Of a stretch of DNA of 60,200 nt, positions 1 to 60,200 are shown one piece after another (the first letter of the stretch is position 1; every line of letters starts with the position of its first letter). Under the pieces are notes generated by a model. It did not search any database and was not told the DNA's origin. It saw nothing but the letters and a program-made list of their open reading frames with translations. The position numbers and the translations under genes were made by a program. Source of the stretch: Bacteroidales bacterium (lineage in GTDB: Bacteria > Bacteroidota > Bacteroidia > Bacteroidales > UBA12170); NCBI GenBank assembly GCA_027858955.1, contig JAQIBR010000165.1, positions 1-60,200 on the forward strand, given 5' to 3'.

Positions 1-93
1 CTCAAGAAGGTGCTCGAAGTAATCCCAGACTATCCTGTAAATAAACTCGCAGACCTGTTGCCGCAAAATTTACAACTCTCTCCCAAGAAATAG
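1..93 (+). mobile_element. IS66-family transposase, C-terminal tail (cut by window edge)
   Basis: The frame open from base 1 reads about 30 residues to a TAG stop at 91-93 and contains YPVNKLADLLPQNL, which resembles the C-terminal domain of IS66-type transposases (a helix, a short Pro/Asn segment and LLPxN near the end). The DNA just after the stop (GTTGGTCGGATGGATAC) recalls the stretch that often follows IS66 transposase genes. Only the tail is visible, so intactness and the exact element end cannot be judged. The family call rests on a short segment. Confidence 0.55.
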
Positions 94-405
94 CGGGTGT
101 AGTTGGTCGGATGGATACGCAATAAAAATGTAAACTTAGTCGGTCAGCAGTGTAAAACAATAGTGATAATTTATTTTTCATCGCCATTTATTTTATTTCT
201 AATAAGATTTATTTAATTCATAAAATACACCAGGTTTTTATGTTTTAATGGGTTTTTAATGCCCTAAAAATAGCTTTAAATGATATTTGATTTGTTAGAT
301 TTATAGTGGCAATCTTAAGTTTTTCATATTCTTTAACAATCTCATCAAATCAATGTTTAATATTTTAAAATGCAATCTCTATCTTTGACATTTAAAACAA
401 AGAAT
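94..405. other. Gene-free stretch downstream of the transposase tail
   Basis: No convincing coding frame is present. The first part probably holds the right end of the IS66-type element; the rest is AT-rich (runs such as TTTATTTTATTTC around 185-200). The only clear signal is the promoter-like box at 380-387 serving the next gene. No tRNA or long repeat was seen. Confidence 0.5.
380..387 (+). promoter_or_regulatory. Bacteroidota -7 box TATCTTTG upstream of the MBL hydrolase
   Basis: TATCTTTG fits the TAnnTTTG consensus exactly; the -33 region (TTTA about 20 nt upstream) is a poor match. Transcription would begin near 394, so the ATG at 406 is favoured over the in-frame ATG at 370, which would lie upstream of the transcript start. 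Confidence 0.5.
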
Positions 406-1257
406 ATGGAAATTTACAGCATACCAACCGGAAATTTTAAACTCGATGGAGGCGCAATGTTTGGCGTGGTTCCAAAATCCATGTGGTCGAAAGTATATCC
501 TGCTGATGAAAATAACCTTTGCTCATGGTCAATGCGTTGCCTATTAATAGTTGATGGCGATAGAAAAATATTAATCGATAATGGAATAGGTGATAAGCAA
601 GACGCCAAGTTTTTAGGGCATTTTCATTTGCATGGCGATGATACTCTTGAGAAATCGCTGGCAAAGCACGGTTTTACAAGCGATGATATTACAGATATGG
701 TACTTACCCATTTACACTTTGATCATTCAGGCGGCTCTATTAAATGGAATAATGATAAAACGGAATTAATTCCCGCCTTTAAAAATGCCAAATATTGGGT
801 AAGTAAAGCACAATGGGCTTGGGCTATTAATCCAAATAATCGTGAAAAAGCAAGTTTTTTAAAGGAAAACATTATCCCAATTCAGGAATGCGGCCAGTTG
901 CATGTGATTGAAAAAGAAGGCGAGATTTATCCTGGATTTAAATTGAAAATATTTAATGGCCATACCGATGGTCAAATTATTCCGCACATAAATTACAAAG
1001 GACAAACTTTAGTATACATGGCCGATTTATTACCATCAACCACTCATATTCCTTTACCTTGGATAATGGCTTATGATACACGACCACTAATTACGCTAGA
1101 AGATAAGAAGGCCTTTTTTAAAGATGCCATTGAGAATGATTACACACTCTTTTTCGAGCATGATATATTTAATGAATGTTGCAGTATAAAGCAGACAGAA
1201 AAAGGGGTGCGCCTAGATGCGACTTTTACACTCAATGAATGGAAAAATTCGATTTAA
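406..1257 (+). CDS. MBL-fold metallo-hydrolase (lactonase-like)
   Basis: This is a 283-residue cytoplasmic protein of the metallo-beta-lactamase superfamily, the branch that includes N-acyl-homoserine-lactonase-like and YtnP-like hydrolases. Seen: the zinc-binding THLHFDHSGG motif (about residues 101-110 from this start), a downstream NGHTDGQ His, the Asp in YMADLLPS, and a late His in FFEHDIF, so the two-metal site looks complete. There is no signal peptide or membrane segment. The start at 406 is preferred because a promoter box lies between it and the earlier ATG at 370. The substrate cannot be told from sequence; lactone hydrolysis is a family-based guess. It stands alone: a separate promoter precedes the next operon. 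Confidence 0.85.
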   Translation: MEIYSIPTGNFKLDGGAMFGVVPKSMWSKVYPADENNLCSWSMRCLLIVDGDRKILIDNGIGDKQDAKFLGHFHLHGDDTLEKSLAKHGFTSDDITDMVLTHLHFDHSGGSIKWNNDKTELIPAFKNAKYWVSKAQWAWAINPNNREKASFLKENIIPIQECGQLHVIEKEGEIYPGFKLKIFNGHTDGQIIPHINYKGQTLVYMADLLPSTTHIPLPWIMAYDTRPLITLEDKKAFFKDAIENDYTLFFEHDIFNECCSIKQTEKGVRLDATFTLNEWKNSI

Positions 1258-1296
1258 TATCGTCTAATATTTAGAAGAAAATCGATATATTATTAA

Positions 1297-1310
1297 TTAT
1301 GCAAGCATAA
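1297..1310. promoter_or_regulatory. Palindrome TTATGC-N2-GCATAA, candidate operator
   Basis: A perfect 6-bp inverted repeat with a two-base spacer (AA) overlaps the -33 region of the promoter of the catabolic operon. An almost identical 21-bp element (one base different) lies at 57126-57142 and around, upstream of the membrane pyrophosphatase. Position and symmetry suggest a regulator-binding site; the regulator is unknown. Confidence 0.5.
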
Positions 1311-1328
1311 GAAAATATTTTACATTTG
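1298..1328 (+). promoter_or_regulatory. Promoter of the branched-chain acyl-CoA operon
   Basis: TACATTTG at 1321-1328 matches the Bacteroidota TAnnTTTG -7 box. Nineteen bases upstream sits TATG (1298-1301), one base away from the TTTG -33 box. The -33 box lies inside the palindrome at 1297-1310, so an operator-bound protein could block or assist it. Predicted start of transcription is near 1335, about 30 nt before the first gene. Confidence 0.6.
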
Positions 1329-1366
1329 ATCGCTCAATTTGGATAGGAAATTAAAACAGAATTATC

Positions 1367-2974
1367 GTGTATCGTATAAAATCACAAATCGACGTAAAAT
1401 CAGATAGTTTCCAAGCTAATGATAAGGCTTTTAAGAGCTTATTGGAAATATTTCGCGAAAGAACTGCTGCCATTACTGATAGAGAAAATGATCGGTCGGT
1501 GCTAAAGCATAAAGAAAGAGGTAAACTATTGGCTCGAGAGCGGATTGATCTTTTGGTTGATCCTAATACACCATTTTTGGAATTGTCTACATTAGCAGCT
1601 AATGGTTTATACGAAAATCAATTTCCGTCGGCGGGCATCATTGCCGGAATTGGCCTTATTCAAGGCAAAGAATCTATCATCATTGCCAACGATGCTACGG
1701 TAAAAGGCGGCACCTATATAAAAGAGACTATTCGTAAACACGTTCGAGCTCAAGAAATCGCTATGGAAAACCATTTACCTTGTGTATATATGGTGGATTC
1801 AGGCGGTGCTTTTCTGCCTGACCAAGCGAATGTTTTCCCCGATCGTTTCGATTTTGGGCGATTCTTCTACAATCAAGCACGCATGTCGGCAGCTGGTATT
1901 CCCCAAATTGCTATTGTAATGGGAAGTTGCACAGCAGGCGGAGCTTACGTTCCCGCTATGAGCGATGAAACAATTATCGTAAAGGAGCAAGGCACTATTT
2001 TTATTGGTGGCCCACCTTTGGTAAAAGCAGCAACAGGCGAAGAAGTTACTGCGGAAGAACTTGGAGGTGCAGGTGTTCATACAAGTATTTCGGGTGTAGC
2101 TGATCATCTTGCTGAAGACGATAGACACGCAATTTCTATTTGTCGCAATATTTTTGAAACACTCGAACATAAAGAAAAACAAAAGATTGATATTGTTGAT
2201 GTTGAAGAACCTTATTACGATCCAAAAGAATTGTACGGAATAGCTCCGGTCGATTTAAAAAAGGCTGTTGATGCACGAGAGATAATTGCTCGTATTGTGG
2301 ATGGCAGTCGTTTTCAGGAATTTAAAGCACGCTATGCACCGACTATTATTACCGGATTTGCTCATATCATGGGATTCCCGGTTGGAATTTTAGCTAATAA
2401 CGGAGTTTTATTCTCCGAAACAGCTTTGAAAGGAGCCCATTTTATTGAGCTCTGTACGAGTAGAAATATTCCGATTATTTTCCTGCAAAATATTACCGGT
2501 TTTATTGTGGGTAAAGAATACGAACACAAAGGAATAGCACGCGATGGAGCCAAATTGGTGCATGCTGTTGCCAATGCCAATGTCCCTAAGTTTACGGTTG
2601 TTTTTGGTGGTTCTTTTGGAGCCGGTAATTACGCTATGGCTGGCCGCGCTTACGATCCTCGCTTATTGTTTATGTGGCCCAATGCAAAAATTTCAGTCAT
2701 GGGAGGAGAGCAGGCTTCCAATGTTTTAATACAGGTGAAGAAAGATCAGCTTAAAGCTCGCGGACAAGAAATGCCACAAGAAGACATTGATCAATTAAAG
2801 AAGTCTATTTTAGATAAATACGAGCACGAAGGCTCTGCCTATTATAGTACTGCTCGCCTTTGGGACGATGGAATTATCGATCCTGTTGATACAAGAAAGG
2901 TATTAGCAATGGGAATAGCAATGTCGTTAAGTAAAAAGTGGGAAGAAACGAAATACGGAATTTTTAGAATGTAG
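1367..2974 (+). CDS. mccB: Acyl-CoA carboxylase beta subunit (3-methylcrotonyl-CoA carboxylase type)
   Basis: This carboxyltransferase subunit of 535 residues moves the carboxyl group from biotin to an acyl-CoA, most likely 3-methylcrotonyl-CoA. Seen: the crotonase-fold acyl-CoA site [16 protein letters not shown] (about residues 186-201) and the second glycine-rich pocket [17 protein letters not shown] (about 413-430). Its length fits MccB/LiuB better than the shorter propionyl-CoA carboxylase beta. The start is GTG; the next in-frame ATG is well inside the domain. It is the first gene of the operon, with the partner alpha subunit three genes downstream. Geranyl-CoA carboxylase is a close alternative and cannot be excluded by eye. 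Confidence 0.87.
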
Positions 2975-2996
2975 TAAAAACCAAAACCGACTAATT

Positions 2997-4904
2997 ATGG
3001 CTATCAAAATCAAGACTTTAAGTGGTTATTTTCATGAATATCAAAAGAGTGTCGTAAACCCTGAACAATTTTGGAGTCAGCAAGCAGAGGAGTTTTTTTG
3101 GCATAAAAAATGCGACAATATTCTTGATTGGAACTTCGATGAACCTAAAATAGAGTGGTTTAAAGGAGGAAAATTAAATTTGACAGAAAATATTTTCGAG
3201 CGACAAATTTTTACTCGTAAAGATCAAGCAGCTATAGTTTGGGAGCCAAATAATCCAGACGAGGAAAGCGTCACTCTTACTTATGGTCAATTGTTTGAAA
3301 AAGTAAAGCAGTTTTCAAATGTCTTACTTTCATTGGGCGTAAAGAAAGGCGATAGAGTTGCTCTTTATATGCCAATGATTCCTGAATTGGCAATTGCCAT
3401 GTTATCGTGTGCAAGAATTGGCGCAATTCATAGTATTATTTTTGCTGGGTTTTCAAGTACGTCATTGGCAGATAGAATTATCGATGCTCAGGCAAAAGTT
3501 GTTATCGCAACTGATGGTGGTTTTCGTGGAACAAAAACGATTCCGATAAAATCTATCGTTGATGAAGCATTACAAAAATGCGATTCTGTTGAAAAGGTTA
3601 TTGTTAAGAAAAGAACAGGTGAAAAAATTTCAATGAAAATTGGCAGAGACCTTTGGTGGGATGAAATTTGTGAAGGAATTTCAACTGAAAATACTGCGGA
3701 AGTTCTTGATGCGGAAGATCCATTATTTATTCTATATACCTCAGGATCAACGGGAAAACCAAAAGGAGTATTGCACACTACCGGAGGTTATATGGTTTAT
3801 ACGGCATATACTTTCAGAAATGTTTTTCAGTATAGTCAAGGTGATGTTTTTTTCTGCTCGGCAGATATTGGATGGATTACCGGGCATTCGTATATTGTGT
3901 ATGGCCCTCTTCTCAGCGGAGCAACTACTTTGATGTTTGAAGGTATTCCGACTTGGCCGGATGCCGGTCGATTTTGGGATATTGTGGAAAAACATCAAGT
4001 AAATCAATTTTATACTGCTCCAACTGCCATTCGTGCTTTAATGGCCTCAGGTAATAAATTTGTCGAAAACAGAGCAATGAAAAGCTTAAAAGTATTAGGA
4101 ACCGTAGGAGAACCAATCAATGAAGAAGCATGGCATTGGTATCACGATCATATCGGTAAAAACAAATGCCCTATTGTTGATACGTGGTGGCAAACCGAAA
4201 CCGGCGGAATTTTAATTAGTCCTTTAGCCGGTGTTACTCCTACAAAGCCGTCTTATGCTACTTTACCTTTACCCGGAATTCAACCAATCATCTTAGATAA
4301 GGAAGGCAAGGAATTAAAAGGGAATAGTGTTGAAGGAAATTTATGTATAAAATTTCCTTGGCCTGGAATGGCTCGGACACTTTATGGTGATCATGAGCGA
4401 TTTAGGTTAACATATTTTGATACTTACAGAAATTGTTATTTCACCGGTGACGGAGTCAAACGTGATGAGGATGGCTATTATCGAATTTTAGGACGAGTTG
4501 ATGATGTAATAAATGTTTCTGGTCATCGAATGGGTACAGCCGAAGTTGAAAATGCAATTAATGAACATCCTCGTGTTGTTGAATCGGCAGTAGTTGGTTA
4601 TCCTCACAAGATTAAAGGTCAGGGAATATATGCCTATGTTGTTTGCAACGAGATGGACGAAACAACAAGTGAAGAAGGAATAATTAAAAGTATAAAGATT
4701 GGAGTAAATAATATTATCGGTCCAATTGCAAAGCCAGATAAAGTATTGATAGTAAGTGGATTACCTAAAACACGTTCGGGTAAAATAATGCGAAGAATTT
4801 TAAGAAAAATAGCTTCTAACGATTATGCCGACTTTGGCGATACAAGTACTTTGCTCGATCCTGGAGTAGTTGAAGAAATAATTGAAAAATCTAAATTGAA
4901 TTAG
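2997..4904 (+). CDS. acsA: Acetyl-CoA synthetase family (AMP-forming)
   Basis: A 635-residue acyl-adenylate-forming ligase of the AcsA type that turns a short carboxylic acid, ATP and CoA into acyl-CoA, AMP and PPi. Seen: N-terminal ACS cap region, the P-loop-like YTSGSTGKPKG (about residue 247), VGEPIN, the acyl-pocket WWQTETGG (about 397) and the C-terminal SGKIMRRIL lysine (K596) used for adenylation and controlled by acetylation in AcsA. The conserved Val in VGEPI and the Trp pair favour a small acid such as acetate or propionate over acetoacetate. It lies 22 nt after the carboxylase beta gene and 6 nt before the hydratase, inside the operon, so it may recapture acid released by CoA-ester hydrolysis. 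Confidence 0.88.
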   Translation: MAIKIKTLSGYFHEYQKSVVNPEQFWSQQAEEFFWHKKCDNILDWNFDEPKIEWFKGGKLNLTENIFERQIFTRKDQAAIVWEPNNPDEESVTLTYGQLFEKVKQFSNVLLSLGVKKGDRVALYMPMIPELAIAMLSCARIGAIHSIIFAGFSSTSLADRIIDAQAKVVIATDGGFRGTKTIPIKSIVDEALQKCDSVEKVIVKKRTGEKISMKIGRDLWWDEICEGISTENTAEVLDAEDPLFILYTSGSTGKPKGVLHTTGGYMVYTAYTFRNVFQYSQGDVFFCSADIGWITGHSYIVYGPLLSGATTLMFEGIPTWPDAGRFWDIVEKHQVNQFYTAPTAIRALMASGNKFVENRAMKSLKVLGTVGEPINEEAWHWYHDHIGKNKCPIVDTWWQTETGGILISPLAGVTPTKPSYATLPLPGIQPIILDKEGKELKGNSVEGNLCIKFPWPGMARTLYGDHERFRLTYFDTYRNCYFTGDGVKRDEDGYYRILGRVDDVINVSGHRMGTAEVENAINEHPRVVESAVVGYPHKIKGQGIYAYVVCNEMDETTSEEGIIKSIKIGVNNIIGPIAKPDKVLIVSGLPKTRSGKIMRRILRKIASNDYADFGDTSTLLDPGVVEEIIEKSKLN

Positions 4905-4910
4905 TTCATC

Positions 4911-5699
4911 ATGAAGAATTTTGAAACCATCCAACTGGAAATAAAAAACGAAGTGGGCACAATCTGGCTCAACCGACCCGAAATCCACAATGCTTTTAAC
5001 GAAATAATGATTGCTGAACTTATCGAAATGTTTAAAGAAATTAAAACATTGGATGAAGTTAGGATAGTTGTTTTACGAGGAAGAGGAAAATCATTCTGTG
5101 CCGGTGCCGATTTAAACTGGATGCGCAATGTTGCCAAATACTCTTATAAGGATAATTTTGCCGAAAGCTTAAATCTTTCCAATTGTTTCTACGAAATATA
5201 TACTTGCCCAAAACCAACCATTGCCTTAATTCACGGCGCTGCAATTGGAGGAGCCAACGGCTTACTTGCTGCCTGTGATTTTGCTTATGCCGATGAAAAT
5301 ACAACCTTCTCATTAAGCGAAGTAAAAATAGGAATAGTACCTGCCTGCATTTCTCCTTATGTTACCAAAAGGGTTGGTGAATATGGTTCCAAAGAATTGA
5401 TGTTGACAGGCAAAAGATTCAAAGGAGAAGAAGCTGCTTATCACCGTTTGGTAAATAAATCATTGCCCGGAGATAAATTGGATGAATATTTGGAAGAGGT
5501 AATTGCCTTATTAAAAACAAGTGGTCCAAAAGCAATGAGTCACTGCAAAAATTTAATCTATGATATTTCCAACAAACTCACTTTACAAGAAGCCATTGGT
5601 TATACCGCTAAAATGATAGCTGATATCCGTGCATCGGAAGAAGGACAGGAAGGAATGTCAGCCTTTTTGGAAAAGCGTAAACCTAATTGGGTGGATTAG
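4911..5699 (+). CDS. Enoyl-CoA hydratase/isomerase family (methylglutaconyl-CoA hydratase-like)
   Basis: A 262-residue crotonase-fold enzyme. Seen: the oxyanion-hole segments FCAGADLNWM (about residues 62-71) and HGAAIGGANG (about 107-116), and the SLSEVKIGIVPA segment with a catalytic-region Glu. The AGADLNWM wording is typical of the LiuC/AUH group, which hydrates 3-methylglutaconyl-CoA to HMG-CoA in leucine breakdown. The gene sits between carboxylase-related genes, as expected for that step. It begins 6 nt after the synthetase stop. A generic short-chain enoyl-CoA hydratase is the alternative. Confidence 0.83.
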   Translation: MKNFETIQLEIKNEVGTIWLNRPEIHNAFNEIMIAELIEMFKEIKTLDEVRIVVLRGRGKSFCAGADLNWMRNVAKYSYKDNFAESLNLSNCFYEIYTCPKPTIALIHGAAIGGANGLLAACDFAYADENTTFSLSEVKIGIVPACISPYVTKRVGEYGSKELMLTGKRFKGEEAAYHRLVNKSLPGDKLDEYLEEVIALLKTSGPKAMSHCKNLIYDISNKLTLQEAIGYTAKMIADIRASEEGQEGMSAFLEKRKPNWVD

Positions 5700-5757
5700 G
5701 GACGAATAGACAAAGGGAAACAGAGACGAAGGGACATATTGACATTAAGACTAAGAA

Positions 5758-7740
5758 ATGAAAATTTTCAATAAAATATTAATAGCCAACCGAGGCGAGA
5801 TTGCAGTTCGAATCATCAAATCGGCCAAAAAAATGGGAATACAAACGGTTGCTGTTTATTCCAAAGTCGATGCCGATAGTATGCACATTCGAATGGCTGA
5901 TGAAGCTCATTGCATTGGCGATACTGCTTTGGCCGAAACATATTTGAATATCGATAAAATCATCGCGCTGGCAAAAGAAGCAAATTGCGAAGCCATTCAC
6001 CCGGGTTATGGCTTTTTAGCTGAAAATCCAAAATTGGTCACCGCTTGCGAAAAAGCAGGAATCATTTTTATTGGCCCTTCAGTAAACGCCATTCAATTGA
6101 TGGGCAATAAAATCGAAGCCCGTGCCTTTGTTGAAACTTTGAAAATTCCAATGACCAAAGCACATACGGGTGACTTGACCCATCTGCTAAAAGCATCTAA
6201 ATCTATTGAGTTGCCTGTTTTGGTGAAGGCTGCGGCCGGTGGTGGCGGAAAAGGAATGCGCATTGTGAACGATTGGAAAGATCTAAAAGCAACGATTGAA
6301 GCGACATGCCGCGAAGCAAAAGCCTATTTTGGTGATGGTGAGGTTTTTGTTGAGAAATACGTTGAGAATCCACGTCATATCGAGATTCAGGTTATGGGCG
6401 ATAAACACGGAAACGTAGTGCATCTTTACGAGCGCGAATGTTCAATTCAACGCCGGTACCAAAAGGTAATCGAAGAATCTCCTTCTCTATCATTGACGCC
6501 TGAAGTGCGTGAAAAAATGGGTGCCGAAGCCGTGAAAATTGCCAAAGCCATTGGATATGACAATGCTGGAACCATCGAATTTTTAGTCGATAATAAGTTG
6601 AATTATTATTTTCTGGAAATGAATACGCGCGTTCAGGTAGAACATCCGGTAACGGAAATGGTAACAGGAATTGATATTGTTCGCGAACAATTGTTGGTTG
6701 CAGCAGGAAATAAATTAGGCTTTTCGCAAAGCGATGTAAAGCAAAATGGCCACGCGATAGAAGCACGTATCTACGCAGAAGATCCTGAAAATGATTTCCT
6801 TCCTTCACCGGGTTTTCTGACATTGTATCAAGAGCCGCAAGGCGAAGGCATAAGAGTAGACAGCGGAATTGATAAACCAATTGAAATAAAAAGCTTTTTC
6901 GATCCAATGATAAGCAAGTTAATTGCTTTTGATACCGATAGAGAGTTAGCACGAAAGAAACTGCTACAAGCTTTGGAGCATTATCATATTCACGGCTTAA
7001 AAACCAATATCACTTATTTGATGAGTGTATTGCAAAATAAGGAATTTCAAAAGAATAAAATCGATACTAAATTTTGTGATCATCAATCCGACAAGCTTAT
7101 TCAATGGATTCAAAAAGAAAGAGAAGTTATTTCTAAACCGATACTATTGAGTGCATTTTTGGCTCATCAATTTGAAAGTAATTCAAATGAATCAATATGG
7201 GGCAATATTGGATATTGGCGTCAGCGGATGCAAATCAAAATCAAGCTCGATGAAGATTTACATTCCATTCAAATTATCGAGAGGAGCCATAATAGTGGAT
7301 TTTTTCAAATTCAAGGAAAAGAATATAAAGTTTGTGTAAAAGAAATTAAGGTGAATTTTATTCAGGCTTCCATCAATGGCTATTGTTATAAATTTACGAT
7401 TTCGAAGGATAAAGAAGATAATTCCATAGTCGGGTTTCTAGGCCATAATTTTGTGCTTAGGCGCGATGATGTTTTATCAACACCAGATTTTTATGAAGCA
7501 GCTACGGTTGGGCAGGCCAGCGATATTGTTAAAACGCCAATGCCTGGTAAAGTAATTAAAGTTTTGGTAAGTGCTGGCGACAAGGTTCATAAAGGCGATG
7601 TGCTTTTAGTTGTGGAAGCTATGAAAATGGAAAATAATATTTTAACTTTTCGAGATGGTGTCATCGAAGAACTTAATGTTGTTGAAGGCGATATGGTAGA
7701 TGGCAGTAAAATATTATTGAAATTGGAAGAAGAAATATAA
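5758..7740 (+). CDS. mccA: Acyl-CoA carboxylase alpha subunit (biotin carboxylase plus biotin carrier)
   Basis: A 660-residue protein with an N-terminal biotin carboxylase domain (residues 1 to about 450; ANRGEIAVRII start, ATP-grasp loop GGGGKGMR at about 162-169, MNTRVQVEHPVTE) and a C-terminal biotin-carrier domain with EAMKMEN, biotinylated lysine K623. This length and layout are typical of MccA/LiuD. It carboxylates its own biotin with ATP and bicarbonate and passes it to the beta subunit encoded at 1367. The 58-nt gap before it carries two near copies of GACRAAGGGA (from 5709 and 5725). The middle of the protein (about 460-570) is less conserved, as in the family, where it docks the beta subunit. 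Confidence 0.9.
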   Translation: MKIFNKILIANRGEIAVRIIKSAKKMGIQTVAVYSKVDADSMHIRMADEAHCIGDTALAETYLNIDKIIALAKEANCEAIHPGYGFLAENPKLVTACEKAGIIFIGPSVNAIQLMGNKIEARAFVETLKIPMTKAHTGDLTHLLKASKSIELPVLVKAAAGGGGKGMRIVNDWKDLKATIEATCREAKAYFGDGEVFVEKYVENPRHIEIQVMGDKHGNVVHLYERECSIQRRYQKVIEESPSLSLTPEVREKMGAEAVKIAKAIGYDNAGTIEFLVDNKLNYYFLEMNTRVQVEHPVTEMVTGIDIVREQLLVAAGNKLGFSQSDVKQNGHAIEARIYAEDPENDFLPSPGFLTLYQEPQGEGIRVDSGIDKPIEIKSFFDPMISKLIAFDTDRELARKKLLQALEHYHIHGLKTNITYLMSVLQNKEFQKNKIDTKFCDHQSDKLIQWIQKEREVISKPILLSAFLAHQFESNSNESIWGNIGYWRQRMQIKIKLDEDLHSIQIIERSHNSGFFQIQGKEYKVCVKEIKVNFIQASINGYCYKFTISKDKEDNSIVGFLGHNFVLRRDDVLSTPDFYEAATVGQASDIVKTPMPGKVIKVLVSAGDKVHKGDVLLVVEAMKMENNILTFRDGVIEELNVVEGDMVDGSKILLKLEEEI

Positions 7741-7809
7741 ACATCTTGAAACGAAGTTTTGCGATGCTTAACTTTGCAAACAGGGATACTAACAGATAAA
7801 AAACAAGAA

Positions 7810-8958
7810 ATGAATTTTGATTTAAGTCAAGAACAAGAACTCATAAGGCAAACAGTACGCGATTTTGCCGAACGTGAAATTAAGCCTTTGGCGCAAGAGC
7901 TGGATGAAAAAGGAGAATTCTCTTACGAGTTAACAAAGAAAATAGGGGAACTGGGATTATTCGGTATGTATTTACCCGAAAAATACGGTGGACAAGGATT
8001 GGATACACTTTCATACATCATTGCTGTTGAAGAATTGGCTCGTGTAGATGGTTCTCAAGCAGCCACTTTAGCTGCTCACAATTCCTTGGGTATCGGACCT
8101 CTCTATTACTATGGAACAGAAGAGCAAAAGCTAAAATATTTACCTCAGCTTTGTACCGGAGAAGGAATGTGGGCGTTTGGATTAACAGAACCCGATGCTG
8201 GTTCAGATTCACGCGGTAGCAAAACTACTGCCAAATTGGAAAACGGACAATGGAATATAAATGGATCTAAAATATTTATCACAAACGGCGCTTCCGATAT
8301 TTCATTAGGCGCAACAGTTCAGGCAGTTACCAAAACATTCCCGGATGGTAAAAAAGAATTCACCACCATTATTGTTGAAAAAGGAACAGAAGGTTTTAAG
8401 CGTGTTGCTATGCACGGTAAAATGATGTGGCGTGCCTCGGATACTGCGGAATTGTATTTTGATGATTGTCAAGTCCCTGAAGAAAATCTGTTAGGCAAAG
8501 TAGGTGAAGGCTCTAAAATTATGTTGTCCACTTTAGATAATGGCCGACTGTCGATTGCAGCTATGGGTTTGGGTTTAGCGCAAGGAGCTTTTGAAGAAGC
8601 TTTGCGGTATTCGCAGGAACGCAAACAGTTTGGAAAACCCATCGGTAAATTCCAAATCAATGCTTTTAAGCTGGCCGATATGTCAATGAAAATTGAACTC
8701 GGACGCAATTTGCTTTACAAAGCCTGCTGGTTAAAAGATGAGGGAAAACCTTTCGCAAAAGAAGCAGCTATGTCAAAGCTGTATTGCTCCGAAATTGCTC
8801 GTGAAGTGGCTGATGAAGCTGTTCAGATTCATGGAGGTTATGGTTTAATGAAAGACTATCCTGTAGAGCGATTCTATCGCGATCAGCGTTTGCTGCAAAT
8901 TGGAGAAGGAACAAGCGAAATTCAACGTTTAGTAATTTCTCGCCATATTGGGTGTTAG
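7810..8958 (+). CDS. Acyl-CoA dehydrogenase (short-chain type active site)
   Basis: A 382-residue FAD enzyme that forms the alpha-beta double bond of an acyl-CoA and passes electrons to ETF. Seen: the three ACAD domains, with GLTEPDAGSD in the middle and YPVERFYRDQRL followed by GEGTSEIQR at the C-terminus. E366 occupies the usual catalytic-base position of short/medium-chain enzymes. Isovaleryl-CoA dehydrogenases have Ala there and use a Glu in an LDLERL segment; here that segment is LDNGRL (G245), so this is not a textbook isovaleryl-CoA dehydrogenase although its position in the operon suggests that role. The ATG at 7810 matches the family N-terminus; an upstream in-frame ATG at 7759 adds an unlikely 17 residues. 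Confidence 0.9.
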   Translation: MNFDLSQEQELIRQTVRDFAEREIKPLAQELDEKGEFSYELTKKIGELGLFGMYLPEKYGGQGLDTLSYIIAVEELARVDGSQAATLAAHNSLGIGPLYYYGTEEQKLKYLPQLCTGEGMWAFGLTEPDAGSDSRGSKTTAKLENGQWNINGSKIFITNGASDISLGATVQAVTKTFPDGKKEFTTIIVEKGTEGFKRVAMHGKMMWRASDTAELYFDDCQVPEENLLGKVGEGSKIMLSTLDNGRLSIAAMGLGLAQGAFEEALRYSQERKQFGKPIGKFQINAFKLADMSMKIELGRNLLYKACWLKDEGKPFAKEAAMSKLYCSEIAREVADEAVQIHGGYGLMKDYPVERFYRDQRLLQIGEGTSEIQRLVISRHIGC

Positions 8959-9004
8959 TTTTGTATATTTGAAATTGATAGTATCACTTTGAAAATAAAG
9001 AAAT

Positions 9005-9697
9005 ATGAACAAAGTAGTAAAAAACGCAAAAGAAGCAATTGTTGGAATGGAAAACGGTCAGATATTTATGCTAGGTGGTTTTGGCTTAAGCGGTATTCCT
9101 GAAAATACAATAAATGCACTTGTTGAAAGTGGCCTAACAGATTTAACCTGTATTTCGAATAATGCCGGTGTTGATGATTTTGGTTTAGGATTGCTCTTGA
9201 AAAAGCATCAGATAAAAAAAATGATTTCATCTTATGTAGGTGAGAACAAAGAGTTTGAACGGCAACTTTTAGAAGGAGAATTGGAAGTGGATTTAATTCC
9301 CCAAGGAACTTTGGCCGAAAGAATACGTGCCGGAGGATCAGGAATTCCTGCATTTTTTGTTCCTGCAGGATATGGAACAGAAGTCGCCGAAGGCAAAGAA
9401 GTTCGTGAATTCAACGGAAAAATGCATTTGTTGGAGCACGGACTTACAGCTGATTTTGCCATAGTAAAAGCTTGGAAAGGCGATACGATGGGTAATCTAA
9501 TTTATCGCCATACGGCAAATAATTTTAATCAGCCAATGGCGATGGCTGGAAAAATTACGGTTGCAGAAGTTGAAGAGTTAGTGCCAGCGGGTGAACTCGA
9601 CCCCGCTCAAATTCATACTCCCGGAATTTTTGTTCAGCGAATTTTTCAAGGTGTTGATTATGAAAAGCGTATCGAGTTTGAAACAACTAAACAATAA
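9005..9697 (+). CDS. scoA: 3-oxoacid CoA-transferase subunit A
   Basis: This 230-residue subunit of a two-subunit CoA-transferase carries the [16 protein letters not shown] signature near the N-terminus and the [22 protein letters not shown] segment typical of ScoA/AtoD. Together with subunit B, 4 nt downstream, it would move CoA from succinyl-CoA to acetoacetate, giving acetoacetyl-CoA for thiolysis. This fits an operon whose lyase step releases acetoacetate. Length is normal for the family. The true acyl partner (acetoacetate, butyrate or acetate) is inferred from context. Confidence 0.9.
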
Positions 9698-9701
9698 AAA
9701 A

Positions 9702-10358
9702 ATGAGTTTAGATAAAAACGGAATTGCAAAACGTATTGCTCAGGAATTAAAAGATGGTTATTATGTTAACCTTGGAATAGGAATCCCAACATTGGTTGCC
9801 AATTTTGTTCCAGACGGAATGGAAGTCATTCTCCAATCTGAAAATGGCTTACTTGGAATTGGCCCTTTCCCTGAAAAAGGCAAGGCTGACGCAGATTTAA
9901 TCAATGCCGGAAAACAAACGGTAACAACTATTCCTGGTTCATCCTTTTTCGATTCATCTCTGAGTTTTGCTATGATTCGGGGTGGGCATGTAGATTTAAC
10001 TGTTCTTGGTGCTTTTGAAGTCACGGATAAAGGAGATATTTCTTCTTGGAAAATCCCAGGAAAAATGGTGAAAGGAATGGGAGGTGCAATGGATTTAGTC
10101 GCTGCGGCAAAAAATATTATCGTTGCAACAACACATACCGATAGAAATGGCAATCCGAAATTGGTGAAAGAATGCAAGCTTCCATTAACTGGAGTTCGTT
10201 GTGTAACGAAGATCGTTAGCGATCTTGCCGTTATTGAAGTTACAGATCAAGGCTTTAAACTTTTGGAGCGAGCTCCGGGGGTAGAAGTTCAAGAAATTAT
10301 TGATAAAACGGGAGCTCCTTTAATTGTTGAAGGGGAAATTCCTGAAATGAATTTGTAG
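9702..10358 (+). CDS. scoB: 3-oxoacid CoA-transferase subunit B
   Basis: A 218-residue beta subunit holding the catalytic glutamate in SENGLLGIGP (E47), which forms the glutamyl-CoA thioester. Other family marks are GYYVNLGIGIPTLVANF at the N-terminus and GGHVDLTVLGAFEV in the middle. The ATG at 9702 is chosen because it gives the family N-terminus (MSLDKNGIAKRIAQEL) and avoids the long overlap that an upstream in-frame ATG at 9591 would make with subunit A. It lies 4 nt after subunit A, so translation is probably coupled. Confidence 0.92.
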   Translation: MSLDKNGIAKRIAQELKDGYYVNLGIGIPTLVANFVPDGMEVILQSENGLLGIGPFPEKGKADADLINAGKQTVTTIPGSSFFDSSLSFAMIRGGHVDLTVLGAFEVTDKGDISSWKIPGKMVKGMGGAMDLVAAAKNIIVATTHTDRNGNPKLVKECKLPLTGVRCVTKIVSDLAVIEVTDQGFKLLERAPGVEVQEIIDKTGAPLIVEGEIPEMNL

Positions 10359-10373
10359 CCTCTGAAGTAAATT

Positions 10374-10466
10374 ACTTAGAGTTACTTTGTGCTTCCTTTG
10401 TGTAACTTTGTAGTATAGCTATCACACAGAGTATCACAAAGAAGATTCCACAGAGAACCACGAAGA
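10374..10466. repeat. Imperfect inverted repeat with CTTTGTG/CACAAAG units
   Basis: The left arm (TTTGTGCTTCCTTTGTGTAA) and the right arm (CACAAAGAAGATTCCACAG) are roughly complementary and built of CTTTGTG or CACAGAG/CACAAAG units. Similar strings turn up between genes in many bacterial genomes, so this is probably a dispersed intergenic repeat. It splits the lyase gene from the CoA-transferase genes. Confidence 0.45.
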
Positions 10467-10524
10467 ATTGTATTGTTTAGAATGGCTATTTAGGGCTTTC
10501 AAATAAAAATCAAAAAACTAGAAC

Positions 10525-11532
10525 ATGAATTATCCAAAAAAAGTAACCATAGGAGACATAACCGTTCGCGACGGATTTCAGCACGAAGAAACACTTATAT
10601 CGACCGAGGCAAAGCTTTGGACATTAGAACAGCTCATTTTAGCTGGGTTTAAACATATCGAGGTTTCCAATTTCGGTAATCCAAGGGGAATGCCTCAATT
10701 TAAAGATTGTGACAACCTGTTTAGAGGAATCAGAAATTCCAAAAAGGTTAAAGATTTGATTGACGGTGTTAGCCTTACGGCGATAACCATTCGTGAAAAA
10801 GCTGTCGAACGGGCAATTCAAGCAAAATTGGATGGTTATGGTCCTGATCGTATTTTGTTAATGGTTTCAACCAGTGAATCTCATCATAAAAAGAATTCGG
10901 GTTTGTCCTTAAAGGATTATTGGAAAATGGCTGAGGAGCAAATAAAAAATGCTCACGATGCAGGTATTAAAGTTAATGGAACAGTAAGCACTATTTGGGG
11001 TTGCCCAATTGAAGGTCCTACGGAGATGAAAAAAGCGATTGAATTTGCTCAACGTTGGATTGATATTGGAGCCAATGATGTAGAACATGCCGATCACGAT
11101 GGTTCTGCATCACCAGATCGCGTTTATCGATATTATTCCATGCTTATGGATCATTTTCAAAAACCTAATAAACATATCGTTCATTTCCATACAACAAGAG
11201 GATGGGGATTGGCCAATGTGTTGGCTGCATTGCAAGCGGGGATGACCAATTTTGAGTCGACAATGGGAGGTATTGGCGGACAGCCAGCAAATTTTGTTAG
11301 TGGTGTTCCTGTTTCCGGTACTGGTGCCTATTATTATAAAGATCCTAATTTGGTAGGATTAGTTTCTACTGAAGATATGGTTGTTATGATGGATGAAATG
11401 GGTATAGAGACTAATTTAGATATTGATAAAGTATTGGAAATTGGCGCTATGGTCGAACGAATTGTTGGGCGAAGATTACGCTCAGAATCTATACTGAATG
11501 GAAGAATACCTAAGACTTTGACTGGAAATTAA
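10525..11532 (+). CDS. Divergent HMG-CoA lyase-like (DRE-TIM) protein
   Basis: A 335-residue TIM-barrel protein of the HMG-CoA lyase/2-isopropylmalate synthase superfamily. Seen: the barrel-start TVRDGFQHEE (R15, D16), IEVSNFGNP, and the metal-binding HFHTT (H220, H222). In true HMG-CoA lyases the catalytic loop is GLGGCP; here it reads GIGGQPANF, so the catalytic Cys is Gln (Q253), and a longer loop follows before STEDMVVMM. The operon position predicts HMG-CoA cleavage to acetoacetate and acetyl-CoA, but the missing Cys makes the exact reaction uncertain. It could be a separate lyase or carboxyltransferase subfamily. No promoter was recognised in front, so it probably shares the operon transcript. 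Confidence 0.75.
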   Translation: MNYPKKVTIGDITVRDGFQHEETLISTEAKLWTLEQLILAGFKHIEVSNFGNPRGMPQFKDCDNLFRGIRNSKKVKDLIDGVSLTAITIREKAVERAIQAKLDGYGPDRILLMVSTSESHHKKNSGLSLKDYWKMAEEQIKNAHDAGIKVNGTVSTIWGCPIEGPTEMKKAIEFAQRWIDIGANDVEHADHDGSASPDRVYRYYSMLMDHFQKPNKHIVHFHTTRGWGLANVLAALQAGMTNFESTMGGIGGQPANFVSGVPVSGTGAYYYKDPNLVGLVSTEDMVVMMDEMGIETNLDIDKVLEIGAMVERIVGRRLRSESILNGRIPKTLTGN

Positions 11533-11552
11533 AAAATCTGACAGGTTTTTTT
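11532..11552. terminator. Short hairpin terminator between convergent genes
   Basis: AAAAATCT (11532-11539), a GAC loop and AGGTTTTT (11543-11550) form an 8-bp stem with one G-U pair, ending in a T run. The A/T symmetry would let it act in both directions, for the lyase operon and the minus-strand secreted protein. Confidence 0.5.
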
Positions 11553-11556
11553 GTTT

Positions 11557-14500
11557 TTATTGAATAAGTATTTTTTCTGTTTTAAAAAGTTGTGTTTCAC
11601 CACTGATCATTAGAAAATAAATCCCTTTGTTTAAATCAGGGAGGTTTAAATTAAGGGCATTAAATCCTTCTTGGCTTATAACTGTTTGATTTAAAACTTC
11701 TTGTCCGCTACTGCTTATCAATCTGAGCGAAAGTTCTTCTTCTTTTTCGACACTAAAATCGATGTTAATTTGTGGTGAAAGTACAGGGTTTGGATAAATA
11801 TCAAAACCAATAATGTTATTTTCTTCTTCTAGTAAGTCAGGTGCAGAAATAGATTGCATTCGTTTCATTGTTGGTTGCGACCATTCAATATTAATCAGCT
11901 TTTCTGTTTGATTGGTATTCGCGAAATTTATGTTAGCACTAAATTGTGGTGAAACAGAAAGTAATTCTGCATCAGCTGTTACATTAAGGCTTAGAAAATA
12001 ATCAAGGAAATTTTCCGGAATTTCTGTAGTGTTTAAATAAATATTAACGGTATTGCCCGATTTTTCAAACACAACTGATGTATTCTCTCTAACAGTTAAG
12101 TAATTCAATATATCAACTTGAGGCGCAAACCAAATACGGTCTGTTCCATTCGCACCATATTCTGATGCAATTTGCTGCATATAAGACTTAAAAGTATCCC
12201 AAACCAAGCTTCCACTGGTAGGTGTAGGAATTACACGATGAGTAAAATCATTCGCCCAGAGATGGTTTCCGTTTTGACTGTTATTTGCCACATCATTTAT
12301 TTTTTCCATGATATTCGTAGGAATAAATAAGTCGTCATACAAAAATCTACGATCAATCTTTAGCTGAAATGTATTAAAAGGAGAATCAATATCAATGGCT
12401 GTTCCATATCCAAGGAATTCGTATTTATTACTGTAAACCGCATCCATTCTTAAACCAAATGCCGGATCAACATAATTCAAATCGCCACTTGGAATCACAA
12501 ACTGAGTCATCTCAAATCCTGTTTTTGCCAAAACTACATTCTGATTTTCAGTTATTTGAAAAGCATAATCTGTATCGCCATAAGCGGCATGAGAATAACT
12601 GTGATTCATAACATCCCAACCAGCGGAAATCATTTCCTGTAATTGTACCCAAGTTATATAATCAGGTGTATTTATATGCAGATCAATAAAAGATGAATTT
12701 ACACTATTCCATGCTAAAGAAGCTTTAAATGGAACATTATTTCCACATCCGTCTGTATAGAATAAACCATCGAAGGATTCTCCGGTATCTGTAACTTGAC
12801 CCCCGTTTAACAATTTAAACGCATATGAATAACCATCTAATCTTCCATCATCTAGTGAAAGGCTATAAGCAAAATCTTTATTATATTTCAAAGGAGCCAA
12901 AGAAACTTGAACATCGCCGGGGTCTTCATTAAAAGTCAGAGTTAAAACAGAGAAATCCTCGGTATATAAATCGTAAAACTTAATATCTATTGTCTCTGAA
13001 TAAGCAGAATAACCGTAGGAATCAATAATTTTGAATGAAAACGAATTAATAGCTACAGTTGCATTACTATAACTAAATTGATAAGGTGCAACTGTAGAAT
13101 AACTGTCAACGCTTCCGTTTACAACAAAATATACGGTATCAGTTACAATAGGATTTGGACTTGGCAATTGCAATTGAGCAAAAATATTGCCGTTTTCTCC
13201 TGTTCCATCATGTATATTATTATAATGATTAGGTCCAAACCACTCAAATGGAGTGGTCCCGCCAATAAAACGTACTTCCTTTATTCCGATTTCAAATGCT
13301 CCCGCATCTGCACTGTATGGAAATTCAATATACGAAAGATTGCTAAAGTCGATGGCAGCGTCAAAATCGCTTAAAGGAATTTTAATGGAAATCCAATCAC
13401 CCGCATCCGTTGTAACATAATTATCTAAAGTAAGAGAACCAACTGCTGAAGGACGGATACGAATTTTGCTCCAATTCGGTTGGCTCGAAAATGACTTAAG
13501 AATTATTTCCAGAGTATCGTTTCCTCCTGCTGTAACATTCTGATAATGACCATAGATATATAGATCATCATAGCCAAATTTCAATTTCTTATAACCTGTT
13601 TCGGTATTCCAAGTTTTAAGATATATTTCTGTTTCTAAATCTTCACCTTCAATAAAAGGAATAAAGTTTAGGATTTGATTCACTAATATTGAATCGCCGG
13701 TATTTGGTTCTGTAAATGATATTTGCAGATCAGATACCGGGTTTTCCGGCATCAACGCAGTAAATGCAACAATCGAACTGCTTGCTGTTTGTAGGTTTTG
13801 TGTTATAACCTTCGCAGACGCGATATATTCACCTTCGCTTTCAGGAATGAAGTCTGTTTCATAAGGAAAATAATTATCAGTATCAATCAAATTATCATCA
13901 ATGTAAAATTCCACAGCCTCAATGCTGTTTTCATCGAATTGTGCTTCAATAACTTCAGCAATCAATTGACCCGATCCTCCAAATCCATCATGAATATTAT
14001 CTGTTTTATCTTCGCCAAACCAACGAAAATCCTGATCGCCGCCCGTAAAAATAATATCTTTTATCGTCAATTGGAAGGAGCCTGCATCAGCACTGTATGG
14101 AAATTCCATATAATTCAGATTGGTGAAATCTATGGTTGGATCAAAATCCGACAATGGTATTTCAATAGTTGTCCATTCATCGGCAACACCTCCTGCAGTT
14201 ATAACATAAGATTCAAGATTCAGACTTCCAATTGCTTTCGGACGCATTCTTAATTTTGACCAATTTGTAAAACCACTCAAATTCTTCAGTGTAATTATAA
14301 GTTTATCATTGCCTCCGGCGATAACATTTTTTCCTGGAGCATAAATATTAACAGGATCGTAACCAAGTTTTAGCTTTAAATATCCTGAATTTTGATTTGT
14401 CACTGATAAATATGCGTGCTCACTCGGAGATGTTCCAAATATATCGGCCATTAGCTTTACAGTTGTATTGATAAGTACTGTATCGTTTATTTTAGGAGAT

Positions 14501-15354
14501 ACTAATTCAATACCTAAATCTAAAGGGATAAATTCTTCTATATAAACAGTATAGATTTCGGAAGTTTTACTGCTGTTATCATTGAATCTGGCAATAGAAT
14601 AAAAATTATTCAAGCCAAGAGTATTTAATACAATATTAAATTCGAAGGGATAAGTTATATCAGTTGCGAAAAGTGTATTATTGATATATAGCTCAATAGA
14701 TTCTAATGTGTTTTCTGATTCAATAGCAGCTTCTGATTTTGCTATTAGCTGTCCCGCACCTCCAAAACCATCATGTATATTATCTTTTTTATTATCGCCA
14801 TACCAAATATATGGTGTTAACCCGCCGATAAATTCAATTTTTGCTATATCTATTTCGAAAGGTGGAGCATCAGCACTATAAGGAAATTCTATAAATGCCA
14901 ATTGGCTATAATCTATAGCAGCATCAAAATCGCTCAAAGGAATTAACAGGGTTGTCCATTCAGAAGTAATTCCGCCCACTGAATCAACATATGTTTTTAA
15001 AGATAAAGAACCTATCGCAGCAGGACGAAACCTGATTTTTGACCAATCGGCTGAACCTGAAATATCACGTAGCACTATTCGAAGCTGATCATTTCCTCCA
15101 CCACAAACATTTACTTTTGGAGAGTATATTGTTGATGTGTTGTTCCCCAACTTAAGTTTTCTATACCCGCTTTCTGTATTTATAATATTAAGATGCGCAG
15201 GTTCTCCGGGATTATAATCTGCAGATTTAACGTCAATATTTAATTCAGCAGGGTTGACAAGAGTGTCCCCAAAATGAGAATTAGTAAGAATTAAATCCTG
15301 CGCATTGATAAAAATGCTTGATAAAATTAAAGAAAACAAGATAAAATATTTCAT
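11557..15354 (-). CDS. Secreted three-repeat polysaccharide-deacetylase-like protein with T9SS sorting domain
   Basis: A 1265-residue exported protein. From the ATG at 15354 it starts with a signal peptide (MKYFILFSLILSSIFINAQ). Three long repeats follow at about residues 27-206, 285-467 and 545-727, each with GYxKLKxG, a GGNDxL segment, NWSKIRxRPxAxGSL, IPLSDFDxxID, FPYSADA and NIHDGxG; they look like beta-sandwich carbohydrate-binding modules but I do not know a named family. Residues about 825-1085 resemble a NodB deacetylase: SLDDG (D835, D836) and HSYSH (H918, H922). Residues about 1183-1265 are a type A sorting domain (FDIYPNP, GIYFLMI). The start is favoured over one 46 codons upstream by the signal peptide and a promoter at 15377-15408. 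Probable role: cell-surface or secreted glycan processing. Confidence 0.85.
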   Translation of the reverse strand: MKYFILFSLILSSIFINAQDLILTNSHFGDTLVNPAELNIDVKSADYNPGEPAHLNIINTESGYRKLKLGNNTSTIYSPKVNVCGGGNDQLRIVLRDISGSADWSKIRFRPAAIGSLSLKTYVDSVGGITSEWTTLLIPLSDFDAAIDYSQLAFIEFPYSADAPPFEIDIAKIEFIGGLTPYIWYGDNKKDNIHDGFGGAGQLIAKSEAAIESENTLESIELYINNTLFATDITYPFEFNIVLNTLGLNNFYSIARFNDNSSKTSEIYTVYIEEFIPLDLGIELVSPKINDTVLINTTVKLMADIFGTSPSEHAYLSVTNQNSGYLKLKLGYDPVNIYAPGKNVIAGGNDKLIITLKNLSGFTNWSKLRMRPKAIGSLNLESYVITAGGVADEWTTIEIPLSDFDPTIDFTNLNYMEFPYSADAGSFQLTIKDIIFTGGDQDFRWFGEDKTDNIHDGFGGSGQLIAEVIEAQFDENSIEAVEFYIDDNLIDTDNYFPYETDFIPESEGEYIASAKVITQNLQTASSSIVAFTALMPENPVSDLQISFTEPNTGDSILVNQILNFIPFIEGEDLETEIYLKTWNTETGYKKLKFGYDDLYIYGHYQNVTAGGNDTLEIILKSFSSQPNWSKIRIRPSAVGSLTLDNYVTTDAGDWISIKIPLSDFDAAIDFSNLSYIEFPYSADAGAFEIGIKEVRFIGGTTPFEWFGPNHYNNIHDGTGENGNIFAQLQLPSPNPIVTDTVYFVVNGSVDSYSTVAPYQFSYSNATVAINSFSFKIIDSYGYSAYSETIDIKFYDLYTEDFSVLTLTFNEDPGDVQVSLAPLKYNKDFAYSLSLDDGRLDGYSYAFKLLNGGQVTDTGESFDGLFYTDGCGNNVPFKASLAWNSVNSSFIDLHINTPDYITWVQLQEMISAGWDVMNHSYSHAAYGDTDYAFQITENQNVVLAKTGFEMTQFVIPSGDLNYVDPAFGLRMDAVYSNKYEFLGYGTAIDIDSPFNTFQLKIDRRFLYDDLFIPTNIMEKINDVANNSQNGNHLWANDFTHRVIPTPTSGSLVWDTFKSYMQQIASEYGANGTDRIWFAPQVDILNYLTVRENTSVVFEKSGNTVNIYLNTTEIPENFLDYFLSLNVTADAELLSVSPQFSANINFANTNQTEKLINIEWSQPTMKRMQSISAPDLLEEENNIIGFDIYPNPVLSPQINIDFSVEKEEELSLRLISSSGQEVLNQTVISQEGFNALNLNLPDLNKGIYFLMISGETQLFKTEKILIQ

Positions 15355-15376
15355 TGTACAGACTATAAGTGTAGGA

Positions 15377-15408
15377 CAAAAGTAAATACAAAATGATTCA
15401 TTATCAAG
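15377..15408 (-). promoter_or_regulatory. Promoter of the secreted deacetylase-like gene
   Basis: On the minus strand TACTTTTG (15384-15377) fits TAnnTTTG, with a TTG-containing -33 region (15408-15405) about 20 nt upstream. The predicted transcript begins near 15370, so translation must start at 15354 rather than further upstream. Confidence 0.5.
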
Positions 15409-15556
15409 AATATAAGGGTTTAATGAGTAGTTGATTCGTAAGTGTAACTCTTTTAAAAGCAGCTGTGGAATATTAGAATATTTTGATAGCATTCATTTTA
15501 CTTATAGGGTTATTCAATGAGCCAACTTGCGAAAAGTCTAAATAATAAAAATATAT

Positions 15557-15587
15557 TTTGTAGTAGAACACAACTTTTATATCTTTG
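15557..15587 (+). promoter_or_regulatory. Strong Bacteroidota promoter for rpsU
   Basis: TTTG (15557-15560), exactly 19 nt, then TATCTTTG (15580-15587): a full match to the phylum consensus. The transcript should start near 15593, giving a leader of about 68 nt before rpsU. Confidence 0.75.
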
Positions 15588-15598
15588 CAGCCACTTTT

Positions 15599-15640
15599 AT
15601 GAAGCGAGAGTTTCAAGAGTTAAATAAATTATTTAAATAA
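15599..15640 (+). other. Possible 13-codon upstream ORF in the rpsU leader
   Basis: ATG at 15599 opens a frame reading MKREFQELNKLFK and stops at 15638-15640, 20 nt before rpsU. It starts only a few bases after the predicted transcript start. AGAAAG (15642-15647), matching the 5' part of an extended SD, follows at once. Whether it is translated is unknown. Confidence 0.3.
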
Positions 15641-15660
15641 AAGAAAGAGAGTTATTTACT

Positions 15661-15852
15661 ATGATTATTGTTCCGGTTAAAGAAGGCGAAAGTATTGACA
15701 GAGTCTTAAAGAAGTTTAAACGTAAGTTTGAAAAAACGGGTGTTGTAAAAGAATTAAGAATCCGTCAGAAGTATACTAAACCTTCAATTATCAAACGAGA
15801 GCAAAAATTAAAGGCAATCTATGTGCAAGGTTTGCGGGACGCAATGGACTAA
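15661..15852 (+). CDS. rpsU: 30S ribosomal protein bS21
   Basis: A 63-residue, strongly basic protein with the bS21 pattern (MIIVPVKEGESIDRVLKKF, then a Lys/Arg-rich helix). It binds the small-subunit platform beside the 3' end of 16S rRNA. In Bacteroidota, bS21 is reported to help hide the anti-SD sequence, which explains the weak use of SD sites in this phylum. It has its own strong promoter and a clear terminator behind it, so it is mainly a single-gene transcript. The leader has a partial SD (AGAAAG) and a short ORF, either of which could be used for autogenous control; that is inference. Confidence 0.95.
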   Translation: MIIVPVKEGESIDRVLKKFKRKFEKTGVVKELRIRQKYTKPSIIKREQKLKAIYVQGLRDAMD

Positions 15853-15876
15853 AAATTTAGCATAAAGATTAATGAG

Positions 15877-15922
15877 CCTTTAGGGTTTTTTGTACTTTTA
15901 CAAAATCCTAAGGGTTTTTTTT
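15877..15922 (+). terminator. Rho-independent terminator after rpsU
   Basis: CCTTTAGGGTTTT...GTA pairs with TAC...AAAATCCTAAGGG around a short loop, giving a stem of about 15 bp with one small bulge, then eight T. The T run touches the ATG of xerC at 15923, so xerC has essentially no private leader. Confidence 0.75.
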
Positions 15923-16810
15923 ATGTTTATCAAGGAATTCCTAAACTACATCGAATTTGAACGACGTTTTTCAGTTCATACAATAAGCTCTTACACAAAA
16001 GACTTAGAACAATTCTTCGATTTCCTTTTTAAAACATATAAAATTGAAAAGGCACAAGAGATTGATTTTGTTTTTATTCGTTCGTGGATTGCCTTATTAA
16101 TGGAAGAAGGGAATAGCCCAAGAACTGTAAACCGTAAAATAAGCACACTCAAATCCTATTTTAGATATCTTTTAAAGATTGGGAAGATAGATCAAAATCC
16201 TGTTCTTAAGATTACCGGACCAAAAGTTCGGAAAAAGCTTCCAGTGTTTATCGAAGAAAAAAGTATGAATTTGCTGATAACAGAGTTCGGGGAACCAGAA
16301 TCTTTTGAACAAGCTCGCGATAGACTTGTAGTAGAGCTTTTTTATGCTACTGGTATTAGGCGGGCTGAACTTATTGGATTGAAGATAAATGATATTAATT
16401 TGGAAAAAGGTCTGATTAAAGTGTTAGGAAAAAGAAATAAAGAGCGTTTGATTCCTGTTCACAATAACCTTTTTCGTTTAATTGATTCGTATTTAAGCTT
16501 TAAGCATACAACATTTTCATTAAAAGCTCAAGATGAGTTTTTTTTTCTCACAATAAAAGGCACAAAGATGTATCCCAAGCTTGTTTATCGAATCGTAAAT
16601 AACTATCTTAGCAGAGTGAGTACGCAAAAAAAGAAAAGCCCTCATGTGTTACGCCATACATTTGCAACCCATATGCTAAATCATGGTGCTGATTTAAATG
16701 CAGTGAAAGAACTTTTAGGTCATGCTAATTTAGCGGCAACACAAATATATACGCATAATACTATAGAAAAATTAAAAAATATTTATAAACTAGCCCATCC
16801 AAAGGCTTAA
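15923..16810 (+). CDS. xerC: Tyrosine recombinase XerC-like
   Basis: A 295-residue site-specific recombinase. The N-terminal SAM-like DNA-binding domain (about 1-90, with the family wording SVHTISSYTKDLEQF) is followed by the catalytic domain with ATGIRRAEL (first Arg), a central Lys region, HVLRHTFATHML (His-x-x-Arg) and HANLAATQIYTH (His, nucleophile Tyr). The residue set is complete. Its likely role is resolving chromosome dimers at dif with a XerD partner not in this window. The start at 15923 gives the normal Xer N-terminus; the frame stays open 11 codons upstream into the rpsU terminator. Hpf follows 14 nt later and is probably cotranscribed. Confidence 0.9.
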   Translation: MFIKEFLNYIEFERRFSVHTISSYTKDLEQFFDFLFKTYKIEKAQEIDFVFIRSWIALLMEEGNSPRTVNRKISTLKSYFRYLLKIGKIDQNPVLKITGPKVRKKLPVFIEEKSMNLLITEFGEPESFEQARDRLVVELFYATGIRRAELIGLKINDINLEKGLIKVLGKRNKERLIPVHNNLFRLIDSYLSFKHTTFSLKAQDEFFFLTIKGTKMYPKLVYRIVNNYLSRVSTQKKKSPHVLRHTFATHMLNHGADLNAVKELLGHANLAATQIYTHNTIEKLKNIYKLAHPKA

Positions 16811-16824
16811 AAAAGGGAGGTTAA

Positions 16825-17124
16825 ATGGACATCAACATTAATTCAATTCATTTCACAGCTGACAAAAAACTTAAGCATCTAATCTCAACTAAAGTTAACA
16901 AGCTAACCACTTTTCACGATGGACTCCTAAGTGCAGATGTGAATCTAAAAATTGACAAATCCGAAACTGGGAAAAATAAAACAGCCGAAGTGAAAGTCCT
17001 TATTAAAGGAGCAGATTTATTTGCAAAAAAACAATCGAATACATTTGAAGAAGCTGTTGATGAATGTTTAGAAGCAATGCGCCGTCAATTAATGAAACAC
17101 AAAGAGAAAGAAAGAAAAGTATAA
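16825..17124 (+). CDS. hpf: Ribosome hibernation-promoting factor (HPF/RaiA family, short form)
   Basis: A 99-residue protein of the HPF/YfiA family, with the beta-alpha-beta-beta-beta-alpha pattern (INSIHFTADKKLKHLISTKV; VKVLIKGADLFAKKQS; FEEAVDECLEAMRRQLMKHK). It binds the decoding centre of idle ribosomes. There is no C-terminal dimerisation domain, so it is a short HPF. Its start is preceded by GGGAGG (16815-16820), a near-consensus SD with only 4 nt spacing, which is unusual in this phylum. It follows xerC by 14 nt and ends before a terminator at 17188-17218. Confidence 0.93.
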   Translation: MDININSIHFTADKKLKHLISTKVNKLTTFHDGLLSADVNLKIDKSETGKNKTAEVKVLIKGADLFAKKQSNTFEEAVDECLEAMRRQLMKHKEKERKV

Positions 17125-17157
17125 ACGTCAATAATATTAAATAATAACAAAAAAAGC

Positions 17158-17188
17158 TTTGATAATAAGCTAAGAGTTTCTATTTTTG
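17158..17188 (+). promoter_or_regulatory. Strong promoter of the tRNA-tuf operon
   Basis: TTTG (17158-17161), exactly 19 nt, then TATTTTTG (17181-17188): a full consensus match. The last base of the -7 box is the first base of the terminator stem that follows, so a transcript starting near 17194 lacks most of the 5' arm of that terminator. Confidence 0.75.
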
Positions 17189-17218
17189 CAGTCCTTTTTG
17201 AAAGAGGACTGCTTTTTT
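17188..17218 (+). terminator. Terminator of xerC-hpf, overlapped by the tRNA promoter
   Basis: GCAGTCC (17188-17194) pairs perfectly with GGACTGC (17206-17212), followed by six T. TTT/AAA can extend the stem inward. It should stop transcripts arriving from hpf. Confidence 0.75.
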
Positions 17219-17268
17219 ATATAAGCTTGTGCATTGAAAGTATTGTTATTACTGTGTTTACAGTGTTT

Positions 17269-17342
17269 GCCGATGTAGCTCAGTTGGCCAGAGCAGCTGA
17301 TTTGTAATCAGCTGGCCGGGGGTTCGAATCCCTCCATCGGCT
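17269..17342 (+). tRNA. tRNA-Thr (anticodon TGT)
   Basis: A full cloverleaf: acceptor GCCGATG/CATCGGC with discriminator T, D-arm with AGCTCAG, anticodon stem CTGAT/ATCAG around TTTGTAA, and T-arm GGTTCGAAT. The anticodon TGT reads ACA/ACG Thr codons. No CCA is encoded. It is the first of four tRNAs ahead of tuf. Confidence 0.95.
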
Positions 17343-17417
17343 CGATTTTTGCTATAACAGGTAAAAAATTAATTTATTTGAACAAAACAAGTACATTTTA
17401 CATATTGAAAATATTTT

Positions 17418-17499
17418 GGGGAGATTCCAGAGCGGTTAAACGGGGCAGACTGTAAATCTGTTGGCTAAGCCTTCGGAGGTTCGAATCCTCCTCTCCCCA
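17418..17499 (+). tRNA. tRNA-Tyr (anticodon GTA)
   Basis: An 82-nt class II tRNA with a long variable arm: acceptor GGGGAGA/TCTCCCC, discriminator A, anticodon loop CTGTAAA (GTA), and T-arm GGTTCGAAT. The extra arm (TTGGCTAAGCCTTC region) is as expected for bacterial tRNA-Tyr. Confidence 0.95.
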
Positions 17500-17662
17500 C
17501 AAAAAAAGTTCTTTGAAAGAAGATAAAAGAAATAGTGAAAACAGATTCGTTCTGTAAGTTTAATCCGTTGGCTGACGGTTTTAAATTCATATTTTCTTTT
17601 TAATATTGAATGCGAGAGTCGCTTTCACATATAATATTTTGTGTTAGCGAAGCGCGGAATTA

Positions 17663-17735
17663 GCGGGAGTAGCTCATTTGGTAGAGCGAAAGCCTTCCAA
17701 GCTTTAGGTGGCGAGTTCGAGCCTCGTCTCCCGCT
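17663..17735 (+). tRNA. tRNA-Gly (anticodon TCC)
   Basis: Acceptor GCGGGAG/CTCCCGC, D-arm AGCTCATTTGGTAGAGC, anticodon loop CTTCCAA (TCC) and T-arm GAGTTCGAGCC. It reads GGA/GGG codons. The 163-nt spacer before it holds a weak hairpin (about 17557-17584) and no gene. Confidence 0.94.
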
Positions 17736-17742
17736 CAATTCA

Positions 17743-17814
17743 GCCGATGTAGCTCAGTGGTAGAGCGCTTCCTTGGTAAGGAAGAGGTCACGAGTTCAAC
17801 TCTCGTCATTGGCT
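17743..17814 (+). tRNA. tRNA-Thr (anticodon GGT)
   Basis: Acceptor GCCGATG/CATTGGC (one G-U pair), D-arm AGCTCAGTGGTAGAGC, anticodon stem TTCC/GGAA around TTGGTAA (GGT) and T-arm GAGTTCAACTC. It lies 7 nt after tRNA-Gly and 52 nt before tuf, a gene order common in bacteria. Confidence 0.95.
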
Positions 17815-17866
17815 CAAAGATTAAGAAACATTTAAATTTAATTTCATTAATATATTTTTTTTTGAT

Positions 17867-19057
17867 ATGGCTAAAGAAAAATTTGACAGGTCTAAAGCAC
17901 ACGTGAACATTGGTACAATTGGTCACGTTGACCACGGTAAAACAACATTAACTGCTGCAATTACAACTTGTATGTCAGCTAAAGGATGGGCTAAAGTAAC
18001 AAGCTTTGATGCAATTGATAATGCCCCTGAAGAAAAAGAAAGAGGTATTACCATTAATACTGCTCACGTTGAGTATAACACAGATACGCGTCACTACGCA
18101 CACGTTGACTGTCCTGGTCACGCGGATTACGTAAAGAACATGGTTACTGGTGCTGCTCAAATGGATGGTGCTATTATCGTTGTGGCTGCAACTGACGGTC
18201 CTATGCCTCAAACACGCGAGCACATTCTTTTGGCTCGTCAGGTTGGTGTACCTCGTTTGGTTGTTTTCATGAATAAAGTAGACATGGTTGACGATGATGA
18301 ATTGATAGAATTAGTTGAAATGGAAATCAGAGAATTACTTGATTTCTACAAATTCGAGGGAGACAATACTCCTGTTATCCAAGGATCTGCTTTAGGTGCA
18401 TTAAATAACGAACCTAAATGGGTTGAAAAAATTTACGAATTGATGGATGCGTGTGATACATGGATTCCATTACCTGAGCGTGATCAAGATAAACCTTTCT
18501 TGATGCCTGTTGAGGATGTATTCTCGATTACCGGTCGCGGTACTGTTGCTACTGGTAGAATTGAAACTGGTATTATCAACTCTGGAGAAGCTGTTGATAT
18601 TATTGGAATGGGTGCTGAGAAATTAAAATCAGTTGTTACAGGTGTTGAGATGTTCCGTAAGATTTTGGATCAAGGTTTAGCAGGTGATAACGCTGGTTTA
18701 TTATTACGCGGCATTAGTAAAGAAAACATTCGTCGTGGAATGGTTATCTGTAAACCAGGTAGCGTTAAACCTCACGATTTCTTTAAAGCTGAGGTTTATA
18801 TCTTGAAAAAAGAAGAAGGTGGACGTCACACTCCATTTCATAATAAATATCGTCCTCAATTCTATTTCAGAACCACAGACGTAACTGGAGAGATTATGCT
18901 TCCAGAAGGTGTTGAAATGGTAATGCCTGGTGATAACCTTACAGTTGAGGTTAAACTAATTCAAGCAATCGCTATGAATAAAGGTTTACGTTTCGCTATC
19001 CGTGAAGGTGGTAGAACAGTAGGAGCTGGTCAAGTAACAGAAATGTTAGACGTATAG
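17867..19057 (+). CDS. tuf: Translation elongation factor Tu
   Basis: A 396-residue GTPase that brings aminoacyl-tRNA to the ribosome. Seen: G1 GHVDHGKT, G2 ERGITI, G3 DCPGHADY, G4 NKVDMVD, G5 GSALGAL, then beta-barrel domains 2 and 3, ending in [13 protein letters not shown]. Length is normal. It lies downstream of four tRNA genes in one likely transcript driven from 17158-17188. A long hairpin (19084-19131) follows before tRNA-Trp. No second tuf copy is in the window. Confidence 0.98.
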
Positions 19058-19083
19058 TTCGATATAAAAAAAGTGAGATTAAG

Positions 19084-19131
19084 TTTGATATAAGGCAAGA
19101 GCGCTTCGGTACTCTTGCCTGCCATATCAAA
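19084..19131 (+). other. Long structured RNA hairpin with UUCG tetraloop between tuf and tRNA-Trp
   Basis: TTTGATAT (19084-19091) pairs with ATATCAAA (19124-19131), and GGCAAGAG (19094-19101) with CTCTTGCC (19112-19119); a C(TTCG)G tetraloop caps it. There is no T run behind it, so it fits an RNA-processing or stability element better than a simple terminator. Confidence 0.6.
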
Positions 19132-19141
19132 TAAATCTAAT

Positions 19142-19214
19142 ACGGGTGTAGCTCAGTTGGTAGAGCTCTGGTCTCCAAAACCAGGAGTCGTGGGTTCGAG
19201 TCCTACCACCCGTG
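19142..19214 (+). tRNA. tRNA-Trp (anticodon CCA)
   Basis: Acceptor ACGGGTG/CACCCGT with discriminator G, D-arm AGCTCAGTTGGTAGAGC, anticodon stem CTGGT/ACCAG around CTCCAAA (CCA) and T-arm GGGTTCGAGTCC. It sits directly before secE, a conserved bacterial arrangement. Confidence 0.96.
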
Positions 19215-19238
19215 CAAATAAATTTAATACATATACAA

Positions 19239-19430
19239 ATGGGCATAGTAAAATATTCAAAGGAATCTTATGACGAATTAGTAAATAAGACTTCATGGCC
19301 TACTTGGAATGAACTCCAAAATAGTGCAATAGTTGTATCCATTGCTTCCCTAATTATCGCCTTGGTGGTTTTTTTGATGGATATTAGTTTTAAGAACATA
19401 TTGAATGCGTTCTATGAGCTTTTAAACTAA
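19239..19430 (+). CDS. secE: Preprotein translocase subunit SecE
   Basis: A 63-residue single-pass inner-membrane protein. It has the short-form SecE layout: an amphipathic N-terminal helix with NKTSWPTWNEL and one transmembrane segment (about residues 27-47, IVVSIASLIIALVVFL). SecE clamps SecY in the Sec translocon. The start at 19239 is preferred: the frame extends upstream to 19212, but that would overlap the tRNA-Trp 3' end. NusG follows after 60 nt, in the usual secE-nusG-rplKAJL-rpoBC order. Confidence 0.95.
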   Translation: MGIVKYSKESYDELVNKTSWPTWNELQNSAIVVSIASLIIALVVFLMDISFKNILNAFYELLN

Positions 19431-19490
19431 GCATTATTCTCAATAATAATTTCGTTGATATTATTTCTTATTTCTTTGAATTAATAGAGT

Positions 19491-20036
19491 ATGAGTGAAA
19501 CAGTGAAAAAATGGTATGTAGTACGGGCCGTTAGCGGTAAGGAAAAGAAGGTGAAGGAATACATGGAGAGTGAAATCCGCCGTCTTGACATCCAGGATAA
19601 CATTTCGCAAATACTTATCCCAACCGAAAAAGTTTATCAGGTACGTAGTGGTAAGAAAATTGTTAAAGAACGCAATTTCTTTCCTGGTTATGTGTTAATT
19701 GAAGTTTCTTCTTTAGAAGGTGAAGTTCAACATATGATAAAAGGTATACCTAATGTGATAGGCTTTTTGGGAACTAAAGGCAAGCCCGATCCTATTCGTC
19801 CTTCTGAGGTTAAGAGAATCTTAGGCAAAGTAGATGAATTAGGTGAACAGGGTGAAGAATTTAGTGTTCCTTTTATTGTAGGTGAAACAGTTACTGTGAT
19901 CGATGGTCCTTTTAACAGTTTTGCTGGAGTTGTTGAGGAAATTAATGAGGAGAAAAGAAAACTTAAAGTGATGGTAAAGATTTTCGGAAGAAAAACACCA
20001 CTTGAGCTTGGGTTCATGCAAGTTGCTAAGGAATAA
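19491..20036 (+). CDS. nusG: Transcription termination/antitermination factor NusG
   Basis: A 181-residue NusG with an N-terminal NGN domain (KWYVVRAVSGKEKKVKEYME; FFPGYVLIEV) and a C-terminal KOW domain (VGETVTVIDGPFNSFAGVV). It binds elongating RNA polymerase and links it to Rho or to the ribosome. Length and domain order are normal. It sits between secE and rplK in the conserved operon. Confidence 0.97.
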   Translation: MSETVKKWYVVRAVSGKEKKVKEYMESEIRRLDIQDNISQILIPTEKVYQVRSGKKIVKERNFFPGYVLIEVSSLEGEVQHMIKGIPNVIGFLGTKGKPDPIRPSEVKRILGKVDELGEQGEEFSVPFIVGETVTVIDGPFNSFAGVVEEINEEKRKLKVMVKIFGRKTPLELGFMQVAKE

Positions 20037-20076
20037 GAGTCAATATATTGTTTAATTATATAGAAAATCTACAAAG

Positions 20077-20523
20077 ATGGCTAAAGAAATCGGTGGATTA
20101 ATAAAATTGCAAATTAAAGGAGGTGCTGCTAACCCATCACCACCAGTTGGACCTGCATTAGGTTCAAAAGGTGTGAATATAATGGAGTTTTGTAAGCAAT
20201 TTAATGCGCGTACACAAGAACAAGCTGGAAAAGTAATTCCTGTTATTATTACTGTGTATAAGGATAAATCGTTTGATTTTATCCTCAAAACTCCTCCTGT
20301 TGCTGTTCAAATTATGGATGTTGCTAAAATTAAGAAAGGTTCTGCTGAACCTAATCGTTTAAAAGTAGCAAGTATTAGCTGGGGTCAAGTTAAAGAGATA
20401 GCTACTAGTAAAATAGTAGATATGAATTCTTTCGAACTTGATTCAGCAATGAGCATGGTTGCTGGAACAGCACGTAGTATGGGTGTTAAAGTTAGTGGTA
20501 AGAAGCCTCTTGCCGTAAACTAA
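20077..20523 (+). CDS. rplK: 50S ribosomal protein uL11
   Basis: A 148-residue protein with the uL11 pattern ([22 protein letters not shown], then [15 protein letters not shown]). It forms the GTPase-associated centre with 23S rRNA and the L10-L12 stalk. Its stop codon is also the first bases of a perfect 9-bp hairpin that fills part of the 41-nt gap to rplA. Confidence 0.98.
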
Positions 20524-20542
20524 TACCGAAGGCTCGGTATTA
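20521..20542 (+). other. Perfect 9-bp hairpin between rplK and rplA
   Basis: TAATACCGA (20521-20529) and TCGGTATTA (20534-20542) pair perfectly around an AGGC loop. It begins with the rplK stop codon. There is no long T run, so a processing, stability or protein-binding site (for example for L1) is more likely than termination. Confidence 0.55.
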
Positions 20543-20564
20543 AACGTTTTAAAATTAATTAAAA

Positions 20565-21257
20565 ATGGGTAAAATCACAAAGAAAAGAAAAGAGGCTTTA
20601 GCGAAATTCGATCGTGAGAAAGTTTACACTTTAGAAGAAGCATGTAGTGTTGTTAAAGAAATTACAAACACTAAGTTTGATGCTTCTGTTGATGTTGACG
20701 TTCGCTTAGGTGTGGATCCCCGTAAAGCAAACCAAATGGTGCGTGGAACGGTTGCATTACCTCACGGAACAGGTAAAACTGTTCGTGTTTTGGTATTGTG
20801 TACACCTGATAAAGAAGAAGAAGCTAAGGCAGCCGGAGCTGATTATGTTGGACTAGACGAATACGTTGCCAAGATTAAAGGCGGTTGGACGGATGTCGAT
20901 GTGGTGATTACAATGCCTAGTGTTATGCCAAAAGTTGGCGCATTAGGTAGAATTCTTGGTCCTAGAGGCTTAATGCCAAATCCTAAAACCGGTACGGTTA
21001 CTATGGAAGTTGGTAAAGCAGTTCAGGAAGTCAAAGCTGGTAAGATCGACTTTAGAGTTGATAAGTTTGGTATTATACATGCCGGAGTATCAAAAGTATC
21101 TTTCGATGCGAAAAAAATTGAAGAAAACGCAAGTGAGCTTCTTCAAACAATTATTCGTTTGAAACCTACTTCTGCCAAAGGCACATATGTAAGGAGTATT
21201 TACTTGTCCAGTACAATGAGCCCAGGAATTCAAGTTGATCCTAAATCTATTACCTAG
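20565..21257 (+). CDS. rplA: 50S ribosomal protein uL1
   Basis: A 230-residue uL1 with the family segments [40 protein letters not shown] and [17 protein letters not shown]. It forms the mobile L1 stalk at the E site. In many bacteria L1 represses translation of the L11-L1 mRNA by binding a leader structure; whether the hairpin just upstream plays that part is not known. Length is normal. Confidence 0.98.
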
Positions 21258-21305
21258 TGACAATCGTTAACGTTTCCGGTAAAACCTATAAAGGAGATTT
21301 ATAGT

Positions 21306-21827
21306 ATGAAGAAAGAAGAAAAAGACCTGTTAATAAATTCGATAGAAACTAATCTGTCTAACAATCCGCATATCTATTTGACAGATATTTCTGGATTGGA
21401 TGCCAAATCAACTAGTAATCTTAGACGATTAGCTTTTAAGAATGGAATTAAATTGGTTGTAGTAAAAAACACCATGCTCAAAAAAGCAATGGTGAAATCT
21501 AATAAGGACTTTGAACCTTTATTTGAGGTATTAAAAGGCGGAACTTCACTTATGCTTTCTGATGTTGGAAATGCTCCAGCAAAAATGATTAAAGAATTCA
21601 GAAAGAAAAGTGATAGACCTATTTTGAAAGGTGCTTATGTAGAAGAGTCTATCTATATTGGAGACAATGAATTAGATGTGCTAGTCAGTATAAAGTCGAA
21701 AGACGAACTTATTGGCGATATTATTGCATTGTTACAGTCTCCTGCAAAAAATATTGTTTCAGCCCTTCAATCGGGAGGAAATATTCTTTCAGGTGTTGTT
21801 AAAACTTTGTCGGAACGCTCCGCATAG
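21306..21827 (+). CDS. rplJ: 50S ribosomal protein uL10
   Basis: A 173-residue uL10: the N-terminal rRNA-binding part (IYLTDISGLDAKSTSNLRRL, VVKNTMLKKAM) followed by the helical segment that holds L12 dimers. It has a clear SD, AAGGAG at 21291-21296 with 9 nt spacing, which stands out because most genes here have none. Gene order rplA-rplJ-rplL is standard. Confidence 0.97.
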   Translation: MKKEEKDLLINSIETNLSNNPHIYLTDISGLDAKSTSNLRRLAFKNGIKLVVVKNTMLKKAMVKSNKDFEPLFEVLKGGTSLMLSDVGNAPAKMIKEFRKKSDRPILKGAYVEESIYIGDNELDVLVSIKSKDELIGDIIALLQSPAKNIVSALQSGGNILSGVVKTLSERSA

Positions 21828-21884
21828 AATAGACAGAACAATTTTAGTAAATAATTTTTGAAAACAATTTAAATACAATAGAAA

Positions 21885-22259
21885 ATGGCAGATTTAAAAG
21901 CGTTTGCAGAACAATTAGTTAATTTAACTGTTAAAGAAGTAAATGAATTAGCTGGAATTTTGAAAGACGAATATGGTATCGAGCCTGCTGCTGCTGCAGT
22001 TGCAGTTGCTGGTCCAGCTGCAGGTGATGAAGCCGCTGCAGAAGAGCAAACATCTTTTGATGTTATATTGAACGCAGCTGGTGCTTCAAAATTAGCAGTT
22101 GTTAAATTAGTTAAAGAATTAACTAGTTTAGGACTTAAAGATGCTAAAGGATTAGTTGATAGTGCACCTGCTCCATTAAAAGAAGGTGTAACAAAAGACG
22201 AAGCTGAAGCCCTTAAAGCATCTTTAGAAGAAGCGGGAGCTGAAGTAGAAATCAAATAA
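21885..22259 (+). CDS. rplL: 50S ribosomal protein bL12 (L7/L12)
   Basis: A 124-residue acidic stalk protein: an N-terminal dimerisation helix pair, an Ala-rich hinge ([20 protein letters not shown], about residues 34-53) and the C-terminal factor-binding domain ([30 protein letters not shown]). It recruits translational GTPases. A structured intergenic region follows before rpoB. Confidence 0.98.
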
Positions 22260-22291
22260 GACTTTTCGTAGGTCAAACTACCTAAGTCATT

Positions 22292-22341
22292 GACGGAAAA
22301 TAGATAAAGCAGGGTTGCCCCTGAGGTGTCTATTTTTCGTC
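22292..22341 (+). other. Stem-loop in the rplL-rpoB spacer (candidate attenuator or processing site)
   Basis: GACGGAAAATAGA (from 22292) pairs with TCTATTTTTCGTC (ending 22341), a 13-bp stem with one G-U pair, enclosing a smaller CAGGG/CCCTG hairpin. A weaker TAGGT/ACTA pairing precedes it. In E. coli this spacer carries an attenuator and an RNase III site; a similar role here is inference. Confidence 0.6.
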
Positions 22342-22396
22342 GTATTATTCGGTTGTCTTTTTTCATCAGTTAATTTAACCTTAAAAATCTTAAACC

Positions 22397-25300
22397 TTGG
22401 CAAATATAGTTTCTGATAGAATCAACTTTGCATCGACAAAAATAAATGTTGACTACCCTGATTTTCTCGATATCCAATTAAAATCCTTTCAGGAATTTTT
22501 TCAGTTGGAGACCAACCCCGAAAATCGTAGCAACGAAGGATTGTTCAAAGTATTTAGCGAGAACTTCCCTATTACCGATGCAAGAAATAATTTCGTTCTA
22601 GAATTCCTAGATTATTTTGTTGATCCTCCTAGATACTCAATGGATGAGTGTGTCTATAGAGGCTTAACTTATAATGTCCCTTTAAAGGCGAAATTAAAAC
22701 TTTATTGTACCGATCCTGATCACGAAGATTTTGAAACAATTATTCAGGATGTATATTTGGGTATGATCCCTTATATGACTCCTAAAGGTACATTCATTAT
22801 CAATGGTGCAGAACGTGTAATTGTGTCTCAGTTGCACCGTTCACCTGGTGTTTTCTTCGGACAACATCGACATGCAAACGGTACCCAATTGTATTCGGCC
22901 CGAATTATTCCTTTCAAGGGATCTTGGATGGAATTTTCTACGGATATCAATAATGTTATGTATGCCTATATAGACAGGAAGAAAAAGCTTCCTGTAACAA
23001 CACTTTTGAGAGCCATTGGCTTTGAAAGTGATAAAGACATTCTGGAAATATTTGACCTTGCTCAAGAGGTTAAAGTTTCTAAAACCGGTTTAAAAAAAGT
23101 TGTTGGCCGTAAGCTAGCAGCACGTGTAGTGCGCAAATGGATCGAAGATTTTGTTGACGAAGATACCGGAGAAGTTGTTTCAATTGAAAGAACAGATGTG
23201 CTGATCGAGAGAGAAGTAGAGTTAGAAAAAGATCATATTGAGTTAATAGTTGATGCTGGTATCAAAACTATATTCTTACATCGCGACGATGTAAGCAGTA
23301 AAGATTTTGCGATCATCTTCAATACCCTTAATAAAGATACTGCAAATAACGAAAAAGAAGCAGTTGAATATATCTACCGTCAATTACGTAATGCTGAGCC
23401 ACCAGATGAGGAAACTGCTCGTGGTATTATCGATAAATTATTCTTTTCAGATTCGCGCTATGATTTAGGTGAAGTTGGGCGTTATCGAATCAACAAAAAA
23501 CTAAATCAAGATACTAGCTTAGATGTTAGAGTTTTAACAAAAGAAGACATTATATTTATTATAAAACATCTTATTCAATTAGTTAATTCAAAAACTGAAG
23601 TTGATGATATTGACCACTTGAGTAATAGACGTGTTAGAACTGTTGGAGAACAACTTTTCCAACAATTTGGTGTAGGTTTATCTCGCATGGCACGTACTAT
23701 TCGCGAACGTATGAATGTACGCGATAATGAGGTGTTTACACCAACCGATTTGATTAATGCGAAAACATTATCATCGGTAATTAATTCCTTCTTTGGAACT
23801 AATCAGCTATCACAATTTATGGATCAGACAAATCCTTTGTCTGAAATTACACATAAACGTCGTGTTTCAGCTTTAGGTCCTGGAGGTTTATCTCGAGAAA
23901 GAGCGGGCTTTGAAGTTCGAGATGTTCACTATACGCACTATGGTCGGTTGTGTACTATAGAAACTCCTGAAGGTCCAAACATTGGTCTTATTTCTTCACT
24001 TTGTGTGTATGCTAAGATTAATAAGCTTGGATTTATTGAAACTCCTTATTTGGAAGTAGATAAAGGAAAAGCTAGCATTACTGCTGAACCTATTTATTTG
24101 AGTGCCGAAGAAGAAGAAAACAAAATTATTTGTCAAGCTACCACACTGATGGAAGATGACGGTATGTTTGTTAACCCTAATGTAAAGGCTAGATCTTTAG
24201 CTGATTATCCAATAATCGACAGGGAAAAAATTGACTTGATTGACATAGCACCAAATCAAATCGCTTCAATAGCAGCTTCATTAATTCCTTTCCTTGAGCA
24301 CGATGATGCAAACCGTGCTTTGATGGGATCGAATATGATGCGTCAAGCAGTACCATTGTTAAATTCTGAAGCTCCAGTTGTTGGTACCGGAATTGAAGGT
24401 GCAGTTGCGCGTGATAGTCGTGTTTTAATCAATGCTGAAGGTGACGGTATCGTTGAATATGTTGATGCTAAGAAAATTACTATCCGCTATTCACGAGATA
24501 ACAATGAGCAATTAGTGAGTTTCGACGATGATTTGAAAACGTATTTATTATCCAAATTTTTAAGAACTAACCAGAACACGAGCATTAACTTACGCCCAAT
24601 TGTGCGTAAAGGAGATAAAGTTGTTAAAGGACAAGTTCTTTGTGAAGGATATGGTACTAAAAATGGCGAACTTGCTTTAGGAAGAAATTTGATGGTTGCA
24701 TTTATGCCTTGGAAAGGATATAATTTTGAGGATGCCATTGTAATTTCTGAAAAAGTAGTAAAAGAAGATATCTTTACTTCTATTCATATCGAAGAATTTT
24801 CTTTGGACGTAAGAGAAACAAAACGAGGTATTGAAGAATTAACTAGCGATATTCCTAATATTAGCGCTGAAGCAACTAAGGATTTGGATGAAAACGGTAT
24901 TATCCGTATTGGTGCAGAAATTAGTGCAGGCGATATATTAATAGGTAAGATTACTCCTAAAGGTGAAAGTGACCCAACACCAGAAGAAAAATTATTACGT
25001 GCCATCTTTGGTGATAAAGCCGGTGATGTTAAAGATGCTTCTTTAAAAGCGCCTCCATCATTAATTGGTGTTGTAGTTGATAAGAAACTCTTTACCAGAA
25101 CAATGAAAGACCGTAGAGCTAAAGGTAAAGACAAAGAAGTAATCGAAGTGCTAGAAGATGATTTCAAAAAAGATGTTGCCGAATTGAAATCAAAATTGGT
25201 CGATAAATTAACTGTTTTAGTTAGTGGAAAAACATCCCAGGGAGTTTACGACGGATATAACGAAGTTCACATTCCGAAAAAAACCAAGTTTACTCAGAAA

Positions 25301-26203
25301 TTGTTAACTGGTTTGGATTTTTTAACTATTAACCCTAACGGCTGGACAACAGATTCAACTAAAAACGATATGATTAAAGAGGTAATTAACAATTACTCTT
25401 TAAAATATAAAGAAAGATTAGGCGATCTGAACCGTAAGAAAGTTCAAGCAACAATTGGCGATGAGTTGCCAACAGGCATTGTAAAAATGGCTAAAGTTTA
25501 CATTGCTAAAAAGCGAAAACTTAAAGTAGGTGATAAAATGGCTGGTCGCCACGGTAATAAGGGTATTGTTGCGCGGATAGTTCGTGAAGAAGATATGCCT
25601 TTCTTAGCCGATGGAACACCAGTTGATATAGTACTTAACCCTTTGGGTGTACCTTCTCGTATGAACCTTGGTCAGATTTACGAAACTGTATTGGGTTGGG
25701 CTGGAATAAAATTGGGCAAGAAATTTGCAACTCCAATTTTTGACGGAGCATCTCTAGAGCAAATCAACGATTATGTCCGTGAGGCAGGTTTGCCTGGAAA
25801 TGGCCGTGTTTATCTCCACGATGGTGGAACAGGAGAGCGTTTCGATCAACCTGCAACTGTAGGCTACATATATATGCTTAAACTGCATCATATGGTTGAT
25901 GATAAGATGCACGCTCGTTCTATTGGTCCTTATTCATTAATTACGCAGCAACCTCTTGGTGGTAAAGCACAATTTGGTGGACAGCGTTTTGGTGAGATGG
26001 AAGTTTGGGCTCTCGAAGCATTCGGAGCTGCAAATATTCTTCAGGAAATACTAACCGTTAAATCGGATGATGTTGTTGGACGTGCAAAAGCTTATGAAGC
26101 TATTGTAAAAGGCGATCCAATGCCGAAACCTGGTATTCCAGAATCTTTCAATGTGTTAGTACACGAATTGAAAGGTCTTGGATTGAGCATCTCTTTTGAT
26201 TAA
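22397..26203 (+). CDS. rpoB: DNA-directed RNA polymerase subunit beta
   Basis: A 1268-residue RpoB. Seen: the N-terminal RINFASTK, the rifampicin-region segment [25 protein letters not shown] split around residues 470-495, and the C-terminal switch/clamp segments [12 protein letters not shown] and [20 protein letters not shown]. The start codon is TTG at 22397; the resulting N-terminus ([13 protein letters not shown]) fits Bacteroidota RpoB and no ATG lies nearby. A hairpin lies between this gene and rpoC. Confidence 0.97.
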
Positions 26204-26213
26204 TAATATATTG

Positions 26214-26240
26214 GTTTCCCGAGCAATCGGGAAACTTTTT
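26214..26240 (+). terminator. Terminator-like hairpin between rpoB and rpoC
   Basis: GTTTCCCGA (26214-26222), loop GCAA, TCGGGAAAC (26227-26235) and five T (26236-26240). The 9-bp stem is perfect. It looks like an intrinsic terminator inside a pair that is normally cotranscribed, so it may be a partial terminator or an RNA-processing site. Confidence 0.65.
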
Positions 26241-26261
26241 ACAATTTATAAAATTTGATTT

Positions 26262-29200
26262 ATGGCTTTTAGAAAAGATACAAATCTTACCCAAAACAGC
26301 TTTTCAAATATTACGATAAGTTTAGCATCTCCGGAACAGATTCTAGAGCAATCGAGTGGGGAAGTGCTAAAACCTGAAACTATCAATTACAGAACATACA
26401 AGCCTGAGCGCGATGGATTGTTCTGTGAACGAATTTTCGGTCCTGTAAAAGATTATGAGTGCCACTGTGGTAAATACAAAAGAATCCGCTATAAAGGAAT
26501 CGTTTGTGATCGCTGTGGAGTTGAGGTAACCGAAAAGAAAGTTCGTCGCGAAAGAATGGGCCACATCAAATTGGTGGTTCCTGTTTCACACATCTGGTTT
26601 TTCCGTTCATTGCCAAATAAAATTGGCGCCTTACTTGGTTTACAGTCTAAAAAGCTTGATGCCATTATTTATTACGAACGTTATGTAGTAATTAATCCTG
26701 GTTTGGCTAAAAATGCTGAGGGAGAGCCTTTGCAACGTATGGATTTCTTAACAGAAGAAGAATATTTTGATATACTTGACACGTTTCCTATTGAGCATCA
26801 ACATCTCGACGATACTGATCCTGAAAAATTTGTAGCTAAAATGGGTGCTGAAGCTTTATATGATTTATTAGCAAACTTGGATTTAGATAAAGTTTCTTAC
26901 GAACTTCGTCATAAAGCTAATACAGAAACATCTCAACAGCGAAAATTGGATGCTTTGAAACGTCTTCAGGTTTACGAATCTTTCCGCGATGCACAGAGTA
27001 GAATTGAAAATCGTCCGGAATGGATGATCACTAAAGTTGTACCTGTAATTCCACCGGAATTACGTCCTTTGGTGCCACTTGATGGTGGTCGTTTTGCAAC
27101 CTCCGATCTAAACGATTTATATCGTAGAGCAATCATTCGTAACAATCGTTTAAAACGATTAATCGAAATTAAAGCCCCTGATGTTATTATGCGTAATGAG
27201 AAACGTATGCTTCAGGAAGCGGTTGATTCATTGTTTGATAATTCAAGAAAAGCCAATGCAGTTAAAACCGAAGCTAACCGTCCTTTAAAATCGCTTAGCG
27301 ATAGCTTAAAAGGGAAACAAGGTCGATTCCGTCAAAACCTTTTAGGTAAGCGTGTCGATTATTCTGGTCGCTCGGTAATTGTTGTTGGACCAAATCTTAA
27401 ACTTAACGAATGCGGTATCCCAAAAGGAATGGCTTCTGAATTATTTAAGCCCTTCATTATCCGTAAACTAATGGAACGTGGTATTGTTAAAACCGTTAAG
27501 TCTGCAAAGAAAATAGTTGATCGTAAAGATGCTATAGTTTGGGATATTTTAGAGAATATTCTAAAAGGGCATCCAGTTATGCTTAACCGTGCTCCTACAT
27601 TGCACCGCCTTGGTATTCAGGCCTTCCAACCTAAATTGGTGGAAGGTAAAGCAATTCAGTTGCACCCACTAGTTTGTACAGCATTTAACGCCGATTTTGA
27701 TGGTGACCAGATGGCTGTTCACGTACCTCTTGGAAATGCTGCAATTCTTGAAGCACAAATGCTAATGCTTGCTTCGCATAATATTCTGAATCCGGCTAAT
27801 GGTGCCCCTATTGCTGTTCCTTCACAGGATATGGTTTTAGGTCTGTATTATATGACAAAAGCACGGAAGAGCATTGAATCTAATCCTGTAAAAGGAGAAG
27901 GATATAAATTCTACGGTCCTGAAGAAGTTATTATTGCTTATAATGAAAAAGCAATCGACATGCATGCCATAATCTACGTTAAAGTAGATGATATGATTGA
28001 TGGAGAACTTGTAAATCATACTATTGAAACTACGGTTGGTCGTGTATTGTTTAATCAGGTTGTTCCTGAAGGATATAAATATGTAAACGAATTGTTGACA
28101 AAACGTTCTTTACGAGATATTATCGGCGATGTATTAAAAGTTGTTGGAACAGCTAAAACAGCTGCTTTCCTTGATGATATTAAATCTATGGGTTTCAATA
28201 TGGCTTTTACGGGAGGTTTATCGTTCAATTTGGGCGATGTTGTTATTCCTGAAGCTAAGAAAACCTTAATAGCAAAAGCAAACATTGAGGTAGAGGAAGT
28301 AGTGAATAACTATAATATGGGATTCATTACTAATACCGAACGATATAATCAGATTATTGATATCTGGACGCACACAAATTCACATCTTACTCACACTTTA
28401 ATGAGCGAGATTTCAGCTGATAGACAAGGGTTTAACTCTGTTTTTATGATGCTCGATTCTGGTGCTCGTGGTTCGAAAGAACAAATTCGTCAGCTCTCAG
28501 GTATGCGTGGTTTGATGGCAAAACCTCAAAAATCTGGTGCTTCAGGTGGCGAAATTATCGAGAATCCTATTCTTTCTAACTTTAAAGAAGGTCTATCAGT
28601 TCTTGAGTACTTTATTTCTACTCACGGTGCTCGTAAAGGTTTGGCCGATACAGCACTTAAAACAGCTGATGCGGGTTATTTAACACGTCGTTTGGTTGAT
28701 GTTGCACAAGATGTTATCATTTCAGATGAAGATTGCGGCACACTTCGTGGATTAACTGCTGCTCCATTAAAGAAAGGCGAAGAAGTGGTTGAAACTCTTT
28801 ATGAGCGTATTTTGGGTCGGGTATCATCGCACGATATTTATCATCCGCGCACCAAGGAATTAATTATTTCTTCAGGACAAGAAATTACAGAGGAATTAGC
28901 TAAAATAATTGAAGATTCTCCAATTGAGACTGTTGAAATTCGTTCTGTATTGACTTGTGAAAGTAGGGCAGGTGTTTGTGCAAAATGTTATGGTAGAAAC
29001 CTGGCCTCGGGCAGAATGATTCAAAAAGGAGAAGCTGTAGGTGTTATCGCTGCTCAGTCTATTGGAGAACCAGGTACTCAGTTAACATTACGTACATTCC
29101 ACGTGGGTGGAACAGCATCAAATATTGCAACTGCTTCACGTGTTGTTGCTAAATATGATGGAAAACTAAAGATTGAAGAGCTGCGTACAGTTGATTATGA

Positions 29201-30569
29201 AAATGTGGAAGGCAAAAAGTTCCAAATTGTTATTGGACGTTCTGCCGAAATGAAAGTTGTTGATGAGGGAACAGGTATTGCTTTAGCATCAGCTAATATT
29301 CCTTACGGAGCCAATCTCTATTTTAATGATGGAGATAATGTTACTTCAGAAGATGTCATTTGTGATTGGGATCCGTACAATGCTGTTGTTCTTTCTGAAG
29401 TGAAGGGTAAAGTTTCATTCGATAATATCGAACAAGGAGTTACTTATCGCGTTGAATCTGATGAACAAACTGGTTATCACGATAAAGTGATTATAGAAAA
29501 TCGTTCTAAGTCAATGAACCCAATAATTCATATTTTAAACACTAAAGGCGAAACTGTTAAGAGTTACGATATTCCAGTAGGTGCTCACATTATAGTTGAT
29601 GATAAGAAAAACATCCAAGCAGGTGATATTCTTGTAAAGATTCCTCGTGCTACAGGACATGCCGGTGATATTACTGGTGGACTTCCAAGAGTAACTGAGT
29701 TGTTCGAAGCACGTAACCCTTCCGATCCTGCAAAAGTTGCTGAGATCGACGGTGTTGTTTCATTTGGTAAGAAGCTGAAAAGAGGAAATCGCGAAGTAAT
29801 TATTACTTCTAAAACAGGTGAAGAGAAAAAATACCTGATTTCTACTTCTAAGCAAATCTTAGCGCAAGAAAACGATTTTGTTAAAGCTGGAACCAGATTA
29901 TCCGATGGAGCAATGACTCCTGCAGATATCCTGGCTATTAAAGGACCTATGAAAGTTCAGGAATACATAGTTAATGAAGTCCAGGAAGTATATCGTTTAC
30001 AAGGTGTTAAGATTAATGATAAACACTTTGAAACTATCGTTCGTCAAATGATGCGTAAAGTTGAAATTGATGATCCGGGAGATACTAAATTCCTAGAAAA
30101 TGAATTGATTAATCGCGTTGACTTTCTAGAGGAAAATGATAGCATTTTTGGACAGAAAATCGTGGAGGAATCAGGTGATTCTGAAAACTATGTTGCTGGT
30201 CAAATGATTACTACTCGTAAACTTCGAGATGAAAATTCTGTATTGAAGCGTAATGATAAAGCGTTAATAATTTCACGTGAGGCTCAACCAGCTACTGGTC
30301 GTCAAATACTACAAGGTATTACAAGAGCATCATTACAAACAAAAAGCTTTATTTCTGCTGCATCTTTCCAGGAAACTACGAAAGTGTTAACAATTGCAGC
30401 TATCAATGCTAAACGTGATACTTTGAATGGATTGAAAGAAAATGTAATTGTTGGTCACTTGATTCCTGCTGGAACTGGTTTACGCGAATACGAAAATTTG
30501 ATTGTTGGTTCAAAAGAGGAATATCAGTCTTTAATCGATTCTAGAAAAGAAGTAATTGAGAACATCTAA
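26262..30569 (+). CDS. rpoC: DNA-directed RNA polymerase subunit beta'
   Basis: A 1435-residue RpoC. Seen: the N-terminal zinc site [20 protein letters not shown], the catalytic [15 protein letters not shown] (the three Asp that bind the active-site Mg), the second zinc-site cysteines [13 protein letters not shown], the trigger-loop region and [20 protein letters not shown]. Length is in the Bacteroidota range. It follows rpoB by 58 nt, with a hairpin in the gap, and is followed 11 nt later by the DUF3467 gene. Confidence 0.98.
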
Positions 30570-30580
30570 ATATTGAGAAA

Positions 30581-30895
30581 ATGGCAGATCCAATAAAAGA
30601 AAATAAAGTTAATATTGAACTTAGTGATGAAGTTGCTGAAGGGATTTATTCCAATTTAGCTATCATTACTCACTCACATGCTGAATTTGTTGTGGATTTT
30701 GTTAAAATGATGCCAGGAGTGCCGAAAGCAAAGGTAAAATCACGGATAATTTTAACGCCAGAACATGCTAAACGTCTATATAAGGCATTGGCCGAAAACA
30801 TTAAAAAGTTTGAAGCTTTGAATGGTCCTATAAAAGAGACAAAAAGTGATGGAGGAATTCCTTTTTCACTGGGCGGGCCAACTGCTCAAGCTTAA
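30581..30895 (+). CDS. DUF3467 domain protein
   Basis: A 104-residue protein with the DUF3467 layout: INIELSDEVAEGIYSNLAIITHS-like start (here VNIELSDEVAEGIYSNLA), a FVVDF strand and KSRIILTPEHAKRLYKAL. The function is unknown; this small family often sits behind rpoC in Bacteroidota, and its fixed place suggests a link to transcription. It begins 11 nt after rpoC and is followed by a strong terminator, so it is the last gene of the long operon. There is no signal peptide or membrane segment. Confidence 0.85.
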   Translation: MADPIKENKVNIELSDEVAEGIYSNLAIITHSHAEFVVDFVKMMPGVPKAKVKSRIILTPEHAKRLYKALAENIKKFEALNGPIKETKSDGGIPFSLGGPTAQA

Positions 30896-30900
30896 ATAAA

Positions 30901-30934
30901 AAAAGTTGCTTCAAATCGAAGCAGCTTTTTTTTT
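30901..30934. terminator. Bidirectional terminator after rpoC-DUF3467
   Basis: AAAGTTGCTTC (30902-30912) pairs with GAAGCAGCTTT (30918-30928, one G-U) and is followed by a long T run. On the other strand the A run becomes T, so it can also end the minus-strand ligase gene that stops at 30937. Confidence 0.8.
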
Positions 30935-30936
30935 GT

Positions 30937-32592
30937 TTAATCCTCTTGGTACAAATATCGTTTAATACTTTGTTTGGGTGTTTTCTCAAATTCTTTTTCG
31001 CGTATTACTATTTCCGATAATTGCATATATGCCGGCAAATGCTTATTTACTACTTTTCGGCTTCTTTTAATAATACGTTCAAGTTCATCGGGAGTTAATT
31101 TATCAAGTCTTGCTTGGTCCAAATTAGGATAAATGAGTGCTATAAGCTTTTTATTACGCATAATCACTAAAGAGTCCAAAACATAAGGTATATCGGTTAA
31201 TGTGCTTTCAATTTCTTCGGGATAGATATTCTGTCCAGAGGATCCCAAAAGCATATTATTATTGCGTCCTTTAATGTAGATAAATCCGTCCTTATCAAGA
31301 TGACCTAAGTCGCCTGATTTTAACCATCCGTCATCTGTGAAACTAGCCTTTGTGGCTTCTTCGTTTTTATAATAACCATTCATAATGTTCTCGCCTTTCA
31401 TCTGAATTTCGCCGATCTTGTTTATCTGATCTGATGAATCGATTCTTACTTCTAATGTGTCAACTGGTTTTCCTACGGCACCGGGTCTAAATTCGGTCCA
31501 TGATGCATAAGAAACTAAAGGCCCACATTCTGTCATTCCATATCCAATGGCAAAAGGGAATCCTATTCTTTTGAAAAAAGTTTCTGCTTTAGGGCAGAAG
31601 GCGGCTCCGCCAATAACCAACTCTCTGAAGTTTCCGCCAAAAACGGCAGTTAATTTGACTAGTATCTTGTTGTATATCAAACCATTAATGATCGGAATTC
31701 TTAATAAGAACTTCATTGCTGGTTTGCTTATTTGCGGTACAATCTGATTCTTGAATATTTTTTCAATAATAAGAGGAACCGATAAAATAAGGTTGGGTTT
31801 TATTTCGCTAAAAGCTTTCATAATTACCTGAGGCGAAGGTATTTTTGTAAGGAAAGTAATGTGGCAGCCTAAAGAGAAAGGGAACAGTAGCTCAAAAGCT
31901 AATCCATAAGAATGGCCTAAAGGCAAAAATGATAAAATACTATCGCCTGCATTTATTGGCATATTGTTACGCGCAAAACGCAAATTGGCAGCAAGACTGT
32001 TGTGGCTCAGCATAACGCCTTTTGAAAAACCTGTTGTGCCGGAAGTATAACTTATTTCTGCAAGATTATCATTGCTTGTTTTGATTAGTTGAAATTCAGA
32101 GGCTTTTAGACCATCAGGATATTTTGATAGATACACAGTATCCAATTCATCAATTATTTTCTGATAATTACCGATATTATCAGTTATTAATGCCAAAGAT
32201 TCCAATGAGAAAATAGCTCCAAGACTTTCAAATTCTTCTGCTTTAATATTTGGCCAAATAAAATCTGAGACAAATAAAAGTTTTGAATCGGAGTGTGTTA
32301 CAATATTTGAAATATCTTTTGCTTTAAAATCAGGCAATATAGGAACAGCAACTGCTCCATAACCAATTGTTGCTAAAAAATTTATAGCCCATTCAGCTGA
32401 GTTTTTGCCTGTTAAGGCTATTTTGTCCCCTTTTTTAATTCCTGCTTTTTCAAATAAAATATGATAACGGGCTATTTTTTCAGCAACATCTTTATATAAT
32501 AAAGTGTTTCCGTTATAATTTGAAAGAGCTTTTCTGTCCCAATTTAGGCGTATACTATCTTCGAAATATTGTATCAGATTTTCTTTAATCAT
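30937..32592 (-). CDS. AMP-dependent long-chain-type acyl-CoA ligase
   Basis: A 551-residue adenylate-forming ligase. Seen: ATP-binding SYTSGTTGFSKGVMLSH (about residue 190), GYGMTECGP, SGDLGHLDKDGFIYIKGR and the C-terminal TPKQSIKRYL with the likely catalytic Lys. It activates a fatty or aromatic acid to acyl-CoA; its substrate cannot be read from sequence. The start at 32592 (MIKENLIQYFEDS) matches Bacteroidota homologues I recall, and a -7 box at 32614-32621 puts the transcript start downstream of the alternative ATG at 32616. Confidence 0.85.
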   Translation of the reverse strand: MIKENLIQYFEDSIRLNWDRKALSNYNGNTLLYKDVAEKIARYHILFEKAGIKKGDKIALTGKNSAEWAINFLATIGYGAVAVPILPDFKAKDISNIVTHSDSKLLFVSDFIWPNIKAEEFESLGAIFSLESLALITDNIGNYQKIIDELDTVYLSKYPDGLKASEFQLIKTSNDNLAEISYTSGTTGFSKGVMLSHNSLAANLRFARNNMPINAGDSILSFLPLGHSYGLAFELLFPFSLGCHITFLTKIPSPQVIMKAFSEIKPNLILSVPLIIEKIFKNQIVPQISKPAMKFLLRIPIINGLIYNKILVKLTAVFGGNFRELVIGGAAFCPKAETFFKRIGFPFAIGYGMTECGPLVSYASWTEFRPGAVGKPVDTLEVRIDSSDQINKIGEIQMKGENIMNGYYKNEEATKASFTDDGWLKSGDLGHLDKDGFIYIKGRNNNMLLGSSGQNIYPEEIESTLTDIPYVLDSLVIMRNKKLIALIYPNLDQARLDKLTPDELERIIKRSRKVVNKHLPAYMQLSEIVIREKEFEKTPKQSIKRYLYQED

Positions 32593-32613
32593 ACTTATAA
32601 AATTTGGTGTTGT

Positions 32614-32621
32614 CAAATATA
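32614..32621 (-). promoter_or_regulatory. -7 box TATATTTG for the acyl-CoA ligase
   Basis: On the minus strand TATATTTG fits TAnnTTTG; no clear -33 box at the right spacing. The transcript would start near 32607, 15 nt before the chosen ATG. Confidence 0.4.
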
Positions 32622-32717
32622 ATTATATTTCAATACTCACATTGTTTTATGTATTTTAATTGATAGATGGCCCTCATTTTATCTTTTTACGAGACATATT
32701 TATCGGGCAATCTTTTG

Positions 32718-32725
32718 TAATTTTG
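32718..32725 (+). promoter_or_regulatory. -7 box TAATTTTG for purB
   Basis: TAATTTTG fits TAnnTTTG and lies 16 nt before the purB ATG. The -33 region is not recognisable. Confidence 0.4.
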
Positions 32726-32741
32726 TAACAAATAATAAATC

Positions 32742-34106
32742 ATGACTTTATCATCTTTAAACGCCATAAGCCCGATTGATGGACGCTATCGTTCTCAAAA
32801 TGAAAATTTGAGCACTTATTTCTCTGAAAAAGGATTGATTCGTTACAGAGTACAAGTTGAGATTGAATATTTCATTGCTTTATGCGAGTATCCACTACCT
32901 CAATTAAAATCTATAACTAAAGTGCAATTTGAGCAATTACGGCGAATTTATTTGCAGTTTTCTGAGAAGGATGCAGAAAAAATTAAAGAGATAGAAAAAG
33001 TAACCAACCACGATGTAAAAGCGGTTGAATACTTCATTAAAGAACGCTTTGCAGACATTGGTTTATATGATTATAAAGAGTTTATACATTTTGGTCTGAC
33101 GTCGCAGGACATTAATAATACGGCAACTCCACTTTCATTAAAAGAAGGATTTCTAAATGTAGTTTTACCAGAACTAAAGATAGTAGCTTTCGAATTAAAA
33201 CAGCGAGCAAAATCCTGGAAAAAAATACCAATGTTGGCTCGAACACATGGACAGCCTGCATCGCCAACTCGTTTAGGAAAAGAAATTTATGTTTTTGTAG
33301 AGCGCTTAGAAGCACAATTAAAAATGCTAGATCGTATTCCGTTTGCTGCCAAGTTTGGAGGGGCAACAGGAAATTTTAATGCTCATGCAATTGCTTTTCC
33401 ATCTATTGATTGGGTTGATTTTGGAAATCGTTTTGTGAAAGATAAACTTGGATTATACCGTCTTCAAACTACAACTCAAATTGAGCACTACGATTATATG
33501 GCTGCTTTTTTCGACAATTTGAAACGTATAAATACCATTTTGATCGATTTAAACAGAGATGTTTGGACCTATGTTTCGATGGATTATTTCAAGCAAAAAA
33601 TCAAAAAAGGAGAAGTAGGTTCATCGGCCATGCCGCATAAAGTAAATCCAATAGATTTTGAAAATTCAGAAGGAAATTTAGGATTGGCCAATGCAATTTT
33701 CGAGCACCTGGCTGCAAAACTTCCAATTTCTCGTTTGCAGCGCGATTTAACAGATTCCACGGTCACTCGAAATTTGGGCGTCCCTCTTGCTCACAGCTTG
33801 TTGGCATATAAATCATTACGGAAAGGTTTGACGAAATTAATTCTAAATGAGGATAAGCTTGCCGAAGATTTAGAAAAGAATTGGGCTGTAGTTGCAGAAG
33901 GAATACAAACAATTTTACGGCGAGAAAAATATCCTAATCCTTACGAAGCATTAAAAGCACTTACAAGAACAAATACTAAATTGAATCAAGAAACAATTCA
34001 CGATTTTATAGATAAACTTGATGTTTCGAAAGATATTAAAAAGGAACTAAAAGCAATTACACCATATAATTATACCGGAATTTTAAATTTTCAGGATGAA
34101 AGTTAG
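32742..34106 (+). CDS. purB: Adenylosuccinate lyase
   Basis: A 454-residue fumarase/aspartase-superfamily enzyme. Seen: SPIDGRYRSQ at the N-terminus, TSQDINNTA, ARTHGQPASPTRLGKE and the superfamily signature GSSAMPHKVNPIDFEN carrying the catalytic Ser. It makes two cuts in purine synthesis: SAICAR to AICAR and adenylosuccinate to AMP, each with release of fumarate. Length and wording fit the longer PurB branch. The next gene overlaps its 3' end by 11 nt. Confidence 0.95.
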   Translation: MTLSSLNAISPIDGRYRSQNENLSTYFSEKGLIRYRVQVEIEYFIALCEYPLPQLKSITKVQFEQLRRIYLQFSEKDAEKIKEIEKVTNHDVKAVEYFIKERFADIGLYDYKEFIHFGLTSQDINNTATPLSLKEGFLNVVLPELKIVAFELKQRAKSWKKIPMLARTHGQPASPTRLGKEIYVFVERLEAQLKMLDRIPFAAKFGGATGNFNAHAIAFPSIDWVDFGNRFVKDKLGLYRLQTTTQIEHYDYMAAFFDNLKRINTILIDLNRDVWTYVSMDYFKQKIKKGEVGSSAMPHKVNPIDFENSEGNLGLANAIFEHLAAKLPISRLQRDLTDSTVTRNLGVPLAHSLLAYKSLRKGLTKLILNEDKLAEDLEKNWAVVAEGIQTILRREKYPNPYEALKALTRTNTKLNQETIHDFIDKLDVSKDIKKELKAITPYNYTGILNFQDES

Positions 34107-34974
34107 TGGGTTTACATTTATACGTAATGCTGTAAAATATGATTATCCCATCGTAGAATCTATTCGTTCCATTTTGCCTATTGTAGATGAATTCATCATT
34201 CTTTTAGGACAGTCGGAAGACAATACCAAAGCTCTAATAGAATCTATTGAATCTCCAAAAATAAAAATCTTTCCAAGTATTTGGGACGATTCTTTAAGAA
34301 AAGGAGGCAGAGTTCTCGCCTTAGAAACAGATAAAGCTTTTCGGCAGATAAGTCTTGATAGTGATTGGGCTTTTTATTTGCAAGCTGATGAAGTAATTCA
34401 TGAAAAATATTGGCCCACCATTCAAAAAGCGATGGCCGACAATATAGATAACAAAGAAGTAGATGGCTTATTGTTTAAATACATCCATTTTTATGGATCT
34501 TATAATTTTGTTGGCGATTCACGCAAATGGTATCGGCAAGAAATAAGAATAATTCGAAACGATAAAGAAATTCAATCCTATAGAGATGCTCAAGGTTTCA
34601 GGAAAAATAATAAAAAGCTGAAAGTTAAGGCTATTGATGCCTATGTATATCATTACGGTTGGGTAAAATCACCTGAACTTCAGCAAGCAAAACACAATTA
34701 TTTTCCGACTTTGTATTCGGGTGAAAAAGCAACTAAGAAACAATCCTATACAAAAGATAGCTTTGATTATTCCAAAATAGATTCTCTAGCAACATTTGAT
34801 GAAAGTCATCCAAGTATAATGCAAGAAAGAATTGCATCAAAGAACTGGGACTTCGATTTTGATCCAACTCAAAAGAATTTTAATCTTAAAACAAGAGTTT
34901 TAAATACGATTGAAAAATGGATGAATTACCGTGTGGCCGAATACAAAAATTTTCAACTAATCAAGAAAGATTAA
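34096..34974 (+). CDS. Glycosyltransferase family 2-like protein
   Basis: A 292-residue protein that resembles GT2-type GT-A transferases: VSGFTFIRNAVKYDYPIVESI at the start (the NAVKxDYP segment is typical of a Bacteroidota subgroup), then a short Rossmann-like unit and LQADEVI as the probable metal-binding acidic motif. There is no membrane segment. It overlaps purB by 11 nt, implying translational coupling, although no functional link with purine synthesis is obvious. Its 3' end overlaps the convergent nadB by 4 nt. Acceptor and donor are unknown. Confidence 0.72.
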   Translation: MKVSGFTFIRNAVKYDYPIVESIRSILPIVDEFIILLGQSEDNTKALIESIESPKIKIFPSIWDDSLRKGGRVLALETDKAFRQISLDSDWAFYLQADEVIHEKYWPTIQKAMADNIDNKEVDGLLFKYIHFYGSYNFVGDSRKWYRQEIRIIRNDKEIQSYRDAQGFRKNNKKLKVKAIDAYVYHYGWVKSPELQQAKHNYFPTLYSGEKATKKQSYTKDSFDYSKIDSLATFDESHPSIMQERIASKNWDFDFDPTQKNFNLKTRVLNTIEKWMNYRVAEYKNFQLIKKD

Positions 34975-36545
34975 TTACCATTTTTTTTAGGAGGGTAGTC
35001 TATAGAATAATGCAGCCCTCGACTTTCTTTGCGGTTTAGCGCCATAATTAGAACCAAACCAGCTACATTAATAAGGTTTCGTAATTCGCAAATCTCAATC
35101 GAAATGATCGATTTATCATATAGATCCTCGGTTTCGCGATAAATTATTTTTAGTCTGTCGATTGCTCGTTTTAGTCGTAAATCAGAGCGAACTATTCCTA
35201 CATAATTACTCATAATACCTTGCAATTCTTTCGTTGACTGTGTAATCAAAATCATTTCTTCATTTAAAATAGCACCTTCAGCGTCCCAATCTGGAATATT
35301 AGTTTGAAATTCGATTGCTTTCAATTTATTTATTGCATCAATACTAGCTCTGTGGGAAAACACAATTGATTCGAGTAAAGAATTGGATGCTAATCTGTTA
35401 GCTCCGTGAAGCCCTGTTGAAGAACATTCGCCGGAGGCATAAAGGTTTTTTATAGATGTACATCCAAACTCATCCACTTTTATTCCGCCACAAGAATAAT
35501 GAGCACTTGGAACTACAGGTATCATTTCTTTTGTAAGATCTATACCAATACTTAAACATTTGGCATATATTTTAGGGAAATTAAGAATTAAACTGTTGGA
35601 GTTTAAATGACGACAATCCAAATAAACACAATCATCACCACTGTTTTTTAATTCATTATCAATAGCCCTAGCAACAATATCTCGAGGTGCTAATGAGCCA
35701 CGTTTATCGTATTTTTCCATAAAAGCAACACCTGACATTGTCTTTAATATTCCACCAAAACCCCGAACAGCTTCAGAAATTAAAAAAGCAGGTTTTTCAC
35801 CAGGATTGTATAAAGAAGTTGGATGAAACTGAATAAACTCCATTTTTTCAACCACCCCTTTTGCTCTATAAACCATTGCAATACCATCGCCAGTAGAAAT
35901 TTCTGGGTTTGTGGTTGATACATAAAGATTCCCAATCCCTCCTGTCGCTAACATTGTTGTTTTTGCTAAAACTGTATGCACAATGCCAGTTTTTGGCTCT
36001 AAAACATAAGCTCCAAAACATTGAATGTTTTTACTGGATCGCTTTATAAGTTCTCCTAGATGGTGTTTTGTAATTATATCTATCGTAAAATGATTTTCCC
36101 AGGTTTCAATATTTGGATGCTTATTAACTTTTTCTAATAAGGCTCTTTCAATTTCTAATCCCGTGCTATCTTTATGATGCAAAACTCTATGTTCTGAATG
36201 ACCACCTTCTCTCCCTAAATTGAATTCTCCATTCTCATTTTTATCGAAAATTGTGCCCCATTCAATCAATTCTTTAATTCGCTCTGTTGATTCTGAAATA
36301 GTCATCCTTACAATTTTCTCATCGGACAAAAAATCTCCGGCAATCATTGTATCTTCAATGTGTTTATTATATGTATCGGGAGTGTACATTACTGCGGCAA
36401 TACCTCCTTGAGCATATTTTGTTGCTGTTTCGTCAGCTTTTGATTTAGTTACAATTAATACCTTGCCTGCTTTGGCAACTTTCAAAGCATAAGTCAAGCC
36501 AGCAATACCACTACCGACGACTAAAAAATCAACTTCTTTCCGCAT
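34971..36545 (-). CDS. nadB: L-aspartate oxidase
   Basis: A 524-residue FAD enzyme that oxidises L-aspartate to iminoaspartate, the first step of NAD synthesis. Seen: dinucleotide-binding VVGSGIAGLTYALKVAKAG, TKYAQGGIAAVM, the His/Arg-rich GREGGHSEHRVLHHKD region, MEFIQFHPT and the FAD-contacting ASGECSSTGLHGANRLASNS. The C-terminal helical domain is present and length is normal. NadA and nadC are not in the window. The gene converges on the glycosyltransferase with a 4-nt overlap. Confidence 0.95.
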   Translation of the reverse strand: MRKEVDFLVVGSGIAGLTYALKVAKAGKVLIVTKSKADETATKYAQGGIAAVMYTPDTYNKHIEDTMIAGDFLSDEKIVRMTISESTERIKELIEWGTIFDKNENGEFNLGREGGHSEHRVLHHKDSTGLEIERALLEKVNKHPNIETWENHFTIDIITKHHLGELIKRSSKNIQCFGAYVLEPKTGIVHTVLAKTTMLATGGIGNLYVSTTNPEISTGDGIAMVYRAKGVVEKMEFIQFHPTSLYNPGEKPAFLISEAVRGFGGILKTMSGVAFMEKYDKRGSLAPRDIVARAIDNELKNSGDDCVYLDCRHLNSNSLILNFPKIYAKCLSIGIDLTKEMIPVVPSAHYSCGGIKVDEFGCTSIKNLYASGECSSTGLHGANRLASNSLLESIVFSHRASIDAINKLKAIEFQTNIPDWDAEGAILNEEMILITQSTKELQGIMSNYVGIVRSDLRLKRAIDRLKIIYRETEDLYDKSIISIEICELRNLINVAGLVLIMALNRKESRGLHYSIDYPPKKNGN

Positions 36546-36616
36546 TTAATTATCTAGAAATATGATACGAAGTTAAAGCAAAAAATCTGTTAGATTCATA
36601 TATGATTAGAAATATT

Positions 36617-36624
36617 TACTTTTG
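36617..36624 (+). promoter_or_regulatory. -7 box TACTTTTG for recX-prfB
   Basis: TACTTTTG fits TAnnTTTG, 17 nt before the recX ATG; no clear -33 box. Confidence 0.45.
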
Positions 36625-36641
36625 AAAAACAAAAAAAGTAA

Positions 36642-37115
36642 ATGACAGCTCTATTATTTGATTTTGATATTGTTTTAGCTAAAGCTCAAAAATATTGTGC
36701 TTATCAAGAACGCTGCCAATGGGAGCTTGAAAAAAAGTTCAGAGATTGGCAAGTAGATGAGGATATTAGAGACGAAGTTCTGGCAGAACTCATTATGCAA
36801 AACTTTATAAATGAAGAAAGATTTGCCGGACAATTTGCAAGTGGTAAGTTTAGAATAAAACAATGGGGTAAGCAAAAAATTAAGATTGAACTTAAAAAAA
36901 GGCAAATTTCTGCATATTCAATTAATAAAGCATTGGAGGCGATTGATGATGAAGAATATCGAGTAACTTTGCAAAGCTTGATTGCGAAAAAAAGTATAAA
37001 TATACAGGCAAAAAATGATTTTGAGAAAACGCAAAAAACAGCACAATATTTATATTCCAAAGGATACGAAAATGAATTGATTTGGGAAATGTTACATAAG
37101 ATTGAAAACGAATAG
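36642..37115 (+). CDS. recX: RecX family regulatory protein
   Basis: A 157-residue, mostly helical protein with RecX repeats: KYCAYQERCQWELEKKF, then LIMQNFINEERFAGQFASGK and KQKIKIELKKRQIS. RecX binds RecA filaments and limits their growth. RecA is not in this window. The gene ends 12 nt before prfB and probably shares its transcript. Length is typical. Confidence 0.88.
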   Translation: MTALLFDFDIVLAKAQKYCAYQERCQWELEKKFRDWQVDEDIRDEVLAELIMQNFINEERFAGQFASGKFRIKQWGKQKIKIELKKRQISAYSINKALEAIDDEEYRVTLQSLIAKKSINIQAKNDFEKTQKTAQYLYSKGYENELIWEMLHKIENE

Positions 37116-37127
37116 ATTAACAGGCAT

Positions 37128-38238
37128 ATGATATTAACAGACGACATAAAAGATCTGAATACTCGTATAGATGCTTTGAGGAGGTATCTTTGACATCGAT
37201 CGTAAGAAGATTGAAGTAATAGAAGAAGAGGAAAAAACACAAGCTCCCGATTTTTGGGATAACTCACAAATAGCCAAAAAAATTTTAAAAAGTATTCAAA
37301 CTAAAAAAAAATGGGTTGATGATTTTGTAATAGCTGAAGATGCTCTAGCAGATTTAGAAGTCCTTTTCGATTTTTTTAAACTCGCTGAAGCAAAAGAACA
37401 AGAAGTTGAGGAGCAGTACAAAATAGCAGTGACTCATATCGAAGCTTTGGAGTTTATAAATATGCTCAGTGGCGAGGAAGATAAATTTGGGGCCATTGTA
37501 AAAATAAATCCTGGAGCTGGCGGTACTGAAAGTCAGGATTGGGCTGAGATGCTTATGCGAATGTATATGCGTTATGGAGAGAGGAAAGGTTATAAAATAA
37601 AAACCATCGATTATCAAGAAGGAGATACGGCTGGAATAAAATCGGTAAGTATTGAGTTTGAAGGTGAATTTGCTTATGGCCATCTAAAAGGTGAAAATGG
37701 AGTTCATCGTTTGGTACGACTTTCACCCTTCGATTCTGCTAATAAAAGACATACTTCTTTTGCCTCAGTTTATGCTTATCCAATAATTGATGATGATATT
37801 GAGATAGAAGTTAATCCCGCCGATATAAGCTGGGACACTTTCCGGTCTGGTGGACCAGGCGGACAAAATGTAAATAAAGTGGAAACAGCAGTTCGACTGA
37901 AACATGCTCCTTCTGGAATTATAGTTGAATGTCAAGAAACACGTTCGCAAGGACAAAATAGACAGAAAGCTATGCAAATGCTAAAATCACAGTTATACGA
38001 AGTCGAACTACGCAAAAAGCAAGAAGCTTTAAATGCTATTGAAAGTAGCAAAAAGAAGATAGAATGGGGCTCTCAAATTCGCAACTATGTTATGCATCCA
38101 TATAAGTTAGTTAAGGATGTAAGAACCGGAGAAGAAACTAGTAATGTTCAAGCTGTAATGGATGGTGATTTGGATGCATTTATTAAAAGTTATCTGATGA
38201 CCTATGGATCTTCGGTAGGCAAAGTCGAGGGAATATAA
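37128..38238 (+). CDS. prfB: Peptide chain release factor 2 (with programmed +1 frameshift)
   Basis: RF2 recognises UGA and UAA and triggers peptide release. The first 21 codons ([21 protein letters not shown]) end at an in-frame TGA (37191-37193); skipping one base gives the +1 frame, which runs to 38238 for 369 residues in total. Seen in the main frame: the stop-reading SPF tripeptide ([15 protein letters not shown]) and the GGQ catalytic motif ([16 protein letters not shown]). The shift site AGGAGG-TAT-CTT-TGA-C is the classic one, so the gene is functional, not broken. A conventional caller would start at a GTG near 37429 and lose about 100 residues. Confidence 0.96.
37179..37193 (+). promoter_or_regulatory. 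prfB programmed +1 frameshift site
   Basis: AGGAGG (internal SD, 37179-37184), TAT, CTT (37188-37190) and TGA (37191-37193). The tRNA on CTT slips to TTT when TGA is slowly decoded, so low RF2 raises RF2 output. The SD match to 16S rRNA is complete here. Confidence 0.93.
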
Positions 38239-38355
38239 TAGCCCGTTTAGCAACAAGGCGAAAAAGAAACCAATAAGACTGAAAGGTGTAAGTTTGAAAC
38301 AAGTAGATTTAAAATATTTAGCTCTTTGAGCTTTGAAAAGACTGAGAATATTGAA

Positions 38356-38763
38356 ATGAAGAAGGAAATAGACAACAAACTCAACTCAAAAAACATTAAA
38401 CCAACAGCAATGCGACAGTTGGTTCTGCAAGTTCTAACAGAACAAAAAACGGCTATTAGTTTGCCTGAATTAGAACAAAAGTTTGAAAAAGCTGATAAAG
38501 CAACTTTATATAGAACGTTAAAAACTTTCCTGGAACATCAACTCATTCATTCAATTGAAGATGGCTCTGGTTCATTAAGATACGCACTTTGCGAAGATTT
38601 TTGCACTTGCGGACCAGAACATTTACATGTTCATTTTTTATGCAACAAATGCGGGAAAACATATTGTATGAAAGATTCGCCTGTTCCCCTGCCAGACTTA
38701 CCTAATGGATTTGAATCTACCAGTGCAAACTTTGTTGTCAAAGGTATTTGTTCAAATTGTTAA
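38356..38763 (+). CDS. Fur-family metal-responsive repressor
   Basis: A 135-residue Fur/Zur-type regulator: a winged-helix DNA-binding half (NIKPTAMRQLVLQVL; KATLYRTLKTFLEHQLIHS) and a metal-binding dimerisation half with a HLHVHFLCNKCGKTYC site and a second CxxC (GICSNC) that would hold structural zinc. The ATG at 38356 is chosen; an upstream TTG (38326) is possible. It is the first gene of the metal island and the natural candidate to control the pump genes. Which metal it senses is not clear from sequence. Confidence 0.87.
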   Translation: MKKEIDNKLNSKNIKPTAMRQLVLQVLTEQKTAISLPELEQKFEKADKATLYRTLKTFLEHQLIHSIEDGSGSLRYALCEDFCTCGPEHLHVHFLCNKCGKTYCMKDSPVPLPDLPNGFESTSANFVVKGICSNC

Positions 38764-38839
38764 AATTAACTTTGCAACCCGGTTGCACGAATTATATAGT
38801 ATTTTTGTCGTTATAATTATTAGAAATAAGAATTTGCAG

Positions 38840-39145
38840 ATGAAATATATAGCAGTAATATTATCAGTGTATGTAATGGTTTTAACAGCCATGCCTTGCA
38901 ATGATGTTCATGCTGCTAATTCAAATTCTGTTTCCATGGAATTACATCAACAAAGTCCTAATCAGACAAATGATGTTGATTTATGTTCCCCATTTTGTTT
39001 TTGTCAATGTTGCCAAACGCTTTCTTTCCCTTCATTTTATGATGGTTTATTGTCCGATGTCGAAGTGGCTACTTTGAATATTCCTTTCAAAGAATCAAGA
39101 TTTTCAAATCCTTTTTCTTCCATCTGGCAGCCTCCCAAATTATAA
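38840..39145 (+). CDS. Small exported Cys-rich protein (DUF6660-like)
   Basis: A 101-residue protein with an N-terminal signal-like segment (MKYIAVILSVYVMVLTAMPC), a polar middle and a Cys cluster CSPFCFCQCC, ending in IWQPPKL. The pattern agrees with the DUF6660 group found next to metal-efflux genes in Bacteroidota. A periplasmic metal-handling role is inference. The long in-frame extension upstream overlaps the Fur gene and is not used here. It lies 140 nt before the pump gene, with palindromes in between. Confidence 0.7.
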   Translation: MKYIAVILSVYVMVLTAMPCNDVHAANSNSVSMELHQQSPNQTNDVDLCSPFCFCQCCQTLSFPSFYDGLLSDVEVATLNIPFKESRFSNPFSSIWQPPKL

Positions 39146-39169
39146 TCGTTTCATCTTAACAATTTGCTC

Positions 39170-39230
39170 GTATCAATTTCTTGATGTGATACATTGTAAA
39201 TAAAAGGTTGTCCAAGAGTAGTCTCTTGGA
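39170..39230 (+). promoter_or_regulatory. Operator-like palindromes upstream of the metal pump
   Basis: GTATCA-N11-TGATAC (39170-39192) is a perfect inverted repeat with an inner ATCAA-N4-TTGAT; TCCAAGAG-N4-CTCTTGGA (39211-39230) is a second perfect one. They could be binding sites for the Fur-family protein or, for the second, an RNA hairpin. No good -7 box was found. Confidence 0.45.
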
Positions 39231-39284
39231 GTGAAAACACCTTGAAATTAATTTATATCCCAATAAATAATTCATAATATTCAA

Positions 39285-42200
39285 ATGATAAATAAAATAA
39301 TATCTTTTTCAATAAAGAATAAGGCACTCATTGGGCTTATGACAATAGGCTTAATACTTGGTGGAATATATTCCATGACCAAAGTACCGCTCGATGCCAT
39401 GCCAGATATTACAAACAATCAGGTTTTAGTTATCACTACTGCACCCAATTTGGGTACAGAAGATATTGAACAGTTTGTAACCTATCAGGTTGAATTGGCC
39501 GTGGCAAACCTTCCTGATGTTACTGAAATAAGAAGTGTATCTAGGTTCGGACTGTCAGTTGTGACCATCGTATTTAAAGAAAGTGCAGGAACATATCTTC
39601 CAAGACAATTGGTAAGTGAAGCCTTAGCAGAAGTAAAAGAAAAAATACCCGACGGATTTGGAGAACCTTTCATGGCTCCGATAAGCACAGGTTTGGGTGA
39701 AATCTATCAATACACACTTGAAGTACAAGCAGGTTTCGATACCATTTATGACGACATGGAACTTCGAACTATGCAGGAATGGATAGTGAAACGTCAGATG
39801 GCTATGTTACCGGGTGTTGTAGAAGTAAACTCTTTTGGTGGTAGAGGTAAACAATATGAGGTTGCTGTTAATCCCGACAAACTACGCAGTATGGGACTAA
39901 CAATTACTGATATTTTTGATGCCCTTGAAGCCAACAACCAAAACACAGGTGGAGCATATATAGAGAAAAACTATCAAGCAAATTTCATTCGAGGCGAAGG
40001 TTTAATGAGGTCGCTCGATGATATTAAAAACACCGTAGTATCAAATAAAGACAACCAAGCTATTTTTATTCGAGATGTAGCAGAGGTTAAATATGGTAGT
40101 TTTTTGCGGTTTGGGGCTTTTACCAAAGATGGAAAAGGAGAAGCTGTTGGAGGTATAGTGATGATGTTAAAAGGAGAAAACTCCAATGATGTTATTGCAG
40201 ATGTAAAAGAACGCATTGCCTTAATTCAAAAATCCTTACCCGAAGGAGTAGTAATAAAACCTTTTCTCGACCGTAGCAAATTAATAAAAAGTACTACTTC
40301 CACAGTTGCCGAGAACCTTTCATTGGGAGCATTAATTGTAATTTTTGTATTGGTAATATTCTTAGGCAATCTAAGAGGTGGCTTAATTGTAGCATCAACT
40401 ATCCCTTTGGCATTGTTATTTGCTTTTATCATGATGAATCTTTTTGGGGTATGGGCAAACTTAATGAGTCTTGGAGCACTTGATTTTGGAATACTGGTTG
40501 ATGGTGCAGTAATCATTGTTGAAAGTATGATTTTTTACTTGCATAAGAAAAACTTGATTGGAACAAAACTTGACCAACCCAAACGCAATGAAATTGCCTA
40601 TAAATCGGCAAGTAAAATGATGAATTCCGCATTTTTTGGACAGCTGATCATTTTAATAGTTTTTATCCCTGTTTTGGCTCTTCAAGGTGTCGAAGGTAAA
40701 ATGTTTATCCCTATGGCCATGACATTTGGCTTTGCTGTTTTGGGTGTTGTTGTATTGTGTTTAACTTATATACCTATGATGGCTGCCTTATTCATTCAAC
40801 CACCAAAAACTGATAAAAAAACATGGGGTGATAGATTGATTGCTAAACTTGAAAATATATACAGTCCGGTTATTGATTGGGCAATTAAGAGGAGTCGCAT
40901 TGTTATTGCAATTGCTTTGATATTATTAATATCAGGTGGTTTCTTATTCACACGAATGGGTGCTGAGTTTATTCCAAAACTAGATGAAGGGGATTTTGCA
41001 TTCCAAGCATTTTTAAAACCCGGTACTTCGTTAACTGAAGTTACAAAAGCTTCTACAAGATTGGAACAAATTGTAATGGAGAATTTTCCCGATGAAATAG
41101 AAAGTATTCAAAGCAGGATCGGGGTAGCCGATTTACCTATGGATCCCATGCCGATAGATATTGCTGATATTTTTGTGATACTAACTCCACAAGACCAATG
41201 GACTAGAGCAGAATCAAAAAAGGAATTAATTGATAAAGTCAGGGAAAAAGTTAGTGTTTTGCCCGGTATCAATTTCGAATTTAGTCAACCAGTTGAAATG
41301 CGCTTTAATGAATTATTAACAGGAATCCGTCAAGATTTAGCCGTTAAACTATATGGTGATGATTTAGACATTCTTGCAGATAAAGCAGAAGAAATTGCAG
41401 GTTTAATTGCAGGTATTGATGGTGTGGCTGCTGTTAAAGCCGAAGCAACCAGAGGACTGCCGCAAATCACGGTAAATTACGATCGTAATAAGATGGGGCG
41501 ATATGGATTAAATATTACTGAACTTAATACTGTTATCGAAACTGCATTTAGTGGTGGTGTTGCGGGAAGTATCTATGAGGGTGAAAAAATGTTTGACCTT
41601 GTTGTAAGGTTGGATGAAGAACACCGAAAAAGTATAGATGATATTCGAAACTTATATGTCATTTTACAAGATGGGAATCAAATTCCTTTAAAAGAAGTGG
41701 CTGAAATAAGTTATCAACCTGGTCCTATGCAAATCAGTCGTGATAATACCAATAGACGAACTTATGTTGGGATTAATGTTGAAGGTCGTGATATAAAGTC
41801 GCTTGTTGAAGAAATCCAGACAACATTGGATAAGAGATTAGAATTACCTACAGGATATTATATTCGTTACGGGGGTGCTTTTGAAAATCTGGAAAGAGCT
41901 TCCAAAAGGTTGACTCTCGTTGTTCCGCTCGCCTTGGGGTTGATTTTTATGTTGGTGTTTTTTGCAGTAAAATCATTTAAGCAAACACTTATGATTTATG
42001 TTGCAGTACCCTTCGCCGCTGTTGGTGGTATATTTTCGCTCTATTTACGGGACATGCCTTTTAGTATATCTGCAGGTGTTGGTTTTATTGTTTTGTTTGG
42101 AGTAGCTGTACTAAATGGGTTGGTTTTAATAAGTGGCTTTAACGAATTAAAAGAAGAGGGTAAGCTACATATCAATGATATTATTAAAAAGGGGTCGCTA

Positions 42201-43625
42201 AGACGAATCCGACCAATATTATTAACTGCTTCAACTGATATTCTTGGGTTCTTGCCAATGGCTGTATCAGCTTCAGCAGGAGCTGAAGTACAACGTCCTT
42301 TGGCGACAGTTGTAATTGGAGGTATGCTCACATCTACTTTACTTACGCTAATTGTACTGCCTATTTTATATAAGTATGTTGAATCAAGTAAAAAAACAAT
42401 TAAACTACCTAAAGTTGGAATGGCAGTTTTAACCGTATTAATGATTGTAACGATTTCAGTTCTTCCAAATGAACTTAGTGCTCAAAATTCATCAATAAAC
42501 TTGCAACAAGCCATAGAAAGAGCAAAAGAAAATTATCCTTCTATTAAAGCTGCTCAGATGGAAGTTGACAAACAAAAAGCTCTGAAAGCTACGGCTTATG
42601 ATTTTGGAAGCACTTCAATTTATACAGGAAAGGAAGAGGTTGGAAATGGTATGCCGGGAGTTCAAAACCAGATAGGAATAGAGCAATCAGACATTGATAT
42701 TTTTGCTATATCTGCAAAGAGTAAGCTAGCCGATACTCGTACTCATCAAGCGGTAGTGGGACTGAACTTAACTGAACAAACGCTTTCGCGCGATGTGAGT
42801 ATTGCCTGGTATAAAGCAGTTTATAATAAACAACAATGGCTTCTTTTTGTACAGCTCGATAGTTTATATTCAAATTTCCAGAAAGCAGCAGAACTGAGGT
42901 ATAAAACTCAGCAAACTTCTAAAATTGAATTTCTTTCAGCATCAGCTAAGTATAAAGAATTACAGGTAAATATCAAAAAAGCCAAGAGTAACTATTTGGC
43001 AAGTTTACAAATCTTAAATCAATACTTGTTATATCCATCCGAATTTGATGTTAACATTCAAAATATCGGGCAGCATGTTTTTGATATAGTTTCTAAAAAT
43101 GATTCATTGAATGAAAGCCCATTATTGAATTACTATTCCACTTCCATTAATGTAGCAGAATCGGAATGGAAAACGGAAAAAGCCAATTTCCTACCTAAAT
43201 TAAACCTTGGCTATAAATTGCAATCGGTTGATGGCAATTCAGGGCTTTATGGATGGGAAGCAGGTGTAACTATTCCTTTAGTGTTTTTCTCTCAATCAGG
43301 AAAAACAAAAGCTGCAAATATAAATGTGCAAATTACTAGTCAGCAATACCAACAAAAGGAACTGGAAATCAAAGCCGGGTATAATCAACAAATTAGCAGA
43401 TACCTTGTGCTTCAGGATGTTATTAATTATTACAGAAAAGAAGCATTACCATTGGCAAATGAACAAATTCAGGCTTCTTATTTGGCGTATAAACTGGGAA
43501 GTATTGACTATGTTCAGTTTATTCAAAATATGGAAACTGCAATTAATACAAAACAAGAGTTTCTAAATCAACAGGCAGAATACTTTGAATTGTCTGCTCA
43601 ATTAAAATATATAACAGGTAAATAA
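39285..43625 (+). CDS. Heavy-metal efflux RND pump fused to a TolC-like outer-membrane domain
   Basis: A 1446-residue fusion. Residues 1 to about 1040 are a CzcA/CusA-type RND pump (first transmembrane helix at 14-30, porter domains, 12-helix layout). The proton-relay pattern in helix 4 is LDFGILVDGAVIIVE (D400, D406, E413), seen in the Zn/Co/Cd/Ni branch and not in Cu/Ag CusA. Residues about 1046-1066 form a hydrophobic segment ending LSAQ, like an internal signal or tether. Residues about 1070-1446 are an outer membrane efflux protein repeat (NLQQAIERAKENYPSIKAAQ). Such fusions are known in Bacteroidota. The adaptor gene follows after 19 nt. It exports metal from periplasm or cytoplasm to the outside. 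Confidence 0.92.
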   Translation: MINKIISFSIKNKALIGLMTIGLILGGIYSMTKVPLDAMPDITNNQVLVITTAPNLGTEDIEQFVTYQVELAVANLPDVTEIRSVSRFGLSVVTIVFKESAGTYLPRQLVSEALAEVKEKIPDGFGEPFMAPISTGLGEIYQYTLEVQAGFDTIYDDMELRTMQEWIVKRQMAMLPGVVEVNSFGGRGKQYEVAVNPDKLRSMGLTITDIFDALEANNQNTGGAYIEKNYQANFIRGEGLMRSLDDIKNTVVSNKDNQAIFIRDVAEVKYGSFLRFGAFTKDGKGEAVGGIVMMLKGENSNDVIADVKERIALIQKSLPEGVVIKPFLDRSKLIKSTTSTVAENLSLGALIVIFVLVIFLGNLRGGLIVASTIPLALLFAFIMMNLFGVWANLMSLGALDFGILVDGAVIIVESMIFYLHKKNLIGTKLDQPKRNEIAYKSASKMMNSAFFGQLIILIVFIPVLALQGVEGKMFIPMAMTFGFAVLGVVVLCLTYIPMMAALFIQPPKTDKKTWGDRLIAKLENIYSPVIDWAIKRSRIVIAIALILLISGGFLFTRMGAEFIPKLDEGDFAFQAFLKPGTSLTEVTKASTRLEQIVMENFPDEIESIQSRIGVADLPMDPMPIDIADIFVILTPQDQWTRAESKKELIDKVREKVSVLPGINFEFSQPVEMRFNELLTGIRQDLAVKLYGDDLDILADKAEEIAGLIAGIDGVAAVKAEATRGLPQITVNYDRNKMGRYGLNITELNTVIETAFSGGVAGSIYEGEKMFDLVVRLDEEHRKSIDDIRNLYVILQDGNQIPLKEVAEISYQPGPMQISRDNTNRRTYVGINVEGRDIKSLVEEIQTTLDKRLELPTGYYIRYGGAFENLERASKRLTLVVPLALGLIFMLVFFAVKSFKQTLMIYVAVPFAAVGGIFSLYLRDMPFSISAGVGFIVLFGVAVLNGLVLISGFNELKEEGKLHINDIIKKGSLRRIRPILLTASTDILGFLPMAVSASAGAEVQRPLATVVIGGMLTSTLLTLIVLPILYKYVESSKKTIKLPKVGMAVLTVLMIVTISVLPNELSAQNSSINLQQAIERAKENYPSIKAAQMEVDKQKALKATAYDFGSTSIYTGKEEVGNGMPGVQNQIGIEQSDIDIFAISAKSKLADTRTHQAVVGLNLTEQTLSRDVSIAWYKAVYNKQQWLLFVQLDSLYSNFQKAAELRYKTQQTSKIEFLSASAKYKELQVNIKKAKSNYLASLQILNQYLLYPSEFDVNIQNIGQHVFDIVSKNDSLNESPLLNYYSTSINVAESEWKTEKANFLPKLNLGYKLQSVDGNSGLYGWEAGVTIPLVFFSQSGKTKAANINVQITSQQYQQKELEIKAGYNQQISRYLVLQDVINYYRKEALPLANEQIQASYLAYKLGSIDYVQFIQNMETAINTKQEFLNQQAEYFELSAQLKYITGK

Positions 43626-43644
43626 TCTATTAAACAAAAATATA

Positions 43645-44922
43645 ATGAAAACAAAAATATTTATAGCATTTATAGCCATTGCAACCTTGATGTCGTGTAA
43701 CTCAGGCAATGATAAAGGACATGAAGGTGAAGAACACGAAGAGCAAGGCCCAGAAGGAGTGGTTGTATTAAAAAAGAATCAGCGAGAAGCCCTTAATTTA
43801 AAATTGGGGAATTTTATGATGCGGAATTTAACCACCGTAGTAAAAACTAATGGTCAACTTGAAGTTCCTCCATCAAGTAGTGCTGAAGTAACCGCAATAA
43901 TTGGAGGAAATGTGAAAAGCATAAAAGTATTTCATGGAGATAAAGTATCTAAAGGGCAGCTCCTAGCAGTTCTTGAGCATCCTGATTATATTGTTCTTCA
44001 AGAAGAGTTTTCTGAAGTAGCAAATAAACTGGAGTACTTGGAGAAAGAATACGAACGTCAGAAAGAACTTTTTGAAAACAATGTTGGTGCAGGTAAAGAT
44101 TATCAACAGGCGAAGTCGGAATATAATACTGCGAAAGCAAAGTATGCAGGACTAAAATCTCGTTTACAATTGATTAACCTTTCACCTGATAAAATTGAAG
44201 AAGGGATTATTTCGAATACGGTAAATATCATATCACCAATTAATGGCTTTGTTAATGAAGTTAATATAAAAGTTGGTACTTATGTCGATGCCAAAAACAA
44301 ACTTTTTGCTATTACAGATAGCAGTAAAATTCATGCCGACTTTATGCTTTATGAAAAAGATGTTCATCTTGTAAAGGAGGGTCAAAAGGTTCATTTTACT
44401 GTTTCAAATCGTCCTGGTGAAGAATTAACTGCTACAGTGTTTGCTATTGGAAAAGAGTTTGAACCCAATTCAAGGGCAGTACATATTCATACTAATATAA
44501 TCGAAAAAGTATCCGGTCTTATTTCAGGAATGTATATCTCTGGTCATTTACATACTGATGAAAAATATACTCGCACATTACCCAATGATGCAATAGTAAC
44601 CGAAGGAACTAAGTCATATATTTTTATTCAGGCCAATGAAGCTCTTGAAGAACATGGTTATGATGAACATGCAGACGAAGATGAAAAACATATTGAAGAT
44701 GAAAATCATGAAGGACATGAGCATGGAGATGCTGACGATGATGATGGCGAAGAGGATAAGATGGCTTTCAAAATGATAGAAGTTATGACTGGATTAAAAG
44801 ATGATGGCTATACTGAAATCTACCTAATAGACTCATTACCTAAAAATACAAAAGTAGTGATGAATGCTGCCTATTATTTATTGGCGGATATGAAGAAAGA
44901 AGAAACAGAACATGACCATTAA
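43645..44922 (+). CDS. RND periplasmic adaptor (CusB/CzcB-like lipoprotein)
   Basis: A 425-residue membrane-fusion protein. The start has a lipobox, LMSC (Cys18), so it is likely a lipoprotein. Seen: the barrel-sandwich hybrid halves (EVTAIIGGNVKSIKVFHGDKV and ISPINGFVNEVNIKVGT) around a coiled-coil hairpin (about residues 120-170). A His/Asp/Glu-rich insert near residues 335-372 (EEHGYDEHADEDEKH and after) may bind metal. The last part (VMTGLKDDGYTEI) closes the membrane-proximal domain. It links the RND pump to its TolC domain and may hand over metal. Confidence 0.9.
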   Translation: MKTKIFIAFIAIATLMSCNSGNDKGHEGEEHEEQGPEGVVVLKKNQREALNLKLGNFMMRNLTTVVKTNGQLEVPPSSSAEVTAIIGGNVKSIKVFHGDKVSKGQLLAVLEHPDYIVLQEEFSEVANKLEYLEKEYERQKELFENNVGAGKDYQQAKSEYNTAKAKYAGLKSRLQLINLSPDKIEEGIISNTVNIISPINGFVNEVNIKVGTYVDAKNKLFAITDSSKIHADFMLYEKDVHLVKEGQKVHFTVSNRPGEELTATVFAIGKEFEPNSRAVHIHTNIIEKVSGLISGMYISGHLHTDEKYTRTLPNDAIVTEGTKSYIFIQANEALEEHGYDEHADEDEKHIEDENHEGHEHGDADDDDGEEDKMAFKMIEVMTGLKDDGYTEIYLIDSLPKNTKVVMNAAYYLLADMKKEETEHDH

Positions 44923-44933
44923 AAACTAATTTT

Positions 44934-45266
44934 ATGAAAGAAATAAAAGCATTTGTACGTCCCAATAAAGTAAATGAAATTGTGCAGCAACTAAAAGACA
45001 ATGGATTTGAAAATATGACAATTTCATCAGCAGAAGGAACAGGGAAGTTGCAAAGAGAAAATGCATCCATATCACAGAAGTTTTCGATTACTGATAGTGA
45101 AATTGCTAAACTTGAGATTGTAGCGAAAGATGAAGATGTTGACACAATTTGTGCTATAATCTGTGAATACGGGTGTACACTAAATCCGGGCGATGGACTA
45201 ATCTATATTTCCGATGTTGAAAAGGTGTACCGTGTAAAAACAGGTTTGGAAAACGGAGAAAAATAA
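44934..45266 (+). CDS. PII-like signalling protein of the metal-efflux type
   Basis: A 110-residue member of the PII (GlnB) superfamily: KEIKAFVRPNKVNEIVQQL at the start and GDGLIYISDVEKVYRVKTG at the end, the latter the standard PII C-terminal signature. The T-loop region reads SISQKFSIT and lacks the Tyr-containing GlnB loop, so uridylylation control is unlikely. PII relatives next to CzcA/CusA genes have been noted before; they may sense metals or nucleotides. It starts 12 nt after the adaptor gene and ends before a terminator. Confidence 0.82.
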   Translation: MKEIKAFVRPNKVNEIVQQLKDNGFENMTISSAEGTGKLQRENASISQKFSITDSEIAKLEIVAKDEDVDTICAIICEYGCTLNPGDGLIYISDVEKVYRVKTGLENGEK

Positions 45267-45281
45267 TTCATAACTTTAAGG

Positions 45282-45318
45282 GCTGGTTGCCTTAATATAT
45301 CTGGCAACTTGCTTTTTT
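45282..45318 (+). terminator. Intrinsic terminator after the PII-like gene
   Basis: GTTGCC (45286-45291) pairs with GGCAAC (45303-45308), with outer GC pairs broken by a mismatch, then CTTTTTT. It divides the pump operon from the DUF302 group, whose own promoter I could not find in the 26 nt left. Confidence 0.65.
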
Positions 45319-45344
45319 AATAATTCACATTAAAAGCAAATAAG

Positions 45345-45731
45345 ATGAAGTATTATTTTGAAAAAACATTGAATTGCTCTTTTGAAGAAGCAGTAAAAAG
45401 GGTAACAGAAGAACTCAAAAAGGAGGGTTTCGGGGTACTGTCCGAGATTGATGTACAGGCAACCTTAAAAAAGAAACTGGATGTAAGTTTTAAAAAGTAC
45501 CGGATTTTGGGGGCTTGCAATCCTACATTTGCCTATGAAGCACTAAAGGTTGAAAACAAAATAGGGGCTATGCTGCCCTGCAATGTGATTGTGCAGGAGA
45601 TGGAGGATGGCAAAACTGAGGTGGCTGCCGTTGACCCTGTCGCTTCTATGCAAGCGGTTGAAAATGATAAATTGGGTGATGTCGCCAATGAAATCAGGTC
45701 GAAACTTAAAAAGGTAATTGAAAACATATAA
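45345..45731 (+). CDS. DUF302 domain protein
   Basis: A 128-residue single-domain DUF302 protein (FEEAVKRVTEELKKEGFGVLSEIDV; YRILGACNPTFAYEAL; AMLPCNVIVQEM). The function is unknown, though the family is often near metal or redox genes. It has one Cys in GACNP and one in LPCN, both usual for the family. There is no signal peptide. The DNA is visibly richer in G and C than its neighbours, and so is the next gene, which hints at a separate origin. Confidence 0.88.
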   Translation: MKYYFEKTLNCSFEEAVKRVTEELKKEGFGVLSEIDVQATLKKKLDVSFKKYRILGACNPTFAYEALKVENKIGAMLPCNVIVQEMEDGKTEVAAVDPVASMQAVENDKLGDVANEIRSKLKKVIENI

Positions 45732-45775
45732 TACTGCCGCGATTTTAATCTAAGGTGGTTTAAAAATCTTTGAAA

Positions 45776-46243
45776 ATGAAAAAACAAGTATTGATTTTAG
45801 CCTTCGCTCTTTTCTGGGCATTCACCACGAATGCTCAGGAGGGCGAACGGTTAAAAGTAACCACAGGGGTTCGTATTAACCCTTTTGTGATGTATGATTT
45901 TGATGGCAACAGAACGGAAATAACACGTATCCATGCCGAGTTGGGCGTAATGTTTAATAAAAAAATATACATGTCGCTAGGGTACACACCGTATGCTAAC
46001 GTGGTTTATAATTTCAACGAATATTGGTTTGTCGGATTTGACAAAAAAATTCCGGTATCCTGGGTTTTGGCGGAAGAGTACATGTTTGATGAAAATAAAT
46101 TCATAGTCCAGACCGGGCCTAATTTTAAATTAGGAAACATCGGAAATGCCTTTGTGTTTCTGTTTACACCCATTGATAATATTGATTGGGGCTTGAAAGT
46201 GGGCGTCTTTATCCCGTTAAATGTAATTTTGTACAAAAAATAG
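45776..46243 (+). CDS. Small secreted/outer-membrane-type protein, unknown function
   Basis: I do not recognise a named family for this 155-residue protein. From the ATG at 45776 it has a signal peptide (MKKQVLILAFALFWAFTTNAQ). The rest alternates hydrophobic and polar residues with many aromatics (VMYDFDGNRTEITRIHAELG; MSLGYTPYANVVYNFNEYW), as in small beta-barrels. It ends with Lys-Lys-stop. It lies between the DUF302 gene and the CDF genes and shares their direction and higher GC, so it is probably part of that group. The TTG at 45770 is a less likely start. Confidence 0.6.
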   Translation: MKKQVLILAFALFWAFTTNAQEGERLKVTTGVRINPFVMYDFDGNRTEITRIHAELGVMFNKKIYMSLGYTPYANVVYNFNEYWFVGFDKKIPVSWVLAEEYMFDENKFIVQTGPNFKLGNIGNAFVFLFTPIDNIDWGLKVGVFIPLNVILYKK

Positions 46244-46248
46244 TTAAC

Positions 46249-47046
46249 ATGAACAAATCTGTATTTAAAATTCCCAAAATGGATTGTCCATCCGAAGAAA
46301 ACATGATTCGCATTAAGCTGGATGGATTAATAGTTATCAAAAAGCTTGATTTTGATATTGAAAATAGAAAACTGACTGTTTACCATTCAGAGGAAAATCA
46401 AGAAATACTAAACAGATTAGAAGAGCTGAATTTTGGGGCGAAGCTGTCAAGTACTTCACCAATCGAAGAAAGTGAGATTGCTATTGAAAGCTCGAATGTA
46501 CAATCGAAACTACTCTGGTCGGTATTGCTTATTAATATAAGCTTTTTTGTTATTGAAATGACTACCGGATTATTTTCTAAATCAATGGGTTTGGTGGCAG
46601 ATTCACTTGATATGCTAGCCGATTCCTTTGTATATGGATTAAGTTTGTGGGCAGTTGGTTCAACCGCAATAAGGAAAAAGAAGGTTGCCCGCTTAAGTGG
46701 ATATTTCCAACTATCATTAGCACTATTAGGCATTATTGAAGTAACCAGACGGTTTATTAGTTCTGAAGCAATGCCAGATTACCGAATAATGATTGGCGTT
46801 TCAATCCTTGCATTAATTGCGAATGCAGCTTGTTTGTATATTCTACAAAAATCGAAGAGCAATGAAGCTCACATGAAGGCAAGTATGATTTTTACCTCTA
46901 ATGATGTAATAATAAATGGAGGTGTTATTCTTGCAGGTTTTTTGGTTTTACTTACCCAATCAAAGTATCCTGATTTAATCATTGGCGCAATTGTGTTTTT
47001 AATCGTGGTAAGGGGAGCTTTCAGGATATTAAAACTTGGGAAATAA
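46249..47046 (+). CDS. Cation transporter: MDCPSEE-type N-domain plus CDF-like membrane domain
   Basis: A 265-residue fusion. The N-terminal 70 or so residues form an HMA-like fold with KIPKMDCPSEENMIRI, where a lone Cys stands in place of CxxC. Five to six membrane segments follow (about 84-260) that resemble a cation diffusion facilitator, with GLVADSLDMLADSFVYG as the first metal-site helix (DxxxD in place of the usual HxxxD) and MIFTSNDVIINGG as the second (no HxxxD). Similar proteins occur in Bacteroidota metal islands. Metal choice may differ from ZitB. It overlaps nothing; the next gene starts 7 nt later. Confidence 0.8.
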   Translation: MNKSVFKIPKMDCPSEENMIRIKLDGLIVIKKLDFDIENRKLTVYHSEENQEILNRLEELNFGAKLSSTSPIEESEIAIESSNVQSKLLWSVLLINISFFVIEMTTGLFSKSMGLVADSLDMLADSFVYGLSLWAVGSTAIRKKKVARLSGYFQLSLALLGIIEVTRRFISSEAMPDYRIMIGVSILALIANAACLYILQKSKSNEAHMKASMIFTSNDVIINGGVILAGFLVLLTQSKYPDLIIGAIVFLIVVRGAFRILKLGK

Positions 47047-47053
47047 ACAGATC

Positions 47054-47944
47054 ATGGCACATTCGCACGAACATACTACTCAGAAAGGTTATGGCAAGGC
47101 ATTTGCCATCGGAATAGGTTTAAACATCATCTTTGTTGGCGTTGAGATTTTTTATGGTTTGATAGCCAACTCATCGGCATTATTAGCCGATGCCGGACAC
47201 AATGCCAGCGATGTTTTAAGTTTGGTTTTTGCCTGGACAGCTATCTGGCTTGCCTCCATAAAACCAAAAGGAAAATACACCTATGGATTGCGAAAAACAA
47301 CTATTCTGGTATCAATACTGAATGCCCTTTTACTGTTTGGGGCGGTTATCGCTATTGGGTGGGATGCCTTAGGTAAATTTAAAAATCCTGAACTCGTGGC
47401 AGGCACACAGGTAATGATTGTAGCCGGAATAGGTGTGATAATCAACACCATTACAGCCTTATTATTTATGAAAGGCCAAAAGGACGATCTAAATATAAAA
47501 GGAGCTTTTCTTCACATGGCAGCTGATGCAGGAGTCTCTGTTGGAGTAGTTGTTGCCGGGTTATTAATTAAGCTCACAGGAATCCAGTGGATTGACCCGA
47601 TAATGAGTTTCATCATTATTTTGGTAATTCTTTGTGGGACGTGGCGTTTGTTTACCGATTCAATTGATTTAGCGTTGGATGCCGTACCTAAACACATAAA
47701 ACTTGAAAAAGTACATAACTTTCTTTTATCCCAAAATGGGGTTGCCGACATACACGACTTACATGTGTGGGCAATGAGCACCACGCAAATAGCTTTAACT
47801 GCCCACCTGATTATGCCGAAAGGGTTTAGCGATGAATTTATTTCTGAATTACAGAAGAAACTTGAACACGAATTCGGAATAGAACACACAACCTTTCAAA
47901 TTGAGAATAAAAAAATTGAAAAAGAATGTAAAACTGATTGTTGA
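47054..47944 (+). CDS. CDF zinc/cadmium exporter (ZitB/CzcD-like)
   Basis: A 296-residue cation diffusion facilitator. Seen: a His-rich start (MAHSHEHTT), six membrane segments, the paired metal sites ALLADAGHNASDVLSL (HxxxD) and GAFLHMAADAGVSVGV (HxxxD), and a C-terminal cytoplasmic domain (GVADIHDLHVWAMSTTQIALTAHL) that dimerises. It swaps cytoplasmic Zn2+ or Cd2+ for protons. The chosen ATG at 47054 lies 7 nt after the previous stop; an earlier in-frame start is possible. It backs up the RND pump by moving metal into the periplasm. Confidence 0.93.
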   Translation: MAHSHEHTTQKGYGKAFAIGIGLNIIFVGVEIFYGLIANSSALLADAGHNASDVLSLVFAWTAIWLASIKPKGKYTYGLRKTTILVSILNALLLFGAVIAIGWDALGKFKNPELVAGTQVMIVAGIGVIINTITALLFMKGQKDDLNIKGAFLHMAADAGVSVGVVVAGLLIKLTGIQWIDPIMSFIIILVILCGTWRLFTDSIDLALDAVPKHIKLEKVHNFLLSQNGVADIHDLHVWAMSTTQIALTAHLIMPKGFSDEFISELQKKLEHEFGIEHTTFQIENKKIEKECKTDC

Positions 47945-47957
47945 AAATATCGTCAAT

Positions 47958-48173
47958 ATGGAAATTCAATACCAATCAATCCTAACTTGCCCTGAATGTG
48001 GTTTTCAAAAAGAAGAAACCATGCCAACAGATTCATGTCAATTCTTTTATGAATGTAAAAATTGCAATACAGTTCTGAAACCAAAACCTAAGGATTGTTG
48101 TGTGTTTTGTAGCTATGGTTCGGTGAAATGCCCTTCAATACAAAAAAAACAAAATAAATTTGTGCTTCGTTGA
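47958..48173 (+). CDS. GDCCVxC-type Cys-rich protein
   Basis: A 71-residue soluble protein with three cysteine pairs: LTCPECGF near the start, ECKNCNTV in the middle and DCCVFCSYGSVKCPS near the end. It fits the GDCCVxC group (here with Lys before DCC), which is often found beside metal or mercury genes. The pattern suggests a small zinc ribbon or metal trap. The start at 47958 is preferred over one 19 codons upstream that overlaps the transporter. It is the last gene of the island. Confidence 0.78.
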   Translation: MEIQYQSILTCPECGFQKEETMPTDSCQFFYECKNCNTVLKPKPKDCCVFCSYGSVKCPSIQKKQNKFVLR

Positions 48174-50489
<2,316 letters not shown>

Positions 50490-50504
50490 CAAAATATTTA
50501 AAAG

Positions 50505-50529
50505 AAACCCGACAAATTCGGGTTTTTTT
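50505..50529 (+). terminator. Terminator after gyrB
   Basis: AAACCCGA (50505-50512), loop CAAAT, TCGGGTTT (50518-50525), then further T: a clean 8-bp intrinsic terminator. Confidence 0.85.
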
Positions 50530-50630
50530 ATGTCTGGCTGTTAACAATTCTAACTATAAGGCTAGTGATAACAGCAAAGTAGCTTAACAATAATTAACAG
50601 CCAAATAAGCATCTGCTGACAGATATTTTC

Positions 50631-50638
50631 TAATTTTG
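50631..50638 (+). promoter_or_regulatory. -7 box TAATTTTG for the tail-specific protease
   Basis: TAATTTTG fits TAnnTTTG. It overlaps the GTG-type start of a longer in-frame reading, so the protein should start at 50684. Confidence 0.45.
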
Positions 50639-50683
50639 GCGCGGAGAAAGCATTATTTCTCTCAAATCTTAATTATTAATTTT

Positions 50684-52831
50684 ATGCGAATTAAAAAAAC
50701 TATGCATTTCTTTGGCTTACTATTCTGGGCGATCTCATTTTTCGCATCGGCACAACAGACTGTAGAAGAAGCTGCAGAACAAAAAATATTTGATAATCAG
50801 AAAAACAAACTGTTAAGCAACGTTATTCGAGCTACTTTGCAAAGTGCTCATTATCATGCTCGTGCAATTGACGATTTACTATCAGCTGATTTTTTTGATG
50901 AATATTTACAAAATATCGACAGAACAAAGAAATTTCTTTTACAAGAAGATGTTGATTTGCTAAATAAGTATCGATACGATCTAGACGACCAGCTTTTGTC
51001 GGATAGATTAGATTTCTTTAATTTGAGTATGCAACTTATTGAAAAAAGAAATGGCGAAGTAAAAAAGATTTATACAGAGCTTTTAGCGCAGCCCTTCAAA
51101 TACACAATTGAGGAATATATTGAATTGGATTCTGATAAACTAGGCCACTCTAAAACATTAGACGACCTAAAAGATTCTTGGAGACAAGCATTGAAATATC
51201 AAGTAATCAGGCAGGTGTATGGTGCTATGAACCTACAGGAAAAAGCAGCATCAAAAAGTGATACGGTTACACTTAAATCTTTTGAAAAACTTGAAGAGGA
51301 AGCAAGAGCGAGTATTCTTAAACGGCACAATGAATGGTTTCATAGAATGATAGACCAAACAAATAATACGGATAAAATAAGTGTGTATATGAATTCATTG
51401 ACATCTACTTTTGATCCACATACAAGTTATTTCCCACCTAAATTGAAAGAGGATTTTGACATACGTTTTTCTGGAACTGTAGAAGGTATTGGTGCTACGC
51501 TTTCTTCCAAAGATGGATATGTTCGCGTGGTTGAGGTGGTTCCTGGAAGTCCTTCTTGGAAACAAGGCGATTTAAAAGCTGAAGATTTAATAATGAAGGT
51601 AGGGCAAGGCAATAAGGCACCAGTTGATGTTTATGATATGCGTTTGGATGATGCGGTTAAATTGATTCGTGGGCCAAAAGGAACAGAAGTTCGATTAACT
51701 ATTCGTAAACCAGATGGTCAAGTGCGGAACATCGCAATTATACGCGATAAAGTAATTCGTGAAGAAACTTATGCCAAATCTGCCGTAATTACTGATAAAA
51801 TCGACAAAGGATTAGATATAGCTTATGTGTATTTGCCATCATTCTACTCCAATTTTAAGGATCGAGATGGACGTAATAGTAGTGATGACGTCAAAAAGGA
51901 AATCGAGAAAATAAACAAGGAAGGAATTGAAAATATAATTCTTGATATGCGTAATAATGGAGGTGGAAGTTTAATGGATGCAGTTGATATTGCTGGATTT
52001 TTTATTCAAACCGGCCCTGTTGTGCAAGTGAAAGGTGGCAATGAGAAAGTAAAAGTGTTGAGTGATAATGATGCTAAAATCTATTTTGAAGGAAATCTGG
52101 TCATTTTAGTTAATTCGTTTAGTGCTTCCGCTTCCGAAATATTAGCTGCCGCTATGCAAGATTATCGCAGGGCAATAATTGTAGGAACAAAATCGACATA
52201 TGGCAAAGGTACTGTTCAGCGTTTTACTGATTTAGATCGTGTGTTGCCTGCTCGTTATAATAAATTCAAAGAGTTGGGCTCGCTTAAATTTACAATGCAG
52301 AAATTTTATCGAATAAATGGCGGGGCTACTCAGAGGAAAGGGGTAATTCCTGAAATTATTTTACCAGATATTTATAGCTATATCGATTTTGGTGAGAAAG
52401 AAGAAGAATCTGCAATACCTTGGGACGAGATAAACAAGGTGAGTTATACTCCAACCTACAATTATTTTCCAAATTACACTGCCATAATAAAGAAAAGTAA
52501 AGAACGAATAGTTGAATCTGAGCAGTTTAATTTGCTTGATCAAAGAGCAAAAATTGTTAAGCTGGAAAATGATGAAACACTTGAACCTTTAAAGTTTGAT
52601 ATTTATAAGAAAACTAGAGATGCCAAAGAAAAACAGTTGAAGAAATTTGAGAATATTGGGAAAGAAAAACTGGCAATAAATGTACGCAATTTTGATATTG
52701 ATAATGCTCATTTTCATTCAGATTCAACAAGAGCCCAGATAAATAAAGAATGGCACGATGATATTGTAAAAGACATCTATATAAACGAAGCTATGAAAGT
52801 AGTTGAAGACCTACAATCGAGCAGAAAATAG
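50684..52831 (+). CDS. prc: C-terminal processing (tail-specific) protease, S41 family
   Basis: A 715-residue periplasmic serine protease of the Prc/Tsp type. Seen: a signal segment (MHFFGLLFWAISFFASAQ, about residues 7-24), a helical N-terminal region, a PDZ domain (about 260-345, GIGATLSSKDGYVRVVEVVPG) and the S41 core with NSFSASASEILAAAM (catalytic Ser in the SASASE stretch, about 480-485) and STYGKGTVQ (Lys), then a C-terminal DUF3340-like part. It cuts exported proteins from their C-terminus. A start at 50702 would also give a signal peptide. Confidence 0.92.
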   Translation: MRIKKTMHFFGLLFWAISFFASAQQTVEEAAEQKIFDNQKNKLLSNVIRATLQSAHYHARAIDDLLSADFFDEYLQNIDRTKKFLLQEDVDLLNKYRYDLDDQLLSDRLDFFNLSMQLIEKRNGEVKKIYTELLAQPFKYTIEEYIELDSDKLGHSKTLDDLKDSWRQALKYQVIRQVYGAMNLQEKAASKSDTVTLKSFEKLEEEARASILKRHNEWFHRMIDQTNNTDKISVYMNSLTSTFDPHTSYFPPKLKEDFDIRFSGTVEGIGATLSSKDGYVRVVEVVPGSPSWKQGDLKAEDLIMKVGQGNKAPVDVYDMRLDDAVKLIRGPKGTEVRLTIRKPDGQVRNIAIIRDKVIREETYAKSAVITDKIDKGLDIAYVYLPSFYSNFKDRDGRNSSDDVKKEIEKINKEGIENIILDMRNNGGGSLMDAVDIAGFFIQTGPVVQVKGGNEKVKVLSDNDAKIYFEGNLVILVNSFSASASEILAAAMQDYRRAIIVGTKSTYGKGTVQRFTDLDRVLPARYNKFKELGSLKFTMQKFYRINGGATQRKGVIPEIILPDIYSYIDFGEKEEESAIPWDEINKVSYTPTYNYFPNYTAIIKKSKERIVESEQFNLLDQRAKIVKLENDETLEPLKFDIYKKTRDAKEKQLKKFENIGKEKLAINVRNFDIDNAHFHSDSTRAQINKEWHDDIVKDIYINEAMKVVEDLQSSRK

Positions 52832-52905
52832 TGTTATTAGTAAAAAAACTGCTTGGAGAAGAAGAATTGAAGCAATACAATTTTTGTGTGGTTTAAAAAA
52901 AAAAG

Positions 52906-53331
52906 ATGGATTCACAAAAGATTAAAAAGGCGAATAAAGCTGCACTAAACGGGATTAAGGGTATTCTTCCTATAATTTTTGGTGTTTTGTTATTGGTAAG
53001 TATTATTACTGTTCTAATTCCAACGTCTTTTTATGAAAATCTTTTTACAGGTAATATATTCTTAGACTCATTAATTGGCGATTTAATTGGAAGTCTAATG
53101 CTTGGAAATCCAATAACATCCTATGTTCTTGGAAGTGAGTTTTTGGATAATGGTGTTAGTTTAATTGCCGTAACTGCTTTTATGGTGGCTTGGGTAACAG
53201 TAGGAGTAATTCAATCGCCTGTAGAATCTGAAGCTCTAGGTAAACGATTTACAATTTTCAGGAATATTAGTGCTTTTTTTATGGCTATTGTCACAGCAAT
53301 TATTACTGTATTTCTTGTAGGTATTTTGTAA
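52906..53331 (+). CDS. Membrane protein, first half of a split permease
   Basis: A 141-residue protein with about three to four membrane segments (GILPIIFGVLLLVSIITVLI; a middle pair around 75-105; IFRNISAFFMAIVTAIITVF). The GDLIGSLMLGNPITSYVLG segment resembles the conserved core of ArsP/UPF0718-type permeases. It ends one base before the next gene, which encodes a matching half, so the two probably form one transporter. The substrate is unknown. A stand-alone membrane protein cannot be excluded. Confidence 0.6.
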   Translation: MDSQKIKKANKAALNGIKGILPIIFGVLLLVSIITVLIPTSFYENLFTGNIFLDSLIGDLIGSLMLGNPITSYVLGSEFLDNGVSLIAVTAFMVAWVTVGVIQSPVESEALGKRFTIFRNISAFFMAIVTAIITVFLVGIL

Positions 53332-53332
53332 A

Positions 53333-53887
53333 ATGAATATAAAAATGGCAAATCAGGAAAAGAGTAAAAAACCTAAGCATTGGATTACAAAGTGGTTTTT
53401 TTTAATTGCAGTTTCGGTACTATATATCTCGATATACTTTTTTTATCCTGATAAAATGATGCCTATTTTAGATTCATTTTTTGAGCTGCTTTTGCAAATT
53501 ACACCTATTTTTATTCTTGTCTATATCATTATGTTTTTGGCGAATCTATTTATCAATAATGAAGGTTTGCAAAAATATATGGGCGAGGATGCAGGAATTA
53601 AAGGTTGGTTAATTTCAATACTAGCAGGAATTATTTCAATGGGATCAATTTATGCATGGTATCCCTTGTTAAAAGACCTGCAAGCTAAAGGCGTTAAGGA
53701 TAAATTTCTAGTCGCATTTCTTTATAATAGAGGGATAAAGTTACAATGGCTACCCGTGCTTCTGTTATACTTTGGTTGGACTTATTCCATGACATTATTG
53801 GTTGTTATGGCAATATTGTCCATATTTCAAGGAATTATTACAGAGAAACTTATTTATCTGTCAAATGTAAAGAGGGTTGCCCGATAA
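53333..53887 (+). CDS. Membrane protein, second half of a split permease
   Basis: A 184-residue protein with about four to five membrane segments; the GWLISILAGIISMGSIYAWY and VKDKFLVAFLYNRGIKLQWL stretches parallel the core segment of the first half. The start is one base after the previous stop (TAAAATG), so translation is very likely coupled. The first 20 residues are basic and cytoplasmic in type. A second ATG four codons in (53345) is possible. Function as a permease pair is inferred from sequence pattern and gene order. Confidence 0.6.
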   Translation: MNIKMANQEKSKKPKHWITKWFFLIAVSVLYISIYFFYPDKMMPILDSFFELLLQITPIFILVYIIMFLANLFINNEGLQKYMGEDAGIKGWLISILAGIISMGSIYAWYPLLKDLQAKGVKDKFLVAFLYNRGIKLQWLPVLLLYFGWTYSMTLLVVMAILSIFQGIITEKLIYLSNVKRVAR

Positions 53888-53928
53888 AAGTATAATTGCA
53901 AAGGTCTTCAAGCTTGAGATTAAAAATA

Positions 53929-54723
53929 CTAAACTGATATTTCTCCTTTAATAGAAGGATGAGCTTGATAGTTCTTCAATTCAAAATCTTCATACTTAAA
54001 ATCAAAAATGGATTTAACATCCTGATTTATTTGCATTTGTGGCAAATCAAATGTATCTCGTGTCAGCTGCAATTTTACCTGATCGAGATGATTTAGATAG
54101 ATATGAGCATCGCCTAAAGTATGAACAAATTCACCAAGTTTCAAGCCTGTTACTCGTGCAACCATCATAGTGAGAAGAGCGTAGGATGCAATATTAAAAG
54201 GCACTCCAAGGAAAATATCAGCACTTCGCTGATACAATTGACAGGATAATTTTCCATCGGCTACATAAAACTGAAACAAAATATGGCAAGGCGGCAAGGC
54301 CATGTTTTTTATTTCACCTACATTCCATGCACTAACAATATGTCGTCTTGAATTTGGATTGTTTTTTAGTGAATTAACAATTTGGCTGATTTGATCAATA
54401 TGATCTCCATTTTGACTAGGCCATGATCTCCATTGGTAGCCATAAATAGGGCCAAGGTCTCCTTCTTCATTCGCCCATTCGTTCCAAATACGTACATTAT
54501 TCTCCTGCAAGTATTTAACGTTAGTATTTCCTTGCAAAAACCAAAGTAATTCGTGAATTATTGAACGTAAATGAAGTTTTTTTGTAGTTAATACGGGAAA
54601 GCCTTTAGTTAAATCGAAACGCATCTGATGACCAAAAACACTTTTGGTTCCTGTTCCGGTACGATCGCTCTTTTTAGCGCCTTCATCTATTACTCTGTTC
54701 AATAAATCGAGATACTGCTGCAT
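53929..54723 (-). CDS. thyA: Thymidylate synthase
   Basis: A 264-residue ThyA, the same length as the E. coli enzyme when started at 54723. It methylates dUMP to dTMP with methylene-tetrahydrofolate. Seen: [18 protein letters not shown], the catalytic-Cys segment [35 protein letters not shown] and the C-terminal [11 protein letters not shown]. An upstream in-frame ATG (54759) would add 12 residues not typical of the family. DHFR is not adjacent. It is transcribed away from the MFS gene. Confidence 0.96.
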
Positions 54724-54805
54724 AATGTTTTTTTTAAGCAAATAGGATAGCTGAGCCAATGCTGCAAAAGCTATGTATTTGCAATATAATTCGTTGAAAT
54801 TAGTT

Positions 54806-54813
54806 TATATTTG
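54806..54813 (+). promoter_or_regulatory. -7 box TATATTTG for the MFS transporter
   Basis: TATATTTG fits TAnnTTTG, in the divergent thyA-MFS spacer. No -33 box at 19-21 nt. The transcript start near 54820 lies downstream of the early in-frame start at 54811, favouring the ATG at 54865. Confidence 0.45.
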
Positions 54814-54864
54814 CTTTTATTTTTTTCAAAATTAACAATATATAAATCATTAACAACAATCATT

Positions 54865-56118
54865 ATGGGAATTAAGTTACGCCTTTCAGCAATGAACTTT
54901 CTTCAATTTTTTATTTGGGGAGCTTGGTTAATTACAATAGCTAACTATTGGTTCGGAACAAAAGGATGGGATAGCAGCGATTTTGGAATTATTTTTGCTA
55001 CTCTTGGTATATCATCACTTTTTATGCCAACATTGGCAGGAATTATTGCTGACAGGTGGGTTAGTGCAGAAAAATTATATGGGATTTTACATATTCTGAG
55101 TGGTATGGCAATTTTTTATTTGCCTTTTGTTAATGACTCTAATACTTTTTTTTGGGTAATGCTGGTGGCAATGAGTTTCTATATGCCTACAATTGCTTTA
55201 ACAAATTCGATATCTTATACTGCGCTTAAGAATAATAGTTATGATGTTGTAAAAGCTTTTCCACCTATTCGCGTGTGGGGAACAATTGGTTTTATAGCAG
55301 CAATGTGGGTTACAAATTTATCGGGTAATAAAGCTACTGAGGTACAGTTTTTTATATCAGCCATAAGCTCATTTATATTAGGAATTTATTCGTTCACTTT
55401 GCCAAAATGTCCGCCACATAAAAGTTCAAACGAAAGTGAATCTTTTATAAAAATGCTTGGCTTGGATGCTTTTAAATTGTTTGCAAATTATAAAATGGCC
55501 CTATTCTTCATTTTCTCTATGTTTTTGGGAGCCGCTCTGCAGCTAACAAATATGTATGGCGATGTATTTCTTGATGATTTTAAACATATTCCGGAGTATG
55601 CAAATTCTTTTGTTGTGAAATATTCTACTATTATCATGTCAATCTCCCAAATATCCGAAACATTGTTCATATTGGCAATTCCATTTTTTCTAAAACGATT
55701 TGGAATTAAAAAAGTGATGCTTATGAGTATGTTTGCATGGGTGTTAAGGTTTGGGCTTTTTGCCTATGGTGATCCAATTGATGGCCTTTGGATGATTATT
55801 TTATCAATGATTGTCTATGGAATGGCCTTTGATTTTTTCAATATATCAGGGTCTCTTTTTGTAGAAGTAAGCACAGACGCAAAAATTCGTTCAAGTGCTC
55901 AAGGCCTTTTTATGATGATGACCAATGGATTTGGTGCAATTTTAGGCAGTGTTGTAAGTGGATTTATGATAAACGAATTTTTTACTCATAACGGGTCCAA
56001 AGATTGGCATTCAATTTGGGTAAGCTTTATGGTTTATGTGCTAATAATTACGATTTTATTCGCGATTCTATTTAAGCACAAACATGATCCAAAAGAAATT
56101 GCCGAAATAAAACACTAA
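54865..56118 (+). CDS. MFS transporter, nucleoside:H+ symporter-like
   Basis: A 417-residue, 12-helix inner-membrane protein. The start MGIKLRLSAMNFLQFFIWGAW and the VWGTIGFIAAMW segment are typical of the NupG/XapB branch of the major facilitator superfamily. It would import nucleosides with protons. No loop insert or fusion is seen. Upstream in-frame residues from 54811 are rejected because a promoter box lies there. It points towards the DUF151 gene with a shared terminator between. Confidence 0.83.
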   Translation: MGIKLRLSAMNFLQFFIWGAWLITIANYWFGTKGWDSSDFGIIFATLGISSLFMPTLAGIIADRWVSAEKLYGILHILSGMAIFYLPFVNDSNTFFWVMLVAMSFYMPTIALTNSISYTALKNNSYDVVKAFPPIRVWGTIGFIAAMWVTNLSGNKATEVQFFISAISSFILGIYSFTLPKCPPHKSSNESESFIKMLGLDAFKLFANYKMALFFIFSMFLGAALQLTNMYGDVFLDDFKHIPEYANSFVVKYSTIIMSISQISETLFILAIPFFLKRFGIKKVMLMSMFAWVLRFGLFAYGDPIDGLWMIILSMIVYGMAFDFFNISGSLFVEVSTDAKIRSSAQGLFMMMTNGFGAILGSVVSGFMINEFFTHNGSKDWHSIWVSFMVYVLIITILFAILFKHKHDPKEIAEIKH

Positions 56119-56144
56119 ATGCTGATTTATAATATATCCAATAT

Positions 56145-56177
56145 AAAAAAAGTATCCGTCAGCTGACGGATGCTTTT
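56145..56177. terminator. Bidirectional terminator between the MFS and DUF151 genes
   Basis: GTATCCGTCA (56152-56161) pairs with TGACGGATGC (56164-56173, one G-U) around GC, flanked by A on the left and T on the right, so it works for both convergent genes. Confidence 0.85.
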
Positions 56178-56200
56178 CTAAATGACTGATATAAAAGATT

Positions 56201-56776
56201 TTATTTTTTTCTCTTTTCTATCTCATCACGAATTTCAGAAGCGCGTTCATAATCTTCTTTCTCAATTGACTTGAGTAGCAGTCCATCTAATTCACTATTA
56301 CTAAGAACAGAGAATTCGTTTTCTTCGACTTCCGTATCCATTTGGCGTTCAATAGTTTCGTCTTCAGGATCAAGAACAATACCTCCAACCGACATAATAC
56401 TCTCGTAAGTATAAATGGGGCTATTAAATCTAAGGGCAATGGCAACAGCATCAGATGTACGTGAATCTATTTCAATAATATTACCGTTTTTCTCACAAAC
56501 TAAAATGGAATAAAATATTCCCTCATGAAATTTATTAATTATGACTTCGCGAATTTCAATATCAAAAGTTTCAGCAAAGGTTTTAAATAGGTCGTGAGTG
56601 AGCGGGCGTGCAGGTTTTAATTTTTCAACTTCAATAGCAATAGCTTGAGCTTCTAAACCGCCAACAATAATGGGGAGTCTTCGGTTTCCATTCACTTCAC
56701 CAAGAATAAGAGCATAAGCACTGCTCTGAGAATGACTGTAAGATAAGCCTACTATTTTTAATTCAATTTTTTGCAT
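56201..56776 (-). CDS. DUF151 (bifunctional nuclease-type) protein with UVR motif
   Basis: A 191-residue protein: residues 1 to about 130 are a DUF151 domain (RLPIIVGGLEAQAIAIEVEK; ARPLTHDLFKTF; IDSRTSDAVAIALRF), and residues about 152-188 are a UvrB/UvrC-type motif (LDGLLLKSIEKEDYERASEI), which usually mediates protein contacts. Plant and bacterial relatives have been reported as nucleases, but the true role here is unknown. A -7 box lies 18 nt upstream. Length is normal for Bacteroidota members. Confidence 0.88.
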   Translation of the reverse strand: MQKIELKIVGLSYSHSQSSAYALILGEVNGNRRLPIIVGGLEAQAIAIEVEKLKPARPLTHDLFKTFAETFDIEIREVIINKFHEGIFYSILVCEKNGNIIEIDSRTSDAVAIALRFNSPIYTYESIMSVGGIVLDPEDETIERQMDTEVEENEFSVLSNSELDGLLLKSIEKEDYERASEIRDEIEKRKK

Positions 56777-56793
56777 ATGCGCTTTATGTCTAA

Positions 56794-56801
56794 CAAATGT
56801 A
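56794..56801 (-). promoter_or_regulatory. -7 box TACATTTG for the DUF151 gene
   Basis: On the minus strand TACATTTG fits TAnnTTTG, 17 nt ahead of the ATG at 56776; no clear -33 box. Confidence 0.45.
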
Positions 56802-57127
56802 CATTTTTTTTAACAAATGATTATGCTAATTTGAAATAATTCTACTCAAAAATGGCTTGTTTAATTACTCATATGATTTTCGTTTTTTCAGGATGTTTAG
56901 ATAGGCATTTTAGCTAAAACATATAATTGTTTTTACTCTAGATTTTCTACAAATTTACCTTAAAACGGTTAATATTTTACTTGTTTCAATCGTTTGAATT
57001 TATTTATAGTAAAAAGTAAAAATCATATTAATACCGTATAAAATATTGATATATAATAACTAACATTTGATTTTTAGATAGGAAAATCAGGTTTAAGGTT
57101 AAATTCTAGCTTAAAATCATAAATTAA

Positions 57128-57141
57128 TTATGCAGGCATAA
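57128..57141. promoter_or_regulatory. Palindrome TTATGC-N2-GCATAA upstream of the pyrophosphatase
   Basis: The same inverted repeat as at 1297-1310, here with AG as spacer. The shared stretch, ATTAATTATGCA then R then GCATAAGA, is 21 nt with one difference. It ends 20 nt before the -7 box, against 10 nt in the other copy, a shift of about one helical turn. Confidence 0.5.
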
Positions 57142-57161
57142 GACTTTAGTTTATAATTTTC

Positions 57162-57169
57162 TATTTTTG
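57162..57169 (+). promoter_or_regulatory. -7 box TATTTTTG for the pyrophosphatase gene
   Basis: TATTTTTG fits TAnnTTTG. The -33 region falls on the right arm of the palindrome and is a poor TTTG match, so an activator or an alternative factor may be needed. The leader is about 140 nt long. Confidence 0.5.
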
Positions 57170-57189
57170 TGGGCATATTTAAAACAAAT

Positions 57190-57321
57190 ATGATTGGTTT
57201 TTCTTCATCTTATTCTTTATTCAAAAACAGAATTTTCATGCATATTTTATCTGTTTCAAAAGGCCAATTATGTATTCTTCATAAAAAGCAAAAAATAGTC
57301 ACTAATCTAAATTTTAAATGA
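57190..57321 (+). other. Possible 43-residue upstream ORF overlapping the pyrophosphatase start (ATGA)
   Basis: The frame starts with ATG after an A-rich stretch typical of Bacteroidota starts (AAAACAAAT) and ends in TGA at 57319-57321, sharing bases with the ATG at 57318. The peptide (MIGFSSSYSLFKNRIFMHIL and 23 more residues) has no recognised family. The overlap would allow translational coupling; chance is possible. Confidence 0.35.
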
Positions 57322-59870
57322 AAAAACTTATCGCAATTCTAGTCGGGTTAATGCTTCCGGTGCTTAGTATGGCAAGTGAAGCAGATTTAGTAATACCTGA
57401 TGCCATTAAAGAACAGAATATTTTATACTGGGGCTTTTTAATAACAGTCGCAGGAATGCTTTTTGGTTTATACCAATTTGTTCAAGTAAAGAAAATTAGA
57501 GCGCATAGGTCAATGCTGGATGTTGCTCAGGTTATTTTCGAAACATCAAAGACTTACTTGATTCAGCAAGGGAGATTTATTCTTATTCTATTTGCATTTA
57601 TCGGAACTGCTGTTGCATTTTACTTTGGATTTTTATCTAAGGATGCCAATGGAGAGAACTTATTTGGTGTTGGCGGAGTTTTGATGATTCTTGGCTGGAC
57701 AGTACTGGGAATCTTAGGTTCTTATGCTGTTGCTTGGTTTGGTATCAGAATGAATACTTTGGCCAACTCTCGTATGGCATTTGCATCTTTGGAAAGAAAG
57801 CCCATAAAGTTGCTTAATATACCACTAAATGCGGGTATGAGTATTGGTGTCGTATTGATTTCTTTAGAATTATTACTGATGCTTGTTATCCTAATGTTTG
57901 TACCTGGCCAATATGCCGGAGCTAGTTTTATTGGTTTTGCTATTGGTGAATCCTTGGGTGCTTCAGCATTACGTATTGCCGGTGGAATTTTTACTAAGAT
58001 TGCCGATATCGGTTCCGATTTAATGAAAGTTATCTTTAAAATTGGTGAAGATGATCCTCGTAATCCTGGTACCATTGCTGATTGTGTTGGTGATAATGCT
58101 GGTGATTCTGTTGGTCCAACTGCTGATGGTTTTGAAACTTATGGTGTTACTGGAGTTGCTTTAATTTCTTTTATACTTTTGGCAATATCCGGTCCGATTT
58201 TAAGCGTTTTGGCAGGTACTAATCCTGAATTTATTCAGCACATGGCAGCCGCTTTAAATGTTCAATCATTTTCAATTTCAAGTCCTGAATCAATGGATAC
58301 TTTAGCATCTGCTTTACAGGTAAAATTATTGGTTTGGATTTTTGTAATGCGTATTCTAATGATTCTAACATCGATTGCTGCTTTCTGGATCAATGGAGTT
58401 CTTACTAAAGCTAAATATAGCAGTGTAGATGAATTGGATTTCGAAAAGCCATTAACTGCTTTGGTTTGGATTACATCATTACTCTCAATGGTGGTTACTT
58501 TCGTAGCCAGTTATTTATTAATATCCGATTTAGGAAATAATTTGTGGATTTCACTTTCCGTTATCATTAGTGCAGGAACTCTTGGAGCTGCACTAATTCC
58601 TGAGTTTACAAAATTATTCACTAGCCCAAAATCTATCCACGTGAACGAAGTTGTTGAAGCCTCTAAAGAAGGTGGTGCATCTCTGAATATTCTTTCTGGT
58701 CTTGTTGCTGGTAATTTTAGTGCATTTTGGCAAGGAATGGTTTTCTTCTTCTTAATGTTTATTGCTTACTATGCTTCTACTTTTGGTTTGGGTGATATTA
58801 TGATTTATCCTTCCATTTTTGCTTTCGGTTTAGTTGCTTTTGGTATGTTAGGAATGGGACCAGTTACTATTGCTGTTGATAGTTATGGGCCAGTAACTGA
58901 TAATGCGCAATCTATCTATGAATTATCTTTGATTGAAGATAATAGAGAAGAGACTATATCTGATATTGAAAGAGATTTTGGATTCACTCCCGATTTTGAA
59001 AAATCGAAATATTATCTTGAAGCTAATGATGGTGCTGGAAATACATTTAAGGCAACCGCTAAACCGGTTCTTATCGGGACTGCCGTTGTTGGAGCAACCA
59101 CTATGATTTTTGCTTTGATTTTAGTAATTGAACATTCATTAGGTATAAAACCTGAGGAAATTTTAAACTTGCTTAATCCATACACTATTTTTGGATTTTT
59201 ACTTGGTGGTGCTGTAATTTATTGGTTCTCCGGAGCTAGTATTCAGGCTGTAACTACTGGCGCAAGTCGTGCTGTTGCTTATATCAAAGACAATATCAAC
59301 CTCGATCCAAATGCTCCTAAAAAAGCAGATGTTGAAAAATCAAGGGCAGTTGTAATGATTTGTACTCAATATGCACAAAAGGGGATGTTAAATATTTTTA
59401 TCGCTATTTTCTCCTTTGCATTGGCATTTGCTTTCCTTTCATCTCCTGTGGGTTTTGTCGATAGTATGAGCGATGCGGATAAATTATTAGCTGCTGCTCC
59501 GGTATCCATGTTTGTTAGTTATCTGATTTCTATTGCATTTTTTGGATTATACCAAGCTATTTTTATGGCCAATGCCGGTGGCGCTTGGGACAATGCTAAA
59601 AAAGTAATTGAAGTTGATATGCAGGAAAAAGGAACTGATTTACATGCTGCTGCCGTTGTTGGAGATACAGTAGGCGATCCTTTTAAAGATACATCTTCTG
59701 TTGCGCTTAACCCAATCATTAAGTTTACAACATTATTCGGATTGTTAGCAATGGAGATTGCAATTGCTCCTGCATTTAGAGAAATGGCGCCTTATTTTGG
59801 TCTCGCTTTTTTAGCAATTGCACTTTACTTTGTTTACAGATCATTCTATAAAATGCGTATTAGAAGCTAA
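57318..59870 (+). CDS. hppA: Membrane-bound ion-pumping pyrophosphatase
   Basis: An 850-residue, about 16-helix membrane enzyme that couples PPi hydrolysis to H+ or Na+ transport. Seen: the substrate site GEDDPRNPGTIADCVGDNAG and GDSVGPTADGFETYG, a second acidic cluster AVDSYGPVTDNAQSIYE and the late GDTVGDPFKDTSSVALNP. At the position that sets K+ dependence, GNTFKATAK has Lys (K578), the K+-independent signature. It is longer than many family members, partly through a signal-like N-terminus and inserts. It salvages energy from PPi made by ligases such as those in this window. Ion choice is not certain. Confidence 0.94.
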   Translation: MKKLIAILVGLMLPVLSMASEADLVIPDAIKEQNILYWGFLITVAGMLFGLYQFVQVKKIRAHRSMLDVAQVIFETSKTYLIQQGRFILILFAFIGTAVAFYFGFLSKDANGENLFGVGGVLMILGWTVLGILGSYAVAWFGIRMNTLANSRMAFASLERKPIKLLNIPLNAGMSIGVVLISLELLLMLVILMFVPGQYAGASFIGFAIGESLGASALRIAGGIFTKIADIGSDLMKVIFKIGEDDPRNPGTIADCVGDNAGDSVGPTADGFETYGVTGVALISFILLAISGPILSVLAGTNPEFIQHMAAALNVQSFSISSPESMDTLASALQVKLLVWIFVMRILMILTSIAAFWINGVLTKAKYSSVDELDFEKPLTALVWITSLLSMVVTFVASYLLISDLGNNLWISLSVIISAGTLGAALIPEFTKLFTSPKSIHVNEVVEASKEGGASLNILSGLVAGNFSAFWQGMVFFFLMFIAYYASTFGLGDIMIYPSIFAFGLVAFGMLGMGPVTIAVDSYGPVTDNAQSIYELSLIEDNREETISDIERDFGFTPDFEKSKYYLEANDGAGNTFKATAKPVLIGTAVVGATTMIFALILVIEHSLGIKPEEILNLLNPYTIFGFLLGGAVIYWFSGASIQAVTTGASRAVAYIKDNINLDPNAPKKADVEKSRAVVMICTQYAQKGMLNIFIAIFSFALAFAFLSSPVGFVDSMSDADKLLAAAPVSMFVSYLISIAFFGLYQAIFMANAGGAWDNAKKVIEVDMQEKGTDLHAAAVVGDTVGDPFKDTSSVALNPIIKFTTLFGLLAMEIAIAPAFREMAPYFGLAFLAIALYFVYRSFYKMRIRS

Positions 59871-59891
59871 TATTTTTAAAAAACATTTGGG

Positions 59892-59920
59892 AGGGCGGTT
59901 TATAAAAGTCGCCCTTTTTT
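59892..59920 (+). terminator. Terminator after the pyrophosphatase gene
   Basis: AGGGCG (59892-59897) pairs with CGCCCT (59910-59915), with weaker inner pairs, followed by a T run to 59920. Confidence 0.75.
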
Positions 59921-60200
59921 AATAATAAAAAATTTGATTAAATTGAGAATGCATAATTAGTTTCTCCCTTCTAAGTATGATAATTTTGAATAATCCTAAA
60001 CTATAGGAAACTCCTAACATTTCATCGTATTTAATCCCAAATTAAAGAAAGATTTATACCTTTGTTGCACAAATACAAGTAATACCGATTAGTCAACTAA
60101 ATGCCGCATATTTTCACTTCGTTCAATTAGCGGTTTTGTTGATCTATCGGCATTAACCATTGTAAATTCAAAATTTGCTATGCGGCATTTTGAACTACAA
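59921..60200. other. Gene-free right edge of the window
   Basis: No coding frame of note. The stretch is AT-rich up to a promoter-like TACCTTTG at 60057-60064, after which base composition changes and the inverted repeat at 60099-60190 begins. The start of a further gene may lie beyond the edge. Confidence 0.45.
60099..60190. repeat. 12-bp perfect inverted repeat with complex interior
   Basis: AAATGCCGCATA (60099-60110) and TATGCGGCATTT (60179-60190) are exact reverse complements, 68 nt apart. A second, imperfect pair lies around them (ACCGATTAGTCAAC near 60084 and GTTGATCTATCGG near 60138). It could be an element end, a REP-like repeat or a structured RNA. Confidence 0.5.

Follow-up and report, generated by a model that had tools for sequence, protein, structure and literature searches.

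A conserved palindrome upstream of a leucine-type operon and a membrane pyrophosphatase: a candidate operator of MarR-family regulators of acyl-CoA catabolism in Bacteroidales

Genes at the two ends of the window

The window, i.e. the whole stretch of 60,200 nucleotides analysed here, comes from a Bacteroidales bacterium and begins with an operon on the plus strand. Its first gene (1367-2974, GTG start) encodes a biotin-dependent carboxyltransferase (PF01039). All NCBIfam matches of this protein are below cut-off, and by context it is the beta subunit of a methylcrotonyl-CoA carboxylase-type enzyme. Next on the same strand are an acetate--CoA ligase type enzyme (2997-4904; TIGR02188 above cut-off), which is PPi-forming by family, and a protein of the enoyl-CoA hydratase family (4911-5699; PF00378). 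The best NCBIfam match of the latter, gamma-carboxygeranoyl-CoA hydratase, is below cut-off, and context makes it methylglutaconyl-CoA hydratase-like. The operon continues, still on the plus strand, with a biotin carboxylase and biotin carrier subunit (5758-7740; PF00289, PF02786, PF02785, PF00364), an acyl-CoA dehydrogenase (7759-8958; PF00441 and others), subunit A (9005-9697; TIGR02429 above cut-off) and subunit B (9591-10358) of a 3-oxoacid CoA-transferase, and a hydroxymethylglutaryl-CoA lyase-like protein (10525-11532; PF00682; NF004283 below cut-off). Subunit B matches TIGR02428 above cut-off from residue 41, and its true start probably lies further in.

By domains, the full liu-type set of leucine/isovalerate enzymes is found together in this operon. 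The specific NCBIfam models for methylcrotonyl-CoA carboxylase and isovaleryl-CoA dehydrogenase all remain below cut-off, so the substrate names used here rest on context.

Near the other end of the window, also on the plus strand, lies the gene of a membrane pyrophosphatase (57318-59870; PF03030). NCBIfam predicts it to be of the sodium-translocating type (NF001950, 1270 bits vs a cut-off of 826). The protein has 850 aa, and its alignment to each of six full-length relatives from the genus (802-819 aa) splits at about residues 292/331, which suggests that some 35-38 residues are inserted at this point.

The 21-bp element and its promoter boxes

A 21-bp palindromic element, ATTAATTATGCA[A/G]GCATAAGA, is present twice in the window, once upstream of each of these transcription units. 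The first copy, ATTAATTATGCAAGCATAAGA, is located at 1292-1312 and the second, ATTAATTATGCAGGCATAAGA, at 57123-57143; no strand is assigned to either. The copies are identical in 20 of 21 bases. Each contains an exact operator core, TTATGCAAGCATAA at 1297-1310 and TTATGCAGGCATAA at 57128-57141, and is followed on the plus strand by a -7 promoter box of the form TAnnTTTG. This box is TACATTTG at 1321-1328, 10 nt past the first operator, and TATTTTTG at 57162-57169, 20 nt past the second. A sequence-only reading of the window had described the two copies as differing in one base, as sharing TTATGC-N2-GCATAA, and as lying 10 and 20 nt before a TAnnTTTG box, and the positions and distances agree in every respect.

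That reading had also proposed comparing the motif with its chance frequency. The exact core, TTATGCNNGCATAA, occurs twice in the window vs none in 100 dinucleotide shuffles. With up to three mismatches the 21-mer is found twice, i.e. only as the two known copies, while 0.04 are expected. The core with up to two mismatches is at chance level in the window (5 vs 4.83 expected). In the whole genome (3.46 Mb in 273 contigs) there are three exact cores and one match to the reversed control. The third core, on contig C185, adjoins a putative transposase-like ORF and does not obviously belong to a promoter of the target set described below.

According to PMC9723704, the TAnnTTTG consensus of Flavobacterium psychrophilum occupies positions -12 to -5. 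With the box in this position, the operator of the operon covers about -36 to -23, i.e. the -33 region. The operator of the pyrophosphatase (hereafter also the pump) is placed at about -46 to -33, approximately one helical turn upstream of the operon placement.

Conservation within the genus

The genus was sampled with 11 genomes, and the carboxyltransferase gene was found in ten of these. All ten carry the operon promoter site, with no more than one mismatch. For the pyrophosphatase, an intact upstream region is available in eight genomes, as it is cut by a contig end in G006, while G008 and G009 gave no match to the gene; seven of the eight have the site, again with no more than one mismatch. 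The exception is G002, where no site is found upstream of the pyrophosphatase and the best match has three mismatches. The distance from operator to TAnnTTTG is 10 nt at nine operon promoters and 9 nt at the tenth, and it is 20 nt at all seven pyrophosphatase promoters with a site. Compared with the operon, exactly 10 bp more separate the operator from the -7 box at the pump in all seven of these genomes. Conservation at orthologous promoters, to which the sequence-only reading had looked for support, is thus seen within the genus at both promoters (10/10 and 7/8) and with constant spacing. Because these promoters share a common ancestry, the counts do not represent independent events.

As a control for the palindrome, the letters of the arm TTATGC were permuted, which gives 120 palindromes, the true one and 119 others. 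The true palindrome is found at 10 operon and 7 pump promoters, vs 1 and 1 for the best of the others. In two alignments of seven genomes each, 9/10 motif columns are invariant vs 23/99 and 30/147 of the other gapless columns; the operon alignment leaves out G002, G003 and G009, where the site is far from the start, and the pump alignment leaves out G002, which has no site. One exact operon site (locus L075 of G008) falls within a short opposing ORF, which we take to be spurious.

Further sites in the genus and in this genome

The exact core has 16 sites in the 11 genus genomes vs 11 for the reversed control. Fifteen of the 16 precede the operon (8), methylmalonyl-CoA epimerase (4), the pyrophosphatase (2) or an acyl-CoA ligase (1). 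The genome-wide enrichment is small, and it is the location and conservation of the sites that carry the argument, with locations considered for the motif sites alone. With up to one mismatch there are 139 strand matches in the 11 genomes vs 73 for the control, and merging of strands gives 97 distinct sites. Of these, 75 were examined (16 exact and 59 with a single mismatch), while 22 were dropped by eye, mostly because of irregular cores. Among the 59 single-mismatch sites, 29 are in promoters of the target set: isobutyryl-CoA mutase (7), pyrophosphatase, acyl-CoA ligase, isocitrate dehydrogenase and marR-A (4 each), acyl-CoA dehydrogenase (3), the operon (2) and citrate synthase (1). The remaining 30 lie within genes, at aldehyde dehydrogenase (2), or in unrelated or ambiguous places.

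The recurrent targets are an acyl-CoA ligase promoter (5 genomes), methylmalonyl-CoA epimerase with a carboxyltransferase gene next downstream (4 genomes), monomeric isocitrate dehydrogenase (4 genomes), the fused isobutyryl-CoA mutase IcmF (7 genomes, including this one, G000) and acyl-CoA dehydrogenase (3 genomes, plus G000, where TATGCATGCATA is found on contig C124). The look across all genomes was confined to the operon, the pyrophosphatase, marR-A and marR-B, and the counts for the other targets are therefore no fractions of genomes. In one genus member the site CTATGCGAGCATAA is located upstream of the gene for citrate synthase (L222, 1561). Two members have TTATCCATGCATAA or its complement where a gene for an aldehyde dehydrogenase begins (L184, 1511; L219, 1554). 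We take this aldehyde dehydrogenase to be of the proline-catabolism type.

The placement relative to the -7 box differs between the targets. The operator precedes the box by 9 nt at all five acyl-CoA ligase promoters measured and by 11-13 nt at all four isocitrate dehydrogenase promoters measured. At marR-A (9/9) and at the isobutyryl-CoA mutase (7/7) the -7 box TATGTTTG is found inside the operator TTATGTTTGCATAA, for instance in L251 upstream of 1926 (marR-A) and in L340 at 54-65 (mutase). The operator is asymmetric at these two genes because the box forms part of it. Two of the four acyl-CoA dehydrogenase sites have a box 2-3 nt downstream, and the other two have no TAnnTTTG nearby. None was seen near any of the four methylmalonyl-CoA epimerase sites checked.

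In this genome, the pattern TATGYNNRCATA has 18 sites vs 12 for the control. Five of the 18 are in promoters of the set, i.e. the operon, the pyrophosphatase, marR-A, the mutase and acyl-CoA dehydrogenase; the last of these falls inside a 76-codon opposing ORF.

Two MarR-family paralogues as candidate regulators

The genus contains two MarR paralogues, which in this genome are encoded on contigs C77 (MarR-A) and C242 (MarR-B). Both exceed the cut-off of the MarR winged-helix domain PF01047 (24.6 bits), with 47.4 bits for MarR-A and 29.5 bits for MarR-B. Upstream of marR-A, TATGTTTGCATA lies 14-22 nt before the start in 9/9 genus genomes, with the consensus [TCG]TATGTTTGCATAA in the same nine. 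At marR-B, two copies of TGCATGCA flank TAnnTTTG, one on either side, in all seven intact genus genes. In G004 a contig end leaves just a fragment of marR-B, and neither marR gene was found in G007; both of these genomes are incomplete. marR-B is the first gene of an operon, and the next gene encodes, by domain, a FadB-type 3-hydroxyacyl-CoA dehydrogenase.

The sequence-only reading had suggested one regulator for acyl-CoA breakdown and the pump. This suggestion is supported by the conservation of the shared site and by its presence at further acyl-CoA genes. Both MarR paralogues are preceded by such sites, so the one regulator may be two.

The palindrome beyond the genus

When 148 genomes of the phylum were searched for homologues of MarR-B, 28 had one, including this genome. 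The other 27 belong to the same class and to six families, and are referred to as the distant genomes. When perfect 5-nt dyads upstream of their marR homologues are counted without bias, TATGCNNGCATA (TATGC-N2-GCATA) is the most frequent and is present in 24 of the 27. The runner-up, ATGCATGCAT, is present in 13 and is contained in the same sites. The full 14-mer is found exactly upstream of 8/27 and with at most one mismatch upstream of 21/27, vs 1 for the best other arrangement, and TGCNNGCA is found upstream of 25/27. A short palindromic operator candidate is therefore seen near the gene's own promoter at marR-A (9/9), at marR-B (7/7) and at the distant homologues (24/27).

In 13 of the 27 distant genomes a TAnnTTTG box follows the end of a site at a distance of 9-13 nt, and in 21 a FadB-like gene is located within 900 nt downstream of the marR homologue. 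Together, the dyads and the FadB neighbours tie the same palindrome to a MarR-B-type regulator in several families, with a theme of fatty-acid oxidation. At L297 and L298, which belong to the same distant family, two copies of TATGCATGCATA about 83 bp apart accompany the marR homologue; no FadB-like gene was seen directly downstream of it at these loci.

Across the 27 distant genomes there are 25 exact 14-mers, in 13 genomes, vs 13 for the control. Their neighbours include marR itself, electron-transfer flavoprotein, NADH:flavin oxidoreductase, a thioesterase-like protein, nitronate monooxygenase, an Fe-S protein and outer-membrane receptors, and two of the sites lie inside genes. The pump has no match in the 27 genomes at E <= 1e-50, an empty answer that is weak on its own. 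For 49 relatives at the level of the order, an 18-base form of the motif gives 11 matches with at most one mismatch vs 5 for the control.

A survey of the carboxyltransferase promoter in other Bacteroidota covered 80 loci, one of which was dropped as its upstream region was too short. Among the 79 measured, two have an exact site, one a site with one mismatch and three a site with two mismatches, while the reversed control gives none with fewer than two mismatches and six with two. Both exact sites belong to the two loci that resemble the query most closely. The conservation across genera that the sequence-only reading had hoped for is thus not found at this promoter, and the motif is mostly absent there outside the genus.

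Discussion

The comparisons above indicate that the motif is a real and conserved regulatory site, which would define a new regulon with the pump as an unusual member. We consider it very likely that the element serves as operator for one or two repressors of the MarR family that control acyl-CoA catabolism, and that the regulon here includes the sodium-type pyrophosphatase. MarR-B, its paralogue MarR-A, or both, whose genes lie outside the window, would bind TTATGCNNGCATAA as a dimer. The bound dimer would block the promoter, either with the operator over the -33 region, with the operator on the -7 box, or with two copies embracing the -7 box. It is this covering or embracing of the -7 box or the -33 region at several promoters that suggests a repressor. 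Acyl-CoA from the breakdown of fatty acids or branched-chain compounds could then release the MarR protein; such a ligand is proposed because of the content of the target genes and the MarR family. The regulon would place a PPi-driven sodium-type pump beside PPi-producing acyl-CoA ligases. A physiological link from the PPi of the acyl-CoA ligase to the pump, as already suggested by the sequence-only reading, appears reasonable.

At the pump, the same regulator might instead activate. A dimer bound there, at about -46 to -33, would touch RNA polymerase, and the pump and the breakdown genes would be switched oppositely. The distance of 20 nt agrees with this, as among the target groups measured it is found only at the pyrophosphatase (7/7), vs 9-13 nt at the operon, the acyl-CoA ligase and isocitrate dehydrogenase. 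However, the pump operator extends at its 3' end into the -33 region, from where the dimer could also block transcription, and a shift of 10 bp roughly keeps the helical face. The placements at marR-A, marR-B and the mutase are moreover those of a repressor, and we regard activation at the pump as rather unlikely. That the palindrome is bound by a different transcription factor, for which the marR genes are merely two targets, appears improbable, since the dyad dominates the regions upstream of the distant marR homologues (24 of 27) and is also found at both paralogues of the genus. An autoregulated marR would be the simplest reading of this pattern.

The element is a short AT-rich palindrome, and with two mismatches its count in the window equals chance, as would be expected if the likeness between the copies were fortuitous. 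Nevertheless, there are only three exact copies in 3.46 Mb, and the sites are conserved at orthologous promoters. Both window copies lie upstream of the -7 box and are thus not transcribed from that box. Because of this position, the rarity and the orthologous conservation, a chance likeness, a mobile repeat and a terminator or attenuator hairpin were all rejected, and we find it scarcely conceivable that any of them accounts for the element.

Comparison with known systems

One study reports that fish mucus and plasma strongly up-regulate the beta-oxidation genes of a flavobacterium, and the word MarR does not occur in its main text (PMC9723704). The titles and abstract openings of openly available papers gave no description of the operator sequence, of a MarR protein that controls fatty-acid breakdown in this phylum, or of a regulon of this type with a pyrophosphatase as a member. 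The operator and the candidate regulator would fill a gap in how the control of fatty-acid breakdown in this phylum is understood. The link to the pyrophosphatase would bring within reach of experiment the question of whether cells use membrane pyrophosphatases to regain energy from the PPi of acyl-CoA ligases.

Within the MarR family, FabT is similar in acting on lipid metabolism. The FabT model is not passed by the paralogues (25.6 and 38.9 bits vs a cut-off of 200), and unlike those of FabT, a regulator of fatty-acid biosynthesis, the targets here are degradation genes. The CouR-type acyl-CoA-responsive repressors share the MarR family and the acyl-CoA theme, with a weak match to CouR chains (E 0.0084). 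CouR acts in a different pathway. A p-coumaroyl-CoA sensor is built on CouR (PMC9594313).

The LiuR, PsrA and FadR regulons of Proteobacteria are described in PMC3223726, and in Shewanella LiuR covers liu, ivd and bkd as well as the glyoxylate shunt. The passages on these regulons mention no operator of the form TTATGCNNGCATAA and no membrane pyrophosphatase among the targets. It can be speculated, with the balance even in our judgement, that this MarR protein acts as a master switch for the breakdown of fatty acids and acyl-CoAs in several families of the class, i.e. as a counterpart of FadR and PsrA. In this genus its regulon would have been extended to the PPi-driven sodium-type pump, so that the command for the breakdown of the acids would also turn the PPi released by their activation into an ion gradient. 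LiuR belongs to the MerR family, whereas both candidate regulators here are MarR proteins. Like LiuR for branched-chain compounds and PsrA and FadR for fatty acids (PMC3223726), the proposed regulator would coordinate the breakdown genes and reach into central carbon metabolism.
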